In this document: one piece after another, positions 1 to 54,700 of the stretch
How the letters are laid out: each line of letters opens with the position of its first letter
How positions within the stretch are numbered: the stretch's first letter is position 1
Assembly: GCA_011959925.1 (NCBI GenBank)
Contig: BLMD01000280.1
Coordinates: 1-54,700, forward strand
Length of the DNA: 54,700 nt
From: Lachnospiraceae bacterium
GTDB lineage: Bacteria; Bacillota; Clostridia; Lachnospirales; Lachnospiraceae
Reading direction: 5' to 3'
Made by a program: the position numbers and the translations under genes
The notes under the pieces: model-generated
Told to the model about the DNA's origin: nothing
Databases searched by the model: none
The model's input: the letters and a program-made list of their open reading frames with translations, nothing else

Positions 1-239
1 CTACTTCTATTCCGCTTCTTTAACGGATAACATTAGATTATCCATCTAATTTAAATCCTTTTGTATTCATATCCTCTATTTTCATCCCACTATCCCCATC
101 CAAAATTATACCCCCTCCCAACACATTTCGACAAGTTTTCAACAACGTATCCGGTATAATAAACAACACAAAGGAAATTTTTTTGGAAATTTTTGAAAAA
201 CACAGATGAAAAAAGAATAAAAAACACGAAAACACAGGA

Positions 240-698
240 ATGAAACCCATGAACAGACAACAAGAACACTGCTTAGACAAAACCTTGCAGACCCATCTCA
301 ACCAATTTCTATCTCAATACGGCGAATCCGGACTAAAAGAAGCGTTACAGCAGTATGTTTGTCTCCAGCAAGATTATATTTATAAAACCAAAAACACAAC
401 CATTCGAATCAAATCCAGCGACATCTACTATCTCGAAATCAAAGGACACACCATTCATATCCACACAAACCACGGCACATATAAAAAATACGGCAGCTTA
501 AGCCATGAGCTAAAGCAGCTGTCCCGTTACCATTTTATTAAATGCAGTCAAAGCTGCATCGTATCATTAGAAAAAATACGAACGATCCAAAACAACGATA
601 TCATTCTGACAAACGACAAAATTCTACATATGAGCAGAAACTGCGCGCCAAAAGTTCTGATGGCAATTTCCGGAAAAGAAAACATCCAGCCACCCTGA
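240..698 (+). CDS. LytTR-family DNA-binding regulator without receiver domain
   Basis: Predicted cytoplasmic transcription factor of 152 residues. Residues from about 50 to 145 fit a LytTR domain: a strand-rich stretch with DIYYLEIKGHTIHIHT, then LSRYHFIKCSQSCIVSLEKI, then a short segment on the second half of the fold. No response-regulator receiver or membrane segment precedes it; the first 45 residues are a short helical lead. The start is uncertain: the ATG at 240 has only an AGGA two bases upstream, while the in-frame ATG at 249 has the same AGGA at a better spacing of about nine bases. A TATAAT at 155-160 is a possible -10 box but no good -35 is visible. It is convergent with the hydrolase gene to its right. 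Its target is unknown; stand-alone LytTR proteins often control a neighbouring gene. Confidence 0.85.
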   Translation: MKPMNRQQEHCLDKTLQTHLNQFLSQYGESGLKEALQQYVCLQQDYIYKTKNTTIRIKSSDIYYLEIKGHTIHIHTNHGTYKKYGSLSHELKQLSRYHFIKCSQSCIVSLEKIRTIQNNDIILTNDKILHMSRNCAPKVLMAISGKENIQPP

Positions 699-727
699 CG
701 CATCACAAAAAAACTCTCCCATCCGCA

Positions 728-1702
728 TTAATTCTGTCTTCGAATCATTTCTTCCCGAATCAGAGGAAAGCATGCCAAACACCTGCCGTTTAAATTTTCC
801 CTGTACAGATCGACCGCCGTAATCTGATGATTTTCATACGTAGTGTAATAATACACTCCCCTGCTCATATTGCAGCAGGAAGTATAAATGGTCGTTTCAA
901 ACGTTCCGTCTTTCGTTTCACAGCAGCCGCGCTGCTGATCCACGGAACCGAGAATATGAAAAAACTGGCTGACACTCTCTTCTTCCGAATCTCCGGAAAC
1001 GGAATTCATTTTCACAAAAGCAGCCCGGATAAAACGGGACTGTGACGATAAATCTCCCGGCATTCCCAAAGCGCCCATGCCAAGGCAGTATGCCTGCAGT
1101 TTCAGCTTATCCGAAAAATGATTGGTCGGTTCTTTGGGTGACAAATGCATATAATTATTCAATTGGAACATCTGCTCTTCAAAAGGCGGATTATTGGTCA
1201 GCACGCCGACCGGATTTTCGTGTATCCGGATTCCCTCTTGTACGGACTCGATCGTAACAGACTGGTTCCGGTCCGAAATCATCCAATGCAGCTGCGCCGC
1301 CGGAAGATTGCCGCGAAAACGGGTATCCGTAAGATTCATCCGCATAAACAGCTTCTTCGCTTCCTCCACAGAACCGCATTGTCCAAGGATCCATGGAATC
1401 AGCTCAAATACCGCTACATTCTCCTTTCCCTCTTCCTCCTTTTGATAGTGCGCGTTTCCGACAAAATTCAACCCCGCCATGCCAAGCCCCTTTTCGTTTA
1501 CGGCATCATAATAAAGCGGATACCCGTCTTCCAGATGCGCCGTACCGATCATGGCATAATGATGTTTTACGGTTCCCATACAGGTAAAATGAAAACAATA
1601 ATTCCGTGGCGTAACCACGATTTCTTCTCCGTAAGAAACTCCGTTATCCAATGTCCTTCCAAAATAAACGTCCTTTGTCTGATAAACCGCCGCTGTACAC
1701 AT
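728..1702 (-). CDS. Choloylglycine hydrolase family protein (bile salt hydrolase-like)
   Basis: Ntn-hydrolase of 324 residues that cleaves linear amide bonds, typically conjugated bile salts or, in relatives, penicillin V or acyl-homoserine lactones. The nucleophile must be Cys2, exposed by loss of the initiator Met. This fixes the start at the ATG at 1702 (MCTAAVYQ), preceded by GAGGTG. A GTG at 1714 would bury the cysteine behind four extra residues and overlaps that ribosome site. Family residues are visible: Arg16 and Asp19 in FGRTLD, the Asn of GLNF, the paired Asn of LTNNPPF, and Arg in SSQSRFIRA. The length matches bacterial bile salt hydrolases (about 315-330). No signal peptide, so probably cytoplasmic. 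It lies downstream of the MATE gene on the same strand. Substrate preference cannot be read safely from the sequence. Confidence 0.92.
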   Translation of the reverse strand: MCTAAVYQTKDVYFGRTLDNGVSYGEEIVVTPRNYCFHFTCMGTVKHHYAMIGTAHLEDGYPLYYDAVNEKGLGMAGLNFVGNAHYQKEEEGKENVAVFELIPWILGQCGSVEEAKKLFMRMNLTDTRFRGNLPAAQLHWMISDRNQSVTIESVQEGIRIHENPVGVLTNNPPFEEQMFQLNNYMHLSPKEPTNHFSDKLKLQAYCLGMGALGMPGDLSSQSRFIRAAFVKMNSVSGDSEEESVSQFFHILGSVDQQRGCCETKDGTFETTIYTSCCNMSRGVYYYTTYENHQITAVDLYRENLNGRCLACFPLIREEMIRRQN

Positions 1703-1715
1703 AACCTTTCTCACC

Positions 1716-1799
1716 TCATGTTTTCTCCGGATTTTTCGTACTCACGTTTGACCCGCACATCTTATCGGCTGGGCGTCGATCCGCGAATCGCCCGTACAT
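1716..1799 (-). CDS. Possible 27-residue ORF between MATE and hydrolase genes
   Basis: An ATG at 1799 opens 27 codons beginning MYGRFADRRPADKM and stopping with TGA at 1716-1718, 14 bases before the hydrolase start. AGGA lies very close to the ATG, so the ribosome site is poor. The composition is charged and hydrophilic with no membrane segment. The stretch also folds as an imperfect hairpin (GGGC..GAT against ATCGCCC). It could be a leader peptide translated through into the hydrolase ribosome site, part of a dispersed intergenic element, or noncoding. I do not assign a function. Confidence 0.25.
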   Translation of the reverse strand: MYGRFADRRPADKMCGSNVSTKNPEKT

Positions 1800-1885
1800 T
1801 TTCCTGGTCTCTTCATACTCTTTTACCATTGGTATATGCCGCTGGTTTCTATATTATACAAACGAAAAATAAAAAACGTTTCTCC

Positions 1886-3229
1886 CTACGTGCCGGCTGC
1901 ATCCGACCCTCTCCACGGACCGCACCGGTAAAACCAGACGGACAATACGGTTGCAATCCCCCATCCGATCGGCCAGGAACTCCAGATTCCCGCATAGCCA
2001 AATTCCCCGGCAAGAACAACCGCCAAAACGACGCGCAGCACAAGATCTGTAAACGTCGCCGCCATAAACTGCTTCATCAGCCCGGCGCCCCTTAAAATGC
2101 CGTCTGCAATCAATTTGACAGAAATAACAAAATAAAAAGGCGTGACGATTTTTAAAAACAATACGCCGGAAGAAATCGCCGCATCAGAAGCCGTACTGTC
2201 CAAAAACAGGCGGATCAAACCATCGCTTGCAAAATAATACAGCGCCGCAATCGGCAGACATAAAATCCAAACCATTTTTATACCCGCCCGAAATCCTTCC
2301 TGAATCCGCGCCGGCAGTCCCGCGCCGACATTCTGCGCCGTATAGTTGGACATGCCGTTTCCAAGCGTCGTAAAAGATGTGACGACCAGGTTGTTCAGCT
2401 TGACAGCCGCAGAATAACCCGCGATTACACCCGAACCGAACCCGTTGATCACCCCCTGGATGATGATATTCCCGACCGATATAAAACTCTGCTGCAAAAT
2501 ACTCGGAATCGCAATCACCGCAATTTTCCCAAACAGAGCAAAGGAAAAAACCGCGGCCTTCCCTTCTGTATGTATCTTAGAAAGCCTCCTGCACACGACC
2601 CATACGGACAACACGCAGCTGACGCCCTGGCACAGAAACGTCGCCCACGCCACGCCGCTGACCCCCATATCCAAACAGGACACAAACAAAATATCCACCA
2701 AAATGTTTGCCGTAGACGACGCTGCCAGAAACAGAAACGGCGTTTTGGAATCTCCGAGTGCCGAAAAAATCCCGGTCGCAATATTATAAAAGAATAAAAA
2801 CGGCAGCCCCCAAACATAGATATCCAAATACAATTTAGAATCCCCAAAAATCTCATCCGGCGTCCGAATTTGATGCAGTAAACTGCTGCAGCTTATTATC
2901 CCGGCAAACATCAGCACGGCGCATAATATACCGCTTGCGATCATTGCAGTATACACAGCGGTTTTCATATCCTTAAAATTTTTTGCCCCGAAAAGCTGCG
3001 AGACGATTACCGAGCAGCCGATATTACATCCAAAGGCAAACGCAAGGAAAATCATGGTGATCCCATAACTGTTCCCGACTGCCGCCAGCGCCTCTTCCCC
3101 AATAAACTTCCCCGCTACAAAGCTGTCTGCAATATTATAAAGCTGCTGGAACAGAATACTTCCAAACAGCGGTATGCAGAATTTCCACAAGACAAGCTCC
3201 GGCTTTCCTACGGTCAGATCCTGATTCAT
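1886..3229 (-). CDS. MATE family efflux transporter
   Basis: Cytoplasmic-membrane Na+- or H+-coupled multidrug antiporter of 447 residues with about 12 predicted membrane segments, the usual size for the family. The N-terminus LVLWKFCIPLFGSILFQQLYNIADSFVAGKFIGEEALAAVGNS splits into the familiar MATE opening: a hydrophobic first helix, the NIADSF stretch and a second helix with EALAAVGNS. An equivalent pattern returns near residue 230 (ILQQSFISVGNIIIQG). The start is the ATG at 3229 after GGAGGTGTTGTGT; a TTG at 3244 would sit on the Shine-Dalgarno. It is transcribed toward the hydrolase gene, so the two could share a transcript, although about 180 bases separate them. Exported substrate unknown. 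Confidence 0.93.
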   Translation of the reverse strand: MNQDLTVGKPELVLWKFCIPLFGSILFQQLYNIADSFVAGKFIGEEALAAVGNSYGITMIFLAFAFGCNIGCSVIVSQLFGAKNFKDMKTAVYTAMIASGILCAVLMFAGIISCSSLLHQIRTPDEIFGDSKLYLDIYVWGLPFLFFYNIATGIFSALGDSKTPFLFLAASSTANILVDILFVSCLDMGVSGVAWATFLCQGVSCVLSVWVVCRRLSKIHTEGKAAVFSFALFGKIAVIAIPSILQQSFISVGNIIIQGVINGFGSGVIAGYSAAVKLNNLVVTSFTTLGNGMSNYTAQNVGAGLPARIQEGFRAGIKMVWILCLPIAALYYFASDGLIRLFLDSTASDAAISSGVLFLKIVTPFYFVISVKLIADGILRGAGLMKQFMAATFTDLVLRVVLAVVLAGEFGYAGIWSSWPIGWGIATVLSVWFYRCGPWRGSDAAGT

Positions 3230-3440
3230 ACACAACACCTCCAAAAAATTTCTTCATTTTGATTTTGTCCTCATACTGCTTTCTTCTTTGCCATTCGGCT
3301 GGTCCGTGGTAATACCCTCCGGGTATACCTTTTTGCCATTCGGCTGGTCCGTGGTAATTATAGTCCTCTCTTTGGGATTTGTAAAATATATTTTTCTGAC
3401 TCCTCACCCCTGTGGCATTGCTGCCGTTAAGTCTTTTCAT
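3135..3440 (-). CDS. Possible small ORF with tandem YHGPAEWQ peptide repeats
   Basis: Reading from an ATG at 3440 gives about 65 residues before the MATE ribosome site, then 36 more that overlap the MATE gene out of frame (101 in total). Two copies of YHGPAEWQ occur 15 residues apart, separated by KGIPGGY, and are encoded by a 45-base repeat. The upstream GGGAAGGGAAA is a moderate ribosome-binding candidate. There is no signal peptide or membrane segment. The two copies share 27 identical nucleotides, so drift has not separated them and coding selection cannot be judged from codon changes. This may be a real small peptide or a nucleotide-level repeat; I do not recognise a family. Confidence 0.25.
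   Translation of the reverse strand: MKRLNGSNATGVRSQKNIFYKSQREDYNYHGPAEWQKGIPGGYYHGPAEWQRRKQYEDKIKMKKFFGGVVYESGSDRRKAGACLVEILHTAVWKYSVPAAL
3287..3358. repeat. Two direct 27-base repeats with 45-base period
   Basis: The 27 bases at 3287-3313 recur exactly at 3332-3358, separated by an 18-base spacer that contains the small palindrome ATACCCTCCGGGTAT. The repeat period (45) is a multiple of three, which keeps the minus-strand reading frame giving YHGPAEWQ twice. The array sits directly upstream of the MATE gene, in its leader region. Confidence 0.9.
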
Positions 3441-3477
3441 AAACAATTTCCCTTCCCAATGGAAAAACATTCCACGA

Positions 3478-3529
3478 AAAAAGAGCTGAAAATGCCTCCC
3501 CTCACCCAAAAAAATTTTCAGCTCTTTTT
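3478..3529. terminator. Long hairpin with U-rich arms (bidirectional terminator or attenuator)
   Basis: A 16-base arm at 3478-3493 (core AGAGCTGAAAAT) pairs perfectly with 3514-3529 across a 20-base loop. Each arm is A-rich outside and so presents a T run on both strands. It could end transcripts coming from either side. Because it lies about 250 bases upstream of the MATE start on the minus strand, it could also attenuate that transcript. Confidence 0.6.
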
Positions 3530-3639
3530 ATAAACATACAATAAATTTTATATTAAAATGGTTGATCATCTCAAAAAAGCCTTGATTTACGGGCATACAA
3601 GCAGGATTTCGATCTGAATTTACTGCCAATTTACTACTT

Positions 3640-3780
3640 TTGAGGGAAAGAGCCTTGCTATATGCGGCTTTGCGGGCGGTGCTTTTCAATGCCCCGTCCA
3701 CAATCGGCAATTATTATACGTCTCTTGTGGCGCATGACATGGCAAGCGGCGCACTTGCGCCAAAGGAGCCGTGCATAACA
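3640..3780 (+). pseudogene. Remnant of a DUF6017-type replication initiator C-terminus
   Basis: The plus strand encodes LRAVLFNAPSTIGNYYTSL followed by VAHDM. This matches the tail of the element-borne initiator-like protein at 23.4 kb in this same window, which ends AYLLAELYNAPATMDSYYRA and then EVNHD. Nothing of the rest of the protein is present upstream, so it is only the last 40 or so residues, probably marking the edge of a decayed conjugative or mobilizable element. The similarity to the second copy is seen directly; the family name is from memory. Confidence 0.65.
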
Positions 3781-3949
3781 GGCTATGGAATCCCTCTCAC
3801 ACCTATATCATTTTTTGATTATCACAAACAAGATAGATTTAGAGATAGCGGAATGATATAATCTGAATGTACATATTTCCTTATATTTCGTTAAATTCCG
3901 TTTAGAACTATACTATCAGTAGAGATAAAAAGCCCCGTTTTATCCAACT

Positions 3950-3962
3950 CTACCGTTGGTAG
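3950..3962. promoter_or_regulatory. Palindrome upstream of the HTH-ABC gene (candidate operator)
   Basis: CTACC-GTT-GGTAG is a perfect 5-bp inverted repeat 53 bases upstream of the HTH-ABC fusion start. A related imperfect dyad (TACTATCAGTAGA) lies about 35 bases further upstream. The downstream product has its own XRE domain, so autoregulation at this site is a reasonable guess; there is no direct evidence. Confidence 0.4.
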
Positions 3963-4014
3963 GTGTTCATTTTTATGCCGGATTTATATAATTTACCGCA
4001 AGCAGGAGGGCTGA

Positions 4015-5112
4015 ATGATGAATCAAATTAAGATTGGAGCTTTTATTTCCGAACGCCGGAAAGCAAAAGGCTGGACGCAAAGCCAATTGGCAGAAAAACT
4101 GGAAATAACTGATAAAGCTATTTCAAAATGGGAAACAGGACGGTCTATGCCGGATTTGTCTTTATTTCTGCCTTTATGCACTCTTTTAGACGTTACTTTG
4201 AATGAACTATTTGCGGGTGAGTGCATTGCAGAAGAAAAATTGAAAGAAAAAGCAGATGAGGTACTTATGGACGTGATTACAAATTGGTTAGGACACGATA
4301 AATGGGAATCAAAAGAAAGTGGTACAACCCCCGAAAATGTTTTGGAAGTTGAAAATGTTTCCAAACTCTATGAAACAGAAAATAATTCAGTGTTAGCTGT
4401 AAATGATGTAAGTTTTCAGTTACCACACGGCAGCTTTGTTGGAATCATGGGGGCTTCCGGTTCTGGGAAAACAACATTGCTTAATTTAATAGCCACAATA
4501 GACAAACCAACAAATGGGACGATACGAATAAGCGGACAGAATATAGTGGATATACCAGAGGAAGCTACCGCAGAATTTCGCCGCAGACATTTAGGCTTTG
4601 TTTTCCAAGAATATAATTTACTTGAAACTTTGACTATCTATGAAAATATTGCGCTTGCTTTGACGATTAAAGAGGTTTCCAAAGAAAGCATTCGCCCAAC
4701 GATTCAAAGTTTGTCTGAAAAGCTGCATATATCAGCAATATTAGATAAATTTCCGTATGAGGTATCGGGAGGACAACGGCAACGCTGCGCCTGCGCCCGT
4801 GCTATTGTGGTAAATCCAGATATTATACTTGCAGACGAGCCTACCGGGGCATTAGATTCCCACGCAGCCAGACAGCTTTTAGACACCCTTGCTATGCTTT
4901 GTAGAGAGTACAGTGCAACAATATTGATGGTCACACATGACGTCATGGCAGCCAGCTATTGTGACAAGATTTTGTTTATGAAAGACGGCGAAATAAAAGC
5001 TGCTTTAAACCGGGAACAGGAAAACAAACAGACCTTTTTCGCAGATATTTTGAAGAAAATAGAATGGATAGAGGGAGAAAGCCATGATGTACTTGAAGTT
5101 GTCAATCCGTAA
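4015..5112 (+). CDS. XRE helix-turn-helix fused to ABC transporter ATPase
   Basis: A 365-residue two-part protein. Residues about 6-62 are an XRE-type helix-turn-helix (RRKAKGWTQSQLAEKLEITD, then KAISKWE). Residues about 109-345 are an ABC ATPase of the LolD/MacB/BceA branch. It has Walker A GASGSGKT at 146-153, signature VSGGQRQR, Walker B IILADEPTG, and an H-loop in MVTHD. The start ATG at 4015 follows GGAGGGCTGA; a second ATG is immediately after. It overlaps the permease gene by 29 bases, so the two are translationally linked and probably form one exporter. The fusion would let the transporter subunit or its free pool bind DNA. The usual two-component partner is present only as a deleted kinase downstream. 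The fused layout could be lineage-normal rather than a new join. Confidence 0.9.
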   Translation: MMNQIKIGAFISERRKAKGWTQSQLAEKLEITDKAISKWETGRSMPDLSLFLPLCTLLDVTLNELFAGECIAEEKLKEKADEVLMDVITNWLGHDKWESKESGTTPENVLEVENVSKLYETENNSVLAVNDVSFQLPHGSFVGIMGASGSGKTTLLNLIATIDKPTNGTIRISGQNIVDIPEEATAEFRRRHLGFVFQEYNLLETLTIYENIALALTIKEVSKESIRPTIQSLSEKLHISAILDKFPYEVSGGQRQRCACARAIVVNPDIILADEPTGALDSHAARQLLDTLAMLCREYSATILMVTHDVMAASYCDKILFMKDGEIKAALNREQENKQTFFADILKKIEWIEGESHDVLEVVNP

Positions 5113-6406
5113 TGCCAAGCGGTCTTTTATAAATTATCTTTTATATGTTGTTACCATGACCGTCCTTTTGGCGATTATAGAGGTATCTAATTGTATAACC
5201 ATTATAGGAGAATCAGCCGGCTTTCAAGTGATTTCTCTGCCATTGCTGATAGCAGCCATTCAAATAGTTTTAGTTGGATATATAAACACTTTCATGTTAA
5301 AACAGCGGGCAAAAGAGTTTGCAAGCTATTTATTATTGGGTATGGGAAAAAAGAAATTAACCCGGCTGTTCCTATGCGAGGTCTTGTTAATTGGTTTTTT
5401 CTGCTATATAGCAGGAACAACAATAGGCTTTTCCATATATGGATTTTGGTATTTCCGTGAGCCTCTGCATGAAATGAAACATTGCGGATTCCTTTATGGT
5501 AAAAGTATGTTCTATACATTTCTGTTTTTTTGCCTTATTGAAACAGTGTGTACTTTTCGGTTAAAACAGCGCTTGAACAAGCTGAAAATAAGGGAACTGA
5601 TGTATGAAAGAAACCGCAATCAAGGCGTAAAAAATATAGGAAACTATAAAAAATGGGGCATAATTTTCTTTTTGTGTTTTGTGTGCTTCATTGGTTGCAT
5701 TTGTGGCATTGTTTTCTTGCCGGAAGTTTATATTGTTTATCCCGTATCTGTTACAGCAATCCCTTTGCTAATATCTGTTTTTGCTTTTTACAAATGGGTG
5801 TTTGGCTATTTATATGCGTGCAGGCGAATGAAATCCGTTAAGATCTATCAAAAAAACAGGCTGTATATTACAGCAAATATAACATCAAAGTTCAAAACAT
5901 CTGCTATGGTGAATACTGTTTTTTGCATATGCTTTTTGTTTTCAGAGTGTTCTTTTGTAACTGGAATATTGATATTGCAGCCGGAATTTCAGCTTTTTGA
6001 TACGGCTATGCGCCAGTGGATGGGAACGTCGCAAATAAGTATCTGTATCGTGTTTTTGGTTATTTATTTTTCGATACTATCATTGCAGCAGATTATAGAG
6101 ATTAGGCAAAATTCAAAAAGCAATCAGATAATGCGCTGTATGGGAAAAAGTGATAAACAGATAGCAAGACTTGTGAATCAACAGATAGCAATTAAATTAT
6201 CCTCTCCAATGTTAATGGCTTTATTGATTATTTTATTCTGCATACCGTTTCTGAATGGAAAAATGAACTTAATATTGCCAGTTTCTTTGAATAATATTCT
6301 GCTCAAATTAACCGGCGAATTTGGGGCGTGTATTGTAGTTTTTTATATTTGCTATTTTGAAATTGTAAGTGCCATGAGCAGACGTTATATATATCCCTCA
6401 GATTGA
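5084..6406 (+). CDS. FtsX-like ABC transporter permease
   Basis: Membrane permease of 440 residues, about ten hydrophobic segments, pairing with the overlapping ATPase. The N-terminus LKLSIRNAKRSFINYLLYVV is typical of BceB/FtsX permeases. It is shorter than BceB (about 650) because it lacks the large extracellular loop that senses peptide antibiotics in that family. The C-terminal FtsX half (IIEIRQNSKSNQIMRCMGKS) is present and the last membrane helix appears complete, so it looks intact rather than truncated. The start ATG at 5084 follows GAGGGAGAAAGCC. Sequence immediately after the stop is element debris, so any downstream partner genes were lost. Substrate unknown; peptide antibiotic or lipid export is the usual role. 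Confidence 0.85.
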   Translation: MMYLKLSIRNAKRSFINYLLYVVTMTVLLAIIEVSNCITIIGESAGFQVISLPLLIAAIQIVLVGYINTFMLKQRAKEFASYLLLGMGKKKLTRLFLCEVLLIGFFCYIAGTTIGFSIYGFWYFREPLHEMKHCGFLYGKSMFYTFLFFCLIETVCTFRLKQRLNKLKIRELMYERNRNQGVKNIGNYKKWGIIFFLCFVCFIGCICGIVFLPEVYIVYPVSVTAIPLLISVFAFYKWVFGYLYACRRMKSVKIYQKNRLYITANITSKFKTSAMVNTVFCICFLFSECSFVTGILILQPEFQLFDTAMRQWMGTSQISICIVFLVIYFSILSLQQIIEIRQNSKSNQIMRCMGKSDKQIARLVNQQIAIKLSSPMLMALLIILFCIPFLNGKMNLILPVSLNNILLKLTGEFGACIVVFYICYFEIVSAMSRRYIYPSD

Positions 6407-6446
6407 AAGCCGCCAAAACAATCGAAAAGCTAACACCCGTAGATAA

Positions 6447-6581
6447 TCAAAGGCGACAGCTTAAAGAGCCATTGCCCTTTGAATTTTTCCGGCTCTCCTT
6501 GCGCCCTTTCCGGGCTGCCTTAATCGCTTCCCCAAAAGCCTTAAAGTCGTATCGTGGTACTGGTCTTTTTGCTATATTCAT
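6447..6581 (-). pseudogene. Truncated XRE regulator of a conjugative element (N-terminal remnant)
   Basis: An ATG at 6581 opens YDFKAFGEAIKAARKGRKES, then diverges and stops after 44 codons. The opening matches the start of the XRE regulator at 14.0-14.2 kb (YDFMVFGQAIKEERKAKG), which continues into the helix-turn-helix. Here the recognition helices are missing, so it cannot bind DNA as a normal member. It sits head-on between the permease and the kinase remnant and marks an element junction. Confidence 0.65.
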
Positions 6582-7006
6582 TTGAGAGCATTGCAGCAGG
6601 GAATTGACCATATTTTAAACAATGATTTGGATTTTATAATAGATTACCAAAGGCATAATGAATTAGGTAAACTATGCAGCGCATTTAAATTTATGCGCAA
6701 AGAATTGGTTAGGAATAACCGCTATATGTGGAATTTAGTGGAGGAAAGAAGAAACATCAATGCGAGCATATCCCACGATCTGCGGACACCGATCACAGTA
6801 ATAAAAGGATATAGTGAGTATTTGAATAAGAATAAACAAACTATTTTTACAAAGGGGAATCTTCAAAGTCTCATTTTGGTATCGGCTTATCCATATGTAA
6901 AATGCTTTCAGAAAAACATGGTGGTTTTATCCAGCTTGATAATACGCCGGAAAAAGGCGCAAGGGTAACAGTAAAAATAAAAACAGAAAATTTATCTGCA
7001 TTGTGA
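6582..7006 (+). pseudogene. Histidine kinase with internal deletion and frameshift
   Basis: Two pieces of one sensor kinase survive. The first frame has the end of a HAMP-like linker and the H-box SISHDLRTPITVIKGY. The coding then jumps, near 6870, to another frame reading HFGIGLSICKMLSEKHGG and TPEKGARVTVKIK, the G2 box and end of the ATPase domain, stopping at 7004-7006. The second dimerization helix, the N box and the G1 box are deleted, and the N-terminal sensor and membrane helices are absent. It cannot be an active kinase. It was probably the partner of the HTH-ABC/FtsX exporter just upstream. Confidence 0.85.
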
Positions 7007-7092
7007 CGGAATGTAGACAAATCCCTGTTATGTACTTTTCTTATATTTATAGATGCTTTCATCCGTCGATCTGTTATTATATCGTAATTTCC

Positions 7093-7369
7093 CTACCCCT
7101 GCGAATGTATTGCGTCATTTCTTGATAAAAGATATAAGCAATACTGGTTCATGCTGATCCCTTCCCGTTTGGATTGTTCGGAAAGCTGACGATGCAGGCT
7201 TTTAGGAATCCGCAACTTAAATTGCCCGGAATAATCATTCAGGACGTCCGGCGCCAAATCTCCTGCCCTTCCTCCAGTGCAGCCAATAGCCACTCCTTTT
7301 TTGCGTCCTCTGCATTGCTTAATGCCGATTCCAGAGTTCCCCACAGGTTATGCACACCGGCAGTTCCAT
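7093..7369 (-). pseudogene. hicB: hicB-like antitoxin with frameshift
   Basis: HicB proteins pair with HicA mRNA interferases. Here one minus-strand frame from 7369 reads LESALSNAEDAKKEWLLAAL and EEGQEI, which is the middle of a HicB-like protein. The frame then breaks near 7250 and another frame continues DYSGQFKLRIPKSLHRQLSE and REGISMNQYCLYLLSRND, the ribbon-helix-helix type DNA-binding tail. The N-terminal beta domain and any adjacent hicA are missing. Both halves are recognisable, so the decay looks recent. The family assignment is from motif memory. Confidence 0.7.
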
Positions 7370-7601
7370 ACATTCATTCAGCGTCATCGGCATCCACCTC
7401 ACTCTCTATTACTTCTTTAACCATTTCCATACATACTTTCTTTACCGGCTCATGTTTTGGAATTATAACCGGCCCGCCATTATTATAAGTGGTGTCACAT
7501 ACGGTATCAACAGAATTTTAATACGATCTGGCATAAAATACGACACTGTTTGTCCGCCGCGGGTCAAGCACCACGCACATAGCCTTCTGGATATTCTTCT
7601 G

Positions 7602-8234
7602 TCAATATGAGCTGTCAAAGTAATTCCTGCTTTTCGGCAGATTTTTGAACATATCCATGATCATGTCATACGTCATGGATGACGTGTCAATCTCCAGTTC
7701 CTTCCCGTCCTTTGATTTGATTACGGTGCCGTTATCACCCACGTAAGCAACTGTATTATCATCAAGGTACTGTATCATTCCTGTCATTTCCGCAAATTTT
7801 TTCACCGGAAATTCTCCCGTCTCCTTACACATCTTCCAAAATTTTTCGGCATCTTCCCCTGTTATATATGGTTGTTTGCCATCTATAACATACCATGAAA
7901 TGCCTGTTTCTGAATCTGTATATTTCGGTGATGTCAACGCCCATTCGTCCAATGTCCTGCCTTTGTACCATGTGGTAAGTTTCTTATCGTCTTCGCCTGT
8001 ATTCGTTTCTGCAACATCATTCAAACTGTCCTGCTCTTTTACATGTCCATTTGGTATTCTGCTTTTAAGTGCCTCGTATATATCCTGCACATCGGCATTC
8101 TGCCTTGTACCTTCGGGTGCGAATTCCTCTGCCGCCTATTTCTGCTGGCAGAACTGTCCGGCTCTGCTCCTGATGTACTTATTCGTTGATACATTGTTCT
8201 GATAATAATTCTGTCCTATTCCGTTTATACTCAT
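7602..8234 (-). pseudogene. Hypothetical protein interrupted by an amber stop at codon 33
   Basis: A good start ATG at 8234 follows AGGAGAATATTGGGAA and encodes MSINGIGQNYYQNN. The frame meets TAG at 8136-8138, codon 33, and is then open to 7602. The open part includes TRQNADVQDIYEALKSRIPN, a region with TLDEWALTSPKYTD, and an end with KNLPKSRNYFDSSY. The restart at a GTG (8090) has no clear ribosome site. It is soluble, acidic and without signal peptide. I do not recognise a function. The product is either a pseudogene of about 210 residues or depends on amber suppression; an unaltered downstream frame suggests recent damage. Confidence 0.65.
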
Positions 8235-8453
8235 TTCCCAATATTCTCCTTTCGGTGTCAATTCGTTTTAGTTCTACGGCTCATCTGTGAATCAGAGTCA
8301 CTCCTGCTCCCTTGTAATAAGTCATCCTAACAATCATACGATTGATACCTCCGAAAAGTTTCATATAAACGCCGAATATGATTGCCTGTTTGCCATTTTG
8401 AACAAAGAAAAGAACACAAACGAGGAAACGACCAAGCCGAAAAGAAAGTCTTT

Positions 8454-8744
8454 TTATTCCTCCGGATACTCTTTATCCTTCCAATACCACCACTTCAGCT
8501 TTTCGGGATCATGGCTTTCATGTTCTGCATAATATACCGCACACCGAAATACATACAGCACACACCGGTCGTCCTGAAATCCCTTATACAGACAGTCTTT
8601 TTGATACAGCTCGTTTGGATCTTTCCCTTTTAAATCCGCAATACAGTAAATTCCGATATTCTTAAGGTGAGTCTCCATATTTGCCCCAATCCCCGGTATC
8701 TTCTGCAGATCCCCAGCAATGTTCTGATCTTTCTTTTTTGTCAT
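8454..8744 (-). CDS. Cdd1-like helix-hairpin-helix protein
   Basis: A 96-residue cytoplasmic protein. Residues about 10-45 form a helix-hairpin-helix-like fold (DLQKIPGIGANMETHLKNIG, then IADLKGKDP). It ends with a cysteine- and tryptophan-rich tail (FRCAVYYAEHE, KLKWWYWKD). This layout fits the small Cdd1 family first named from the region beside the Clostridioides difficile toxin locus. The molecular role of that family is not established; HhH folds usually bind DNA without sequence preference. Start ATG follows CGGAGGGGAAC. It is a single gene upstream of the amber-interrupted gene on the same strand, without obvious link. Confidence 0.8.
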   Translation of the reverse strand: MTKKKDQNIAGDLQKIPGIGANMETHLKNIGIYCIADLKGKDPNELYQKDCLYKGFQDDRCVLYVFRCAVYYAEHESHDPEKLKWWYWKDKEYPEE

Positions 8745-8947
8745 GTTCCCCTCCGTTTTTCTTTAAAAATAAGGCATATCCCAAGAGACAAAGATCCCTG
8801 CCGCAGCTTCTGCCCGATGCAAATTGTTACACATTTTCACTATACCATGGAGCGCCATTTGTTTCAAATAGTTTCTTCTTTTACGCACATCCCGTCCGTG
8901 TCCCCCCATCTGTGTCCTTCTTCCCGCCGCATTCTCATCCTTCCGGC

Positions 8948-10195
8948 TTATTCTGCCGAAAATCTTTGAAAAATCTTTCTCGTTCCAATGGCGATCATAA
9001 GTGTAACAATGCCCGAAAACAAGACAACGGCATACTCAAAGCCTTCACACACTTCAAATAAAACCCCATAGAACGCATTGCCAAGCGGCTGGGCACACAT
9101 GGAAACGGTAAGGATCACGGAAATAACCTTTCCGATCAAATGCTGCGGCGTCTCTGCCTGAACAAAAGACAGCATCTGCACGGTGAACATCGTAGAAAAT
9201 ACCATAATCCAAAAGCAGCATACGGTCAGAACGCCGTATGGTATCATCACGGGCAAGTCCAGCCGCAATACGGCTCCGATCGGAAACACACATACCGCAC
9301 AGGCAATGAGCAGATTTCCCGCGTTACGGACGGTTCGTTTATTTGCAAAAACGCCTGCACAAATGCCGCCGGAAAGTCCGCCCGCCGCCAACGCTCCCTG
9401 GGCAAACCCATATAACCTGTTTGCCTGTGATGCCTCAAAGTCCAAAATCTCCGTAACCAAATAGGGCAATGCAACGATTATCATTGCCGACAAAAACAGA
9501 TTGATCCCACAGACGACGAGAAGCGCTTTTCCAATCATAGACTTCTCCTTTCGGATCCATCGAATGCTCTTTGCAAAATCAGCTTTTGCCGTCTTTACGA
9601 TGCCGCCGTCTGTGTCCTGTTTCTGAAAAGGAATCTGAAGAAACAGCTCCATCACTGCCGATAAAGCAAAACAGAGCATACAAACCCATAATACAGGTTC
9701 TAACCCATACGCACTGTATAATATGCCGCCAAGTACCGGTCCGACAAGCGATGCAAACGAACTTATCGTATTAATGATCGAATTGGCCGCCATAAAATAA
9801 TCCGGATGAACCAATGCCGGAATACTTGCCTGCACGGACGGCTGATAGGCGCCTGCAATTCCGTACAAAATCATCATCGTAACGGTCAGAAGAAACACAA
9901 GATTCACAGCGCCCATGAACAATGCAAACACAAAAAGAACTGCCGCCGTAAAGAAATCCAATGCTGCCATAATCGTTCTTTTATTTACCCGGTCCGCTAA
10001 TATCCCGCCGATGGGAGAAAGCAGAATGGCCGGAAGAAAAGCGCACGCCGTAACCGTTCCGTAAAGCGCCGACGAACCCGTCAGATTTAACAGATACAGC
10101 GGTAAGGCAAACCGGATCGCCGCATTCCCAAACAATGAAATCATCTGCCCGATCACCACTAACGTAAAATCCTTTGAAAATAATGTTTTTTTCAT
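8948..10195 (-). CDS. MFS transporter (drug efflux-like)
   Basis: Major facilitator of 415 residues with about 12 membrane helices. The N-terminus (TLVVIGQMISLFGNAAIRFA) and loop 2-3 motif GGILADRVNKRTIM resemble the macrolide/tetracycline-type exporters with acidic residue in motif A. The tail ends with basic residues inside the cell. It lies 87 bases downstream of a TetR gene on the same strand, and a TetR-type operator lies in that gap. This supports drug-induced expression of the exporter. Substrate is unknown. Confidence 0.9.
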   Translation of the reverse strand: MKKTLFSKDFTLVVIGQMISLFGNAAIRFALPLYLLNLTGSSALYGTVTACAFLPAILLSPIGGILADRVNKRTIMAALDFFTAAVLFVFALFMGAVNLVFLLTVTMMILYGIAGAYQPSVQASIPALVHPDYFMAANSIINTISSFASLVGPVLGGILYSAYGLEPVLWVCMLCFALSAVMELFLQIPFQKQDTDGGIVKTAKADFAKSIRWIRKEKSMIGKALLVVCGINLFLSAMIIVALPYLVTEILDFEASQANRLYGFAQGALAAGGLSGGICAGVFANKRTVRNAGNLLIACAVCVFPIGAVLRLDLPVMIPYGVLTVCCFWIMVFSTMFTVQMLSFVQAETPQHLIGKVISVILTVSMCAQPLGNAFYGVLFEVCEGFEYAVVLFSGIVTLMIAIGTRKIFQRFSAE

Positions 10196-10221
10196 TCTCC
10201 AAACCTCTTCTTTTTTATTTT

Positions 10222-10238
10222 ATACCGCATGACGGTAT
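10222..10238. promoter_or_regulatory. TetR-type operator upstream of MFS gene
   Basis: ATACCG-catga-CGGTAT is a perfect 6-bp dyad between the TetR and MFS genes. The same half-site ATACCG/CGGTAT occurs upstream of the TetR gene at 10983-10995. The repeat of one motif at both promoters identifies it as the likely binding site of the adjacent TetR protein. Confidence 0.75.
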
Positions 10239-10282
10239 GTATAAGTTTTAAAATATATCTGCCCGTTTTCACAGGCAGATAC

Positions 10283-10936
10283 TCATTTATTCTTCTGGTA
10301 GATCGCTGTCAGCTCCCGTAAGCGTTCTAAGATTTCCTGATCCACAATATCCAGTCCAAACCCGCGAAGCATCTGTCCGAATACCATAAACTTTCGATAT
10401 GATTCTTCTTCAGAGCTGTCAAAAATCATCGGATTCATCCAGACATTTGCGGCAAGCAAAATCAGCTCTGCCAATTGTTCCGGATAATCCGTTTGGATCG
10501 AACCGTCTGAAATCCCCTGCCGGATGATCGGCAGAATATAATCAGGCGCTGCTTCTTCTATGGTTTCGTGCAAAAGACCAAACAAAAGCTTCGGGTTATT
10601 ATGAAAATCCGGAGCTACCGTAAAGATATCGTTCTGCACGGGACGACGGATCGATTCTTTAAAAATCATTTTCAGCTTATCTTTGCCGCAAAGATCCATG
10701 CGGTCGCGAATCGATGCAAGCATCTGATTTGATTCTGCCGTCATCCGGTCTGTCACGGCAATTAAAATATCTTCCTTCGACTTAAAATGATGATAGATCG
10801 CGCCTTTGCTAAGACCGCCTAAATGATCGATAATGTCCTGAATGGAAGTATGCTCATACCCCTGTTCCATAAATAAGCGAAACGCAACGTCCAGGATCAA
10901 CTGTATGGTTTCTTCCGGATGTTTATTTCTTGCCAC
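10283..10936 (-). CDS. TetR/AcrR family repressor
   Basis: A 217-residue one-component repressor. The N-terminal helix-turn-helix is clear: ILDVAFRLFMEQGYEHTSIQ, then IIDHLGGLSKGAIYHHFKSK. The C-terminal ligand domain is divergent, as usual. Near-palindromic operators lie just upstream of its own start (10956-10972 and 10983-10995) and before the MFS gene (10222-10238). So it probably represses both itself and the exporter and is released by a substrate of the pump. Start ATG at 10936; no strong Shine-Dalgarno is visible but the HTH requires this start. Confidence 0.9.
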   Translation of the reverse strand: MARNKHPEETIQLILDVAFRLFMEQGYEHTSIQDIIDHLGGLSKGAIYHHFKSKEDILIAVTDRMTAESNQMLASIRDRMDLCGKDKLKMIFKESIRRPVQNDIFTVAPDFHNNPKLLFGLLHETIEEAAPDYILPIIRQGISDGSIQTDYPEQLAELILLAANVWMNPMIFDSSEEESYRKFMVFGQMLRGFGLDIVDQEILERLRELTAIYQKNK

Positions 10937-10955
10937 TGTTTCTCAGCCCCCATAT

Positions 10956-10995
10956 ACATACCTTTGGTATGTTTATATTATCATACCGCCGGTAT
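10956..10995. promoter_or_regulatory. Paired TetR operators upstream of the TetR gene
   Basis: Two dyads are visible: ACATACC-ttt-GGTATGT at 10956-10972 and ATACCG-c-CGGTAT at 10983-10995. Their centres are 25 bases apart. The inner site has a weaker match to the ATACCG half-site. They overlap the expected promoter of the TetR gene, whose start is at 10936. Confidence 0.75.
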
Positions 10996-11164
10996 GTCCG
11001 TCAAGAAATTTCTTTGTGCCGCAGTAATTTTTTATTGCCTGATACCGGAAAAAAATTTACACACTTTACTGGACCCAATCTGTATCCAACCGAAAATGAA
11101 AAATCCGTTTATATTGCATTGTACCCAAACAAAGCAGCAGAGATTATCTCTGCCGCCTTGTTTC

Positions 11165-11374
11165 TTAAATATATATAATTACTTTTTTTGCAATCTCCCT
11201 TGTACAAGCTCTTATGTTACCTAGCTGTCCCACCCATTTTTCAGATAATCTAATGTCGCTGTCCCCAAGTGCCTATCGGTTGTTCTTCTTCGGCGGGTAA
11301 TCGTAATCTGAAATAAAATATCTACTTTCTCCGTGATATGTGTCGCCAAATTGCTCAAATAATGATTTTGCCAT
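11165..11374 (-). pseudogene. Degenerate tnpV copy
   Basis: A good ribosome site (GGAGGAAATAGAAA) precedes ATG at 11374, and the first frame reads MAKSLFEQFGDTYHGESRYF. After a frame break a second frame reads EEQPIGTWGQRH, and a stop follows. The last piece reads NIRACTREI before TAA at 11165-11167. All three pieces match the intact TnpV at 13.5-13.9 kb, but the central 60 or so residues are deleted. The two copies point the same way and flank the ClpP/AraC genes. Confidence 0.85.
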
Positions 11375-11621
11375 TTTCTATTTCCTCCAGATATAATATT
11401 CACTCCACATATTTGTGTCTGCTGTCTTAAACACAATTCTTATTTTTGTACTTATGCCATGCATTCATATCTTTCAATTTTAATATAGGTTTTCCAATAA
11501 GAAACATAGATAATTCAGGTTTTTTATCTTTATACCTAAATCCATAAGTTAATTTTCTTATTATATATAAACAACTTGAAATTTTATAATAAAATCTATT
11601 ATAATAACATATTGAATATCT
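11375..11621. other. AT-rich gap without a supported gene
   Basis: About 250 bases of strongly AT-rich sequence between the decayed tnpV and the frameshifted membrane protein. No ORF, hairpin or promoter stands out. The base composition differs from the core genes to the right and fits transferred DNA. Confidence 0.6.
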
Positions 11622-12145
11622 TTATTTTGTTCTTCTGCAATTTTTTTGTATTTGTAATATTCGCTCTATTTGCATACTGCGTGGCATTCCATCACTTTCG
11701 TTTCCCAAATTTTTTATTTTACCACATAATTGGAGTTGCTTATTAAATATCTGATTATAAATAAATTTTTTCTTAATCCTCCTATTCGCAAACAGAAAAT
11801 CTATGGCAGAATATGTTTTTCGCATCTTAGCACTATCTATTTTCTCACACTCCCTATATTCCTGCATAATAGTATCCATAACATTGTCATACTTTGTAAA
11901 AATTCAAAATTCGCATTCTCGAATTCTATTAATGTGTTTCTTCTTTCAATTCTATAATCAGAAATTGCAATACCTCCTGTTACAGCCGCACCGGTAAAAA
12001 AACCTAATGAAATATTCTCGAAAAATTCCTTTATATCATTAGAAATCGGAATAATATTCTTTGCAAATTCTTTCATTTCAGGCGTATAAAGATTTAACTG
12101 TAAAAAAGTATATATGCCTCCCATGACAAGAATTATAAAAGGCAT
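11622..12145 (-). pseudogene. Frameshifted small membrane protein, function unknown
   Basis: Two overlapping minus-strand frames form one gene. The first, from 12145, has two membrane segments (FIILVMGGIYTFLQL and ISLGFFTGAAVTGGIAI) and ends in ENANFEFLQ before running off frame. The second continues YDNVMDTIMQEYRECEKIDS and a basic helical domain with RKTYSAIDFLFANRRIKKKF. The shift lies near the run of five T in AATTTTTACA around 11890, a place where an indel or sequencing error is likely. No ribosome site is clear at 12145, so the true start may be upstream. Not recognised. A membrane anchor with a cytoplasmic basic domain is all that can be said. Confidence 0.55.
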
Positions 12146-12371
12146 CTGTAAGAGTACTTTTTAATAAGTTGGTTGATATTTTCTATGGGTATCTGCAAGC
12201 ACACCCATAACACCGTTTTTTTATATGGTGGGCGTTTGCCTTAAAACCTTATGAAATAAAATAGAGCCAACGAACTGTGATTTTATATATCACACATTCA
12301 TCGACTTTATATTTTCTCCTTTGTAATAATACTGATTTTGATTTAGAACAAAATGCTTTATTTATAAAAAA

Positions 12372-12962
12372 TCAACGCTTATCTAAAATTTTATCAATCA
12401 AGCCAAAATCCATTGCTTCTATTGCCGTCATATAATTATCACGCTCCGTTGCAATAGCAATCTCATCAATACTTTTACCTGTATTTTCTGATAAAATGGT
12501 ATTTAATCGCTTTTTGCTTTTTTGTATGTGGTCAGATGTAATTTTTATATCGGTTGCCTGCCCTTGAATCCCATTTCCATGAATAGCAGGCTGATGTATC
12601 ATAATTTCTGCATTAGGCAAAGCAAGACGTTTTCCTTTTGTACCTCCTGCCAATAAAAAAGCTCCAAAACTTGCAGCAAGACCTATACATATTGTCGAAA
12701 CATCGCATTTGACATATTGCATTGTGTCATAAATAGCAAACCCCGCCGAAACAGAACCGCCTGGACTATTTATATATAACTGAATGTCTTTTCCTGGGTC
12801 TTGTGATTCTAAAAATAGCATTTGTGCAATAATCAAACTTGCTGAAACATCACTTACTTCTTCTCCTAAAAAAACAATTCTGTCGGACAATAGTCTTGAA
12901 AAAATATCATAACTTCGTTCTCCTCGACTTGTCTGTTCAATAACATACGGAATTGTACTCAT
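12372..12962 (-). CDS. clpP: ClpP-family serine protease subunit (element-borne paralogue)
   Basis: A 196-residue peptidase of the ClpP fold. The catalytic triad is visible: Ser98 in GLAASFGA, His123 in EIMIHQP, and Asp175 in ERDNYMTA. The oxyanion motif SPGGSVSAG and the hydrophobic-pocket residues also look normal. The nucleophile motif has SFG where housekeeping ClpP has SMG. The length matches the family. No AAA+ unfoldase gene is nearby, so it would need the host ClpX or ClpC, or act by mixing with the host ClpP. It overlaps the AraC gene upstream by four bases (ATGA), so it is translated with it. It sits on AT-rich, transposon-flanked DNA, which suggests a transferred cargo gene rather than the housekeeping copy. 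Confidence 0.93.
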
Positions 12963-13387
12963 GCTGCCAATTTACCCCCTGTTAAATAATATATAAATGA
13001 GCATCTATCAAACGAACTTATCATGTATATCCTCGATTGTTTAGGATAGAACATACCGTTTTTTCGATAAATATTAGGCGTACATTCATATAACTGTTTA
13101 AAAGCTAATGTGAAAGCTTGCTGTGAATCATAATGTGCTTCATAAGCAATTTCAACAATGGGCTGCTCTGTTTCTACAAGTTTTTGAGCCGCCAAAGTCA
13201 ACCTACGCCCCTGTATGTATTTATAAACCGTACATTTTGTTTCTTCAGTAAAAATTCTGGCTATATAGAATTTTGAATAATTTAATGCATTTGCTATTTT
13301 ATCAAGCGACAAATCCTCGTTAATATGCGTTTCTATATAGTCTACTATTTTTTCTACTACTGTATTATTATTGTTCATATATGACAC
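12959..13387 (-). CDS. AraC-family regulator (HTH-only, MarA/SoxS-like)
   Basis: A 142-residue DNA-binding protein. Residues about 10-110 contain both helix-turn-helix motifs of the AraC family ([20 protein letters not shown] and [20 protein letters not shown]). There is no N-terminal cupin or ligand domain; about 30 C-terminal residues extend past the fold. Such HTH-only forms are usually controlled by their own amount, and a four-base overlap makes clpP its co-translated partner. It is therefore the likely activator of this two-gene operon, and it may have other host targets. Start ATG at 13387 with a weak AGGAGTG upstream. Confidence 0.88.
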
Positions 13388-13500
13388 TCCTTTCCCTATT
13401 TAATATAATAACATAACTTTTTTAAATTATCTTAATAGAAATTGCCCTAATTAGAAACCAGAAAAGCGACAGAATATGATATAATCCTGCCGCCATTCTG

Positions 13501-13875
13501 CTATACATAAATAATTTCCTCGTTCACAATCTCCCTCGCACAAGCCCTTATGTTGTTGAGCCATCCTGTCCATTCTAAGGAGTTTTCTTCCTTTAAGCGT
13601 TCCGTTATGCCCTGTGCCTGTTTCATGCCCTCTATGAGCCTGTAGGAGCGTTCCTGCGCCTGCCTGTCAATGTCGGCAAGGTATGTATTCAGCCTGCCGC
13701 TTGTGAAAAGATTGGTGTATGTAACCTTGCGGCACTGCTTCAGATAGCCCAAGTGCCTCTGTCCCCATGTGCCTATCGGCTGTTCTTCTTCGGCGGGTAC
13801 GGTTAAGCACGGTATTAAGTAATCTCCTTGCCGCTCGCATTTGCCGCCCAGTTCCTCAAAAATCGTCTTTGCCAT
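13501..13875 (-). CDS. tnpV: TnpV-family transposon protein
   Basis: A 124-residue protein of the TnpV family, first named from the Tn4451 mobilizable transposon. Features visible: MAKTIFEELGGKCERQGDYL, then PIGTWGQRHLGYLKQCRK, and a C-terminal helix with NNIRACAREIVNEEIIYV. The role of TnpV in transposition is not settled. The start follows GGAGGTAACAGACT, a strong site. It is the intact partner of the decayed copy at 11.2-11.4 kb, and the cargo between them was probably brought in with one or both. No recombinase gene is next to it. Confidence 0.85.
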   Translation of the reverse strand: MAKTIFEELGGKCERQGDYLIPCLTVPAEEEQPIGTWGQRHLGYLKQCRKVTYTNLFTSGRLNTYLADIDRQAQERSYRLIEGMKQAQGITERLKEENSLEWTGWLNNIRACAREIVNEEIIYV

Positions 13876-13994
13876 AGTCTGTTACCTCCACATTCTTTTT
13901 TATTTTGAATGTCCGTAAAATTCGTCCTACATCTTTCTACCAGCTGGTAAGAACTTTAGCTGCTGGGAAAAGGTTAATTAAATACGCTGTATCT

Positions 13995-14015
13995 GATGTG
14001 TCAACCTGACACATC
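13995..14015. repeat. Perfect 9-bp inverted repeat at the truncated end of an XRE gene
   Basis: GATGTGTCA-acc-TGACACATC spans the early stop codon of the XRE gene. There is no T run on either side, so it is not a typical terminator. Its place at the exact point where the protein leaves family sequence suggests an element junction or recombination site. Confidence 0.6.
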
Positions 14016-14216
14016 TAAAAAGGCGACAAGCTCATAAAAGATTTGTAGACTTGGGTGCTGTCCGCTGTTCTCAATAGACGCGATATAGCGCGGCGCAATG
14101 TTCAGCTTGTCCGCTAACTGGTTGCGCGATATGCCCTTTGCCTTTCTTTCTTCTTTTATGGCTTGCCCGAAAACCATAAAATCATATTTCACTTTATCCT
14201 GCTTCATATTTTTCAC
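14001..14216 (-). pseudogene. XRE regulator of a conjugative element, C-terminally truncated
   Basis: A 71-residue protein with the helix-turn-helix intact (AIKEERKAKGISRNQLADKL and RYIASIENSGQHPSLQIFYE). Family members from ICE-type elements continue for about 40 more residues after the FDVS motif; here the chain stops at FLDVSG exactly in an inverted repeat. The DNA-binding part could still function. It faces away from the small HTH gene at 14367, with about 150 bases between them, the normal place for control of divergent promoters. Confidence 0.65.
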
Positions 14217-14366
14217 CCTATTACATTTTACCGTTCACCTTTCCATCTTGGGTATGAGTACACATATCATAGTATTGACTGTAATAGAACATATCATTTG
14301 TAGCCTGTCTATTGCTATTGTTCGTAAGTCCGTATATAATGTGATTTAAGAAAGGGCGTAGATAAT

Positions 14367-14552
14367 ATGACAGAGTACGTTACAGCTTCCGAAGCAGCAA
14401 AAAATTGGGGCATTTCAGAAAGACGGGTACAGAAGCTATGCGAAGAAAACCGTATACCCGGTGTTTCTAAATTTAGTTATATGTGGCTAATACCAAAGAA
14501 CGCAATAAAGCCTGTTGACGGCAGGAGAAAAGGCGGTGTAATCAATGGATAG
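14367..14552 (+). CDS. Small helix-turn-helix DNA-binding protein (MerR/excisionase-like)
   Basis: A 61-residue protein, essentially one winged helix-turn-helix: YVTASEAAKNWGISERRVQK, then ENRIPGVSKFSYMWLIPKNA. The pattern fits the Xis/MerR-like domain that reads plasmid or element DNA. It is followed, with an 8-base overlap, by the response regulator gene, so the three signalling genes form one operon. Start after AAAGGGCGTAGATAAT. It could be a regulator of this operon or a former excisionase of the surrounding element. Confidence 0.75.
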   Translation: MTEYVTASEAAKNWGISERRVQKLCEENRIPGVSKFSYMWLIPKNAIKPVDGRRKGGVING

Positions 14553-15250
14553 TAAGATATTGTTAGTAGATGATGAAAAAGACATTGCTGATTTATATAG
14601 AAGAAGTATTGCGTCAAGATAGTTTTGAAAACATTAAGAAAGTGTACACAGGTATGGACGCTGTACAGGTATGCCGGGAATATCAACCGGACGTGGTTGT
14701 TTTGGATATTATGCTGCCGGACATTGACGGTATTGAGGTTTGCAAGCAAATACGGGAGTTCTCGTTTTGCTCTATCCTGTTTCTTTCCTCAAAGAATGAT
14801 GATATTGACAAAATACTTGGACTGTCCTGCGGCGGCGACGATTATATCACAAAACCCTTTAGTCCACGGGAGATTGTCTATCGTATCAAAGCGCAGCTCC
14901 GCCGCCAGCAATACCAGTCTGTCATGCGGACAGACGTAAAAGGGCTGCTGACTGTCGGAGGACTTGCGCTTGATAGAGAAAGCAGCCGGATTTATAAAAA
15001 TGAAAAGGAAATTGATTTGACCGGGAGGGAATTTCTGCTATTGTCTTATCTCATGGAAAATGCAGATAAAATTATCAGTAAGGAACGACTATATGAACAG
15101 GTGTGGGGGGAATACAGCAGCATTTGTGATAATACAATCATGGTACATATTCGCCATATTCGGGAAAAGATTGAAGATACCCCGTCAACCCCGAAACAAC
15201 TGATTACGATAAAAGGCTTGGGCTATAAGCTAAAGAAAAGGACTGATTAA
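14545..15250 (+). pseudogene. OmpR-family response regulator broken by a 1-nt frameshift
   Basis: The ATG at 14545 starts MDSKILLVDDEKDIADL, a normal receiver N-terminus with the acidic DD pair, and then hits a stop after 26 codons. From about 14597 the +1 frame carries all the rest: IEEVLRQDSFENIKKVYTGM, phosphate-acceptor Asp in VVLDIMLPDIDG, Lys in ITKPF, and an OmpR winged helix (LTGREFLLLSYLMENAD and TIMVHIRHIREKIED). One extra base near TTATATAGA explains the break. A restart at ATG 14570 would lack the acidic pair needed for phosphorylation. Either the gene is dead, or there is a sequence error. The histidine kinase gene follows immediately. Confidence 0.85.
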
Positions 15251-16675
15251 ATGAAGCAATCCGGCTACCGTACCACCTTTCACATATATTCCATATTCTT
15301 CTTGTCGCTGTTAGGGATGCTCCTTATGGTGTGCTGCCTTTTTGCCATGCTCATTACCGCGCCAAACCCGAACGGCAAAAATGTTCGCAGCGATTGGGCT
15401 AAAAATTTTACTTTAGATTTTTCGGACTACATTATCTTTGTAGACGGAAGCCCCACGGTAAAACAGACAGGCATAGAACGATTACAGGATAACCATATCG
15501 GACTGCAAATTTTGAACACCGCCGGAAATGAAGTATATGCGTGCCAAAAGCCTGGCAATGCACAGGACACTTACTCTAACGCTGACCTTTTACAGCTTAA
15601 TCAGACTGGACGCCTTGATACAGAGGATATGACTTCCTTTGTAGGTATTGTAACAGAGTGCAGAAAGGAATATGCCTATATTCTCCATTTCCCTATGAAC
15701 ATTCAAAAAGTAACCATGTACTTAAACGGGGAACGGTTTACAGGCGGGAAAAAAATTGTTTTCTCAACGATTGGCATTTTATTAGCAGTAATCATTTCTT
15801 TAGGGTTGGTATATGGTTTTCTTATGACAAAAACCATACGCAAATTGGTAACGTCTATACAGGATATTTCTAAACGCTGTTATCTTCCTGTTAAGGCAAA
15901 AGGCGCATTTAGGGATCTATACAATAGTCTGAATGAATTGGACGCGGGTGTAAAGACAAGCGATAAGCTGCGGGAGGAAACGGAAAATATGCGCCGGGAA
16001 TGGATTGCTAATATTACCCATGACTTAAAGACCCCACTATCCCCGATTAAAGGCTATGCGGAAGTTTTATATGATGATACAGAAAAAACAGCAGTTGAGT
16101 ACAGGCGGTATGCGGGCATTATGCTAAAAAACGCGGCATATATGGAAAATCTGATTGACGATTTAAAATTAACATGGCAATTAGAAAACGGCACACTTCC
16201 GGTAAACAGGCAGGAACGGAATATTGTCCGCTTCTTGCGGGAACTGTCCATTGATATATTGAACCGCCCCGAATACGAAAACCGCATGATTTTGTTCGAG
16301 TGCAGCGATAATATTACAGACGAAACAGCACTCTTATCCTTTGACACAAAGCTTTTTATAAGGGCGTTTCAAAATCTGATTATCAATGCGTTTGTGCATG
16401 GAACGAAAGATTCGGAAGTAACCATAAAAATCGGGGCTTCTGAAAGTGAGTTGACTATAAACGTATCAGACAATGGCGGCGGCATGAGTAATGTGGTGGC
16501 AGAACGATTATTTGAGCGATATTACAGAGGGGCAAATACGGAGAGCAAAACCGAGGGGACAGGCTTAGGGCTTGCAATCGCAAAGAACATTGTAGAGCTT
16601 CATGGCGGTACAATTTCAGTTCATAGTACCCACGGTGTTGGGACTTCTTTTCTTATCCGTTTTCCCGGCAATTAA
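15251..16675 (+). CDS. Sensor histidine kinase (EnvZ/VanS-like architecture)
   Basis: A 474-residue membrane kinase. Hydrophobic helices at about 13-36 and 169-193 flank an extracytoplasmic domain of about 130 residues. A HAMP linker follows. The H-box ITHDLKTPLSPIKGY has the phospho-accepting His257. The ATPase domain has N box NLIINAFVHG, G1 box VSDNGGGMS, and G2 box TEGTGLGLAIAKNI. All catalytic boxes are present, so the kinase looks intact although its response regulator is frameshifted. It starts directly after the regulator gene. The pairing with an FtsX exporter suggests sensing of an antimicrobial peptide or cell envelope damage, which is inference. Confidence 0.92.
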   Translation: MKQSGYRTTFHIYSIFFLSLLGMLLMVCCLFAMLITAPNPNGKNVRSDWAKNFTLDFSDYIIFVDGSPTVKQTGIERLQDNHIGLQILNTAGNEVYACQKPGNAQDTYSNADLLQLNQTGRLDTEDMTSFVGIVTECRKEYAYILHFPMNIQKVTMYLNGERFTGGKKIVFSTIGILLAVIISLGLVYGFLMTKTIRKLVTSIQDISKRCYLPVKAKGAFRDLYNSLNELDAGVKTSDKLREETENMRREWIANITHDLKTPLSPIKGYAEVLYDDTEKTAVEYRRYAGIMLKNAAYMENLIDDLKLTWQLENGTLPVNRQERNIVRFLRELSIDILNRPEYENRMILFECSDNITDETALLSFDTKLFIRAFQNLIINAFVHGTKDSEVTIKIGASESELTINVSDNGGGMSNVVAERLFERYYRGANTESKTEGTGLGLAIAKNIVELHGGTISVHSTHGVGTSFLIRFPGN

Positions 16676-16709
16676 GGTTAATTAAGGCAGGATAAAAATT
16701 TAATTAAGG
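16670..16709 (+). promoter_or_regulatory. Three AATTAAGG direct repeats (possible response regulator sites)
   Basis: AATTAAGG occurs at 16670-16677, 16680-16687 and 16702-16709, 10 and 22 bases apart, that is on one face of the helix. The first overlaps the kinase stop codon. OmpR-type regulators bind tandem repeats with such spacing. They lie upstream of the exporter genes and just before a terminator-like hairpin. Confidence 0.45.
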
Positions 16710-16753
16710 TTGACCGTTTACTATGTTAAGTGTAGGGACGGTCAACCTTTTTT
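16706..16753 (+). terminator. Rho-independent terminator or attenuator between kinase and permease
   Basis: AAGGTTGACCGT at 16706-16717 pairs perfectly with ACGGTCAACCTT at 16738-16749 across a 20-base loop, followed by a run of T through 16753. It could end the regulator-kinase transcript, leaving the exporter under separate control, or act as an attenuator ahead of a small ORF. Confidence 0.8.
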
Positions 16754-16778
16754 CTGTTTATAGACGAGGAGGTGGAAC

Positions 16779-16835
16779 ATGAAAAAGAAATCTGAAAGCA
16801 ATCGAAAATTCGTTGAAATGACGCATGGAAAGTAG
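16779..16835 (+). CDS. 18-residue ORF with strong ribosome site upstream of permease
   Basis: ATG at 16779 follows GAGGAGGTGGAAC, the best ribosome site in this region. It encodes a basic 18-residue peptide that starts MKKKSESNRKFVEM and ends at 16835, two bases before the permease GTG start. It could couple translation of the permease, which has a weaker site of its own, or be the leader of an attenuation system together with the hairpin at 16706-16753. It could also be the stub of a lost gene. Confidence 0.45.
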   Translation: MKKKSESNRKFVEMTHGK

Positions 16836-16837
16836 GT

Positions 16838-19339
16838 GTGGACTTGAAAATTATTCTAAAGTATATCTTAACAAACGTAAAAGAGCGTAAAGCAAGAACT
16901 CTCGTTATGCTTCTTTCAATCCTGCTGTCTGCTATGCTGCTGTTCGTTTCCTTTTCTATTGGCGTTTCTTATGAAAGCGCACAACGGAAAATGGCGTGCG
17001 GCATGGCGGGGAGGGCGACTGTTTCTGTTCAGAGTGTGGAGGGCGGTATTCATGCAGACGATATTCCCGCCTTGCCAGACATACAGACAAAAGCAGGCAT
17101 TGTAGAGGGTACTTCCCTTTACCATGAAAACGGATACTATGAAACGGTTGACCTCTTGGCGGCTGATATGGAAGCATTAAATCAAATCAATAAACCGCGA
17201 CTAATTGGTGACGGCGAAGTTACCGCATTTTCCGGCAATCAGATTATCTTGCCGGACAGGTTTACATCAAAATATGGCATAGAAAAAGGCGATACTGTTA
17301 CATTACAAATAAATGGTTCGCCAGTGGATTTTGAAGTAGCGGAAATTGCCGCTTATGACACAGTTTTCCTGCGTCACACAAGGGGTGCAACAGCACTTCT
17401 GCCTTTGGAAACCATAAAAGAAGTTTTGGGGTGGGAGGACGGTTATAGCGAAATTCTGATTGACCCCGCCCCAAATAGTACAACAGGAAATCTTATTTCT
17501 GAACTGAAAAATGCTCTTGATAACGGAAAGTACCGGGTATCGGAGGTTGTCAATGAATCGCAGACAGCCGCCGACGCAAGGCAGAAATCCCTGCCTTTCT
17601 TTCTAATCAGTTTCTTTTCATTAACTATGAGTATTTTTATCATTTACAGCAGCTATAAAGTCATTACCTTAGACCGTTTACCGATTATTGGCACATTCCG
17701 CAGTATCGGCGCGACAGAAAAGACCGTAACCCGTATTCTGCTTTTAGAAAGCCTGTTTTACGGCTGCACAGGCGGGTTGATTGGTATTCCTGTTGGTATG
17801 ATTGTATTAAAAGGCATCTTGCAGGGAATGGGCAAATCATTATCGCAGGGAATTGTAATCCCTGTTGTTATCTCTGTTCCCGGCGTTATTCTTTCTTTTG
17901 CAGTTGCGGTGATCGTGTCTTTGTGTTCGGCATGGCTGCCTGTCCGCAGGGCAAGCCGGCTACCGATAAAAGATATTGTCTTAGGTACGGTAGAGGAAAA
18001 GCATATTCCGCGTCCTCTGATTATCAGAATAGGGATTGTATTGTTTATCGTGTCCGCTTTGTTGCCGCACTTTGCGTCCGGCACTATGCTTTATCTTGCG
18101 GGTGGTTTTTCCCTGTTAGGTCTGATTGCTGCTACTATCCTTGTGATACCGATTTTCACAAATATAGCAAGCGCAGGATTGGAGCGCTTCTATGGTGCGG
18201 TAGCAGGAAATGAGGGCAGGATTGCCACCCGCAACATGAAAGATAATAAGAATGTCACGCAGAATATTACGCTACTGTTCATCAGCATATCAGCGATTAT
18301 TGCAATCCGTGTAGTGGGGAATTTTGTGACAACTTATATCAGCGACGTATTTCATGGCGCAGAGCTTCAAGGTTTTGCCGACGGACACATGAAGCCGGAA
18401 TTTGTGGAACAGGTAAAAGAGATGGACGGAGCAGAAAAAGTATTACCTCTTTATGTATTTAAGAACAATGTACAGGGGAATCGTGAACCCATTTCCCGTT
18501 TAGAGGGAACGGATAATTTGGAATGGTATAATTCCATGTTTGCACTTCATTACACGGATCGTCACATGAGTGAACAGGCTGCGCTCTCTTTTGCTTCTGG
18601 TGAACGGGCAGTAATTATAAACGAAGATTGCATGAAGCGGGGCGGTTTTTCCATAGGCGATACGATTACGCTGTCAAATGGAACAAACGGAAATTCCTAT
18701 GTAGTGGCAGGCAGTTTCAAATCAAGGGCAACTGATGTGGAAGCAGTCATTCCATCTATGTACGCCGTATCTGACTTTGGCGCGTCTGACTATGACCTTT
18801 TAGCTTATACCGCCGCAGACCCCGACGCAATCATGGTACAGATACGGGCTTTGTTTGGGGAAACCTCAAATTGGAGCCGTACCGTGGAGGAATTTAATAA
18901 CGACGCGCTCGCAACTGTTGGCGCATTTTTACAGCCAATGCACAGCATGACCTATTTTATCCTGCTGCTTGCGACTGTCGGCGTTATCAATAATCTTTTA
19001 ATCAACTATATACAAAAGCGGCGTACCATTGCCATGTATAAATCCATTGGACTAAGTAACCGTCAAAACAGAAAGATGACACTGATAGAGGGCTTTTCTT
19101 CCGGGCTTATCGGCGCTGTCATTGCTATTGTTGTTTCTTACATGGAAATACAGACTATTTTCCTTGTTGCGGCACCCAAAATTTCAATGACACCGGAACT
19201 GGACATTTGGACATTTCTCGTTGCGGGAACATTAGGAATTATCGTCACCCTGCTTGGCTCCATAGTACCAATTTTTAAAAGCCGAAAAATGAAACTGGTG
19301 GAAGAAATAAAATTTGAGATAGGAGGTCTTGCCAAATGA
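16838..19339 (+). CDS. Large FtsX/MacB-type ABC transporter permease
   Basis: An 833-residue permease with about ten membrane helices and two FtsX domains. The first helix (about 18-40) is followed by a 200-residue extracytoplasmic domain. Helices near 250-370 form the first FtsX unit (FRSIGATEKTVTRILLLESL). Further helices lie at 395-490, a second outside domain follows, and a last FtsX unit has IAMYKSIGLSNRQNRKMTLI. The start is the GTG at 16838, in line with the MDLKIILKYIL N-terminus and close behind the 18-residue ORF. It overlaps the ATPase gene by four bases, so they form one transporter. Such permeases export lipids or peptides, or pull on the envelope; the adjacent sensor kinase points to a stress or antibiotic role. 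Confidence 0.92.
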   Translation: MDLKIILKYILTNVKERKARTLVMLLSILLSAMLLFVSFSIGVSYESAQRKMACGMAGRATVSVQSVEGGIHADDIPALPDIQTKAGIVEGTSLYHENGYYETVDLLAADMEALNQINKPRLIGDGEVTAFSGNQIILPDRFTSKYGIEKGDTVTLQINGSPVDFEVAEIAAYDTVFLRHTRGATALLPLETIKEVLGWEDGYSEILIDPAPNSTTGNLISELKNALDNGKYRVSEVVNESQTAADARQKSLPFFLISFFSLTMSIFIIYSSYKVITLDRLPIIGTFRSIGATEKTVTRILLLESLFYGCTGGLIGIPVGMIVLKGILQGMGKSLSQGIVIPVVISVPGVILSFAVAVIVSLCSAWLPVRRASRLPIKDIVLGTVEEKHIPRPLIIRIGIVLFIVSALLPHFASGTMLYLAGGFSLLGLIAATILVIPIFTNIASAGLERFYGAVAGNEGRIATRNMKDNKNVTQNITLLFISISAIIAIRVVGNFVTTYISDVFHGAELQGFADGHMKPEFVEQVKEMDGAEKVLPLYVFKNNVQGNREPISRLEGTDNLEWYNSMFALHYTDRHMSEQAALSFASGERAVIINEDCMKRGGFSIGDTITLSNGTNGNSYVVAGSFKSRATDVEAVIPSMYAVSDFGASDYDLLAYTAADPDAIMVQIRALFGETSNWSRTVEEFNNDALATVGAFLQPMHSMTYFILLLATVGVINNLLINYIQKRRTIAMYKSIGLSNRQNRKMTLIEGFSSGLIGAVIAIVVSYMEIQTIFLVAAPKISMTPELDIWTFLVAGTLGIIVTLLGSIVPIFKSRKMKLVEEIKFEIGGLAK

Positions 19340-20022
19340 ACATATTAACAGAGGAAGTTGCCATTGAGGGCAAAAATATAATTAAAGACTTTCAGCTTAG
19401 TGATACCAAAACAAGAGTGCTGAAAAACATATCGCTGAAAGTGATACAGGGTGAATTTGTTTCCATCATGGGACAGTCCGGCTCTGGAAAAAGTACGCTG
19501 CTTTATATTCTCGGAGGGCTTGATGTACCTACAAGCGGCTCTGTCTTTATGAACGGCATGGATATTTCAAAATTCAATGATGAAAAAATGAGCCGGATAA
19601 GGCGGCAGAATATAGGATTTGTTTTTCAGTTTTACAACCTTATCCCCAACTTGAATGTGGCAGAAAATATCATGCTTCCGCTTTTGTTGGACGGAAAGAA
19701 AATGCGGGACTACAAAAAACCTCTGAAAGATATTTTAGAGGTAGTCGGCTTATCGGACAAACGAGGGCATACACCCCGCGAATTGTCCGGGGGACAACAG
19801 CAACGTGTGGCAATCGCCCGCGCACTAATTGGAAATCCCGAAATCCTGTTTGCAGACGAACCTACGGGAAACCTTGATAGTCATACAGGAGCAGAGATAA
19901 TGAGTTTGTTGCAGCGTATCAACAAGGAACGCGGACAGACAATTATCATGGTTACTCATTCACCGGAAGCGGCGAAAAGCAGCAACCGTGTTATCACCGT
20001 AAGTGACGGACTGCTTCAATAA
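19336..20022 (+). CDS. ABC transporter ATPase (LolD/MacB type)
   Basis: A 228-residue ATPase. Walker [11 protein letters not shown]-loop in [12 protein letters not shown], signature LSGGQQQR, Walker [11 protein letters not shown]-loop NLDS and H-loop VTHSPE are all present. The ATGA overlap with the permease gene shows translational coupling. The protein is the motor of the exporter; it is the last intact gene before the cut integrase. Confidence 0.95.
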
Positions 20023-20045
20023 CCACACCATTTAGCCGAATAAAA

Positions 20046-20201
20046 ATGCAATCTGCCGGACGACGGCAAAGAAACATTGATGACCTTGTGATCTGCAAGC
20101 CTAACGGAGCGCCCCAAGCCGCCAACTGGATTTCAACCGGCTTTGGTAAACTGCTGGCGGGCCTCGATATGCCGCATATCCGCTACCATGACTTACGGCA
20201 C
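20046..20201 (+). pseudogene. Tyrosine integrase, central piece (left of insertion)
   Basis: From about residue 10 of this frame the product reads LVICKPNGAPQAANWISTGF, then DMPHIRYHDLRH, a tyrosine recombinase up to the HxxR motif. The normal next residues are TAATNM. Here the reading is broken after the CAC codon at 20199-20201 by foreign DNA. The N-terminal domain is also absent upstream, so the gene was already truncated there or the ABC operon replaced it. The matching downstream half is at 25095-25265. Confidence 0.9.
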
Positions 20202-20300
20202 CCGTATGTCAAGCCCACGACAAAAAAATTTATAACTTTTATTGAAGTTTTTCGGGCAGCTTCATAGCTGCCCATAGCTGTTTCAAATGGGTGTTCACGG

Positions 20301-20496
20301 TTATACCTCCTTTTCGGATTCCTTAGTTTCTAAGAAATCCTGTGTTGCATATTCAATCTCAATCCGATCTCCTGGAAAGACGTAAACTTTGTTGATAAGC
20401 CGGTCAATCAGAGCTTTCGTCAGCATGTTGGCGTTTCCGACTTCCTGCACAATTTCCTGTTGTTTCAGCTTAATCTCATAATCACTTTTCCTATAA
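20301..20496 (-). pseudogene. C-terminal remnant of a large serine recombinase
   Basis: The minus strand reads SDYEIKLKQQEIVQEVGNAN, then LIDRLINKVYVFPGDRIEIE and YATQDFLETKESEKEV before TAA at 20301-20303. This is the tail of recombinases that move clostridial mobilizable elements. The catalytic N-terminal domain and zinc-ribbon part are gone; homology stops near 20496. Position at the left edge of the inserted element supports that this was its own recombinase. Confidence 0.85.
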
Positions 20497-20547
20497 ATTC
20501 ACAGCTGATTAGGAAAAAAGAGTCGATAACACAAGGGGTCTTGTGTG

Positions 20548-20754
20548 CTATCGGCTCTGCGTCTGTGCGTCTGGCTCTTTGATAACAGTAACTTCTAAAT
20601 GTTTGATATTTACAAGAAATTCCTTTTTGCATTTCGGGCAAAACAATGGAAAATTCTCTAAAACTGAATCTGTTCTGATTTTTGTACGGGTTTTACTCTG
20701 ACATATTGGACACAGCACCCAATGTTCAAGCTGCATGGCATATCTCTTTTCCAT
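20548..20754 (-). CDS. Cysteine-rich KTR domain protein
   Basis: A 68-residue small protein with two CPxC knuckles (LCPICQSKTRTKIR and LFCPKCKKEFLV), likely a zinc ribbon. The KTR motif and the ending IKEPDAQTQSR match the small Cys-rich KTR family found on Firmicutes mobile elements. The function of the family is not known. The start may instead be the Met at 20736, six codons in; neither has a strong ribosome site. Confidence 0.8.
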   Translation of the reverse strand: MEKRYAMQLEHWVLCPICQSKTRTKIRTDSVLENFPLFCPKCKKEFLVNIKHLEVTVIKEPDAQTQSR

Positions 20755-20760
20755 AGGCAG

Positions 20761-20928
20761 TTACTTTGTAACAATGGGTTTTCCATCTTTATCAATTAAA
20801 GGACAGATACCAGCACCCGCACCAAACTTTGCAACAAGATAATTGACACCGGTTTCTTTATCTACCACCACATAAAACCCCTTTACACTTCCAGCGGTTT
20901 CGGTAATTTCAAATCTCTTATTTTCCAT
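20761..20928 (-). CDS. DUF6440-like small protein
   Basis: A 55-residue ORF starting MENKRFEITETAGSVKGFYV and ending DKDGKPIVTK, preceded by a perfect GGAGGT. It contains NYLVAKFGAGAGICPLIDKD, the pattern I recall for the DUF6440 family, whose role is unknown. It sits between the KTR gene and the ABC permease on the same strand and is probably the next gene of that operon. Confidence 0.8.
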   Translation of the reverse strand: MENKRFEITETAGSVKGFYVVVDKETGVNYLVAKFGAGAGICPLIDKDGKPIVTK

Positions 20929-20956
20929 ATAGATACCTCCTAACTATTCAAAAAAA

Positions 20957-21604
20957 TCAAATTTCTTGCTTTGCAAAAATACGATAACTGATTTGATACA
21001 TCACATAGCACCACGCTAATGCCAAAAGCGGAGAGCAACAGAGAAGAATAAACACAAGCTGATCGGTCAGCGCAACTCCTAATGTAGCAAGAAGCTGATA
21101 TACTCCAAAACAAATCCCTGCCGGAATAAGGAAAGATACCAACAACAGGACGCGGCCTCTTTCTGCTCCAAACTTGAATACAAGAGGAATTGACATACTA
21201 CCAAAAATCAGAGCAATTACCCATGAAATCAAGGTCAAAAATAAAAGTTCTCCAATCCCTATAAGGTCAAGCGTGATTTTATTTGAGATAAGGCCGCCGA
21301 TAGAACCAACAACCAGTCCAAAGAGGCTGCCAACAGCGCAGAAGATAGCCAGTACAATAAATTTTCCGCCCACCAATTCTTTCTTGGAAACTGGCATAAT
21401 CATGGCATATCGTGTCCACTTAGAATTATCGTCAAAAGAGAAAGTTGTTACAATCATCATGCTACACAGAATGGCGCACACAAAGATATAACCTTCAACA
21501 CCAGAAAACGGGATAAGGGCAATAGCAAAAACCAAAAGGATGAACAACATAGATTTGGCATTATAACCGATATTCAATAAATCTTTCAAAACAAGGCTTT
21601 TCAT
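20957..21604 (-). CDS. ABC-2 type transporter permease
   Basis: A 215-residue membrane protein with six hydrophobic segments. The opening SLVLKDLLNIGYNAKSMLFI and the loop with RYAMIMPVSKKELVGGKFIV are typical of small ABC-2 permeases. It overlaps the ATPase gene by four bases, so the two assemble as one exporter under the GntR gene upstream. It resembles the permeases of YtrBCDEF-type systems that respond to cell-wall antibiotics. Substrate unknown. Confidence 0.88.
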   Translation of the reverse strand: MKSLVLKDLLNIGYNAKSMLFILLVFAIALIPFSGVEGYIFVCAILCSMMIVTTFSFDDNSKWTRYAMIMPVSKKELVGGKFIVLAIFCAVGSLFGLVVGSIGGLISNKITLDLIGIGELLFLTLISWVIALIFGSMSIPLVFKFGAERGRVLLLVSFLIPAGICFGVYQLLATLGVALTDQLVFILLCCSPLLALAWCYVMYQISYRIFAKQEI

Positions 21605-22461
21605 TTAGCTTGATCTCCTTTCACATACAGCAGCAGAATATCATCAATCGTTGCATCATCCACTACGGCATTTTTATATTTTCTTTTGGCCTTTTCCTTA
21701 TCAGCTACCAGAACATTCCATTGGTAATCGTCTTTACGGTAGGCCAGAATTTCGTCTTTGTCCAACTGATCGAACAGAGCTGCCCCACAGCGAATAATAC
21801 CGTAGTTATAACGGAGTTCATCTTTCGTTTTGCAGAAAAGGACTTTTCCTTGATGAATAAAAGTAATATAGTCTGCAACTTTTTCTAAATCCGTTGTGAT
21901 ATGCGAGGACATCAAAATAGAATGTGTTTCATCCTGCACAAAGTCGAGGAACACCTCAAGAATATCATCCCGCATTACAGGATCAAGTCCACTGGTGGCT
22001 TCATCTAAAATAAGCATCTTCGGTTTATGTGAGAGTGCGAAGGCAATGCACAGCTTCATTTTCATACCTTTGGATAAAGTTTTGATTTCTTTATCCAAAG
22101 GGAGCTGAAAGTGTTTCAGATATTCCTGATATAAATGTGCATCCCACTGTTTGTAGGCCGTTCTACCGATTTTTCCGACTTTGGCAGGGGTGAGAGTTTC
22201 ATAGAAGTTAATCCCATCGAACACCACTCCAATATCCTCTTTGAGCTGTTTCGATCCCGATAACTCCTGCCCCCAAAAAGTGACAGTTCCCTCGTCCTTA
22301 TAGATTAAATCAAGAATGGCATTGATAGTCGTACTTTTTCCAGCTCCATTTTCACCAATCAACCCCATAATTGCTCCTTTGGGAACCGAAAACGAAACAT
22401 GATCTAATTTGAAGCCATCGTATTGTTTTGTTAGGTTATTAACCTGCAAAATAGAGTCCAT
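21601..22461 (-). CDS. ABC transporter ATPase of a GntR-controlled exporter
   Basis: A 286-residue ATPase. Walker A GENGAGKST, signature LSKGMKMKL in place of LSGGQ (common in this branch), Walker B MLILDEATSGLD, and H-loop MSSHI are visible. A C-terminal domain of about 80 residues follows, as in YtrB-like proteins. The start is two bases after the GntR stop, and it overlaps the permease gene. Confidence 0.93.
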   Translation of the reverse strand: MDSILQVNNLTKQYDGFKLDHVSFSVPKGAIMGLIGENGAGKSTTINAILDLIYKDEGTVTFWGQELSGSKQLKEDIGVVFDGINFYETLTPAKVGKIGRTAYKQWDAHLYQEYLKHFQLPLDKEIKTLSKGMKMKLCIAFALSHKPKMLILDEATSGLDPVMRDDILEVFLDFVQDETHSILMSSHITTDLEKVADYITFIHQGKVLFCKTKDELRYNYGIIRCGAALFDQLDKDEILAYRKDDYQWNVLVADKEKAKRKYKNAVVDDATIDDILLLYVKGDQAK

Positions 22462-22463
22462 AG

Positions 22464-22841
22464 TTAATCCTCCTCTTGATAAAACATCGTCAGTAATTCA
22501 ACCAATTTTTCTAACGATATTCCACTTGTTCGGCCAATATCAGCCGCTTCCTGCAAATGTTCTTCAGCCAATCTCTGCTGTTCTTCTTGATAAAAGTCTT
22601 TGTTCTGTGCCGACACAAAACTGCCTCGACCAACTGTTGTTTCTATAAACCCGTCCCGCTGCAAATCTTCATACGCCTTTTGGACGGTAATGACACTCAC
22701 ATGAATGGATTTTGCCAGTGCCCGCATAGAGGGAATCGGGTCGCCAGTTTTCAGTTCACCACTCATAATCATGGCTTTTATCTGCGAAGTTATTTGCTCA
22801 TAGATTGGCTTGCTGGTATTGCTACTTATTATAATTTCCAC
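22464..22841 (-). CDS. GntR-family repressor (YtrA subfamily)
   Basis: A 125-residue one-component regulator. The winged helix is clear: PIYEQITSQIKAMIMSGELK, PSMRALAKSIHVSVITVQKA, then YEDLQRDGFIETTVGRGSFV. The C-terminal part is only about 50 residues, which defines the YtrA subgroup. The start is the GTG at 22841 (AGGAGG seven bases before); a longer frame upstream would run through the promoter. It is the first gene of the operon with the ABC ATPase and permease, and probably represses it through a site near 22861-22885. Confidence 0.9.
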   Translation of the reverse strand: MEIIISSNTSKPIYEQITSQIKAMIMSGELKTGDPIPSMRALAKSIHVSVITVQKAYEDLQRDGFIETTVGRGSFVSAQNKDFYQEEQQRLAEEHLQEAADIGRTSGISLEKLVELLTMFYQEED

Positions 22842-22884
22842 TACGCCCCTCCTTTGTTTTATAGTGTGCTTATTGAACAAGTAC

Positions 22885-22913
22885 ATTATACACAAGTTGG
22901 GTGGCCTTGTCAA
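22885..22913 (-). promoter_or_regulatory. Perfect consensus sigma-A promoter of the GntR-ABC operon
   Basis: On the minus strand TTGACA (22913-22908) and TATAAT (22890-22885) are separated by exactly 17 bases. Downstream, between the -10 and the gene, a spaced dyad (GTAC..GTTCAATAAGC) is the likely GntR operator. A perfect promoter needs a repressor, in line with the gene it drives. Confidence 0.9.
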
Positions 22914-22956
22914 CAAAAGTATGTCAATAAATGAGGATAAACTACTGGCAAGCAAT

Positions 22957-23017
22957 GCAATCTTCCGTAAGATTGCGTATTTTGGCAGGAATCCCTTTCC
23001 GGTATTCCTGCCAAAAT
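22957..23017. repeat. Two adjacent hairpins between mobilization remnant and cargo
   Basis: First hairpin: GCAATCTT-ccgt-AAGATTGC at 22957-22976. Second: ATTTTGGCAGGAAT (22979-22992) pairs perfectly with ATTCCTGCCAAAAT (23004-23017) over an 11-base loop. Only two bases separate them. Neither has a T run, so a simple terminator is not the best fit. They could be an origin-of-transfer or replication-origin structure, or the leftover of an inserted cargo boundary. Confidence 0.7.
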
Positions 23018-23053
23018 GCTTGTTGGTGACATATCCCCAAACCCCTGAGATCA

Positions 23054-23353
23054 TCACCTGCGGTAATGGCTGCGCGTTCCGTTAGAACGCCGAAAAACAA
23101 AAGAGAGCTGTTTTAAGTTGAACACCTTCGCCCAGCGTTCATACCCCGGACCTTTGCCGGAACGGATCGCCGCCTCAATATCCACCAGCAGCCCGACTTT
23201 GGAAACCGGCTTTTGTGGGGAGGTACGGCGGGGCTCCGCCGTCCGCGTGCCGGCGATCCGTTCTTTCAGCACCCCAGGCTCATGGAACTGCAGGTAAGCA
23301 AACAGGTCCGCCTCCCTCGCCGCCTGAATCTGCTCTTTGCTTACGCCGGGCAT
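23054..23353 (-). pseudogene. Fused remnant of primase-like and relaxase-like proteins
   Basis: A 99-residue frame made of two unrelated pieces. The first 35 residues (VSKEQIQAAREADLFAYLQF) match the start of element-borne DUF3991/primase-like proteins. From about residue 50 the text changes to KVGLLVDIEAAIRSGKGPGY and ERWAKVFNLKQLS, a segment found inside large mobilization relaxases. A deletion that joined the two genes would give this. It then drifts into unrelated sequence and stops. No function is expected. Confidence 0.6.
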
Positions 23354-23421
23354 AGTGCCGGCACAGAATTTCTTTTCATCGTGCCCCGCCTCCTGTGATG
23401 AAAAAAGACGCCCGAAGGCGC

Positions 23422-24280
23422 CTAACAGCCGTATAGGTCGTGATTGACCTCGGCACGGTAATAACTGTCCATTGTTGCCGGGGCATTATACAGCTCTGCC
23501 AGCAGGTATGCCTTGATATTTCCGACTTTTGTGGTGTTCTTGTCAATACAGTCAAAGACATACTCCAGGTGGCCGGAATTGATCTTCAGGAAACGGCCCT
23601 TTACCACCTCCCTGGGAAAATCATCCCCGGCAATACGGATATATGGCCGCTTGGACAAAACAACTTCAAGCATAAGCTCCATAGTCTCGTCTAAGCGTTC
23701 TTTCCCATAACGGGAAACCATACAGTCATACTCAATATTTTCTTTAATGATCTCGCGGTAGGCGTCTGTCAGCTCTATCCGGGCGGCCTGCCGCCTCCGG
23801 CTCTGCCGGATAGATTGATTGATGGGTCCTTGATATATCCGTTTTTGATTTTTTAGTCCTTAGTGGATTAGTATTTAATTGTGTGGGATTTTCCTGTCCA
23901 GGTTCGGCCTGTTCAGGTTTTGCCTGTCCTGGATTTACCTGTCTTGGATTTTCCCGTTTAGGTGAATACTCCCGTTTTTCAGCATTTACAGGCTTTTCAT
24001 GGATCGTATACTCAATGTCTCCGAGCTGTCCGTTCCCATAGCGGAGGCGCTGCCTGGTGAGATACCCGTGCCGCTCCAGCTCTTTCAGGGCGGTAGTGAT
24101 CGAATCCACGCCATCCTTACAGATATGGGCGAGCCCCTTTGTGGTATAATCCCAATCTTCCGGCAGCGACAGCATGAGCGAGAGGAGCCCCTTTGCCTTT
24201 AAGGACAGTTCCGTATTGCGCAGGTGGTGGTTGCACATGATCGTGAAGTCCTTTGTTTTTTCTACCCGGAATACAGCCAT
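23422..24280 (-). pseudogene. Element replication initiator-like gene (HTH plus DUF6017) with frameshift
   Basis: From the ATG at 24280 the protein opens with a helix-turn-helix domain (FRVEKTKDFTIMCNHHLRNT, LSLKAKGLLSLMLSLPEDWD, ITTALKELERHGYL). A low-complexity linker of repeated PGQ-like units follows (RQVNPGQAKPEQAEPGQENP). The frame then slips near 23785 in a GC-rich run; the next frame reads RIELTDAYREIIKENIEYDC and the DUF6017 tail, ending AELYNAPATMDSYYRAEVNH. One base indel restores a single gene of about 285 residues. Such proteins are common on Clostridia mobilizable elements. The tail is the same family as the fragment at 3.6-3.8 kb. Confidence 0.75.
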
Positions 24281-24309
24281 AACAAAAACCTCCTTCCTTT
24301 TCCTCCGGG

Positions 24310-24540
24310 TTACAAGGCGCGGTCCCTGCGGTCATAGTGCAGATGGCCGCCCGGTGCAACCTTCGCATGGTTTTTCAGTCTGACCTCGCCCCGTTCCTGG
24401 CTGTCTAAAAATTTCTGGTAGCCGGCATCCGTAAGGAACAGGCGCATCTTGTCGCCTTTATCCCCGACAGGGGCTTTACCTGAAAGCACGTCAAAGACAA
24501 TCATGTGCTTTACTTCCGGGTCAAAGCGCTCCAGAGCCAT
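24310..24540 (-). CDS. Conserved element-associated small protein
   Basis: A 76-residue protein starting at the ATG at 24540 (MALERFDPEVKHMIVFDVLS), preceded by AAGGGGTATGAC. It continues KMRLFLTDAGYQKFLDSQER and ends with NHAKVAPGGHLHYDRRD. It is soluble and basic. I recognise it as a small protein that repeatedly travels next to the initiator gene on such elements, but its activity is unknown. It lies 18 bases downstream of the next gene on the same strand. Confidence 0.7.
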   Translation of the reverse strand: MALERFDPEVKHMIVFDVLSGKAPVGDKGDKMRLFLTDAGYQKFLDSQERGEVRLKNHAKVAPGGHLHYDRRDRAL

Positions 24541-24558
24541 GATGTCATACCCCTTCAA

Positions 24559-24834
24559 TTACTCCGCGCCGGATTTCTGCCTGGCCTCTGCCAGTAGTTC
24601 CCCCATCGTCTTAGGTCCTGCCGGAATCCGGTAGTTTTTCCGAATATCCTGAATGAGCGCCAGACAGTCTTTTTCCGGCATGGCGTCCAGCTTTCGCATA
24701 AGCTCCTCCGCCGTTTTCCTCTTTACCGGGTCCGGTATATAGGGGAGGCACATGCGCAGCTCATAAGTGACATCTGATTTCCCATAGCCTTCCGTCTGGA
24801 AGATCAGGCGCTTTTCCATTTCGTTCAGTTCCAT
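24559..24834 (-). CDS. Transposon-transfer assisting-like small protein
   Basis: A 91-residue acidic, helical protein starting at the ATG at 24834 (MELNEMEKRLIFQTEGYGKS) after AGAAAGGAGATTCAT. It ends PKTMGELLAEARQKSGAE. The shape and context resemble the small putative transposon-transfer assisting proteins of clostridial elements. That assignment is by analogy. It is the first gene of the leftward set inside the inserted element. Confidence 0.65.
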   Translation of the reverse strand: MELNEMEKRLIFQTEGYGKSDVTYELRMCLPYIPDPVKRKTAEELMRKLDAMPEKDCLALIQDIRKNYRIPAGPKTMGELLAEARQKSGAE

Positions 24835-25094
24835 ATGAATCTCCTTTCTCCTGAAAATGGATATGAAAAAAGGGCGTCCACATATAAAAGTGAAACGCCC
24901 ACGGCAATCAGCGGCCAGGCAATACACCGGACCGCTGGCGTTATTAAATTTTGTCGTTAATGAAACAGCCTCCTTTTTTCGATATTTTTCTCGTCAGATT
25001 TCAACTTGGAAAAGGAATTGAATAAATGACGGCAAACGCTCAAACCCCTTGAAAATAAAGGCTTTTTCCGTTTGTCGTTATTATACCGTAATGG

Positions 25095-25265
25095 CACACG
25101 GCGGCAACGAACATGCACCAACTCACCGGCGACTTTTACACGGTAGGCGAAGTGCTGGATGCCTACCATGCCGCCGTACACCCCCAGCCAAAACAGGCGC
25201 GACAAACCACCCCGAAACAGGATAAACAGACGTCCAAGAGAAAATCCCCTGAAATGACGCTGTAA
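25095..25265 (+). pseudogene. Tyrosine integrase, C-terminal piece (right of insertion)
   Basis: In frame with the left half through the shared CAC codon, this reads TAATNMHQLTGDFYTVGEVL, then DAYHAAVHPQPKQ and a lysine-rich end, stopping at TAA 25263-25265. GEVLGHT would be the expected continuation; here EVL jumps to DAYHAAV, so the stretch with the second conserved His and the catalytic Tyr has been deleted as well. The integrase was thus inactive even before, or lost this part after, the insertion. Confidence 0.85.
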
Positions 25266-25686
25266 CGGCATATCCCGGCAGCGTATTTCATAGCTTCTCA
25301 AAGACTTTCGGTGAATGTGGGCACCATTTCACCGAAAATAGCGCTTTCAACCAGGACATGGAAAAGGCCGCAAAACCCTGTAACCATGCAGCTTTGCGGC
25401 ACTTTAGCGTTCATATAAAACACATTGAAAATGACACGAAAATTTACTATTTTTTATCCTATTCTCCATACAGCGTATGGAATGTCCCTGTCAAACCGGC
25501 ACATACTCTCTTTCGGAAATCTTTTTACAGATTGTAACCGCCGTGAGATTGTACTATAATATGTTACAAACCGGATCATCCTAAGGATGACCGTATGACT
25601 TATCGCTGCGTCCCCTCCACAGAAACGAGAGGGAAACGACGCAGCCGCACAACATAAGAACCGCGTACCATAAAGGAGGCAGCACA
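25266..25686 (+). promoter_or_regulatory. Element edge, hairpins, and promoter with structured leader for the amidohydrolase
   Basis: No gene is seen in these 420 bases. TTTCGGTGAA at 25306-25315 pairs with TTCACCGAAA at 25328-25337, and GCCGCAAA at 25367-25374 pairs with TTTGCGGC at 25393-25400; these may be terminator-like ends of the element. A promoter TTGTAA (25532-25537), 17 bases, TATAAT (25555-25560) fits the downstream gene. Its leader of about 120 bases has a strong hairpin, GCTGCGTC at 25605-25612 against GACGCAGC at 25638-25645, with an inner CCTC/GAGG pair. I do not recognise a known riboswitch. Confidence 0.6.
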
Positions 25687-26535
25687 ATGATCATTGATTT
25701 TCATACTCACACGTTTCCGGACGCCATTTCCGAAAAAGTTCTGGCAAAACTAAGCAGGCTATCGCACACAAAATACTTCACGGACGGCTCCGTACGCGGT
25801 CTTACCGCTTCCATGAAAAAAGCTTCCGTTGACTATTCCGTCAATCTTCCCGTTATGACAAGCGCCGAGCAGGTGGAAAAAGTCAATTCCGCGCTGATTG
25901 CTCAAAAAGAAACGCTGATGGAACAGGGAATTCTTACGTTCGGGGGAATGCATCCCGAATACGAAAATTTTAAAAACGAGCTGATCCGGCTGCGGCAGCA
26001 TCATGTTCCTGGAATTAAAATCCATCCTGCATACCAGAATACGGATATTGACGACAGTAAAATGATGCGTATCATAGATTTTGCCTCGGAACAGGGACTG
26101 ATCGTGCTGACCCACGCCGGCATTGACATCGGTATCTACGACCGCAATTATACTTCTACACGGCAGATCTTAAGAATCATAGATGAAATCCGTCCGGAAA
26201 AATTTGTCCTCGCCCATATGGGAAACTGGGGTTTATGGGAAGATGTGGAACGCGATCTTGCCGGCGCTCCCGTCTGGTTTGATACGGCGTTTGCCATCGG
26301 AGACATCACGCCGGACGATGCAGGCAGCGGCACGCCTTATCTTTCCAGTAATTTAAAAGACGAAGACTTCATCCGTATCGTCAGAAAACACGGCGCCGAT
26401 AAAATCCTCTTTGCCACAGATTCTCCCTGGGAAGACCAGACCGATTATGTAAAACGAATCGAATCTCTTCCGTTATCCTACAAAGAAAGACAGATGATCT
26501 TTGGAGAAAACGCAGAAAAACTACTGTTTCCGTAA
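25687..26535 (+). CDS. Metal-dependent amidohydrolase, TIM-barrel
   Basis: A 282-residue cytoplasmic hydrolase. HTH at residues 6-8 (DFHTHTFPD) is the metal-binding HxH. Further ligands are likely in VPGIKIHPAYQ, IVLTHAGID and VLAHMGNWG. The catalytic-type Asp is in ILFATDSPWED. The C-terminal KERQMIFGENAEKLL is typical of the amidohydrolase_2 / TatD-like proteins. The reaction is not identifiable; relatives act as decarboxylases or hydrolases of small molecules. The start has a perfect AAAGGAGGCAGCACA. It has its own promoter at 25532-25560 and is convergent with the AraC gene. Confidence 0.85.
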   Translation: MIIDFHTHTFPDAISEKVLAKLSRLSHTKYFTDGSVRGLTASMKKASVDYSVNLPVMTSAEQVEKVNSALIAQKETLMEQGILTFGGMHPEYENFKNELIRLRQHHVPGIKIHPAYQNTDIDDSKMMRIIDFASEQGLIVLTHAGIDIGIYDRNYTSTRQILRIIDEIRPEKFVLAHMGNWGLWEDVERDLAGAPVWFDTAFAIGDITPDDAGSGTPYLSSNLKDEDFIRIVRKHGADKILFATDSPWEDQTDYVKRIESLPLSYKERQMIFGENAEKLLFP

Positions 26536-26539
26536 AACC

Positions 26540-27445
26540 TCAGCTTTCACTTCCGACCGTGTCTTTCCGATACTGCGACGGCGTGCACCCATACATCTGC
26601 CGAAACGATCTGGTAAAATAACTCATTTCCTGAAAACCGCACTGACTGCCGATTACAGTGATCGGCGCATCCGTCGTTTTTAAGAATTCCGCCGCGCACT
26701 GCAACCGGTAATTCTTTAAATAAGCGATCGGCGTTACGCCGATCGTCTGACGGAAGCAGCGCATACATTCGCTTTCACTGACAGAAGCGCTCTCTGCAAT
26801 CTGCCGAATCGTAATCGTCTGATCAAAATGCTGCTGCATATATTTCAGCATAATTTTCATGCGCGCATTCTGACGCAGAAACTTTTCCGAATACATGTTG
26901 GAAGAAAGGGGACGATTTCGCTGGATCATTCCGATACATTCTGACAGCTCGTTTCTTGCAGCGATTTCATACAGTTCCTCTTCCTTCACACAAACTTCCC
27001 ATGCCCTGCGGATATGCGAAATCATCGTCTGCTGCCAGGGAATCGAACGGTTCAAAAACAATCCGGAAAACGCGGGATCGGAAATCACCGGCTTTACATA
27101 TTTCTGCCAGAACACACTCTCCATGCTCCCTCCCACCAGACGGGGATGAAATACCATACAGCGCTCTTTCATCGGAACATCGGAAGCTTTTTCTACCATA
27201 TGCAAAATCCCGGAATTGATCAAACAGCCGTTTCCTTCCGTCACTTCATACTGCTCGGAAGAAAACCGAACGACCGCACTTCCCTGTTCGATTACGAGCA
27301 CCTCGATTTCCTCATGCCAGTGCCACGGAACGGGAAGCGTTTCGTTCCCATTCAGATAACACGCCACCGGAAAGGCAAAGGACCCGTGTTCTTTTACTTC
27401 TCTTTTCTGCTCGTCTGTGATACATCCGCATAACGCAATCATCAT
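26540..27445 (-). CDS. AraC-family regulator with cupin sensing domain
   Basis: A regulator of about 301 residues. The N-terminal half is a cupin-like fold (VPWHWHEEIEVLVIEQGSAV, with VTEGNGCLINSGILHMVEK). The C-terminal 100 residues have both AraC helix-turn-helix motifs (TIRQIAESASVSESECMRCF and PITVIGSQCGFQEMSYFTRS, then FRQMYGCTPSQYR). The start is one of three close ATGs around 27436-27445 after GGAGGGA; a GTG at 27469 has no ribosome site. It is divergent from the MATE gene at 27627 and is the likely regulator of it, in response to a sugar or similar small ligand. Confidence 0.9.
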   Translation of the reverse strand: MMIALCGCITDEQKREVKEHGSFAFPVACYLNGNETLPVPWHWHEEIEVLVIEQGSAVVRFSSEQYEVTEGNGCLINSGILHMVEKASDVPMKERCMVFHPRLVGGSMESVFWQKYVKPVISDPAFSGLFLNRSIPWQQTMISHIRRAWEVCVKEEELYEIAARNELSECIGMIQRNRPLSSNMYSEKFLRQNARMKIMLKYMQQHFDQTITIRQIAESASVSESECMRCFRQTIGVTPIAYLKNYRLQCAAEFLKTTDAPITVIGSQCGFQEMSYFTRSFRQMYGCTPSQYRKDTVGSES

Positions 27446-27464
27446 TCCCTCCAAACTATCTCCG

Positions 27465-27486
27465 CCCACTGTGGGAGAACGTTCTC
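27465..27486. promoter_or_regulatory. Two adjoining palindromes in the AraC/MATE divergent region
   Basis: CCCAC-t-GTGGG at 27465-27475 is followed directly by GAGAACGTTCTC at 27475-27486, a perfect 12-base palindrome. They lie just upstream of the AraC start. AraC proteins normally bind direct repeats, so the palindromes may serve another factor or an mRNA hairpin. Confidence 0.5.
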
Positions 27487-27626
27487 TCTATGCTTGATTT
27501 TGACAGTTTTGTACTATTATATGGCAGAATACTTCTAAAAAGCAATCGTTTTTGGTGATATACTCTCACTGAAACCGCAGGAAGCATTCCATAACAAAAC
27601 CAGAAAATGAAAAAGGAGAGTTTGTC

Positions 27627-29000
27627 ATGAATCGTGAATTCTATAAAAAATTATTGTCGCTTGTGCTGCCGATTGCCTTTCAGCAGTTTATGCTCTCTTT
27701 GGTCAGCGCATCGGATGCACTGATGCTCGGACTGATCAGCCAGGACGCGCTTTCCGCCGTCTCGCTTGCAGGGCAAGTGACTTTTTTGTTTAACCTGTTT
27801 TTAACGGCGTTTTCCATGGGAACCAGTATGCTGGCCGCACAGTATTGGGGAAAGGGCGACAAAGAATCGTTGGAAAAGATACTGGCCTTTGTTCTGCGCA
27901 TCTGTCTTATCGTATCTTTTGTATTTTTTATCGGCACACTCTGTTTCCCGCGGCAGCTGATGTATTGTTTCACATCGGAATCCGGGTTAATCAACGGCGG
28001 AGCCGCATACCTTAAGGCATCGGCAATTTCTTACCTTCTGTGCGGCGTATCACAGATCTATCTGTGTATCATGAAAAACACCGGCTGTGCAGTAAAAAGC
28101 ACGCTGATCAGTTCTACCGCCGTTATCATCAATCTCTCGCTGAATGCCGCTTTGATTTTCGGACTCTGGAAATTTCCCGCTTTGGGAATCGCCGGAGCCG
28201 CATATGCAACGGTGATCGCAAGAGCCGCAGAGATGCTCTGGGCGGTTTTTGATTCTACAGGAGCCGAAAGAATCCGCTTAAGATTCCGTTTCTTTCTCCA
28301 TGCAGATCATGCATTAAAAACATCCTATCGGAGATATTCGCTGCCGATTTTAGGAAATCAACTGGCGTGGGGATGTGGATTTATGATGTATTCGGTAGTC
28401 ATGGGACATATGGGAAGCGACGCCGTAGCAGCAAACTCCATTGCCAATATCGCAAAAAACCTGATGATCTGTTTTTGCATCGGTATTGCAAACGGCGGCA
28501 GCATCCTGATCGGAAATGAACTCGGTGCCGGAAAACTAAAACAGGCAAAAGAATACGGTGGGAAATTATGCCGGATTTCGATTGCCGGAGGCATAGCGTC
28601 CGGAGCTTTATTGCTTCTGTGCTCTCCGGTAATTCTTCGTGTCGCTTCTCTGAATGCACAGGCATCCGAATACCTGACCTGGATGTTTTTTATCTGTTCT
28701 TATTATCTGGTCGGAAAATCTGTCAATTCCACGACGATCGGAGGAATTTTCAGCGCCGGAGGCGATACGCGGTTCGGTCTGATCTGCGACACCATAACGC
28801 TATGGTGCGTTACGGTACCGCTGGGATGCATTGCCGCCTTTGTCCTTCATTGGCCGGTACTCGCCGTCTATTTTGTACTCAACCTCGATGAAATCGTGAA
28901 ACTGCCCGCCGTTTACAAACACTATAAAGAGTATCGCTGGGTGAAAAATCTAACCAGTCCGCCGGACACCGCTCAAAAAACAACGGCAGAATGTTCCTAA
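27627..29000 (+). CDS. MATE family efflux transporter
   Basis: A 457-residue exporter with about 12 membrane helices. FQQFMLSLVSASDALMLGLI and GTSMLAAQYWGKGDKE are typical of the first half; the second half repeats the pattern (NQLAWGCGFMMYSVVMGHMG, IGNELGAGKLKQAKEYG). It ends with a hydrophilic tail. It is divergent from the AraC gene with about 180 bases between them. Start after AAAGGAGAGTTTGTC. It is only distantly similar to the MATE gene at 1.9-3.2 kb and probably has a different substrate. Confidence 0.93.
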   Translation: MNREFYKKLLSLVLPIAFQQFMLSLVSASDALMLGLISQDALSAVSLAGQVTFLFNLFLTAFSMGTSMLAAQYWGKGDKESLEKILAFVLRICLIVSFVFFIGTLCFPRQLMYCFTSESGLINGGAAYLKASAISYLLCGVSQIYLCIMKNTGCAVKSTLISSTAVIINLSLNAALIFGLWKFPALGIAGAAYATVIARAAEMLWAVFDSTGAERIRLRFRFFLHADHALKTSYRRYSLPILGNQLAWGCGFMMYSVVMGHMGSDAVAANSIANIAKNLMICFCIGIANGGSILIGNELGAGKLKQAKEYGGKLCRISIAGGIASGALLLLCSPVILRVASLNAQASEYLTWMFFICSYYLVGKSVNSTTIGGIFSAGGDTRFGLICDTITLWCVTVPLGCIAAFVLHWPVLAVYFVLNLDEIVKLPAVYKHYKEYRWVKNLTSPPDTAQKTTAECS

Positions 29001-29032
29001 AGAAGACGCAGAAACAGAACTCTACAAAAAAA

Positions 29033-29072
29033 CAGGGGACGATGCGGCCCATACAGGTCACATCCTCCCCTG
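29033..29072. terminator. Bidirectional terminator between convergent genes
   Basis: CAGGGGA at 29033-29039 pairs with TCCCCTG at 29066-29072, with inner GATG/CATC also pairing. A-rich sequence lies on the left and AAATTTTCCC on the right. It separates the MATE gene from the convergent ligase gene. Confidence 0.7.
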
Positions 29073-29092
29073 AAATTTTCCCTCAAAGCATC

Positions 29093-30394
29093 TTAATACA
29101 AATGCCTCTTATCAATGACGCGGACAGCTTTGCCCTCGCTTCTTGTAATCGTCTTCGGTTCTACCACCTTAACGTCTACCTTAATGCCAAGCATGGATTT
29201 CAATCCAGAAACAATCTTCTTTTCTCTTTCCGCGATTGTCTTTGTCGGATGTTCCGCCATTTCCGGCGTCAGCTCCACCTGCACCTCAATCGTATCGTTA
29301 TTGCCTACGCGGTCCACGACAATCTGGTAGTTCGCCTGATACCCCTGATTCAAAAGAACGGCTTCAATCTGGGATGGCCATACGTTGACGCCCTTAACAA
29401 CCATCATGTCGTCGCTTCTTCCTTTCGGCTTCATCATACGTATATGGGTACGTCCGCAGGAACATTTTTTTCTGGTCAGACGACAGAGATCACGGGTGCG
29501 GTAACGCATCAGCGGAAACGCTTTTTTCGTAATGCAAGTGAACACCAGCTCTCCTAACTCTCCCTCAGGAAGAACCTCTCCCGTATCCGGATGGATGATC
29601 TCGGCAATGAAATGATCTTCCTGAATGTGCATACCCGCCTGTTCTTCACATTCAAATGAAACGCCCGGTCCTGAAATTTCTGTCAGTCCGTAGATATCGT
29701 ATGCTTTAATGCCGAGGGATTCTTCGATATTACGGCGCATCTCTTCCGTCCATGGTTCGGCGCCGAAAATTCCGGCTTTCAATTTGATCTGGTCTTTGAT
29801 GCCTCTTTCGTTGACTGCTTCACCCAGATTTGCAGCATAGGAAGGCGTACAGCAAAGAATCGTAGAACCAAGGTCCGTCATAAACTGCAGCTGCCGCTCC
29901 GTATTTCCGGAGGACATCGGAAGCGTCAGGCAGCCGACTTTATGGGAACCGCCATTTAATCCGGGACCTCCGGTAAATAATCCGTATCCGTAGCAGACAT
30001 GGCAAACATCTTCTTTGGTTCCGCCCGCGGCAACGATCGCCCTTGCACAGCATTCTTCCCAGACATCGATATCTGCCTGCGTATAAAACGCAACGACGCG
30101 CCTTCCGGTCGTCCCGCTGGTAGACTGGATGCGTACACAGTCGGAAAGCGGCACGCCCAACAGTCCGTAAGGATACTGATCGCGAAGATCGTCTTTAGTA
30201 ATAAACGGAAGTTTGTGCAAATCGCCAATTCCCTTTATGTCTTCCGGCGTTACGCCCGCTTCCTCCATCTTGTCATGATAAAACTTGACATTGTCATACA
30301 CAAACTGCACCTGTTTTACCAGTCTTTCACTCTGAAGCGCCTGAAGCTGTTCTACCGGCATGGTTTCGATTTCCGGCTGATAATAATTTTTCAT
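29093..30394 (-). CDS. paaK: Phenylacetate-CoA ligase family (aryl acid-CoA ligase)
   Basis: A 433-residue adenylate-forming enzyme that activates phenylacetate or related aryl acids with ATP and CoA. The P-loop STSGTTGRRVVAFYT, the motif YDIYGLTEISGPGVSFEC, and the RYRTRDL hinge are present. KGRSDDMMVVKGVNVWPSQI is the conserved C-terminal part. The start is the ATG at 30394 after AGGAAGGATTGAAAAAC; a TTG lies nine bases upstream. It follows iorA and iorB on the same strand, spaced about 65 bases. With the ferredoxin oxidoreductase it would form acyl-CoA/acid pairs from aromatic 2-oxo acids, with ATP made by running the ligase backwards. That combination occurs in amino acid-fermenting anaerobes and archaea. 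Confidence 0.92.
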   Translation of the reverse strand: MKNYYQPEIETMPVEQLQALQSERLVKQVQFVYDNVKFYHDKMEEAGVTPEDIKGIGDLHKLPFITKDDLRDQYPYGLLGVPLSDCVRIQSTSGTTGRRVVAFYTQADIDVWEECCARAIVAAGGTKEDVCHVCYGYGLFTGGPGLNGGSHKVGCLTLPMSSGNTERQLQFMTDLGSTILCCTPSYAANLGEAVNERGIKDQIKLKAGIFGAEPWTEEMRRNIEESLGIKAYDIYGLTEISGPGVSFECEEQAGMHIQEDHFIAEIIHPDTGEVLPEGELGELVFTCITKKAFPLMRYRTRDLCRLTRKKCSCGRTHIRMMKPKGRSDDMMVVKGVNVWPSQIEAVLLNQGYQANYQIVVDRVGNNDTIEVQVELTPEMAEHPTKTIAEREKKIVSGLKSMLGIKVDVKVVEPKTITRSEGKAVRVIDKRHLY

Positions 30395-30458
30395 GTTTTT
30401 CAATCCTTCCTCTGTTCTTTTCTCGATATAAACGGCAGACCCTTTTCTATAAAATCGT

Positions 30459-31031
30459 TTATTCGTCTCCGCGTCCCAATAAAAATGCCTTCTGGTTCAT
30501 TTCCGCAAATTTGGCGGGCACGCATGCGTCGATCGCCTTCTGCCATTTTTCAAGCGGAATATCAAAATATCTCGATAAACGTCCCATCAGCACAAGATTG
30601 ACCGCCTTGGAAGACCCCGCCTCATTGGCAAGCGTCAGGCAGTCCATAGCGTCCACCTGTATGGAAAGCGACTGCATTTTTTCGATCAAATGCTCGGGAT
30701 ACAACGCCGCTCCCGTAATCACAGGCATCGGATCAATCTCCTGTGTATTTACCACGATTTTCCCGCCTTTTTTCAGATATTCCACATAACGGGCAGCTTC
30801 TAATTTTTCAAAGGAAACAATCACATCTGCTTCCCCTTTATCTATAATCGGAGAATATACTTTTTCCCCGAATCTTACATACGTGACTACGCTTCCGCCG
30901 CGCTGGCTCATACCGTGCACTTCGGACACTTTCACATCATATCCTTCCGACAAAAGCAGATGCCCCAAAAGTTTGCTGGCAAGCAGGGAACCTTGTCCGC
31001 CTACGCCGACAATCATAATATTCTTTGTCAT
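30459..31031 (-). CDS. iorB: Indolepyruvate:ferredoxin oxidoreductase, beta subunit
   Basis: A 190-residue gamma-type domain subunit. NIMIVGVGGQGSLLASKLLG, then EVHGMSQRGGSVVTYVRFG are signature segments, and SFEKLEAARYVEYLKKGG also fits. It pairs with IorA to oxidise indolepyruvate, phenylpyruvate and hydroxyphenylpyruvate to the aryl-acetyl-CoA with reduction of ferredoxin. It starts two bases after the iorA stop, so the two are one operon. Length matches the family. Confidence 0.95.
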   Translation of the reverse strand: MTKNIMIVGVGGQGSLLASKLLGHLLLSEGYDVKVSEVHGMSQRGGSVVTYVRFGEKVYSPIIDKGEADVIVSFEKLEAARYVEYLKKGGKIVVNTQEIDPMPVITGAALYPEHLIEKMQSLSIQVDAMDCLTLANEAGSSKAVNLVLMGRLSRYFDIPLEKWQKAIDACVPAKFAEMNQKAFLLGRGDE

Positions 31032-31033
31032 TT

Positions 31034-32770
31034 TTATACCTCCCCCGACTGTAATGCATCAAACTTGCATAATTGCTGGCAGACCTTGCAGCCAACGCAC
31101 TGCGTGCTGTCAATGACGGCTTTTTTGTCTTTCATACTGATCGCAGGGCATCCCAGGCGCATACAGGATTTACAGCCCACGCAATTCTCTTCTTTTACAA
31201 AAAGAGGAGGATTGTGTTTTACATATTTTAACAGCGCGCAGGGACGTCTGCTGATAATGACAGACGGCTCTTTCGCCGCAAGCTCTTCTTTTATGACGCT
31301 GTCACATTCATCCAGATTATAAGGATCCACAACCGCAACACGGGAAAATCCCATGGAACGGCACAGGCTTTCCAGATCAATCTTTCCTGCCGGATCGCCT
31401 TTGATATTGTAGCCCGTCGTCGGGTTCTGCTGATGCCCTGTCATACCCGTAATCGAATTATCCAGAATAATCACCGTAGAATTGCTCTGGTTGTATGCGA
31501 TATTGGCAAGACCTGTCATACCGGAATGCATAAAGGTGGAATCTCCGATAACCGCCACCGTCTTTTTCTCGCTCTCTTCTCCAAGCGCTTTGTTAAATCC
31601 ATGGATGGAACTTATGGAAGCTCCCATGCAGAGCGTCATTTCCATCGCGTTCAGCGGCGCGACTGCTCCAAGGGTATAACATCCGATATCCCCGAGTACC
31701 GTGCATTTTTGTTTGGACAATATGTAAAACAGTCCTCTGTGCGGACATCCTGCGCACATGACCGGAGGACGGTTGGGAAGTATTTCTTTGAAACTCTGAT
31801 ATTCCGGAACTTCTTCTCCGAGCTTTTCTGCGATCAGGTTCTGTGAATATTCCCCTTCCAAGGGCAGTACGTCTTTTCCGGTTACGGTAAGCCCAAGCGC
31901 CTTACAGTGGTTTTCAATGATCGGATCCAGTTCTTCGACGATGGCAAGTTTGTCTACTTTGGAAGCAAAGTCAAGAATCAGCCGTTCGGGAAGCGGATTC
32001 ACAAGACCCAGTTTCAAAATACTTGCCCGCTCGCCGAAAATTTCCTTCACATACTGGTAGCTTGTGGAAGAAGTAATGATGCCAAGCCCGGTATTTCCCA
32101 TTTCCACACGGTTAAATTCACAATGTTCTGCATATTCTGTCAGCTTCCTTGTACGTTCCTCCACAACGGGATGGCGTCTGATCGCATTTCCCGGCATCAT
32201 CACGTATTTGGCAATATTCTTTTCATAGGGAATGGTGCTGCGCTCTTCTCTCTCACACGTATCCACAATACTCTGAGAATGTGCAACCCTGGTGCACATC
32301 TTGATAATCACCGGGGTATCAAATTCTTCGGAAAGATCAAACGCCTTTTTCGCAAACTCACATGCTTCCGCAGAATCCGACGGCTCTAACATCGGAATCT
32401 TCGATGCTATGGCATGGTGTCTCGAATCCTGTTCGTTCTGGGAAGAATGCATACCGGCGTCATCTGCCACACAAATAACCATTCCGGCATTGACTCCCGT
32501 ATAAGAGCAGGTAAATAAGGGATCCGCCGCAACGTTTAAACCCACGTGCTTCATCCCGCAAAAACTTCTCCTGCCCGCTAAAGATGCGCCGAACGCAACT
32601 TCCATGGCAACCTTCTCATTCGGCGCCCATTCACAGTATATCTCATCATATTTTGCGGCTTCTTCTGTCACTTCCGTACTCGGCGTTCCGGGATAGCTGG
32701 ATACTACGGCGCATCCCGCCTCATACAGTCCCCTCGCCAGGGCTTTATTGCCCAACATCAATTGTTTCAT
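31034..32770 (-). CDS. iorA: Indolepyruvate:ferredoxin oxidoreductase, alpha subunit
   Basis: A 578-residue subunit that binds thiamine diphosphate and two 4Fe-4S clusters. The start is the ATG at 32770 (MKQLMLGNKALARGL) after GAAAGGAACGTATTCT; the frame is open further but not coding-like. SYPGTPSTEVTE opens the pyrimidine-binding side. GDSTFMHSGMTGLANIAYNQ with DNSITGMTGHQQNP is the thiamine diphosphate site. The C-terminal NCVGCKSCMRLGCP and QCVGCKVCQQLCKF hold the iron-sulfur clusters. Aromatic amino acid breakdown is the expected pathway. Confidence 0.95.
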   Translation of the reverse strand: MKQLMLGNKALARGLYEAGCAVVSSYPGTPSTEVTEEAAKYDEIYCEWAPNEKVAMEVAFGASLAGRRSFCGMKHVGLNVAADPLFTCSYTGVNAGMVICVADDAGMHSSQNEQDSRHHAIASKIPMLEPSDSAEACEFAKKAFDLSEEFDTPVIIKMCTRVAHSQSIVDTCEREERSTIPYEKNIAKYVMMPGNAIRRHPVVEERTRKLTEYAEHCEFNRVEMGNTGLGIITSSTSYQYVKEIFGERASILKLGLVNPLPERLILDFASKVDKLAIVEELDPIIENHCKALGLTVTGKDVLPLEGEYSQNLIAEKLGEEVPEYQSFKEILPNRPPVMCAGCPHRGLFYILSKQKCTVLGDIGCYTLGAVAPLNAMEMTLCMGASISSIHGFNKALGEESEKKTVAVIGDSTFMHSGMTGLANIAYNQSNSTVIILDNSITGMTGHQQNPTTGYNIKGDPAGKIDLESLCRSMGFSRVAVVDPYNLDECDSVIKEELAAKEPSVIISRRPCALLKYVKHNPPLFVKEENCVGCKSCMRLGCPAISMKDKKAVIDSTQCVGCKVCQQLCKFDALQSGEV

Positions 32771-32857
32771 AGAATACGTTCCTTTCTTCATTCGCACATT
32801 ATAAATCATAATAACACAATGCTTCGTATTTTTCAAATAATTCCGAATCTATTTTGT

Positions 32858-34090
32858 TTATCCTTTCACAACGCCGACGGTTTTTAACTTCCGTATCGGC
32901 GTAACGATATCTTTTTGCTGTGCCATCACTTCGTCAATATCTTTATAGGCGAAGCGGCACTCTTGCGCCACATCATTTTTCTTTCGTTTTCCAAGGATCA
33001 CTCCCTGTTCTTTCAGATCAACCATCACCTGTTCCACGGAAAACACCTGCATCGCCCCTGTTCTGGAATAGCTTCTTCCCGCTCCATGGGAAGAAGTATA
33101 AAAAGACTCCCGGTTGCCGGTTCCTTTTACCACATAACTGTAAGACCCCATTGCCCCGGGAATAACGGCAACCTCTCCTTCTCTAACCCTGGTGGCACCT
33201 TTTCTGTGTACCCATACATCGGCTCCGTAATGATGTTCCAAAGCCGCATAATTGTGGTGGCAGTTAATCTCCTCTCCGAACTCTGTCAAACGCCCTGTAG
33301 ATTGCTCGATTACCTCTTTTACGATCGCACAGGTTTTTTCCAACATCCTCTCCCTGTTTTCATACGCGTAATCCAACGCCAGATTCATCCAGTTGATGTA
33401 TTGCCGCCCTTCTTTTGATGCAGTCGGAAGAAAAGAAAGACCGTATTCCTCTCTTACCTCACTATACCATGTTCTGTTTAATTCCTTCGCCTTCTGATGA
33501 AAATAATCACAGATCGCTTTTCCAAGATGACGGCTTCCGGAATGCAGCATGATACATAAGTATCCATTCTCATCCTCCAAAAGCTCAATAAAATGATTTC
33601 CGCCTCCCAAAGAACCAATCTGAAAATAGCCGTCTGCAATCAGAGGAAGCAGTTCCTCATTGTCCTGGTACTTCTCCATCTCCTGTCTTGCCCGATCCAA
33701 AACGTTTGATTCCTGAGGATCTTTATACCTCTTCGCATTCACCGGAATCGTACGCATGATGTTTCCGATGATCGATTGAATGACGCTTCCGTTTCCCGTC
33801 TGAACTTCCCGTATTTCATCCACAAAAATATTCGTAGGAATAAAATCCATGCCGCATCCGATATCAACCCCCACTGCATTGGGGATGACCGCATCTTTTA
33901 CGGCAATCACTCCCCCGATCGGCATTCCCTTACCCGTATGGGTATCCGGCATCAGGCAGGCCCACTGATGTAGAAACGGAAGCTGCGACAGATGATACGC
34001 CTGCTCCAGACAGCTTTCTTCCAATTTTGAAAAATCCTCCAACCATACTTTCACAGGAAATCTCGTATTTTCATTATAAATAACAAACAT
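32858..34090 (-). CDS. rtcB: RtcB-family RNA ligase
   Basis: A 410-residue GTP- and Mn-dependent RNA ligase that joins 2',3'-cyclic phosphate or 3'-phosphate ends to 5'-OH ends. Metal and guanylate motifs are visible: MPDTHTGKGMPIGGVIA, NAVGVDIGCGM, LGGGNHFIELL, LHSGSRHLGKAI, HHNYAALEHHYG and SSHGAGRSYSRTGAM, the last with the guanylylated-type His. Length is near E. coli RtcB (408). No archease or cyclase (rtcA) gene is adjacent. Two WYL regulators are divergent from it. Start ATG at 34090 after GAAAGGAAGAGGTGCT. Confidence 0.95.
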   Translation of the reverse strand: MFVIYNENTRFPVKVWLEDFSKLEESCLEQAYHLSQLPFLHQWACLMPDTHTGKGMPIGGVIAVKDAVIPNAVGVDIGCGMDFIPTNIFVDEIREVQTGNGSVIQSIIGNIMRTIPVNAKRYKDPQESNVLDRARQEMEKYQDNEELLPLIADGYFQIGSLGGGNHFIELLEDENGYLCIMLHSGSRHLGKAICDYFHQKAKELNRTWYSEVREEYGLSFLPTASKEGRQYINWMNLALDYAYENRERMLEKTCAIVKEVIEQSTGRLTEFGEEINCHHNYAALEHHYGADVWVHRKGATRVREGEVAVIPGAMGSYSYVVKGTGNRESFYTSSHGAGRSYSRTGAMQVFSVEQVMVDLKEQGVILGKRKKNDVAQECRFAYKDIDEVMAQQKDIVTPIRKLKTVGVVKG

Positions 34091-34243
34091 AGCACCTCTT
34101 CCTTTCCCATTGATTTTTACTGTTTTCTCACGTTCCCGCTGACATGTTCTCTTCCTTTTTTTATTAACCTGTTACCACTCCTGAATAACTGTCTTACCGT
34201 ATATATAAAACATGCGCCTGGCTGTGTGAACAATTACATAATA

Positions 34244-34306
34244 TACAGTATTTTCCTGTAAATCATTTCAAAAAAGTTGCGAACAGTTCCTTTTATTTGA
34301 TAAAAT
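34244..34306 (+). promoter_or_regulatory. Divergent rtcB/WYL region: dyad and promoter
   Basis: TACAG-tattttc-CTGTA at 34244-34260 is a spaced dyad. TTGCGA at 34277-34282 and TAAAAT at 34301-34306, 18 bases apart, make a plausible promoter for the WYL genes. About 245 bases separate the two divergent starts, long enough for regulator sites serving both. Confidence 0.5.
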
Positions 34307-34338
34307 GAAAAAAACGAAAAAACAGGAGAGGACAAACA

Positions 34339-35616
34339 ATGTCTGAATTTCAGGAACTAATCAAAAGCTTCCCAAAAACAAGAGATTACGTCCGGGACTT
34401 TTTTGTCTATGGATTTAAAAGCCGAACGGAATTTAAACATAAAAGCCCGCGAACCTATGACAACGAAAGGCGCCGCCTGGAAAGCTGGCTTAGTCCTTAT
34501 GTACGGAAGGATTTTGCGGCAAACGGATCGAATATTTCCCTTTCCATAGACAGTAATCTTCTGGATACCAATCCGCTGTTTCAGGTCTGGAAAACGAAAA
34601 GCTTTACCGACAATGATATCGTACTGCACTTTCTCATCCTTGATCTGCTTTCCGGGGAAAATTTTCTGTCTGCGGAAGAAATCACGGACCGGTTACTGAC
34701 CGATTACGAATCTCTCTTTGATATACAGACGGTACGCAGAAAATGCAACGCATACGCAAAAGAAGGTCTTCTTAATAAAACAAAAACCGGAAAATCCGTC
34801 GTTTTCTCTCTGGATCTTACGCTCGCCCTGTGGGTAACATCCAACACATCCTTACTGGATGCCCTTTCGTTCTATCAGATGGCAGGCGTCTTTGGTATTA
34901 TTGGAAACTATCTGTCTTCTGGGTCAGATTCTAACAACAGAACCTTTCGGGTAAAACACAGCTTTTTCGTACATACCTTAGAAGATGAAATCCTTTCTTC
35001 TATCCTGCATTCCATGCGGGAACATAAGTCCGTAACGCTTGCCATCAAAAGTTCCAAACGGGACACGGCATATACGGTTGTCTGCATCCCATTGCTGATT
35101 ATGATCAGTACCAGAAGCGGACGCCGTTTTCTCTGCGGTTATACGACGGCACGCAAGCGGTTTACCTGCTACCGTCTGGATACGATCAAACGCGTTACTC
35201 CTTTGGAACAGAAACCGGAATACGATTTTCTCCTTGAAAAATTAAACCAAAACCGCAGGAAACTCTGGGGCGTCTCTTTTCAAAGCACAAACCAAACCCA
35301 TGTCAACCGTCTTACCATGACGTTACGGATATACGAACCGCACGAACGCCATATAATAGATCGTTTAAAAAGAGAAGGAAGGGGCGGAACCGTTACAAAA
35401 ACAGGCAAACATGTCTATACCTATGAAAAAGAAGCGTTTGACTGTAATGAGATGCTTCCATGGATCCGCACATTTATCGGAAGAATTCTCTCACTGAAAT
35501 GTACGGACAAATCCGTGGAACAGCGTTTTTACCGGGATTTACAGGAAATGTACCAGATGTATCGGATTACGGAAAACAACCCGAAAACCGTACATTCCGG
35601 CAACAATAGATCCTGA
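34339..35616 (+). CDS. WYL-domain transcriptional regulator 1
   Basis: A 425-residue protein. Residues about 80-150 look like a winged helix (FLSAEEITDRLLTDYESLFD and IQTVRRKCNAYAKEGLL). Residues about 235-310 have the WYL fold (SVTLAIKSSKRDTAYTVVCI, GRRFLCGYTTARKRFTCYRL). A C-terminal WCX-like extension follows. WYL proteins sense nucleic acid or nucleotide ligands and control defence or DNA-damage genes. It is divergent from rtcB and is followed after 91 bases by a second WYL gene. The N-terminal 70 residues are unusual and charged. Start ATG at 34339 after CAGGAGAGGACAAACA. Confidence 0.85.
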   Translation: MSEFQELIKSFPKTRDYVRDFFVYGFKSRTEFKHKSPRTYDNERRRLESWLSPYVRKDFAANGSNISLSIDSNLLDTNPLFQVWKTKSFTDNDIVLHFLILDLLSGENFLSAEEITDRLLTDYESLFDIQTVRRKCNAYAKEGLLNKTKTGKSVVFSLDLTLALWVTSNTSLLDALSFYQMAGVFGIIGNYLSSGSDSNNRTFRVKHSFFVHTLEDEILSSILHSMREHKSVTLAIKSSKRDTAYTVVCIPLLIMISTRSGRRFLCGYTTARKRFTCYRLDTIKRVTPLEQKPEYDFLLEKLNQNRRKLWGVSFQSTNQTHVNRLTMTLRIYEPHERHIIDRLKREGRGGTVTKTGKHVYTYEKEAFDCNEMLPWIRTFIGRILSLKCTDKSVEQRFYRDLQEMYQMYRITENNPKTVHSGNNRS

Positions 35617-35707
35617 CGGATCCGGCAAAGAAATCTCAAACATTTTAGCACTTATGACATCTGCAAACGCTGCATACGCTATGCCAGAAGAAAGGAAGCC
35701 ATGCCAT

Positions 35708-36682
35708 ATGGAACTGTTTTCAGAACGCTACAGCTGCTATTATCATGTACTGCGGCATCTGTTATGTACAAAACATCCCTTAACCTTAAACGAAATCTGC
35801 GACAGGGTCTCAAACGAAGGCTTTGAGGAAAGTCTGCTTTCGATCATACCCAACCTAAACAGCGGCGCTTGGAAAGTATTTGCAAAAAAAGGGGACCTCT
35901 ATCTTTCCAGAATTTCCCCGCATTTTGTCACGCCTCTTTCGAATCTTGAAAAATCCTATCTGAAAGCTCTGTTGCAGGATGCGCGCATCGGTTTATTTTT
36001 AGACCAGAACCAGAAAGACGCTTTAGACGGTATGCTCTCTTCGGTCACTCCGCTCTGGGAAGAGAAACAACTCTATTATTACGACCGTTTTGCCGACGGC
36101 GATCCTTATCAGGACGAAACCTATCGCAAAAACTTTCATACGATTCTTTCGGCACAAAAAAACAGGGCGTACCTGAATATCGACTACGATTCTCCAAAAG
36201 GAACCCGCATACACCATCACTATGTCCCCGCCCGATTGGAATACTCCGAAAAAAATGATAAATTTCGTCTTCTCGCCTTGAAGGAATCCGGACATGGAAC
36301 CATGGAACTTCAAGTTTTAAATATTGACCGGATCCGGCAGATCTCCCACACACAAAAAACGCTTTCCTCTGCGGTAAACATCAATGAACTCATCAAACGT
36401 TCTTATTATAAAGAACCATTAACGCTTCGTATCGCAGACAAACGCAACGCCTTAGAACGCGCCATGCTGCATTTTGCCAATTATGAAAAAAACACCGTAA
36501 AAATAGATGAGAACACGTATGAATGCCTCATCTACTATAATCAAAGTATGGAAACAGAATTACTGATTGAAGTGATGTCGTTTGGTCCCATGCTTACCGT
36601 AACCGGAAACGAGAGATTCTTAAAAGCCTTAAAAGAACGACTGAAAAAACAGATTTCGCTCCCTTCTGTTTCAGATTCATAA
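35708..36682 (+). CDS. WYL-domain transcriptional regulator 2
   Basis: A 324-residue protein starting at the ATG at 35708 (MELFSERYSCYYHVLRHLLC) after AAGGAAG. Residues about 15-65 form a winged helix (LTLNEICDRVSNEGFEESLL). WYL signature residues lie near 155-215 (RAYLNIDYDSPKGTRIHHHY, VPARLEYSEKNDKFRLLALK). A WCX-like tail ends ERFLKALKERLKKQ. It is probably co-transcribed with regulator 1, so the two may act as a heterodimer in the manner known for PafB/PafC. A hairpin with GGGGG/CCCCC arms at 36684-36711 ends the pair. Confidence 0.85.
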   Translation: MELFSERYSCYYHVLRHLLCTKHPLTLNEICDRVSNEGFEESLLSIIPNLNSGAWKVFAKKGDLYLSRISPHFVTPLSNLEKSYLKALLQDARIGLFLDQNQKDALDGMLSSVTPLWEEKQLYYYDRFADGDPYQDETYRKNFHTILSAQKNRAYLNIDYDSPKGTRIHHHYVPARLEYSEKNDKFRLLALKESGHGTMELQVLNIDRIRQISHTQKTLSSAVNINELIKRSYYKEPLTLRIADKRNALERAMLHFANYEKNTVKIDENTYECLIYYNQSMETELLIEVMSFGPMLTVTGNERFLKALKERLKKQISLPSVSDS

Positions 36683-36735
36683 GGGGGTACCTGCCAACAG
36701 CAGATCCCCCCTGTAAAATCATTTACTTAAAAAAC

Positions 36736-37953
36736 TTAAAAATCTACCTCTGTGTCATAATAGCAGCACTTTAAGATTTTTTCCATTTCTTCCTGGCTTG
36801 GCTGACGCGGATTGGATCCTGTGCAGGCATCCAAAATAGCGTTTGCCGCAATCTCCGGCAGTCTCTCTAAGAATACTTCTTCCGGCACAAAGCCTTGCTC
36901 TGCGGGATAACTGTCCGGTCCGTACTGTTTGATGCAGTGCGGGATATTCAGATCGTCGTTCATCTTGCGCAGATATGCGATCAGAAGTTCTACTTTCTCG
37001 TCCGCCGTTTCGCCTCCTAAGCCCATAAAATCCGCAATATCACAATAACGTTTCTTCGCCGTTTCATCCTTTGCATTGTATGCGATAACTTTCGGCAGAT
37101 ACATTGCGTTTGCCGCGCCGTGGATAATATGAGCGCCGTAGTCTGCAAACGCAGCGCCGGTCTTATGCGCCATAGAATGTACGATTCCAAGAAGCGCATT
37201 GGAAAACGCCATTCCGGCAAGACACTGCGCATTGTGCATGGAATCTCTTTTTGCCATATCTCCGTTGTAAGAATCCACCAAATCTCTCTGAATCATTTGA
37301 ATGGCATGGAGCGCAAGCGGATCCGTAAAATCACAGTTTGCCGTAGAAACATATGCCTCCACTGCATGTGTCATAGCGTCCATTCCGGTATGCGCTACCA
37401 GTTTCTGCGGCATCGTTTCCGCTAAATCCGGATCCACGATCGCCACGTCCGGCGTAATTTCAAAATCCGCGATCGGATATTTGATCCCTTTCTGATAATC
37501 GGTAATAATAGAAAAAGCCGTCACTTCGGTTGCCGTTCCGGATGTAGAAGAAATTGCACAGAAACGCGCTTTCTTCCTTAAACTCGGAATACCGAAGACT
37601 TTGCACATATCTTCAAACGTAATATCCGGATACTCGTATTTGATCCACATGGCTTTTGCCGCGTCGATCGGAGAACCTCCGCCCATTGCAATAATCCAGT
37701 CCGGCTCAAATGCCAACATGGCTTCTGCGCCCTTCATTACGGTCTCTACGGAAGGATCCGGCTCAATGCCTTCAAACAATTCCACTTCCATACCCGCTTC
37801 TTTTAAATATTCAATTGCACGGTCCAAAAATCCAAACCGTTTCATGGAGCCGCCGCCGACACAGATCATCGCTTTTTTTCCCTGAAAAGACTTCAGCGCC
37901 TCCAATGCCCCCTTGCCGTGATAGAGATCACGGGGTAACGTAAATCTTGCCAT
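36736..37953 (-). CDS. Iron-containing alcohol dehydrogenase
   Basis: A 405-residue group III dehydrogenase. GGGSPIDAAKAMW is the NAD(P) site; the metal ligands are Asp and three His in HTGMDAMTHAVEAYVS, GIVHSMAHKTGAAF and GAHIIHGAANAMYLP. Start is the ATG at 37953 after GGAGGTAGTTGAAA; a TTG two codons upstream is in the ribosome site. The enzyme interconverts alcohols (butanol or propanediol type) and aldehydes in fermentation. Exact substrate not readable. It is a single gene. Confidence 0.93.
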   Translation of the reverse strand: MARFTLPRDLYHGKGALEALKSFQGKKAMICVGGGSMKRFGFLDRAIEYLKEAGMEVELFEGIEPDPSVETVMKGAEAMLAFEPDWIIAMGGGSPIDAAKAMWIKYEYPDITFEDMCKVFGIPSLRKKARFCAISSTSGTATEVTAFSIITDYQKGIKYPIADFEITPDVAIVDPDLAETMPQKLVAHTGMDAMTHAVEAYVSTANCDFTDPLALHAIQMIQRDLVDSYNGDMAKRDSMHNAQCLAGMAFSNALLGIVHSMAHKTGAAFADYGAHIIHGAANAMYLPKVIAYNAKDETAKKRYCDIADFMGLGGETADEKVELLIAYLRKMNDDLNIPHCIKQYGPDSYPAEQGFVPEEVFLERLPEIAANAILDACTGSNPRQPSQEEMEKILKCCYYDTEVDF

Positions 37954-37989
37954 TTTCAACTACCTCCTTATAATATATGTATATTTAAA

Positions 37990-38021
37990 CAGCAGAGTCA
38001 AAAGACTGCCTGACCCTGCTG
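37990..38021 (-). terminator. Hairpin between PepSY lipoprotein and alcohol dehydrogenase genes
   Basis: CAGCAG-a-GTCA pairs with TGAC-c-CTGCTG across a 10-base loop, on the minus strand followed only by TTTAAAT. It can end the lipoprotein transcript and also lies about 35 bases before the dehydrogenase start, so an attenuator is possible. Confidence 0.5.
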
Positions 38022-38102
38022 CTATTATACTAAGATTTTACAGAAAATGGAACACTTTTTCCCCGGGATTATTTCTTTTGTTTCCTTTTCCATTCATATT
38101 CA

Positions 38103-38717
38103 TTACCGTCTTTCTTCGCTCCACTCTAAGAAATCTCCCGTCGCGGCATCGATTTCAAACTCATATTCTCTCTGTTCATAGATAATATCGCCTTCGTATT
38201 TATATCTGCCGTCGTCATATTCCATCTCAATTTTCAGATCTGCTTTGGATGCCCCCGGAACACGGTCAAGCACCAGCTTTACGGCTTCCTCCATCGTAAG
38301 CTGCGCTGCGGTGTCGGTATCCTGCGTTTGCGTCTCTTGTGTCTGCTGCTTTGCATCCGGCATCTTTTCCTGTTCCTGTAAATCCTCAAAAGACCCGTTA
38401 TGATCAAAAGAATCCTTATCGGCCTTCTCAAGATTCTGAACAGCTTCATGATCCACACTTAAAATGTCTCCGTCGACTGACCGTATTTCGTATTTATATT
38501 CCGTCTGCTCAGCGGTAAACTCTACGTCATACACCTCTTCCCCGTCTTCTTTATCTCTGGAAATATGCAGGCGCGTCACATCTTCTTCCGTAAATCCTGC
38601 GTCACTGAAAGCAATCTCTTGCGCCCTTTCCTTTCCGATATCCGAAGTACCGCCGCAGCCTGCCAGAAATCCGGCAAAGGCAATCCATACAGTCAGTTTC
38701 AATAATAATTTCTGCAT
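38103..38717 (-). CDS. PepSY-domain lipoprotein
   Basis: A 204-residue exported lipoprotein. The signal ends with lipobox LAGC, so Cys21 would be lipidated. Two PepSY-type repeats follow: residues about 30-90 (AQEIAFSDAGFTEEDVTRLH, then YDVEFTAEQTEYKYEIRSVD) and about 140-204 (EEAVKLVLDRVPGASKADLK, YEGDIIYEQREYEFEIDAAT). A Gln/Thr/Asp-rich linker (residues about 110-138) separates them. PepSY domains are thought to inhibit peptidases or hold prosegments; here at the outer face of the membrane. It is monocistronic as seen. Confidence 0.88.
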   Translation of the reverse strand: MQKLLLKLTVWIAFAGFLAGCGGTSDIGKERAQEIAFSDAGFTEEDVTRLHISRDKEDGEEVYDVEFTAEQTEYKYEIRSVDGDILSVDHEAVQNLEKADKDSFDHNGSFEDLQEQEKMPDAKQQTQETQTQDTDTAAQLTMEEAVKLVLDRVPGASKADLKIEMEYDDGRYKYEGDIIYEQREYEFEIDAATGDFLEWSEERR

Positions 38718-38814
38718 CTGGTTTTTTCTCCTTCCTATTTACACATATGAAAATTTACATATGAAAACAACACGCTGGCTTTTGTAAGCTTCCTTCCTAT
38801 GGCAGCAAAAGAAA

Positions 38815-39354
38815 TTACAGCGTCAAATCCTCTGACACATCGATCTGGCACATTTTCATTGTCTCAAGCGCCGCTTTGTGCGACCGGGGCGTAACGCCCG
38901 CACAACCTGCCGCATCTACACGAATAACCGCGTTCGGAAAAAACGCTTTCAGCAAAAGTGCGTTGGAAACCACACAGATATCGGTACACAGACCGACCAG
39001 TTCCATTTCCGTATCCGCTCCGTTTCCGATCTCCCGCAGCTGCTTCACCAGCTTTTTGGCTCCGAATGTCTTCTTTTCAAGCAGTTTATATGATTTACCC
39101 GCCAATGCCTGATACACTTTTTCATGCAGCAGCCATCCATGCGTCATTTTAATACAATGGGGAACCGGAAGTTTCTTCCCTTCTTCTGTCTCCATATAAT
39201 CCCCTCCATGCGTATCCAGCGTAACAAAAATCTGACCGTCAAAATTTTTAATCTTAAACGCCACATAATCGACAATGCTCTCCGCCTCTTTTGTGCCAAG
39301 CGCTCCGTCGATAAAGTCATTCTGCATATCCACAACGATTAATATTTTTTTCAT
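38815..39354 (-). CDS. Isochorismatase/nicotinamidase-family cysteine hydrolase
   Basis: A 179-residue hydrolase. Catalytic Asp in VVDMQNDF, Lys in LEKKTFGAKKL region, and Cys in AAGCAGV or in GLCTDICVVSNAL (the usual nucleophile is the Cys of the latter block). HGGDYM has metal ligand His. It likely deamidates nicotinamide to nicotinate for NAD salvage (PncA type) but pyrazinamidase-like relatives with other substrates exist. Start at 39354 with GGAGGGAGC upstream. Monocistronic. Confidence 0.85.
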   Translation of the reverse strand: MKKILIVVDMQNDFIDGALGTKEAESIVDYVAFKIKNFDGQIFVTLDTHGGDYMETEEGKKLPVPHCIKMTHGWLLHEKVYQALAGKSYKLLEKKTFGAKKLVKQLREIGNGADTEMELVGLCTDICVVSNALLLKAFFPNAVIRVDAAGCAGVTPRSHKAALETMKMCQIDVSEDLTL

Positions 39355-39532
39355 TTTTATGCTCCCTCCTCTTCTCCCCGCTGCGGTCTGATTTTTTTGT
39401 TTCCGAAAAATGCTTTTCTAAAAGAAATTATACAAAAAAAACAGGATAAAAACAACGAAAACCTCTTTTTTTAATGCAAAATTTATATAAAAATGTTACA
39501 ATTAATTATACTATAAACGGAGGAGGTTTTGT

Positions 39533-42500
39533 ATGAAACGAACAAAACGACTACTTAGCCTGCTGCTGGCGGCGGGACTGCTTTTGACTTGCGCCCCGGC
39601 AAAGGCCTATGACCCGCCGGCAGAAGCCGAAAATATTCTGCAGGACGGCTATGCCGAAACAGAAAGCGCCTATGCGATTTATCCGATTCCGCAGGATATC
39701 GACTATTCTGCAGAAGGCAGCTTTACGCTTGGCACAAATGTATCGGTCGTAAGCGAAACCGGTATCGATTCTTATACCACTCGATTTCTGGACGAAATTC
39801 TTGCAGATTACGGCAGGACAAAAACCGTATCCCAGACAATCGGAACCGAAAACCAGATCCTGCTCGGTATTCAGGAAAGCGGCGGCGCTGTCGACACCTG
39901 GGTAAAAAACAATATAACCCCAAAAAATGCGGCGCTTTTTGAACAAACAGACGCGTATCTTTTAAGCGCCGATAACGGAACCATTGTCATTCTCGGAAAA
40001 GATACGGATGCCGTTTATTACGGCCTGGCAACGCTGCAGATGATGTTTTCATCTTTTAACGGAACAAAATTTTTAAATGTGCAGATTGAAGATTATGCAA
40101 CAATAAAAATGCGGGGCTTTATTGAAGGCTTTTACGGCGGATGGGACCATAACGACCGGATCAGCCTGATGCAGTCCGCACGGGACACCAAAATGAATCT
40201 CTATATGTACGCGCCCAAACATGACGCCCTGCACAAAAACGATACCTTGTATCCCGACGCGGAAATAGAAAAGTTCCGGGAACTGGTCAAAATCGGTGAA
40301 GAGACAAAAGTGAAATTCGGGTGGTCGATCCATCTTTCCTATTTCTTCCCAAGCCTGCCGGCTACTTCGGACCCCGGATATGAAGCTGCTTACAATGCAA
40401 AATTCCAGAAACTTCTGGATAAATTCCAGCAGCTGTATGATGCCGGTGTCAGAGACTTTGCCGTTTTAGGAGACGATTACAAAATGGGTACTGTTACCTT
40501 TGACCAGATCGTTTCCCTTTTAAACAGGCTAAACGAAGAATTTATCGTAGAAAAAGAATGTAACAGCCTGACCTACTGCATGCAGGGTTACAATGAGGCA
40601 TGGAGAAAAGCAGGGGAACTGGAATCCTTCCAAAACCTGGATCCTTCCGTCAATCTCTTCTGGACAGGCAGAGACGTAAATGCACCGATCACACAGGAAA
40701 CCGTCGATCTTGTCAAAGGCGTCACACAGCGAAACATTGTATTCTGGCTGAATTATCCGGTCAACGAACACGGAAAGTCCGGCGTATACCTGGGCAATAT
40801 CACTCACTATGCCAGGGACGGCGTAACGGGCCTGACCGGCATCATGTCCAATCCCTGCCAGTATGCGGAAATTAATAAACCCGCACTGTTCCAACTTGCC
40901 TGTCTCTCCTGGAACAATCAGAACTATCTGGCGCAGGCAGATACAATCTGGCAGGAATCTTACAAATACCATCAGCCGGAAGTATACGACGCGTATCTGA
41001 CGATCGCCCGCAACGTAGCCAACTGTCCGAATTCTGGCAGAGTTCCAAACGGATTTCCGGAATCGGAATATTTAGCGGAAGCCATCGAATCCGTCGGCAA
41101 AAAAATCCAGAAAGGAACCCGCATTTCGGAGGATGAAAACGCTTTACTGCTGCTGAATGAATTCCGGCATATCCATTCTGCCATCCAGACATTCCGCAGC
41201 AGCTGCAAAAACGAAAAACTAATCGAACAATTAAATCCGTGGCTGAACTCCCTGGAAGATGTGGCAGCGGCCGGAGCAGCCGCATTAAATTCCGTTTTTG
41301 CACTGGAACAAAAAGACGCAGACCGGGCATGGAGCGAACTTGCCGCCGCAAGCCTTGCCATGGATACGCAGGGATCGTATCCTGCGCCAAATACGGACGT
41401 CTACGCCCTGGCAGGCAGTAAGCGCCTGGTTCCGTTTATCAACAAAGTAATCGCAGCTGTAAAAAATCAGCTGATTCCGTTTTTTAATCCTTCCTCCACA
41501 GATTTTACGCCTTCTTTCATCGGCGTATTCGGCGGTGTAGAGCAGGGACACGACAGCAACTCTGCCAAAATTTTCGATAAAAACGAAACGACATTTGCTT
41601 CTTATCAAATCATACAGCAATTGAACGATTATTTCGGAATCGACATGGGAAGGGTTCTTTCCGTCAACAGCATCGATATCCTGCAGGGCAAAGAAGACGG
41701 GCATCATGATATATTCCATAACGCCGTGTTGGAATATTCGGAAAACGGAGACGACTGGACGGAAATTGAATCATATGAAAACGATTCTGCTCCCCTTCGC
41801 ATCACAAAGACAGGCCTTGACCTGAAAGCCAGGTATATCCGTCTGAAGCTGACAAAAGTAGGCGCCGGCAATAAAAACGACTACCATACCTATATTCGTG
41901 AAATCACCGTAAACGGAAATAAACAATCCGATGAGAACGGAAGCATTTACGCGAGCAAAGACCTGGATGCCGCCGTTACGCGCGACGGACTGACTTACCG
42001 TCTGCAGGCAGACGGACCGATTACGCTGGCGCCCGGCGAATACATCGGCATCAAATTCAAAGAGCTTGCCGGACTGACTTCGTTTCAGCAGGAAATTTCC
42101 GGAGCAGACGGATTGAAAAAACAATACTCTGCAAACGATGCGGTCTGGACAGACATACCGTCTGCATTGGACGGCGAACTGGCGCGTTATGTGCGCTTAT
42201 ACAACGACGGTACACAAACCGTTTCTTTTACGCTGGCAAACTTCACCGCCACGGTTGACAGCATAGAAATGCATCCGTCGGTGACAGAAAAAACAAATAA
42301 TCTTGCGCTGCAGGAAGGTTCCTGGGAAAACCTGTTTGACGGTAATTTAGCAACGTTTGCATGGACAAACCGGGCACAGAAAAACGGAGATTATATCATC
42401 GTTGACTTTGGTTCGGCAGCTCCTTTGTATGACCTGACGATCACTACGGAAGACGGCAAACCTCGTTTTTACAACGCCGAATTCTACATTTCCGCCGACA

Positions 42501-43819
42501 AGACAAACTGGGGCAGTCCGATCGCAACTGTAGTCGATTCCGGCGGGGACGCCGTTCGGGAAGATATTTACTACCGGATCCGCAAGAATCTGGGCGGAAC
42601 TACGGCACGATACCTAAAAATACTGATCACGGCAGACGCTTCAAACGGGGCCTATTTAAAGATTAATGAAATCGCCGTCAACACAACGATAAAAACAGAA
42701 AACAAAACGATTACCGGCAATCTTTCCGGAGACTTAAAAAAGATGGTTGACGGCAATATATCTACCGTATATACTGCCCCGGAACCGTCGGACGGAACGG
42801 CTTATGTGAAATATCTGCTGACGGAGGAGACCGGCCTGACTTCTGTCACATTGTTGCAGAACCCTTCAGAACTTACCAACGCAGAAGTAAAAGCAGAGAT
42901 CTTTGACGGGTCGACCATACGGACGGAAACGATCGGACGCCTGACGGACGGAAGCACCACATTCTATTTCAAAGGCACAGAACACATCCTGTCTCTCACG
43001 ATAACCTGGCCCAAAGATACGACTCCGTCCATTTATGAAATTATTACCAATACGAAAGACACCATTTACACCCTGACCCTGAACGGAAACGGCGCGCCTT
43101 CCAAACAGGTATTGTGCGCCGAAAACAAGGTCCTGCGCCTTCCGTTCGATATTCCGGCAAGAGAAGGCTATACGTTTAAAGGATGGACAGACGGAACCAA
43201 CACATACGAACCGGGCAGCCGTTATCAGATGGGAACCTCAGACGCAGTGCTGACTGCAGTCTGGCAGAAACATACGTCCGGTCCCATTGATCCGAAACCG
43301 CCGGTAACAAACAGCATTGACACAAAAACAACCTATACGGTCAGCGGATACACTTACAAAGTCACCAATCTGGCTTTAAAAACGGTTCAAATCACAGGAT
43401 GGACGTCAACCGGTAAAAAAATCACCGTACCCGACGATATCACGCTTGCCGACGGAAACAAATACAAAGTAACCGCAATCGCCGCATCTGCATTCCGCAA
43501 TAAAGCAACGACAACGGAAGCATCCATCGGCAAACATGTAACTTCGATCGGAGCAAACGCATTTGCAGGATGTAAAAAACTCAAAAAAATTACAGTCAGC
43601 AGTACGGTTTTAACCTCCATCGGGAGCAAGGCATTTTACAATTGTAAAGTGTTAAAAAATATCGTCCTTAAGAGTAAATCCTTAAAAACCGTCGGAAAAA
43701 ATGCATTCAAAGGTATCCATAAAAAGGCGGTCATTAAAGTTCCTTCCGCCAAACTGAAAAAATATAAAAAACTGCTTGCAAAGAAAGGACAGAAAAAGAC
43801 GGTAAAGATCAAAAAATAG
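39533..43819 (+). CDS. Secreted GH84 beta-N-acetylglucosaminidase with CBM32, InlB-type and BspA-type repeats
   Basis: A 1428-residue exported enzyme. Residues 1-25 are a signal peptide. A GH84 N-terminal domain spans about 45-185. The catalytic barrel starts at MRGFIEGFYGGWDHNDRISL (about 192) and its paired catalytic Asp are in DFAVLGDDYKM (about 313). Two F5/8-type (CBM32-like) domains follow, near 665-800 and 940-1065. An InlB/Listeria-Bacteroides repeat lies near 1180-1245 (GYTFKGWTDGTNTYEPGSRY), and a BspA-like leucine-rich repeat region near 1275-1405. There is no LPxTG. It should remove terminal GlcNAc from mucin or other host glycans outside the cell. Start after CGGAGGAGGTTTTGT. Confidence 0.93.
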   Translation: MKRTKRLLSLLLAAGLLLTCAPAKAYDPPAEAENILQDGYAETESAYAIYPIPQDIDYSAEGSFTLGTNVSVVSETGIDSYTTRFLDEILADYGRTKTVSQTIGTENQILLGIQESGGAVDTWVKNNITPKNAALFEQTDAYLLSADNGTIVILGKDTDAVYYGLATLQMMFSSFNGTKFLNVQIEDYATIKMRGFIEGFYGGWDHNDRISLMQSARDTKMNLYMYAPKHDALHKNDTLYPDAEIEKFRELVKIGEETKVKFGWSIHLSYFFPSLPATSDPGYEAAYNAKFQKLLDKFQQLYDAGVRDFAVLGDDYKMGTVTFDQIVSLLNRLNEEFIVEKECNSLTYCMQGYNEAWRKAGELESFQNLDPSVNLFWTGRDVNAPITQETVDLVKGVTQRNIVFWLNYPVNEHGKSGVYLGNITHYARDGVTGLTGIMSNPCQYAEINKPALFQLACLSWNNQNYLAQADTIWQESYKYHQPEVYDAYLTIARNVANCPNSGRVPNGFPESEYLAEAIESVGKKIQKGTRISEDENALLLLNEFRHIHSAIQTFRSSCKNEKLIEQLNPWLNSLEDVAAAGAAALNSVFALEQKDADRAWSELAAASLAMDTQGSYPAPNTDVYALAGSKRLVPFINKVIAAVKNQLIPFFNPSSTDFTPSFIGVFGGVEQGHDSNSAKIFDKNETTFASYQIIQQLNDYFGIDMGRVLSVNSIDILQGKEDGHHDIFHNAVLEYSENGDDWTEIESYENDSAPLRITKTGLDLKARYIRLKLTKVGAGNKNDYHTYIREITVNGNKQSDENGSIYASKDLDAAVTRDGLTYRLQADGPITLAPGEYIGIKFKELAGLTSFQQEISGADGLKKQYSANDAVWTDIPSALDGELARYVRLYNDGTQTVSFTLANFTATVDSIEMHPSVTEKTNNLALQEGSWENLFDGNLATFAWTNRAQKNGDYIIVDFGSAAPLYDLTITTEDGKPRFYNAEFYISADKTNWGSPIATVVDSGGDAVREDIYYRIRKNLGGTTARYLKILITADASNGAYLKINEIAVNTTIKTENKTITGNLSGDLKKMVDGNISTVYTAPEPSDGTAYVKYLLTEETGLTSVTLLQNPSELTNAEVKAEIFDGSTIRTETIGRLTDGSTTFYFKGTEHILSLTITWPKDTTPSIYEIITNTKDTIYTLTLNGNGAPSKQVLCAENKVLRLPFDIPAREGYTFKGWTDGTNTYEPGSRYQMGTSDAVLTAVWQKHTSGPIDPKPPVTNSIDTKTTYTVSGYTYKVTNLALKTVQITGWTSTGKKITVPDDITLADGNKYKVTAIAASAFRNKATTTEASIGKHVTSIGANAFAGCKKLKKITVSSTVLTSIGSKAFYNCKVLKNIVLKSKSLKTVGKNAFKGIHKKAVIKVPSAKLKKYKKLLAKKGQKKTVKIKK

Positions 43820-43868
43820 GTGTCCGTGAGAACGAAAAGAATTCTGTTCGCCATGATGACAAGACAAA

Positions 43869-43902
43869 GCGCGGCGCCTGACGGATTCGTCAGGCGCCGC
43901 GC
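43869..43902. terminator. Perfect 15-bp GC-rich terminator hairpin
   Basis: GCGCGGCGCCTGACG pairs with CGTCAGGCGCCGCGC over GATT. It lies between the convergent GH84 and deoB genes, so it serves both. T-rich sequence after it is modest on either side. Confidence 0.85.
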
Positions 43903-43978
43903 CCTCTTACTCATACTCTATACCAGACAAACCTTCTGCCGGACCGGTTTAAAAAACTATGTCTTCTTAATTAATTTG

Positions 43979-45130
43979 TCAGATCATACTGCTGCCCCGG
44001 CAGCTGACGGACAGTCCAAAAAGACTTAACACCGTCGCCGCGATATCGCAAAATCCCTCTCTCGTTCCGTAATTTTTACCGGATGGGATACCATCTCCCA
44101 CCATCAAAAACGGCGTATATTCCCGCGAGTGATCCGTAGACTGCGTACTGGGATCGCACCCGTGATCTGCCGTGATCATTAAAACATCCTCCTGTTTCAT
44201 ATGTCCCAGCAGCTTCGGAATCTGCGCGTCAAAATACGTCAGCGCCTTTGCATAACCGTCGACATCATTTCTATGCCCATAGAGCATATCAAAGTCCACC
44301 AGATTGACAAAACACAATCCTTCAAACTCCCGGTTCATATAAGCAAGCGTTTGTTCGATCCCGTCCTCATTTCCTGCCGTCCGCACAAACTCTGTAATAC
44401 CACGTCCCGCAAAAATATCTACGATTTTTCCGACCGAAATCACGTCATAGCCTTCCTCCTTAAGCCGGTCTAACATCGTCATCTTCGGCGGTTCCAGAGA
44501 AAAGTCATGCCGCCTGACCGTCCGTTCAAATTTTCCCGGCTCTCCGGCAAACGGACGCGCAATCACGCGCCCGACGCCATGCTCTCCCTGCAAAAGTTCC
44601 CGGGCAGTTTTACAATATTCATACAATTTTTCCACCGGAACCAGCTTTTCATGCGCCGCGACCTGAAACACGGAATCCGCTGAAGTATAGACAATCAGGT
44701 CTCCCGTCTTTAAATGCTGTTCCCCATACTCTTTGATCACTTCCGTACCGGAATACGGCTTGTTGCACAGCACGCCCCGTCCCGTCCGTTTTTGAAACTC
44801 TCCGATAACTTCTTTCGGAAACCCTCTTGGATAAACAGGCAGAGACGCATCCGATACAACGCCGGCAATCTCCCAATGTCCGATCGTCGTATCTTTTCCT
44901 TTTGATAATTCCGCTAAACGCGCATACGACCCCCTGGGAGCAGTCTCCCGTTCGCCAACTGAAACACCGTCGATATTAAAAAATCCAAGTTTCCGCATGT
45001 TCGGCATGGAAAAATAGCTGCTTTTCGACGCCGCAAGAAGTGTATGGCTGCCCGCGTCTCCATATTCCGCAGCATCCGGCATCGCTCCGATTCCCACGCT
45101 GTCCAATACGATCAAAAATATTCTCTTCAT
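43979..45130 (-). CDS. deoB: Phosphopentomutase
   Basis: A 383-residue metalloenzyme that converts (deoxy)ribose 1-phosphate to 5-phosphate in nucleoside salvage. LIVLDSVGIGAMPDAAEYGD carries metal-binding Asp; the phospho-accepting Thr is in KDTTIGHWEIAG; further metal ligands in VNLVDFDMLYGHRNDVDGY and TADHGCDPSTQSTDHSREY. Length is usual. It starts 38 bases after the end of the large zinc-ribbon protein gene, on the same strand, so they may be co-transcribed; deo partners (deoC, pnp) are not next to it. Confidence 0.97.
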   Translation of the reverse strand: MKRIFLIVLDSVGIGAMPDAAEYGDAGSHTLLAASKSSYFSMPNMRKLGFFNIDGVSVGERETAPRGSYARLAELSKGKDTTIGHWEIAGVVSDASLPVYPRGFPKEVIGEFQKRTGRGVLCNKPYSGTEVIKEYGEQHLKTGDLIVYTSADSVFQVAAHEKLVPVEKLYEYCKTARELLQGEHGVGRVIARPFAGEPGKFERTVRRHDFSLEPPKMTMLDRLKEEGYDVISVGKIVDIFAGRGITEFVRTAGNEDGIEQTLAYMNREFEGLCFVNLVDFDMLYGHRNDVDGYAKALTYFDAQIPKLLGHMKQEDVLMITADHGCDPSTQSTDHSREYTPFLMVGDGIPSGKNYGTREGFCDIAATVLSLFGLSVSCRGSSMI

Positions 45131-45168
45131 TGTCTGCCGCCTCCCTTCGCGCCAATTGCAGCGTTTTC

Positions 45169-47919
45169 TTACTGATTGCTCTTATATCCGCATTTGGGGC
45201 AGGTCTGACCGCCCTGATACGTGTATCCGCAACGGAAACAGCAGATCTTTTCATGTTTCTCCTTTGCAAGGTACGTTACTTTTCTGGAATCCGGTTTTTC
45301 CTGCAGATAACGGATAAATTCTTCCAGGCAGTTCCCCCATGCCAAAAGTTCACGTTTCTCCACCGCATACGGAATCTTTAACTTGTTTCCGTCCTTTAAC
45401 TCAAGAAACAACGCCGAATGAAACATGCCCGTCTGGGAATGTACCTTACGGATATCACCGATTTCTGCCGCATACGCATTTAACATCGTCCGGTAAAAAA
45501 TATGCTCCGGCGTCAAAATCATGCCCTCTTTTCCGGACCGGTCTCTGGAAGTATCGATGACAAGAATCGGATATTCAAACATCCCCCTTGTCGTTCCATA
45601 CGTATCCAGCGCGTACTGGATCACCTCATATTCTTCCGGCGCCGCTTCTTTTGCCATCACTTTTCTTGCCGGATAGAAATGGTATCTGTCGTTTTTCTTA
45701 ATCCGTCCCACCAGCCCGTCTTCAAATTTATGAACCAGCAGTTCGCATTCATCCGTTTTTAACTTCGCCAGCCTTTTCTTTAGCATTTCCAGAGCATTCG
45801 TTTTTAATTCCGGCAGAAAAACACCCGCTTCGATCTTCCGGTAGGCTTCCATTGTTTCCGACGCCGTCATCTGTCCGGGACTGCCGCAGATTTTGGCAAT
45901 GGCATTCTCATCCAGCATCCGCAGTTTATCCTCCAGCTGTTCGATATACGGCGCTAAAATCTCCGGTTCAAATTCCTCATGTTTCAGCTTATCCATCAAT
46001 TCCGTCAATCTCTGCCGGTTTGTCACTCTTGTGCGGTTGATCATATTGGAAATTTCTTTATTCTGCGCCTCTTTCCTTTTTTCATCCAAAATCTCCTGAT
46101 ACGGCGCAAGATCTACTTCCTCATATCCCTTAAGGCGCGCAAGCGTTTCCTGATACTGCTTCACGCTCATCTGCTTTGGCATATGCAAAAGCAGATCTTT
46201 CGCTTCCTCTTCGCCCCGCTTTTTCTTTTCCTGATACAACGGCTTTAAAACAGAATCTTTTTCCTCCCGCGGCAGTTCTGTCCGCTCGATCTCTTCTGTA
46301 ATCCGCTGCATTTTTGCATAATTGGCACCCTTACAGCTTTTTGCAAGCATCTGGATGCGCTCGCGCTTCTGCTGCATCTCTTTGTTATGAATCTTCTTTA
46401 AAAACGGCTCTTTCTCCGTTTCATACAGGCTCTTATCCGCAAGCAGCTCCCGTTTTACTTCTGCCACCTGCGCATAAGACATGCGATCCAGCACGTCGCA
46501 TTTTGCCGTATACCTTTTCTTTGCGGCTTCCCTCCTTAGAAGCGGGATTTCCCGCACCTGTTCCGTATGCTCCTTCGTCCCGTTTCTCTGTGTGCCCTGT
46601 TTGGATGAACCGCCGTCTGCGCCTGCCTCCCGCGGCGCACCAAATGCATTTGCCGCAGGCGCCGCCGGGCTGCCCGCTGCCGGAGCTGTTTTTACAGCGC
46701 CCGCCTCGCCCGTATACAATGTTTCAGCGCCTTGTGGGTATGTAGAACGAGACTGCACCGCAGTCTCTGCCGAATTGCCCGCAGTCTCTGAGTGTGCCGC
46801 CGCAGACTGCCTGGATCCTGTGCACGCTTTGCTCCGCCTGTGCGTTTCCGTTAAGACGGCATCCGTAAAATGCTCCGTGCTCCCCATCGGATAAAACCCT
46901 TCCTCCATCTTTTCCGCAAGATCGTTCAGCTGCGCATCCGACAATTCGTCTAAATGAGCGCACACCGCTTCCAAAGATTCCTTTTGTTCCGTCACGCCGA
47001 GTTTTTCTTTTCGTTTTTTTATTTCCTCATATTCATTGAATTTATAGTTAGATACTCTGTCTGCAGAAGCTCCCAGAAGCTCTTTATAATCTGTATAAGC
47101 GTCTTCGTCTTTTACAAAATCCATCGTATAAACGTCGCCCTCCGACAACAGTGTTTCCGGTCTCGGCGTATAAAAACAATGACAGTTTCCGCAGGTATAC
47201 GCTCTTGCCAGAAATACACCGCCCTCCGAAGTTTCAATCCGAAATTCCTTTCCTTCCGGATACACCGCCATATGCAGGTGGTTTCTGCATTTCGGGCACA
47301 GGAAGCTGACCATGTAAAAGTTACTGCCCAAACGGTTTCTCTGCCGTTCTTTTTGATCTGTCTCTTCTTTTGCAAAAGAAAGCGTATGCTTTTTCCAGAC
47401 CAGCTTATGCCATAGTCCGCGGCTGATTTTCTCTTCCTGCCCATCTTCGTTTGGAATCTCTTCTTTCGCTTCTATCGCAGATTGAACCACATCTTCATAA
47501 CTGAAACGGATGCCGTCTTTAAAAAACCGAAAATTTTCATGGGTATATCCGGGCTCTATTCCGATTTCCCGGAGTACGCCGGAAAAAAGCCCGTTGAGCT
47601 TCGCGTAATCCTGTTCCACCTTTACGCCCCGGATCAGCCCCCATTTTCCAAACGCATACAATACCAGATTCAGCACGTTCTGAACCTTTGTATGGGTTCC
47701 GATTTCAATGACTTCCTCTTCTTTGACGGGAATATCGATCAAATTGGTCAGTACTTTCCTGCTTTCAAACTGAAAAAACAAAGATCTCAGTTTCCCCTGC
47801 AGGATCAAATAATCCCCGATTACGATAAACCGCCCGTTCCATTCCACCGGCTCCTTCATCGTCTTGATCAGCCGTTCAAACGTCGTTTTCAATTCTAAAT
47901 TCGTATGCAATATAATCAT
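45169..47919 (-). CDS. Large unrecognised protein with zinc ribbons and helical repeats
   Basis: A 916-residue soluble protein that I do not recognise. Residues about 1-130 are mixed alpha/beta (MIILHTNLELKTTFERLIKT). Residues about 205-250 hold a four-Cys knuckle pair (LCPKCRNHLHM and TCGNCHCFY). Residues about 370-465 are low-complexity, rich in Ala, Gly, Ser and Thr. Residues 475-720 are long charged helices with repeated elements of about 30 residues (SYAQVAEVKRELLADKSLYE, NYAKMQRITEEIERTELPRE, VKQYQETLARLKGYEEVDLA, NRQRLTELMDKLKHEEFEPE). After a PH-like beta region (about 760-870) it ends in a zinc ribbon (CCFRCGYTYQGGQTCPKCGY). There is no signal peptide or membrane segment. It is just upstream of deoB. 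Confidence 0.8.
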   Translation of the reverse strand: MIILHTNLELKTTFERLIKTMKEPVEWNGRFIVIGDYLILQGKLRSLFFQFESRKVLTNLIDIPVKEEEVIEIGTHTKVQNVLNLVLYAFGKWGLIRGVKVEQDYAKLNGLFSGVLREIGIEPGYTHENFRFFKDGIRFSYEDVVQSAIEAKEEIPNEDGQEEKISRGLWHKLVWKKHTLSFAKEETDQKERQRNRLGSNFYMVSFLCPKCRNHLHMAVYPEGKEFRIETSEGGVFLARAYTCGNCHCFYTPRPETLLSEGDVYTMDFVKDEDAYTDYKELLGASADRVSNYKFNEYEEIKKRKEKLGVTEQKESLEAVCAHLDELSDAQLNDLAEKMEEGFYPMGSTEHFTDAVLTETHRRSKACTGSRQSAAAHSETAGNSAETAVQSRSTYPQGAETLYTGEAGAVKTAPAAGSPAAPAANAFGAPREAGADGGSSKQGTQRNGTKEHTEQVREIPLLRREAAKKRYTAKCDVLDRMSYAQVAEVKRELLADKSLYETEKEPFLKKIHNKEMQQKRERIQMLAKSCKGANYAKMQRITEEIERTELPREEKDSVLKPLYQEKKKRGEEEAKDLLLHMPKQMSVKQYQETLARLKGYEEVDLAPYQEILDEKRKEAQNKEISNMINRTRVTNRQRLTELMDKLKHEEFEPEILAPYIEQLEDKLRMLDENAIAKICGSPGQMTASETMEAYRKIEAGVFLPELKTNALEMLKKRLAKLKTDECELLVHKFEDGLVGRIKKNDRYHFYPARKVMAKEAAPEEYEVIQYALDTYGTTRGMFEYPILVIDTSRDRSGKEGMILTPEHIFYRTMLNAYAAEIGDIRKVHSQTGMFHSALFLELKDGNKLKIPYAVEKRELLAWGNCLEEFIRYLQEKPDSRKVTYLAKEKHEKICCFRCGYTYQGGQTCPKCGYKSNQ

Positions 47920-48032
47920 CGTTTTACACCTCTCTTTCTACTATAACGGTACAAACTACTCTGGTCAAGTAAACTTTATAAACTTTTAATAAATCCCAAA
48001 CCCCTTGCATTTCCTTACTTTTTTCGTTTTTG

Positions 48033-48059
48033 TTAGCACTCGGTACAAAAGAGTGCTAA
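48033..48059. promoter_or_regulatory. CIRCE element (HrcA operator) upstream of htpG
   Basis: TTAGCACTC at 48033-48041, nine bases, GAGTGCTAA at 48051-48059: an exact match to the CIRCE consensus. It lies 80 bases upstream of htpG. A promoter TTGACT (48067-48072) and TAAGAT (48090-48095), 17 bases apart, is immediately downstream. HrcA control of htpG is therefore expected. Confidence 0.93.
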
Positions 48060-48138
48060 TTTTCTATTGACTTTTCAAATATTCAGTTATAAGATGTAAT
48101 GCAGAACAAAAAAATGAATAAAAAAGGAGTGTTTTCCT

Positions 48139-50229
48139 ATGACAGACAAGCATGGCAATTTATCCATTCACAGCGACAATATTTTTCCGGTCATCAAAAA
48201 ATGGCTCTATTCCGACCACGATATTTTCTATCGTGAATTAATCTCAAACGGCTGTGACGCAATCACAAAATTAAAAAAATTGGACATGATGGGCGAATAT
48301 GAGCTTCCGGCAGATTACAAACCTCAAATCGAAATTACAGCGGATCCGGATGCTAAAACGCTCACGTTTACCGACAACGGACTTGGAATGACGGCGGATG
48401 AAGTGGAAGAATATATCAATCAAATCGCTTTTTCCGGCGCCAACGACTTTTTGGAAAAATACAAGGACAAGGCAAACGACGACCAGATCATCGGTCATTT
48501 CGGTCTTGGATTTTATTCTGCATTTATGGTTGCAGACGAAGTTCACATTGATACCCTCTCTTACCAAAGCGGCGCATCTGCCGTTCACTGGGAATGTGAC
48601 GGCGGCACGGAATTTTCCATGAAAGACGGCATCAAAGAAAGCGTAGGAACGACGATCACGCTGTTTTTAAACGAAGACTGCCTAGAATTTGCAAACGAAT
48701 ACCGTGCAAGAGAAGTCATTGAAAAATACTGTTCGTTTATGCCGATCGAAATCTTTTTAAAGAAAGCAAATGCCGAAACAGAATACGAAACGATCGATCC
48801 GGCGGACAAGAGGGATTCGGATACCGTTGTGGAAACAATTGTAGAAGAAGCCAAAACAGAAGAAAAAGAAAATGAAAACGGTGAAAAAGAGATCGTAGAA
48901 GTTTCCCCGCGGACGGAAAAATTAAAGATCGTAAAACGTCCGGTTCCGTTAAACGATACGGCTCCTCTCTGGGCAAAAACGCCGAAAGACTGCACGGACG
49001 AAGAATACAAATCATTTTACCGCAAAGTATTTATGGATTATAAGGAACCTTTGTTCTGGATTCATTTGAATATGGACTATCCGTTTAATTTAAAAGGCAT
49101 TCTGTATTTCCCGAAAATCAATACGGAATACGATTCCATTGAAGGAACCATTAAACTGTACAACAATCAGGTATTCGTGGCAGACAATATCAAAGAAGTC
49201 ATTCCGGAATTTCTAATGCTGTTAAAAGGCGTGATCGACTGCCCTGACCTGCCGCTGAACGTATCGAGAAGCGCACTGCAAAACGACGGCTTCGTAAAGA
49301 AAATTTCCGATTATATCACGAAAAAAGTCGCGGACAAATTAATCGGCATGTGCAAGACCGAAAAAGAATCCTATGAAAAATATTGGGACGATATCAGCCC
49401 GTTTATCAAATTCGGCTGCTTAAAAGACGAAAAATTCTGCGATAAGATCAACGATTATATCTTATTTAAAGATATCAACGATAAATACCTGACTCTTCCG
49501 GAGTGGATGAAACCCGTAGAAGAAGAAAAGAAAGAAGAAGCAGCAGAAACAGCAGAATCTGCGGAAACGAATGATGATACTAACGCGGAGGAAGATACCG
49601 ATGAAAAAGAACCGAAAGACAACCGCAGCATTATCTACTATGTAACAGACAAAAATCAGCAGGGACAGTATATCCGGATGTTCAAAGAACAGGGCATGAA
49701 CGCCGTAGTCTTAGACCACAACATCGACACCTCCTTTATTTCCCAGCTGGAACGTCGCAACGAAGCATATAAATTTATGCGCATCGATGCCGATTTAACC
49801 CAAACCTTAAAAGAAGAAGTTTCCGAAGAAGAATTAAAAGCCGCTGCAGATACGCTTACCGAAATCTTCCACAAAGCGCTAAATAACGATAAACTGACGG
49901 TAAAAGCCGAAAAATTAAAGGATTCCGGCATCGCTTCTGTCATCACGCTTTCCGAAGAAGGACGGCGTATGCAGGATATGATGAAAATGTACTCGATGGG
50001 CGGTATGGGCATGGACGCTTCCATGTTCGGTGCCGACCAGACCCTGACGCTTAATATCAATCACGAACTTGTAACATATATCCTGAACAACAAAGAATCC
50101 GAATATATCAGCGACTTCTGCGAACAGCTCTATGACCTTGCCATGTTGGGCAACCAGCCGCTCTCTCCGGACGCCATGGCAAAATTCATCGCAAGAAGCA
50201 ATAAGATCATGATGTGTTTAACAAAATAA
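48139..50229 (+). CDS. htpG: Molecular chaperone HtpG (Hsp90)
   Basis: A 696-residue ATP-dependent chaperone. The GHKL ATPase part has REDLISN-type motif as RELISNGCDAITKLKKL (catalytic Glu and Asn), DNGLGMT, and HFGLGFYSAFMV. A charged linker rich in Glu/Lys separates the N and middle domains (about 230-250). A second acidic insert lies near 465-495 (EEKKEEAAETAESAETNDD). The C-terminal dimerization part follows, with a Met-rich stretch (MMKMYSMGGMGMDASMFG). Length is above E. coli (624) because of these inserts. Start ATG after AAAAAGGAGTGTTTTCCT. Confidence 0.97.
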   Translation: MTDKHGNLSIHSDNIFPVIKKWLYSDHDIFYRELISNGCDAITKLKKLDMMGEYELPADYKPQIEITADPDAKTLTFTDNGLGMTADEVEEYINQIAFSGANDFLEKYKDKANDDQIIGHFGLGFYSAFMVADEVHIDTLSYQSGASAVHWECDGGTEFSMKDGIKESVGTTITLFLNEDCLEFANEYRAREVIEKYCSFMPIEIFLKKANAETEYETIDPADKRDSDTVVETIVEEAKTEEKENENGEKEIVEVSPRTEKLKIVKRPVPLNDTAPLWAKTPKDCTDEEYKSFYRKVFMDYKEPLFWIHLNMDYPFNLKGILYFPKINTEYDSIEGTIKLYNNQVFVADNIKEVIPEFLMLLKGVIDCPDLPLNVSRSALQNDGFVKKISDYITKKVADKLIGMCKTEKESYEKYWDDISPFIKFGCLKDEKFCDKINDYILFKDINDKYLTLPEWMKPVEEEKKEEAAETAESAETNDDTNAEEDTDEKEPKDNRSIIYYVTDKNQQGQYIRMFKEQGMNAVVLDHNIDTSFISQLERRNEAYKFMRIDADLTQTLKEEVSEEELKAAADTLTEIFHKALNNDKLTVKAEKLKDSGIASVITLSEEGRRMQDMMKMYSMGGMGMDASMFGADQTLTLNINHELVTYILNNKESEYISDFCEQLYDLAMLGNQPLSPDAMAKFIARSNKIMMCLTK

Positions 50230-50271
50230 TTTCTGCAGAAACATCGCTGTTTTTTGCACAGAGATTTTTCT

Positions 50272-50303
50272 TAAGAGGGCTGTCCGATCGGAGGGCCCTC
50301 TTA
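50272..50303. terminator. Terminator hairpin after htpG
   Basis: TAAGAGGGC at 50272-50280 pairs with GCCCTCTTA at 50295-50303 over 14 bases. It lies between the convergent htpG and sulfotransferase-like genes. Confidence 0.75.
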
Positions 50304-50356
50304 GAAACTTTTCGATACACCATGCAAAAGACCTGTTTTATATTTGGATGGCACTT

Positions 50357-51484
50357 TTATTCCTGCAGCTTTATTTCTCCTAACCTGCACAATATCATCC
50401 CAAACCGATGCCTTAGTTTTCCGAAAAACGTCTTCTTCCATGCATTTTTCAAATCCTCGTTCTCCTTGTGCAGCATCGCAACTGCAACACCAATAAAACA
50501 AATCAAATCATCCAGCATATAAGGATTGGTTTTCTCCCATTTCGGCATATCCTCGATCGCATAGTCAAAGAGTTCCGTTCCCGTTTCATGCAGATATTCT
50601 TCTACGATTTTCTCGTTGCCGGCACGGTGTGCTTCTAGAAATTTTGATATTTCATCCTTAGAGAGCATGGCACAGGGATAACGTTTTTTTGAAACCTCCG
50701 AACATTCCTCTAAAAGTTTCAGAAAATACTTCTGCTGCTTCTCATCCTGCATCAGAGATAGACTATTTAAGATTCGTTTTATCTCATGCGTATTCCCGTA
50801 CAACCCTATATTGCGTATTTCCTGCGCCACCGTATATTCCTCCGTCAACTCCAGCCCAAACACCGAAAGAAAGTCCGAATAGATACTGCCGCCCTGAAAT
50901 GTTTCTCTGTCATAACGCCGTACCGTAATGCATTCCTTGCCGATCACAGAAGCCATCCGCTCTAATTTCCAATAGTAATCCAGACGGAGCCTGCCTTTCC
51001 TCTTTCCTATATATACGTCAAATGGTTCTTCCAGCCTATGCTTTTTCACCTGTTGATTCCAATGCGACAGATAATATTTATCCTGCCGTCTCAAATATAC
51101 AATCGCATGGAGTGAAAATCCGTTTTCTTTTGCCTCCTGTTCCAGCACATTCCAAAAATCTTTCTTTTCACTGTCCATTGCTCTCCAAATGCTCTCATCG
51201 GAAACTATAATATCGTTATACGTCTCAAACAGCCTCTTTACGATTTCCATTCCTTTCCGAAAATTAATCTCTTCCTGTTTTCTATCCCGAACCCCGTTTT
51301 CGTCAAACAAATGTGCCCACAAAAACCGCCCGTTATGAGCATCGGAATTTTCCGGATAACGAAACGGGAAAATGGGATAGCAAAAACCTTTTTCTGCCAG
51401 AATCTTTGCATTTTCTTTACAAAAATGCTGAATCGCAGTCGTTGCAGTTTTTGGTGTCCCAATATGAACATGCAGTGTTTTCAT
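50357..51484 (-). CDS. Sulfotransferase-like P-loop protein
   Basis: A 375-residue protein starting at the ATG at 51484 (MKTLHVHIGTPKTATTAIQH) after GAGGAG. HIGTPKTATT is the PAPS 5'-phosphosulfate-binding loop of sulfotransferases. A later stretch with IVYLRRQDKYYLSHWNQQ holds the usual Arg and Ser for the 3'-phosphate. The C-terminus is basic and amphipathic (KKTFFGKLRHRFGMILCRLG). It could sulfate a cell-surface glycan or exported molecule. No glycan genes adjoin it, and no PAPS synthesis genes are in the window, so the substrate is unknown. Confidence 0.75.
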   Translation of the reverse strand: MKTLHVHIGTPKTATTAIQHFCKENAKILAEKGFCYPIFPFRYPENSDAHNGRFLWAHLFDENGVRDRKQEEINFRKGMEIVKRLFETYNDIIVSDESIWRAMDSEKKDFWNVLEQEAKENGFSLHAIVYLRRQDKYYLSHWNQQVKKHRLEEPFDVYIGKRKGRLRLDYYWKLERMASVIGKECITVRRYDRETFQGGSIYSDFLSVFGLELTEEYTVAQEIRNIGLYGNTHEIKRILNSLSLMQDEKQQKYFLKLLEECSEVSKKRYPCAMLSKDEISKFLEAHRAGNEKIVEEYLHETGTELFDYAIEDMPKWEKTNPYMLDDLICFIGVAVAMLHKENEDLKNAWKKTFFGKLRHRFGMILCRLGEIKLQE

Positions 51485-51613
51485 TCTTGTATTACTCCTC
51501 GCCTTGGTATCATCCAGCATTTTTTCTGCAGAAAATCTGTGATATCCAATATATTAGAAATTGAATATTAAAGCTGTGTTAAAGATTTTTATAAATATTC
51601 GCTGTAACATAGA

Positions 51614-51645
51614 AAAAGGCAGAAATTTTTCATTCTCTGCCTTTT
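51614..51645 (-). terminator. Terminator of rmuC
   Basis: AAAAGGCAGA at 51614-51623 pairs with TCTGCCTTTT at 51636-51645; on the minus strand the right arm ends in five T. It lies 33 bases after the rmuC stop and before the sulfotransferase-like gene. Confidence 0.85.
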
Positions 51646-51677
51646 CTCTCAATATTCAGTTGCAGCCATTATATCGT

Positions 51678-52916
51678 TTATTCCATGTCTTCTACAATTC
51701 CTAACATCTTAGAAGCATCTGCCTCATCCATAATTTCCACTTTGGAAAGCTTTTTCTGTATCATTTCATTTCTGCTCTGCAAATCATCCGCAGCGGATTG
51801 CGCCTCATGAAGCTTTTTCTGTGTTTTGGAGATTAGCTGTCCGAACTTCTCGTATTGCGCTTTTACGGCGCTTAAAGTCTTAAGTATCTCTTTTGAATTT
51901 TTATTCACAGTCAAATACCGAAAGCCAATTGATAGACTGTTTAACAATGCCACAAGTGTTGTGGGACCAGATATAACAATCTTACACTCATTTTGGCACC
52001 ACTCCGTCAAACCGGCAATACGTATTACTTCTGCATATAATCCTTCTGTCGGAAGAAACAGGATAGCAAAATCTGTTGTGTTTGGAGGGTCTATGTACTT
52101 ATCTCTGATCGTTCTCGCCTCCGACTTAATCCTTTGCTCCAATTCCTTAGTTGCCTGCTTTAACCCATCCGAATCCGCTTGATTAGAAGCATCTGCTATC
52201 TTATTGTAAATATCAGCCGGAAACTTTGAATCAATAGGAAGATAAATGAATCCGTTTCTATCTTCCTTATCAGGTATCCTAATGGCAAATTCAACTCTGT
52301 CTGATGACTTTTTCTTTGTTGCTATATTTTCTTCATATTGTGAAGAATCCATAATATCCATCAAAATATTTTTTAGTTGAATTTCTCCAAAAATACCTCT
52401 GGTCTTTACATTTGAAAGTGTTTTCTGCAAATCTGATACACCGGAAGAAAGTGACTGCAATTCCCCAAGACTTTTATATAAAGTTGAAAGTTGGTCGCCA
52501 ATCTGCCTAAAACTGGAATCAAGCCTTTCATTTAACGATTTATCTAGTTTTTCATTTACATTGTGCTGAATATCATTCAGCCGCCTATCATTTGCATTTT
52601 GTATTTCTTGCAATGCCTGAATCATTGTTTCCTGCATCCTGCTTTGTGCATCAGAATTATGTTTAAGCAATTCCATACCCATTTTGTGAAGCGAATCTTT
52701 TAATGCGGATGACAGACTTAATGATGATTCACTTTGAATTTTTTGTTGTTGAATCATTATTTCGCGAATTACCTGATTTTCTGACTGCATTTTTTCATAG
52801 AACTCTTTGGCAATTCCGTTTGAATTGGATTGCCTTAAAACCCTCGACACCAAGAATAAAACAAAAAACAACAACGCAACAGCTGCCATCAATAATAAAA
52901 TTATCAATATTTCCAT
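51678..52916 (-). CDS. rmuC: RmuC family DNA recombination protein
   Basis: A 412-residue protein. A single N-terminal membrane helix (LIILLLMAAVALLFFVLFLV) is followed by a long coiled coil (residues about 30-165) and then the RmuC nuclease-like domain (GIFGEIQLKNILMDIMDSSQ, IDSKFPADIYNKIADA, TDFAILFLPTEGLYAEVIRI, ISGPTTLVALLNSLSIGFRY). A second coiled coil ends it. RmuC is thought to restrict recombination between inverted repeats; the membrane-anchored coil with a PD-(D/E)XK-like domain is known in the family. Start at 52916 with AGGAAAGGCAGGAAGATT. Confidence 0.95.
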   Translation of the reverse strand: MEILIILLLMAAVALLFFVLFLVSRVLRQSNSNGIAKEFYEKMQSENQVIREIMIQQQKIQSESSLSLSSALKDSLHKMGMELLKHNSDAQSRMQETMIQALQEIQNANDRRLNDIQHNVNEKLDKSLNERLDSSFRQIGDQLSTLYKSLGELQSLSSGVSDLQKTLSNVKTRGIFGEIQLKNILMDIMDSSQYEENIATKKKSSDRVEFAIRIPDKEDRNGFIYLPIDSKFPADIYNKIADASNQADSDGLKQATKELEQRIKSEARTIRDKYIDPPNTTDFAILFLPTEGLYAEVIRIAGLTEWCQNECKIVISGPTTLVALLNSLSIGFRYLTVNKNSKEILKTLSAVKAQYEKFGQLISKTQKKLHEAQSAADDLQSRNEMIQKKLSKVEIMDEADASKMLGIVEDME

Positions 52917-53032
52917 AATCTTCCTGCCTTTCCTAATACCTACACTATATCAGATATTGACAAAAAGAGGAAGAAAAAGAGCAGTATTTCATGTTTGAAA
53001 ACCTCTTCCGGCGGTCATTTTTATATTAATGC

Positions 53033-53060
53033 TTGCGAAATCAAAAAAATATGATAAAAT
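53033..53060 (+). promoter_or_regulatory. Promoter of typA
   Basis: TTGCGA at 53033-53038 and TAAAAT at 53055-53060 are 16 bases apart. They lie 56 bases upstream of the typA start and follow the divergent rmuC gene. Confidence 0.6.
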
Positions 53061-53115
53061 AAATAGCCGGGCATATACGCCTTATGTTGAAACAGCAGAA
53101 AGAAGGATAAAACCA

Positions 53116-54700
53116 ATGAATATGAAAAGAGAAGACGTCCGCAATATCGCCATTATCGCCCATGTCGACCATGGCAAGACAACCCTTGTAGACGAGCTTT
53201 TAAAACAAAGCGGCGTGTTTCGTGAAAATCAGGAAATCAAAGAACGCGTCATGGACTCCAACGATATCGAACGGGAACGCGGGATTACGATTCTTTCCAA
53301 GAATACCGCCGTGTTTTACAAAAATACGAAGATCAACATTATCGACACACCGGGACACGCGGATTTTGGAGGCGAAGTCGAACGCGTCTTAAAAATGGTA
53401 AACGGCGTCATCCTCGTAGTAGACGCTTTTGAAGGCGTTATGCCGCAGACCAAATTTGTACTGATGAAAGCACTTTCCCTCAACCTTCCGGTAATTGTCT
53501 GCGTCAATAAAATCGACCGCCCGGAAGCAAGACCGGATGAAGTCATCGACGAAGTGCTGGAATTATTTATGGATTTAGACGCTACGGACGAGCAGCTGGA
53601 CTGCCCGTTTATTTTCACATCTGCCAGAAACGGCTGTGCCATGAAAGATTTACAGCATCCCAAAGAAGATATGACGGATTTATTTGATACGATTTTAAAC
53701 GATATTCCGGCACCTCAGGGAGATCCGGATGCCGGTACGCAGGTTTTAATCAGCACGATCGACTATAACGAATATGTCGGACGCATCGGCGTCGGCAAAG
53801 TAGACAACGGCTGTCTGAAAGTCAATCAGGACGCGCTCCTTTTAAACCACCACGAACCTGAAAAGCAGCAGAAAATAAGAATCAGCAAATTATATGAATT
53901 TGACGGACTGAATAAAATAGAAGTCACAGAAGCAAACGTCGGTTCCATCGTGGCTATATCGGGAATTTCCGATCTTCATATCGGAGATACCATCTGCTCT
54001 GTGGATCAGCCTTCTGCCATTCCTTTTCAGAAAATATCCGAACCGACGCTGTCCATGAATTTTATTGTCAACGACAGCCCGTTTGCCGGAACGGACGGAA
54101 AATACGTCACGTCCCGCCATATCCGCGACAGGCTCTTTCGGGAACTGAATACGGATGTCAGTCTGCGCGTAGAGGAAACGGACAGTCCCGACAGCTATAA
54201 AGTATCGGGACGCGGAGAACTTCATCTGTCTGTCCTGATCGAAAACATGCGGCGGGAGGGTTATGAATTTGCCGTCAGCAAAGCGGAAGTCCTCTACCAT
54301 ACAAATGAAGCCGGCCAAAAGACAGAACCGATGGAGCTTGCCTATATCGACGTTCCGGACGATTTTACGGGAGCCGTTATCTCCAAATTGAGTACACGCA
54401 AAGGAAACCTCCTAAATATGAAGAGTATCAGCGGAGGGTATACAAGACTCGAATTCCGTATCCCTTCCAGAGGTTTGATCGGCTACCGCGGAGAATTTTT
54501 AACCGATACCAAGGGAAACGGCATTATCAATACGATCTTTGACGGCTACGATCCTTACTGCGGAGACATCGCCTATCGAAAGTCAGGCTCTCTGATTGCA
54601 TTTGAAACAGGAGAATCCGTCACCTATGGGCTGTTTGCGGCACAGGACCGCGGAACCTTATTTATCGGACCGGGAGAAAAAGTCTATTCCGGTATGATCA
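53116..54700 (+). CDS. typA: Ribosome-associated GTPase TypA/BipA (3' end outside window)
   Basis: The frame opens at ATG 53116 after AAGGATAAAACCA and stays open to the window end (528 codons seen; the family has about 605-615). G1 is AHVDHGKTTLVDELL, switch I RERGITILSKN, G3 DTPGHADFGGEVER, G4 NKIDRPEA and G5 in TSARNG. Domain II and EF-G-like domains follow, with the TypA-specific C-terminal beginning (RLEFRIPSRGLIGYRGEFLT). It is a translational GTPase involved in 50S assembly at low temperature and stress. Absence of a stop is because the window ends. Confidence 0.97.
   Translation, partial: MNMKREDVRNIAIIAHVDHGKTTLVDELLKQSGVFRENQEIKERVMDSNDIERERGITILSKNTAVFYKNTKINIIDTPGHADFGGEVERVLKMVNGVILVVDAFEGVMPQTKFVLMKALSLNLPVIVCVNKIDRPEARPDEVIDEVLELFMDLDATDEQLDCPFIFTSARNGCAMKDLQHPKEDMTDLFDTILNDIPAPQGDPDAGTQVLISTIDYNEYVGRIGVGKVDNGCLKVNQDALLLNHHEPEKQQKIRISKLYEFDGLNKIEVTEANVGSIVAISGISDLHIGDTICSVDQPSAIPFQKISEPTLSMNFIVNDSPFAGTDGKYVTSRHIRDRLFRELNTDVSLRVEETDSPDSYKVSGRGELHLSVLIENMRREGYEFAVSKAEVLYHTNEAGQKTEPMELAYIDVPDDFTGAVISKLSTRKGNLLNMKSISGGYTRLEFRIPSRGLIGYRGEFLTDTKGNGIINTIFDGYDPYCGDIAYRKSGSLIAFETGESVTYGLFAAQDRGTLFIGPGEKVYSGMI

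Follow-up and report, generated by a model that had tools for sequence, protein, structure and literature searches.

Serine recombinase elements of gut Clostridia with a predicted attachment site in the box-II motif of tyrosine recombinase genes

Known serine recombinase elements that interrupt mobile genes

In streptococci, ICEs with serine integrase triplets, some of which carry ConjTn1549 modules, insert within genes, disrupt them, and are flanked by repeats of 2 to 8 bp. The targets named are mutT, traG, and hsdM, one of which, traG, is a gene of other ICEs (Ambroset et al. 2016, PMC4701971). Within Tn5252-type ICEs, traG, maff2, and snf2 are targets of IMEs that encode serine integrases (Coluzzi et al. 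2017, PMC5357655), and for IME_Rho_tet, 116 of 256 sites are MAFF2, with the MAFF2 sites spanning 48 clusters (PMC12904643). A Tn1806-like ICE nests site specifically in snf2 of ICESpy009, as shown by conjugation experiments (PMC12942858). In addition, near-identical large serine recombinases (LSRs) are known to enter several unrelated target gene clusters, and LSRs have been termed multi-targeting when, with LSRs clustered at 90% and target genes at 50% identity, more than three target clusters are found (Durrant et al. 2022, PMC10083194).

Here, we describe an element family that was reached through a split integrase in a 54,700-nucleotide stretch of Lachnospiraceae bacterium DNA (the window). 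Judging from sequence comparisons, we put a probability of roughly 90% on the reading that these serine recombinase elements have as their attB the DNA encoding HxLRH-(T/S)xA, the box-II active-site motif of tyrosine recombinases. The relatives of the window copy resemble the streptococcal triplet ICEs in having three tandem serine integrases at one end, and the family shares with those ICEs the disruption of a gene and a very short direct repeat, which here is the 2-bp CA. Unlike the streptococcal elements, with their mutT, traG, and hsdM targets, the family appears to use one motif across many integrase families. Like the IMEs of Tn5252-type ICEs and IME_Rho_tet, these are serine recombinase elements specialized on genes of other mobile elements; however, those IMEs are directed at specific genes within a single ICE superfamily or at a small ORF, whereas the target here would be an active-site motif common to an entire enzyme superfamily. 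The Tn1806-like ICE likewise represents nesting of one ICE in another, with a different target gene and host group. We found no report of integrase genes as a target in the open-access literature searched, and such a target is not described in the text consulted from PMC4701971, PMC12942858, PMC10083194, PMC5357655, PMC5704250, and PMC12904643. Serine integrase elements that disrupt the genes of other elements are already known.

The split integrase and the insert in the window

The window contains a tyrosine recombinase gene that is interrupted by a 4,896-bp insert between HDLRH and TAATNM. The N-side piece (20079-20201, plus strand) ends in HDLRH and is 90% identical over 41 amino acids to residues 342 to 382 of the ORF of L015, an intact integrase from IMG/VR. 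The ORF that holds this piece (20046-20267, plus strand) adds the element-coded residues PYVKPTTKKFITFIEVFRAAS, the bases past 20201 being those of the element. The C-side piece of the same gene (25095-25262, plus strand; HTAATNMHQLT...) starts with HTAATNMHQLTGDFYTVGEVL and also matches L015, where both pieces are contiguous with no gap (...YHDLRHTAATNMHQLTGDFYTVGEVLGHT...). The His that closes the left piece and the His that opens the right piece both correspond to residue 382 of the L015 ORF, confirming the in-frame scar proposed in a preliminary description of this DNA, which had expected LRHTAATNM to be continuous in an uninterrupted allele. The GGCAC that it reported on both sides of the insert is present (20197-20201 and 25093-25097, a spacing of 4,896 bases); as a shared target core it did not hold, given that only CA is common to the junctions, and this CA is the core dinucleotide that a comparison of element ends had been expected to yield.

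Both pieces carry damage that is separate from the insert: the left piece is without approximately the first 300 residues of the integrase, and the right piece has lost approximately 36 residues between GEVL and DAYH. Taken alone, neither has a Pfam family match, and both were recognized through L015. Searches of plasmids by tblastn gave matches of only 45% for the left piece and no match for the right piece. Within its own genome, a close second copy of either piece was not found, and the left piece had one match at 36%. An intact relative at E 1e-40 was found in 0 of 15 genomes of the window's genus, which is not evidence of absence. The empty site that had been anticipated in a close relative was found only at family level, as intact relatives of the same integrase elsewhere; among the genomes searched, no close strain had the locus unoccupied.

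At the left junction, the core CA (20199-20200, plus strand) occupies positions 1 and 2 of the His codon; the base preceding it varies by target, and element sequence (CCCGTATGTCAAGC) runs from 20201. The left end of the element (20201-20223), read on the minus strand, is TTGTCGTGGGCTTGACATACGGG and measures 25 nt from TTGTCGT through the TG of the core, and the right end (25072-25096, plus strand) reads TTGTCGTTATTATACCGTAATGGCA, 25 nt from TTGTCGT through the CA of the core, this CA lying at 25095-25096 (plus strand) and being common to ends and targets. The serine recombinase tail noted earlier at the left edge was identified as the C-terminal 62 amino acids and stop codon of a large serine recombinase, the third in a triplet (20301-20489, minus strand), 98% identical to the C terminus of 521-aa serine recombinases; the remainder of that gene is missing from the window copy. 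Cargo genes follow, all on the minus strand, for an ABC-2 membrane protein (20957-21604; PF13346), an ABC transporter ATPase (21601-22461; PF00005), and a GntR-type regulator (22464-23057; PF00392). The right module (23264-24927, minus strand) is broken and comprises a Toprim/DUF3991 remnant, HTH_36 and DUF6017 parts spread over two ORFs (23744-24280 and 23422-23721), and a DUF5720-type remnant, also in two ORFs. The HTH_36 and DUF6017 labels were found directly, and the Toprim and DUF5720 labels were inferred from the DNA match of this module to L016 (79.7% over 1,917 bp) and from Pfam matches of the counterpart genes in L197. The window insert is a decayed family member from which the recombinases and the conjugation genes have disappeared, and it is probably immobile.

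Relatives of the element and their junctions

One complete relative is a 70-kb insertion in a single-contig genome (G282:C1:700352-770389), which carries the serine recombinase triplet of which the window copy keeps only the 62 residues. All three G282 recombinases have PF00239 (Resolvase), PF07508 (Recombinase), PF13408 (Zn-ribbon), and YIRLS, in keeping with the domains and YxRxS signature of large serine recombinases. The element also encodes a TraG/VirD4-type coupling protein, found in L022 as well, together with DUF3801, LPD1, DUF6017, DUF5720, and Toprim proteins; VirB4-like and relaxase-like ORFs, candidate parts of a possible Tn1549-superfamily conjugation module, were recognized by eye only. 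Among the matches listed, 13 distinct left loci include at least 4 kb of element, and 10 of them have three tandem large serine recombinases beside the left end. The contents of the elements vary: 55 integrase-borne right loci among the matches listed include at least 900 bp of element, and 19 of these have no DUF5720/DUF6017 genes. A second complete insertion (L051) is internally deleted to 3.5 kb, and in both L051 and G282 the two halves of one integrase meet at a single shared His when compared with intact relatives (L206-L209). An empty site at the G282 locus was found in none of 23 genomes of its genus, where the only homologues are 40-54% identical. The family is widespread among gut Clostridia, with host taxa drawn from the first 80 of 119 stretches, and consists of integrative elements that are conjugative in one apparently intact relative. 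That the split gene is an assembly artifact could be considered for a draft genome of 418 contigs; left and right junctions alike are found again in independent genomes, among them the single-contig G282 with its whole 70-kb element, and this explanation, to which we gave next to no weight, is refuted. Conserved active-site codons are also the classic address of introns and inteins, and a homing-type or intron-like insertion, self-splicing or endonuclease driven, would fall on such a codon. An insert of 70 kb with conjugation genes and a terminal serine recombinase triplet, the recurrence of such triplets, and ends with inverted arms around a 2-bp core argue against this, and we regard it as highly improbable.

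A search with the element-end pattern, in which duplicates were merged by identical target flank (38 to 32 left, 141 to 122 right, both lower bounds), returned at least 32 distinct left and at least 122 distinct right junctions. Three of the right junctions (L016, L025, and L026) came from a scan of viral sequences whose pattern was longer and asked in addition for YAC after the core, and one further left junction with a slightly different end (L148) is not among the 32. By our reading of the translations, 110 of 120 informative right junctions among the matches listed open, at the same His codon, an in-frame C-terminal half of a tyrosine recombinase. The further insertions at this codon that had been suspected proved to be numerous. 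After exclusion of pieces under 30 aa (11 of 122), Pfam Phage_integrase was found in 88 of 111 right pieces among the matches listed. A strict motif for the C-terminal half was present in 87 of the 111, compared with 81 of 12,654 random CAY frames from the same loci, which may themselves contain true sites. A loose motif matched 100 of 111 right halves but also 17% of random frames, and we therefore relied on the strict motif.

The left junctions agree. DNA coding for HxLRH is present in 28 of 30 left junctions with enough flank (among the matches listed), and with a pattern free of the core, 27 of 32 left pieces end in H.[LI]RH versus 27 of 8,299 control frames, which were likewise taken from the same loci and may contain true sites. 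The motif is absent from three of the 32 (L163, L173, and L180), and when nine left pieces were rescanned, L163, L173, and L178 had no Pfam match. The left flank of genome G340 (L023) has the motif DNA, yet is not readable as an integrase. With pieces under 40 aa (5 of 32) left out, Phage_integrase was found in 15 of 27 left pieces among the matches listed, and the domain is thus present on both sides of the cut across the family. Matches to phrog_1 in 19 of the 27 indicate that the earlier proposal of a recurring target in other ICEs was right about recurrence and too narrow in scope, given that phage-type integrases are also entered. The core common to ends and targets is only the CA of the His codon, centered between inverted TTGTCGT arms; in other targets it is preceded by CGC, CGT, CGA, AGA, or AGG and followed by T or C. 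The worked example of Durrant et al. differs in having a TT core and A/T-rich sites (PMC10083194).

Serine recombinases with many target genes have been described (PMC10083194), and 10 of the 120 informative right junctions among the matches listed are not, or not clearly, within an integrase; one of them (L129) adjoins an element end that is 98-100% identical to integrase-borne ends. It is conceivable that targeting is loose and that integrases are what survives, as dispensable mobile genes that tolerate insertion. Loose targeting would not concentrate insertions on one codon of one motif, and at six left-flank positions the information content is 1.8-2.0 bits; we consider this alternative improbable, if the least so of those weighed here. 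The motif continues to be targeted at identities down to 54% for the third recombinase and 51% for the second; a Streptococcus agalactiae record matches recombinase 3 at 31%.

A shared codon could also reflect descent from a single ancestral insertion, with the element and the integrase piece traveling as a unit. Several HTAATNMHQLT copies do share both target type and element, and genome G310 (L005) has the same internal deletion in its right piece. However, the 107 integrase-like right halves of at least 34 aa fall into 47 clusters at 70% identity and 19 at 50% identity, and into 79 at a further cutoff, and in four elements whose third recombinases are 97.9-99.6% identical, the N-side pieces of the host integrases are only 27-44% identical, which places the family within the multi-targeting class of Durrant et al. 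(PMC10083194). The insertions are independent, given that near-identical elements occupy such divergent integrases. Among the element pairs at least 90% identical with both members in integrases, 52 of 67 have targets below 50% identity. A single ancestral insertion is very improbable, and for the family as a whole it is refuted by these independent targets. We also considered that the integrase fragment might be part of the element itself, as suggested by L016 and L007, which were originally retrieved via the integrase piece and end in the same piece as in the window; other right flanks are unrelated integrases, and this idea was rejected.

A coding motif as attachment site

We favor the reading that the family addresses the box-II motif itself. 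Crossover is predicted within the second His codon, at its CA, in an attP whose TTGTCGT arms are symmetric about CA, and one or more of the three serine recombinases of the triplet would carry out integration. Recognition would read the conserved codon positions, namely CA, T, G, and CA to the left and, to the right, the GC of the Ala codon, and tolerate the wobble bases; such reading would therefore allow one recombinase system to enter the integrases of many phages and ICEs. The Arg codon is CGG in 14 of 26 left targets versus 0 of 15 rows from the window's own genome (two of these rows being the same site), which hints at a DNA preference, host composition being uncontrolled in this comparison.

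The cut leaves the box-II HxxR and the catalytic Tyr on opposite sides of the insert, which would disable the target, and exact excision would be expected to restore the integrase. The preliminary description had called this a possibly safe target, which is only half apt: insertion would be safe for the cell, but it must inactivate the integrase of the element that it interrupts. The occurrence of relatives at the same motif in many unrelated recombinase genes suggests mobile DNA that is specialized in disabling the integrases of its competitors. A fuller scenario, which we offer as speculative and rather unlikely, is that of a specialized parasite whose homing pins competing prophages and ICEs in place, with excision serving as a reversible switch of mobility. 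In this scenario the truncated integrase, composed of the DNA-binding half and an element-coded in-frame tail (PYVKPTTKKFITFFEVFRAAS or close to it), might even be a dominant-negative blocker of the att sites of the target element.

In summary, our findings suggest that elements with one class of site-specific recombinase address the motif at the active site of the second class. This motif recurs many times in the window's own genome, the one genome counted, where 14 distinct integrase sites with the motif were found among 26 loci examined. This would explain how a single specificity can have a wide target range, and it points toward serine recombinases whose attB is a coding motif read with tolerance at wobble positions. 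Some annotated split integrases may accordingly be landing sites and not products of random decay, and conflict among mobile elements would become directly testable.

An integrase gene split at its HxLRH motif

At positions 20046-25265 of the window, two pieces of a tyrosine recombinase gene flank a 4,896-bp insert. The left piece ends in ...MPHIRYHDLRH at 20201, where element sequence takes over, and the right piece (25095-25262) starts with HTAATNMHQLT at 25095. An uninterrupted allele is carried by an IMG/VR contig (L014 and L015 denote the same one) that matches either window piece. Its 476-codon frame is continuous across the junction (...MPHIRYHDLRHTAATNMHQLTGDFYTVGEVLGHT...), and both window pieces are anchored at residue 382, so the preliminary description was correct in reading these pieces as one integrase split by an element. 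No second close copy of either piece was found in the window's own genome, the left piece having one 36% match there.

Some 36 residues are gone from the right piece between GEVL and DAYH. In genome G310, a decayed relic (L005, 1438-1746) has the identical internal loss in its right half and reads HDPRHTSATN, with no insert at the HxxRH codon. Given that this relic is uninterrupted and yet shares the loss, the comparison suggests that damage to the right half preceded insertion or that a damaged allele spread. The window, which is part of a draft genome, lacks the integrase's N-terminal part, so another rearrangement boundary lies near 20046-20079. The stretch from 13501 to 20022 holds a TnpV gene; separating this gene from the integrase piece are a two-component system and an FtsX-type ABC transporter.

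Recurrence and independence of the insertions

Searches with a right-end pattern ending at the core, GTCGTNATTATACCGNAANGGCA, found at least 119 stretches in the genome collection and 12 places in 8 of 397 family genomes (the window's included), and the reversed control had no match in the same 397 genomes. A longer pattern that also required YAC gave four right-end stretches in the viral collection. At least 122 right junctions were left after removal of identical target flanks, two of them stopping at a contig edge; exact end patterns overlook diverged copies. Among the matches listed, translations of 110 of 120 informative right junctions read as the C-terminal half of a tyrosine recombinase starting from the same His codon, and 10 were not, or not clearly, integrase. 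Pfam Phage_integrase matched 88 of the 111 listed right pieces of at least 30 aa. A strict C-half motif was present in 87 of these 111, compared with 81 of 12,654 random CAY frames, which came from the same loci and so may contain true sites. Carriers among the matches listed include Lachnospiraceae, Oscillospiraceae/Ruminococcaceae, Christensenella, and a Collinsella. The window's right module was matched by blastn in all 72 listed integrase-borne right loci with at least 300 bp of element, some matches covering only the last ~150 bp.

The left-end pattern, TTGTCGTGNGCTTGACATACGGG, which excludes the core, was found in 22 stretches of the viral collection and at 12 places in 10 of the 397 family genomes, where its control gave none. 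An H.[LI]RH ending was read in 27 of 32 distinct left junctions; among 8,299 control frames taken at those loci, 27 had it. Two further junctions, shortened by a contig edge, read LRH and DLRH, and three were without the motif. Of the 27 left pieces of at least 40 aa, 19 matched phrog_1, 15 Pfam Phage_integrase, and 13 Phage_int_SAM_3. The L172 piece has an NYN match followed by integrase domains in the same frame, and L163, L173, and L178 had no Pfam family match. One of the 27 motif-positive junctions, L023 (genome G340), does not read as integrase. XerC models matched 12 of the 27 scanned pieces and XerD models 11, in a listing that omits these members' scores relative to the cut-offs, so we make no claim that housekeeping Xer genes are spared as targets.

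Both ends were seen for three insertions: the window copy, L051 (also a deletion derivative, 3.5 kb), and the 70-kb element of genome G282. In each, the left half's final His and the right half's initial His align to a single residue in an intact relative (residue 382 in L015 for the window copy; for L051 and G282, residue 319 in L206, 305 in L207/L208, and 312 in L209). No empty site at the same locus was found in a close strain, including 23 genomes of the G282 genus. We considered that all copies might descend from a single ancestral insertion, which was ruled out by the diverse target clusters and by near-identical elements lying in dissimilar integrases. Among the matches listed, the first 34 residues of 107 integrase-like right halves of at least 34 aa formed 79, 47, and 19 clusters at 90, 70, and 50% identity, respectively, and the median pairwise identity among 110 listed right halves was 35%. 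Four elements whose third recombinases are 97.9-99.6% identical have N-side target pieces only 27-44% identical, and 52 of 67 listed pairs of integrase-borne elements (at least 90% DNA identity, 900 bp) have targets less than 50% identical.

Core dinucleotide and target DNA

The target lies at HxxR, the catalytic box II of tyrosine recombinases; the nucleophilic Tyr lies downstream. CA is common to the ends and nearly all targets (1 of 30 left flanks has CG). The base preceding it on the left follows the target, with Arg codons CGG (14), CGT (3), AGA (3), AGG (2), CGC (2), and CGA (2) in 26 junctions. At the 120 right junctions listed, CA is followed by C in 50% and by T in 48%. TTGTCGT to the core, inclusive, spans 25 nt at each end, an equal spacing that places CA centrally in the predicted attP. 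The right end has two direct TTGTCGT copies in its final 150 bp (24951, 25072), and the left end has one inverted copy (minus strand, 20201-20223); of the direct pair, the inner one may provide an additional site for recombinase binding.

On the left side of the target, information was highest at bases in the codons for His, Leu, Arg, and His (1.8-2.0 bits), with 0.1-0.3 bits at the wobble bases of the Leu and Arg codons, and 28 of 30 left junctions with enough flank have CA(-14,-13), T(-7), G(-4), and CA. On the right, the GC of the Ala codon was highest (1.5 and 1.2 bits, among the matches listed). The non-integrase left flank in G340 nonetheless holds CACTGCCTCCGTCA, which is motif DNA, and this favours a mechanism that recognises DNA over one that depends on some property of the gene. 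The G340 copy is rearranged, since its two flanks do not belong together. The truncated integrase is extended in frame by a similar short element-coded tail (PYVKPTTKKFITFFEVFRAAS and variants) in the window (20201-20267), L147, L148, L149, L196, and L051.

The element family and a proposed mechanism

Read from the left, the window insert begins with a conserved end and the final 62 codons of a minus-strand gene for a large serine recombinase. An ABC transporter and GntR regulator come next, followed by broken genes matching Toprim/DUF3991, HTH_36-DUF6017, and DUF5720 proteins, and by the conserved right end. Over its right 1.9 kb, the insert shares 80% DNA identity with the end of a larger element found in L016, and its right part is 93.9-97.0% identical over at least 900 bp to eight other copies, all in other integrases. 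Relatives L147-L149 carry a tandem triplet of serine recombinases beside the left end, with stop-to-stop frames of 560, 549, and 521 aa, and the triplet is complete in 10 of 13 distinct left loci with at least 4 kb of element. The window's recombinase tail is the C-terminus of the 521-aa protein; the window copy is a deletion derivative without recombinase catalytic domains. The whole G282 element encodes a TraG/VirD4-type coupling protein, DUF3801 and LPD1 proteins, and, as judged by eye, VirB4-like, relaxase-like, and topoisomerase-like ORFs. Its three recombinases share 32-33% mutual identity, each with Resolvase, Recombinase, and zinc-ribbon domains and a YIRLS motif.

Nineteen right loci (e.g., L032, L042, L044) share the right terminus and have no DUF5720/DUF6017 gene in the up to 3 kb examined; the end and recombinase module may serve several element types. 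On one contig of G397 (L019-L022), ORFs read as phage-like lie adjacent to or inside a family element, making multi-level nesting possible. In G176, a pair of left ends sharing one integrase flank lie 52 kb apart in opposite orientation (C2:177443 and 229730), which suggests duplication or inversion.

Passages of earlier reports describe streptococcal ICEs that carry serine-integrase triplets, disrupt genes with repeats of 2-8 bp, and can enter the traG of another ICE (PMC4701971); serine-integrase IMEs targeting traG, maff2, and snf2 (PMC5357655) or MAFF2 (PMC12904643); Tn1806 nesting shown by experiment (PMC12942858); and a catalogue of multi-targeting recombinases (PMC10083194). In those passages, the integrase active-site motif is not a target named for these ICEs, IMEs, Tn1806, or multi-targeting recombinases, and no report of it as a target was found in the open-access literature. 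Disruption of other elements' genes by serine-integrase elements is known, and the active-site motif would be the new part.

On sequence evidence, it is most likely that one serine recombinase of the triplet recombines the element's attP with box-II DNA in a resident integrase gene, CA being the putative crossover dinucleotide. The window copy would have been inserted first and reduced by internal deletion later. The target integrase would be split after HxxR and inactivated. Recombination by this class of recombinase is conservative, and excision would for that reason be predicted to restore the integrase.
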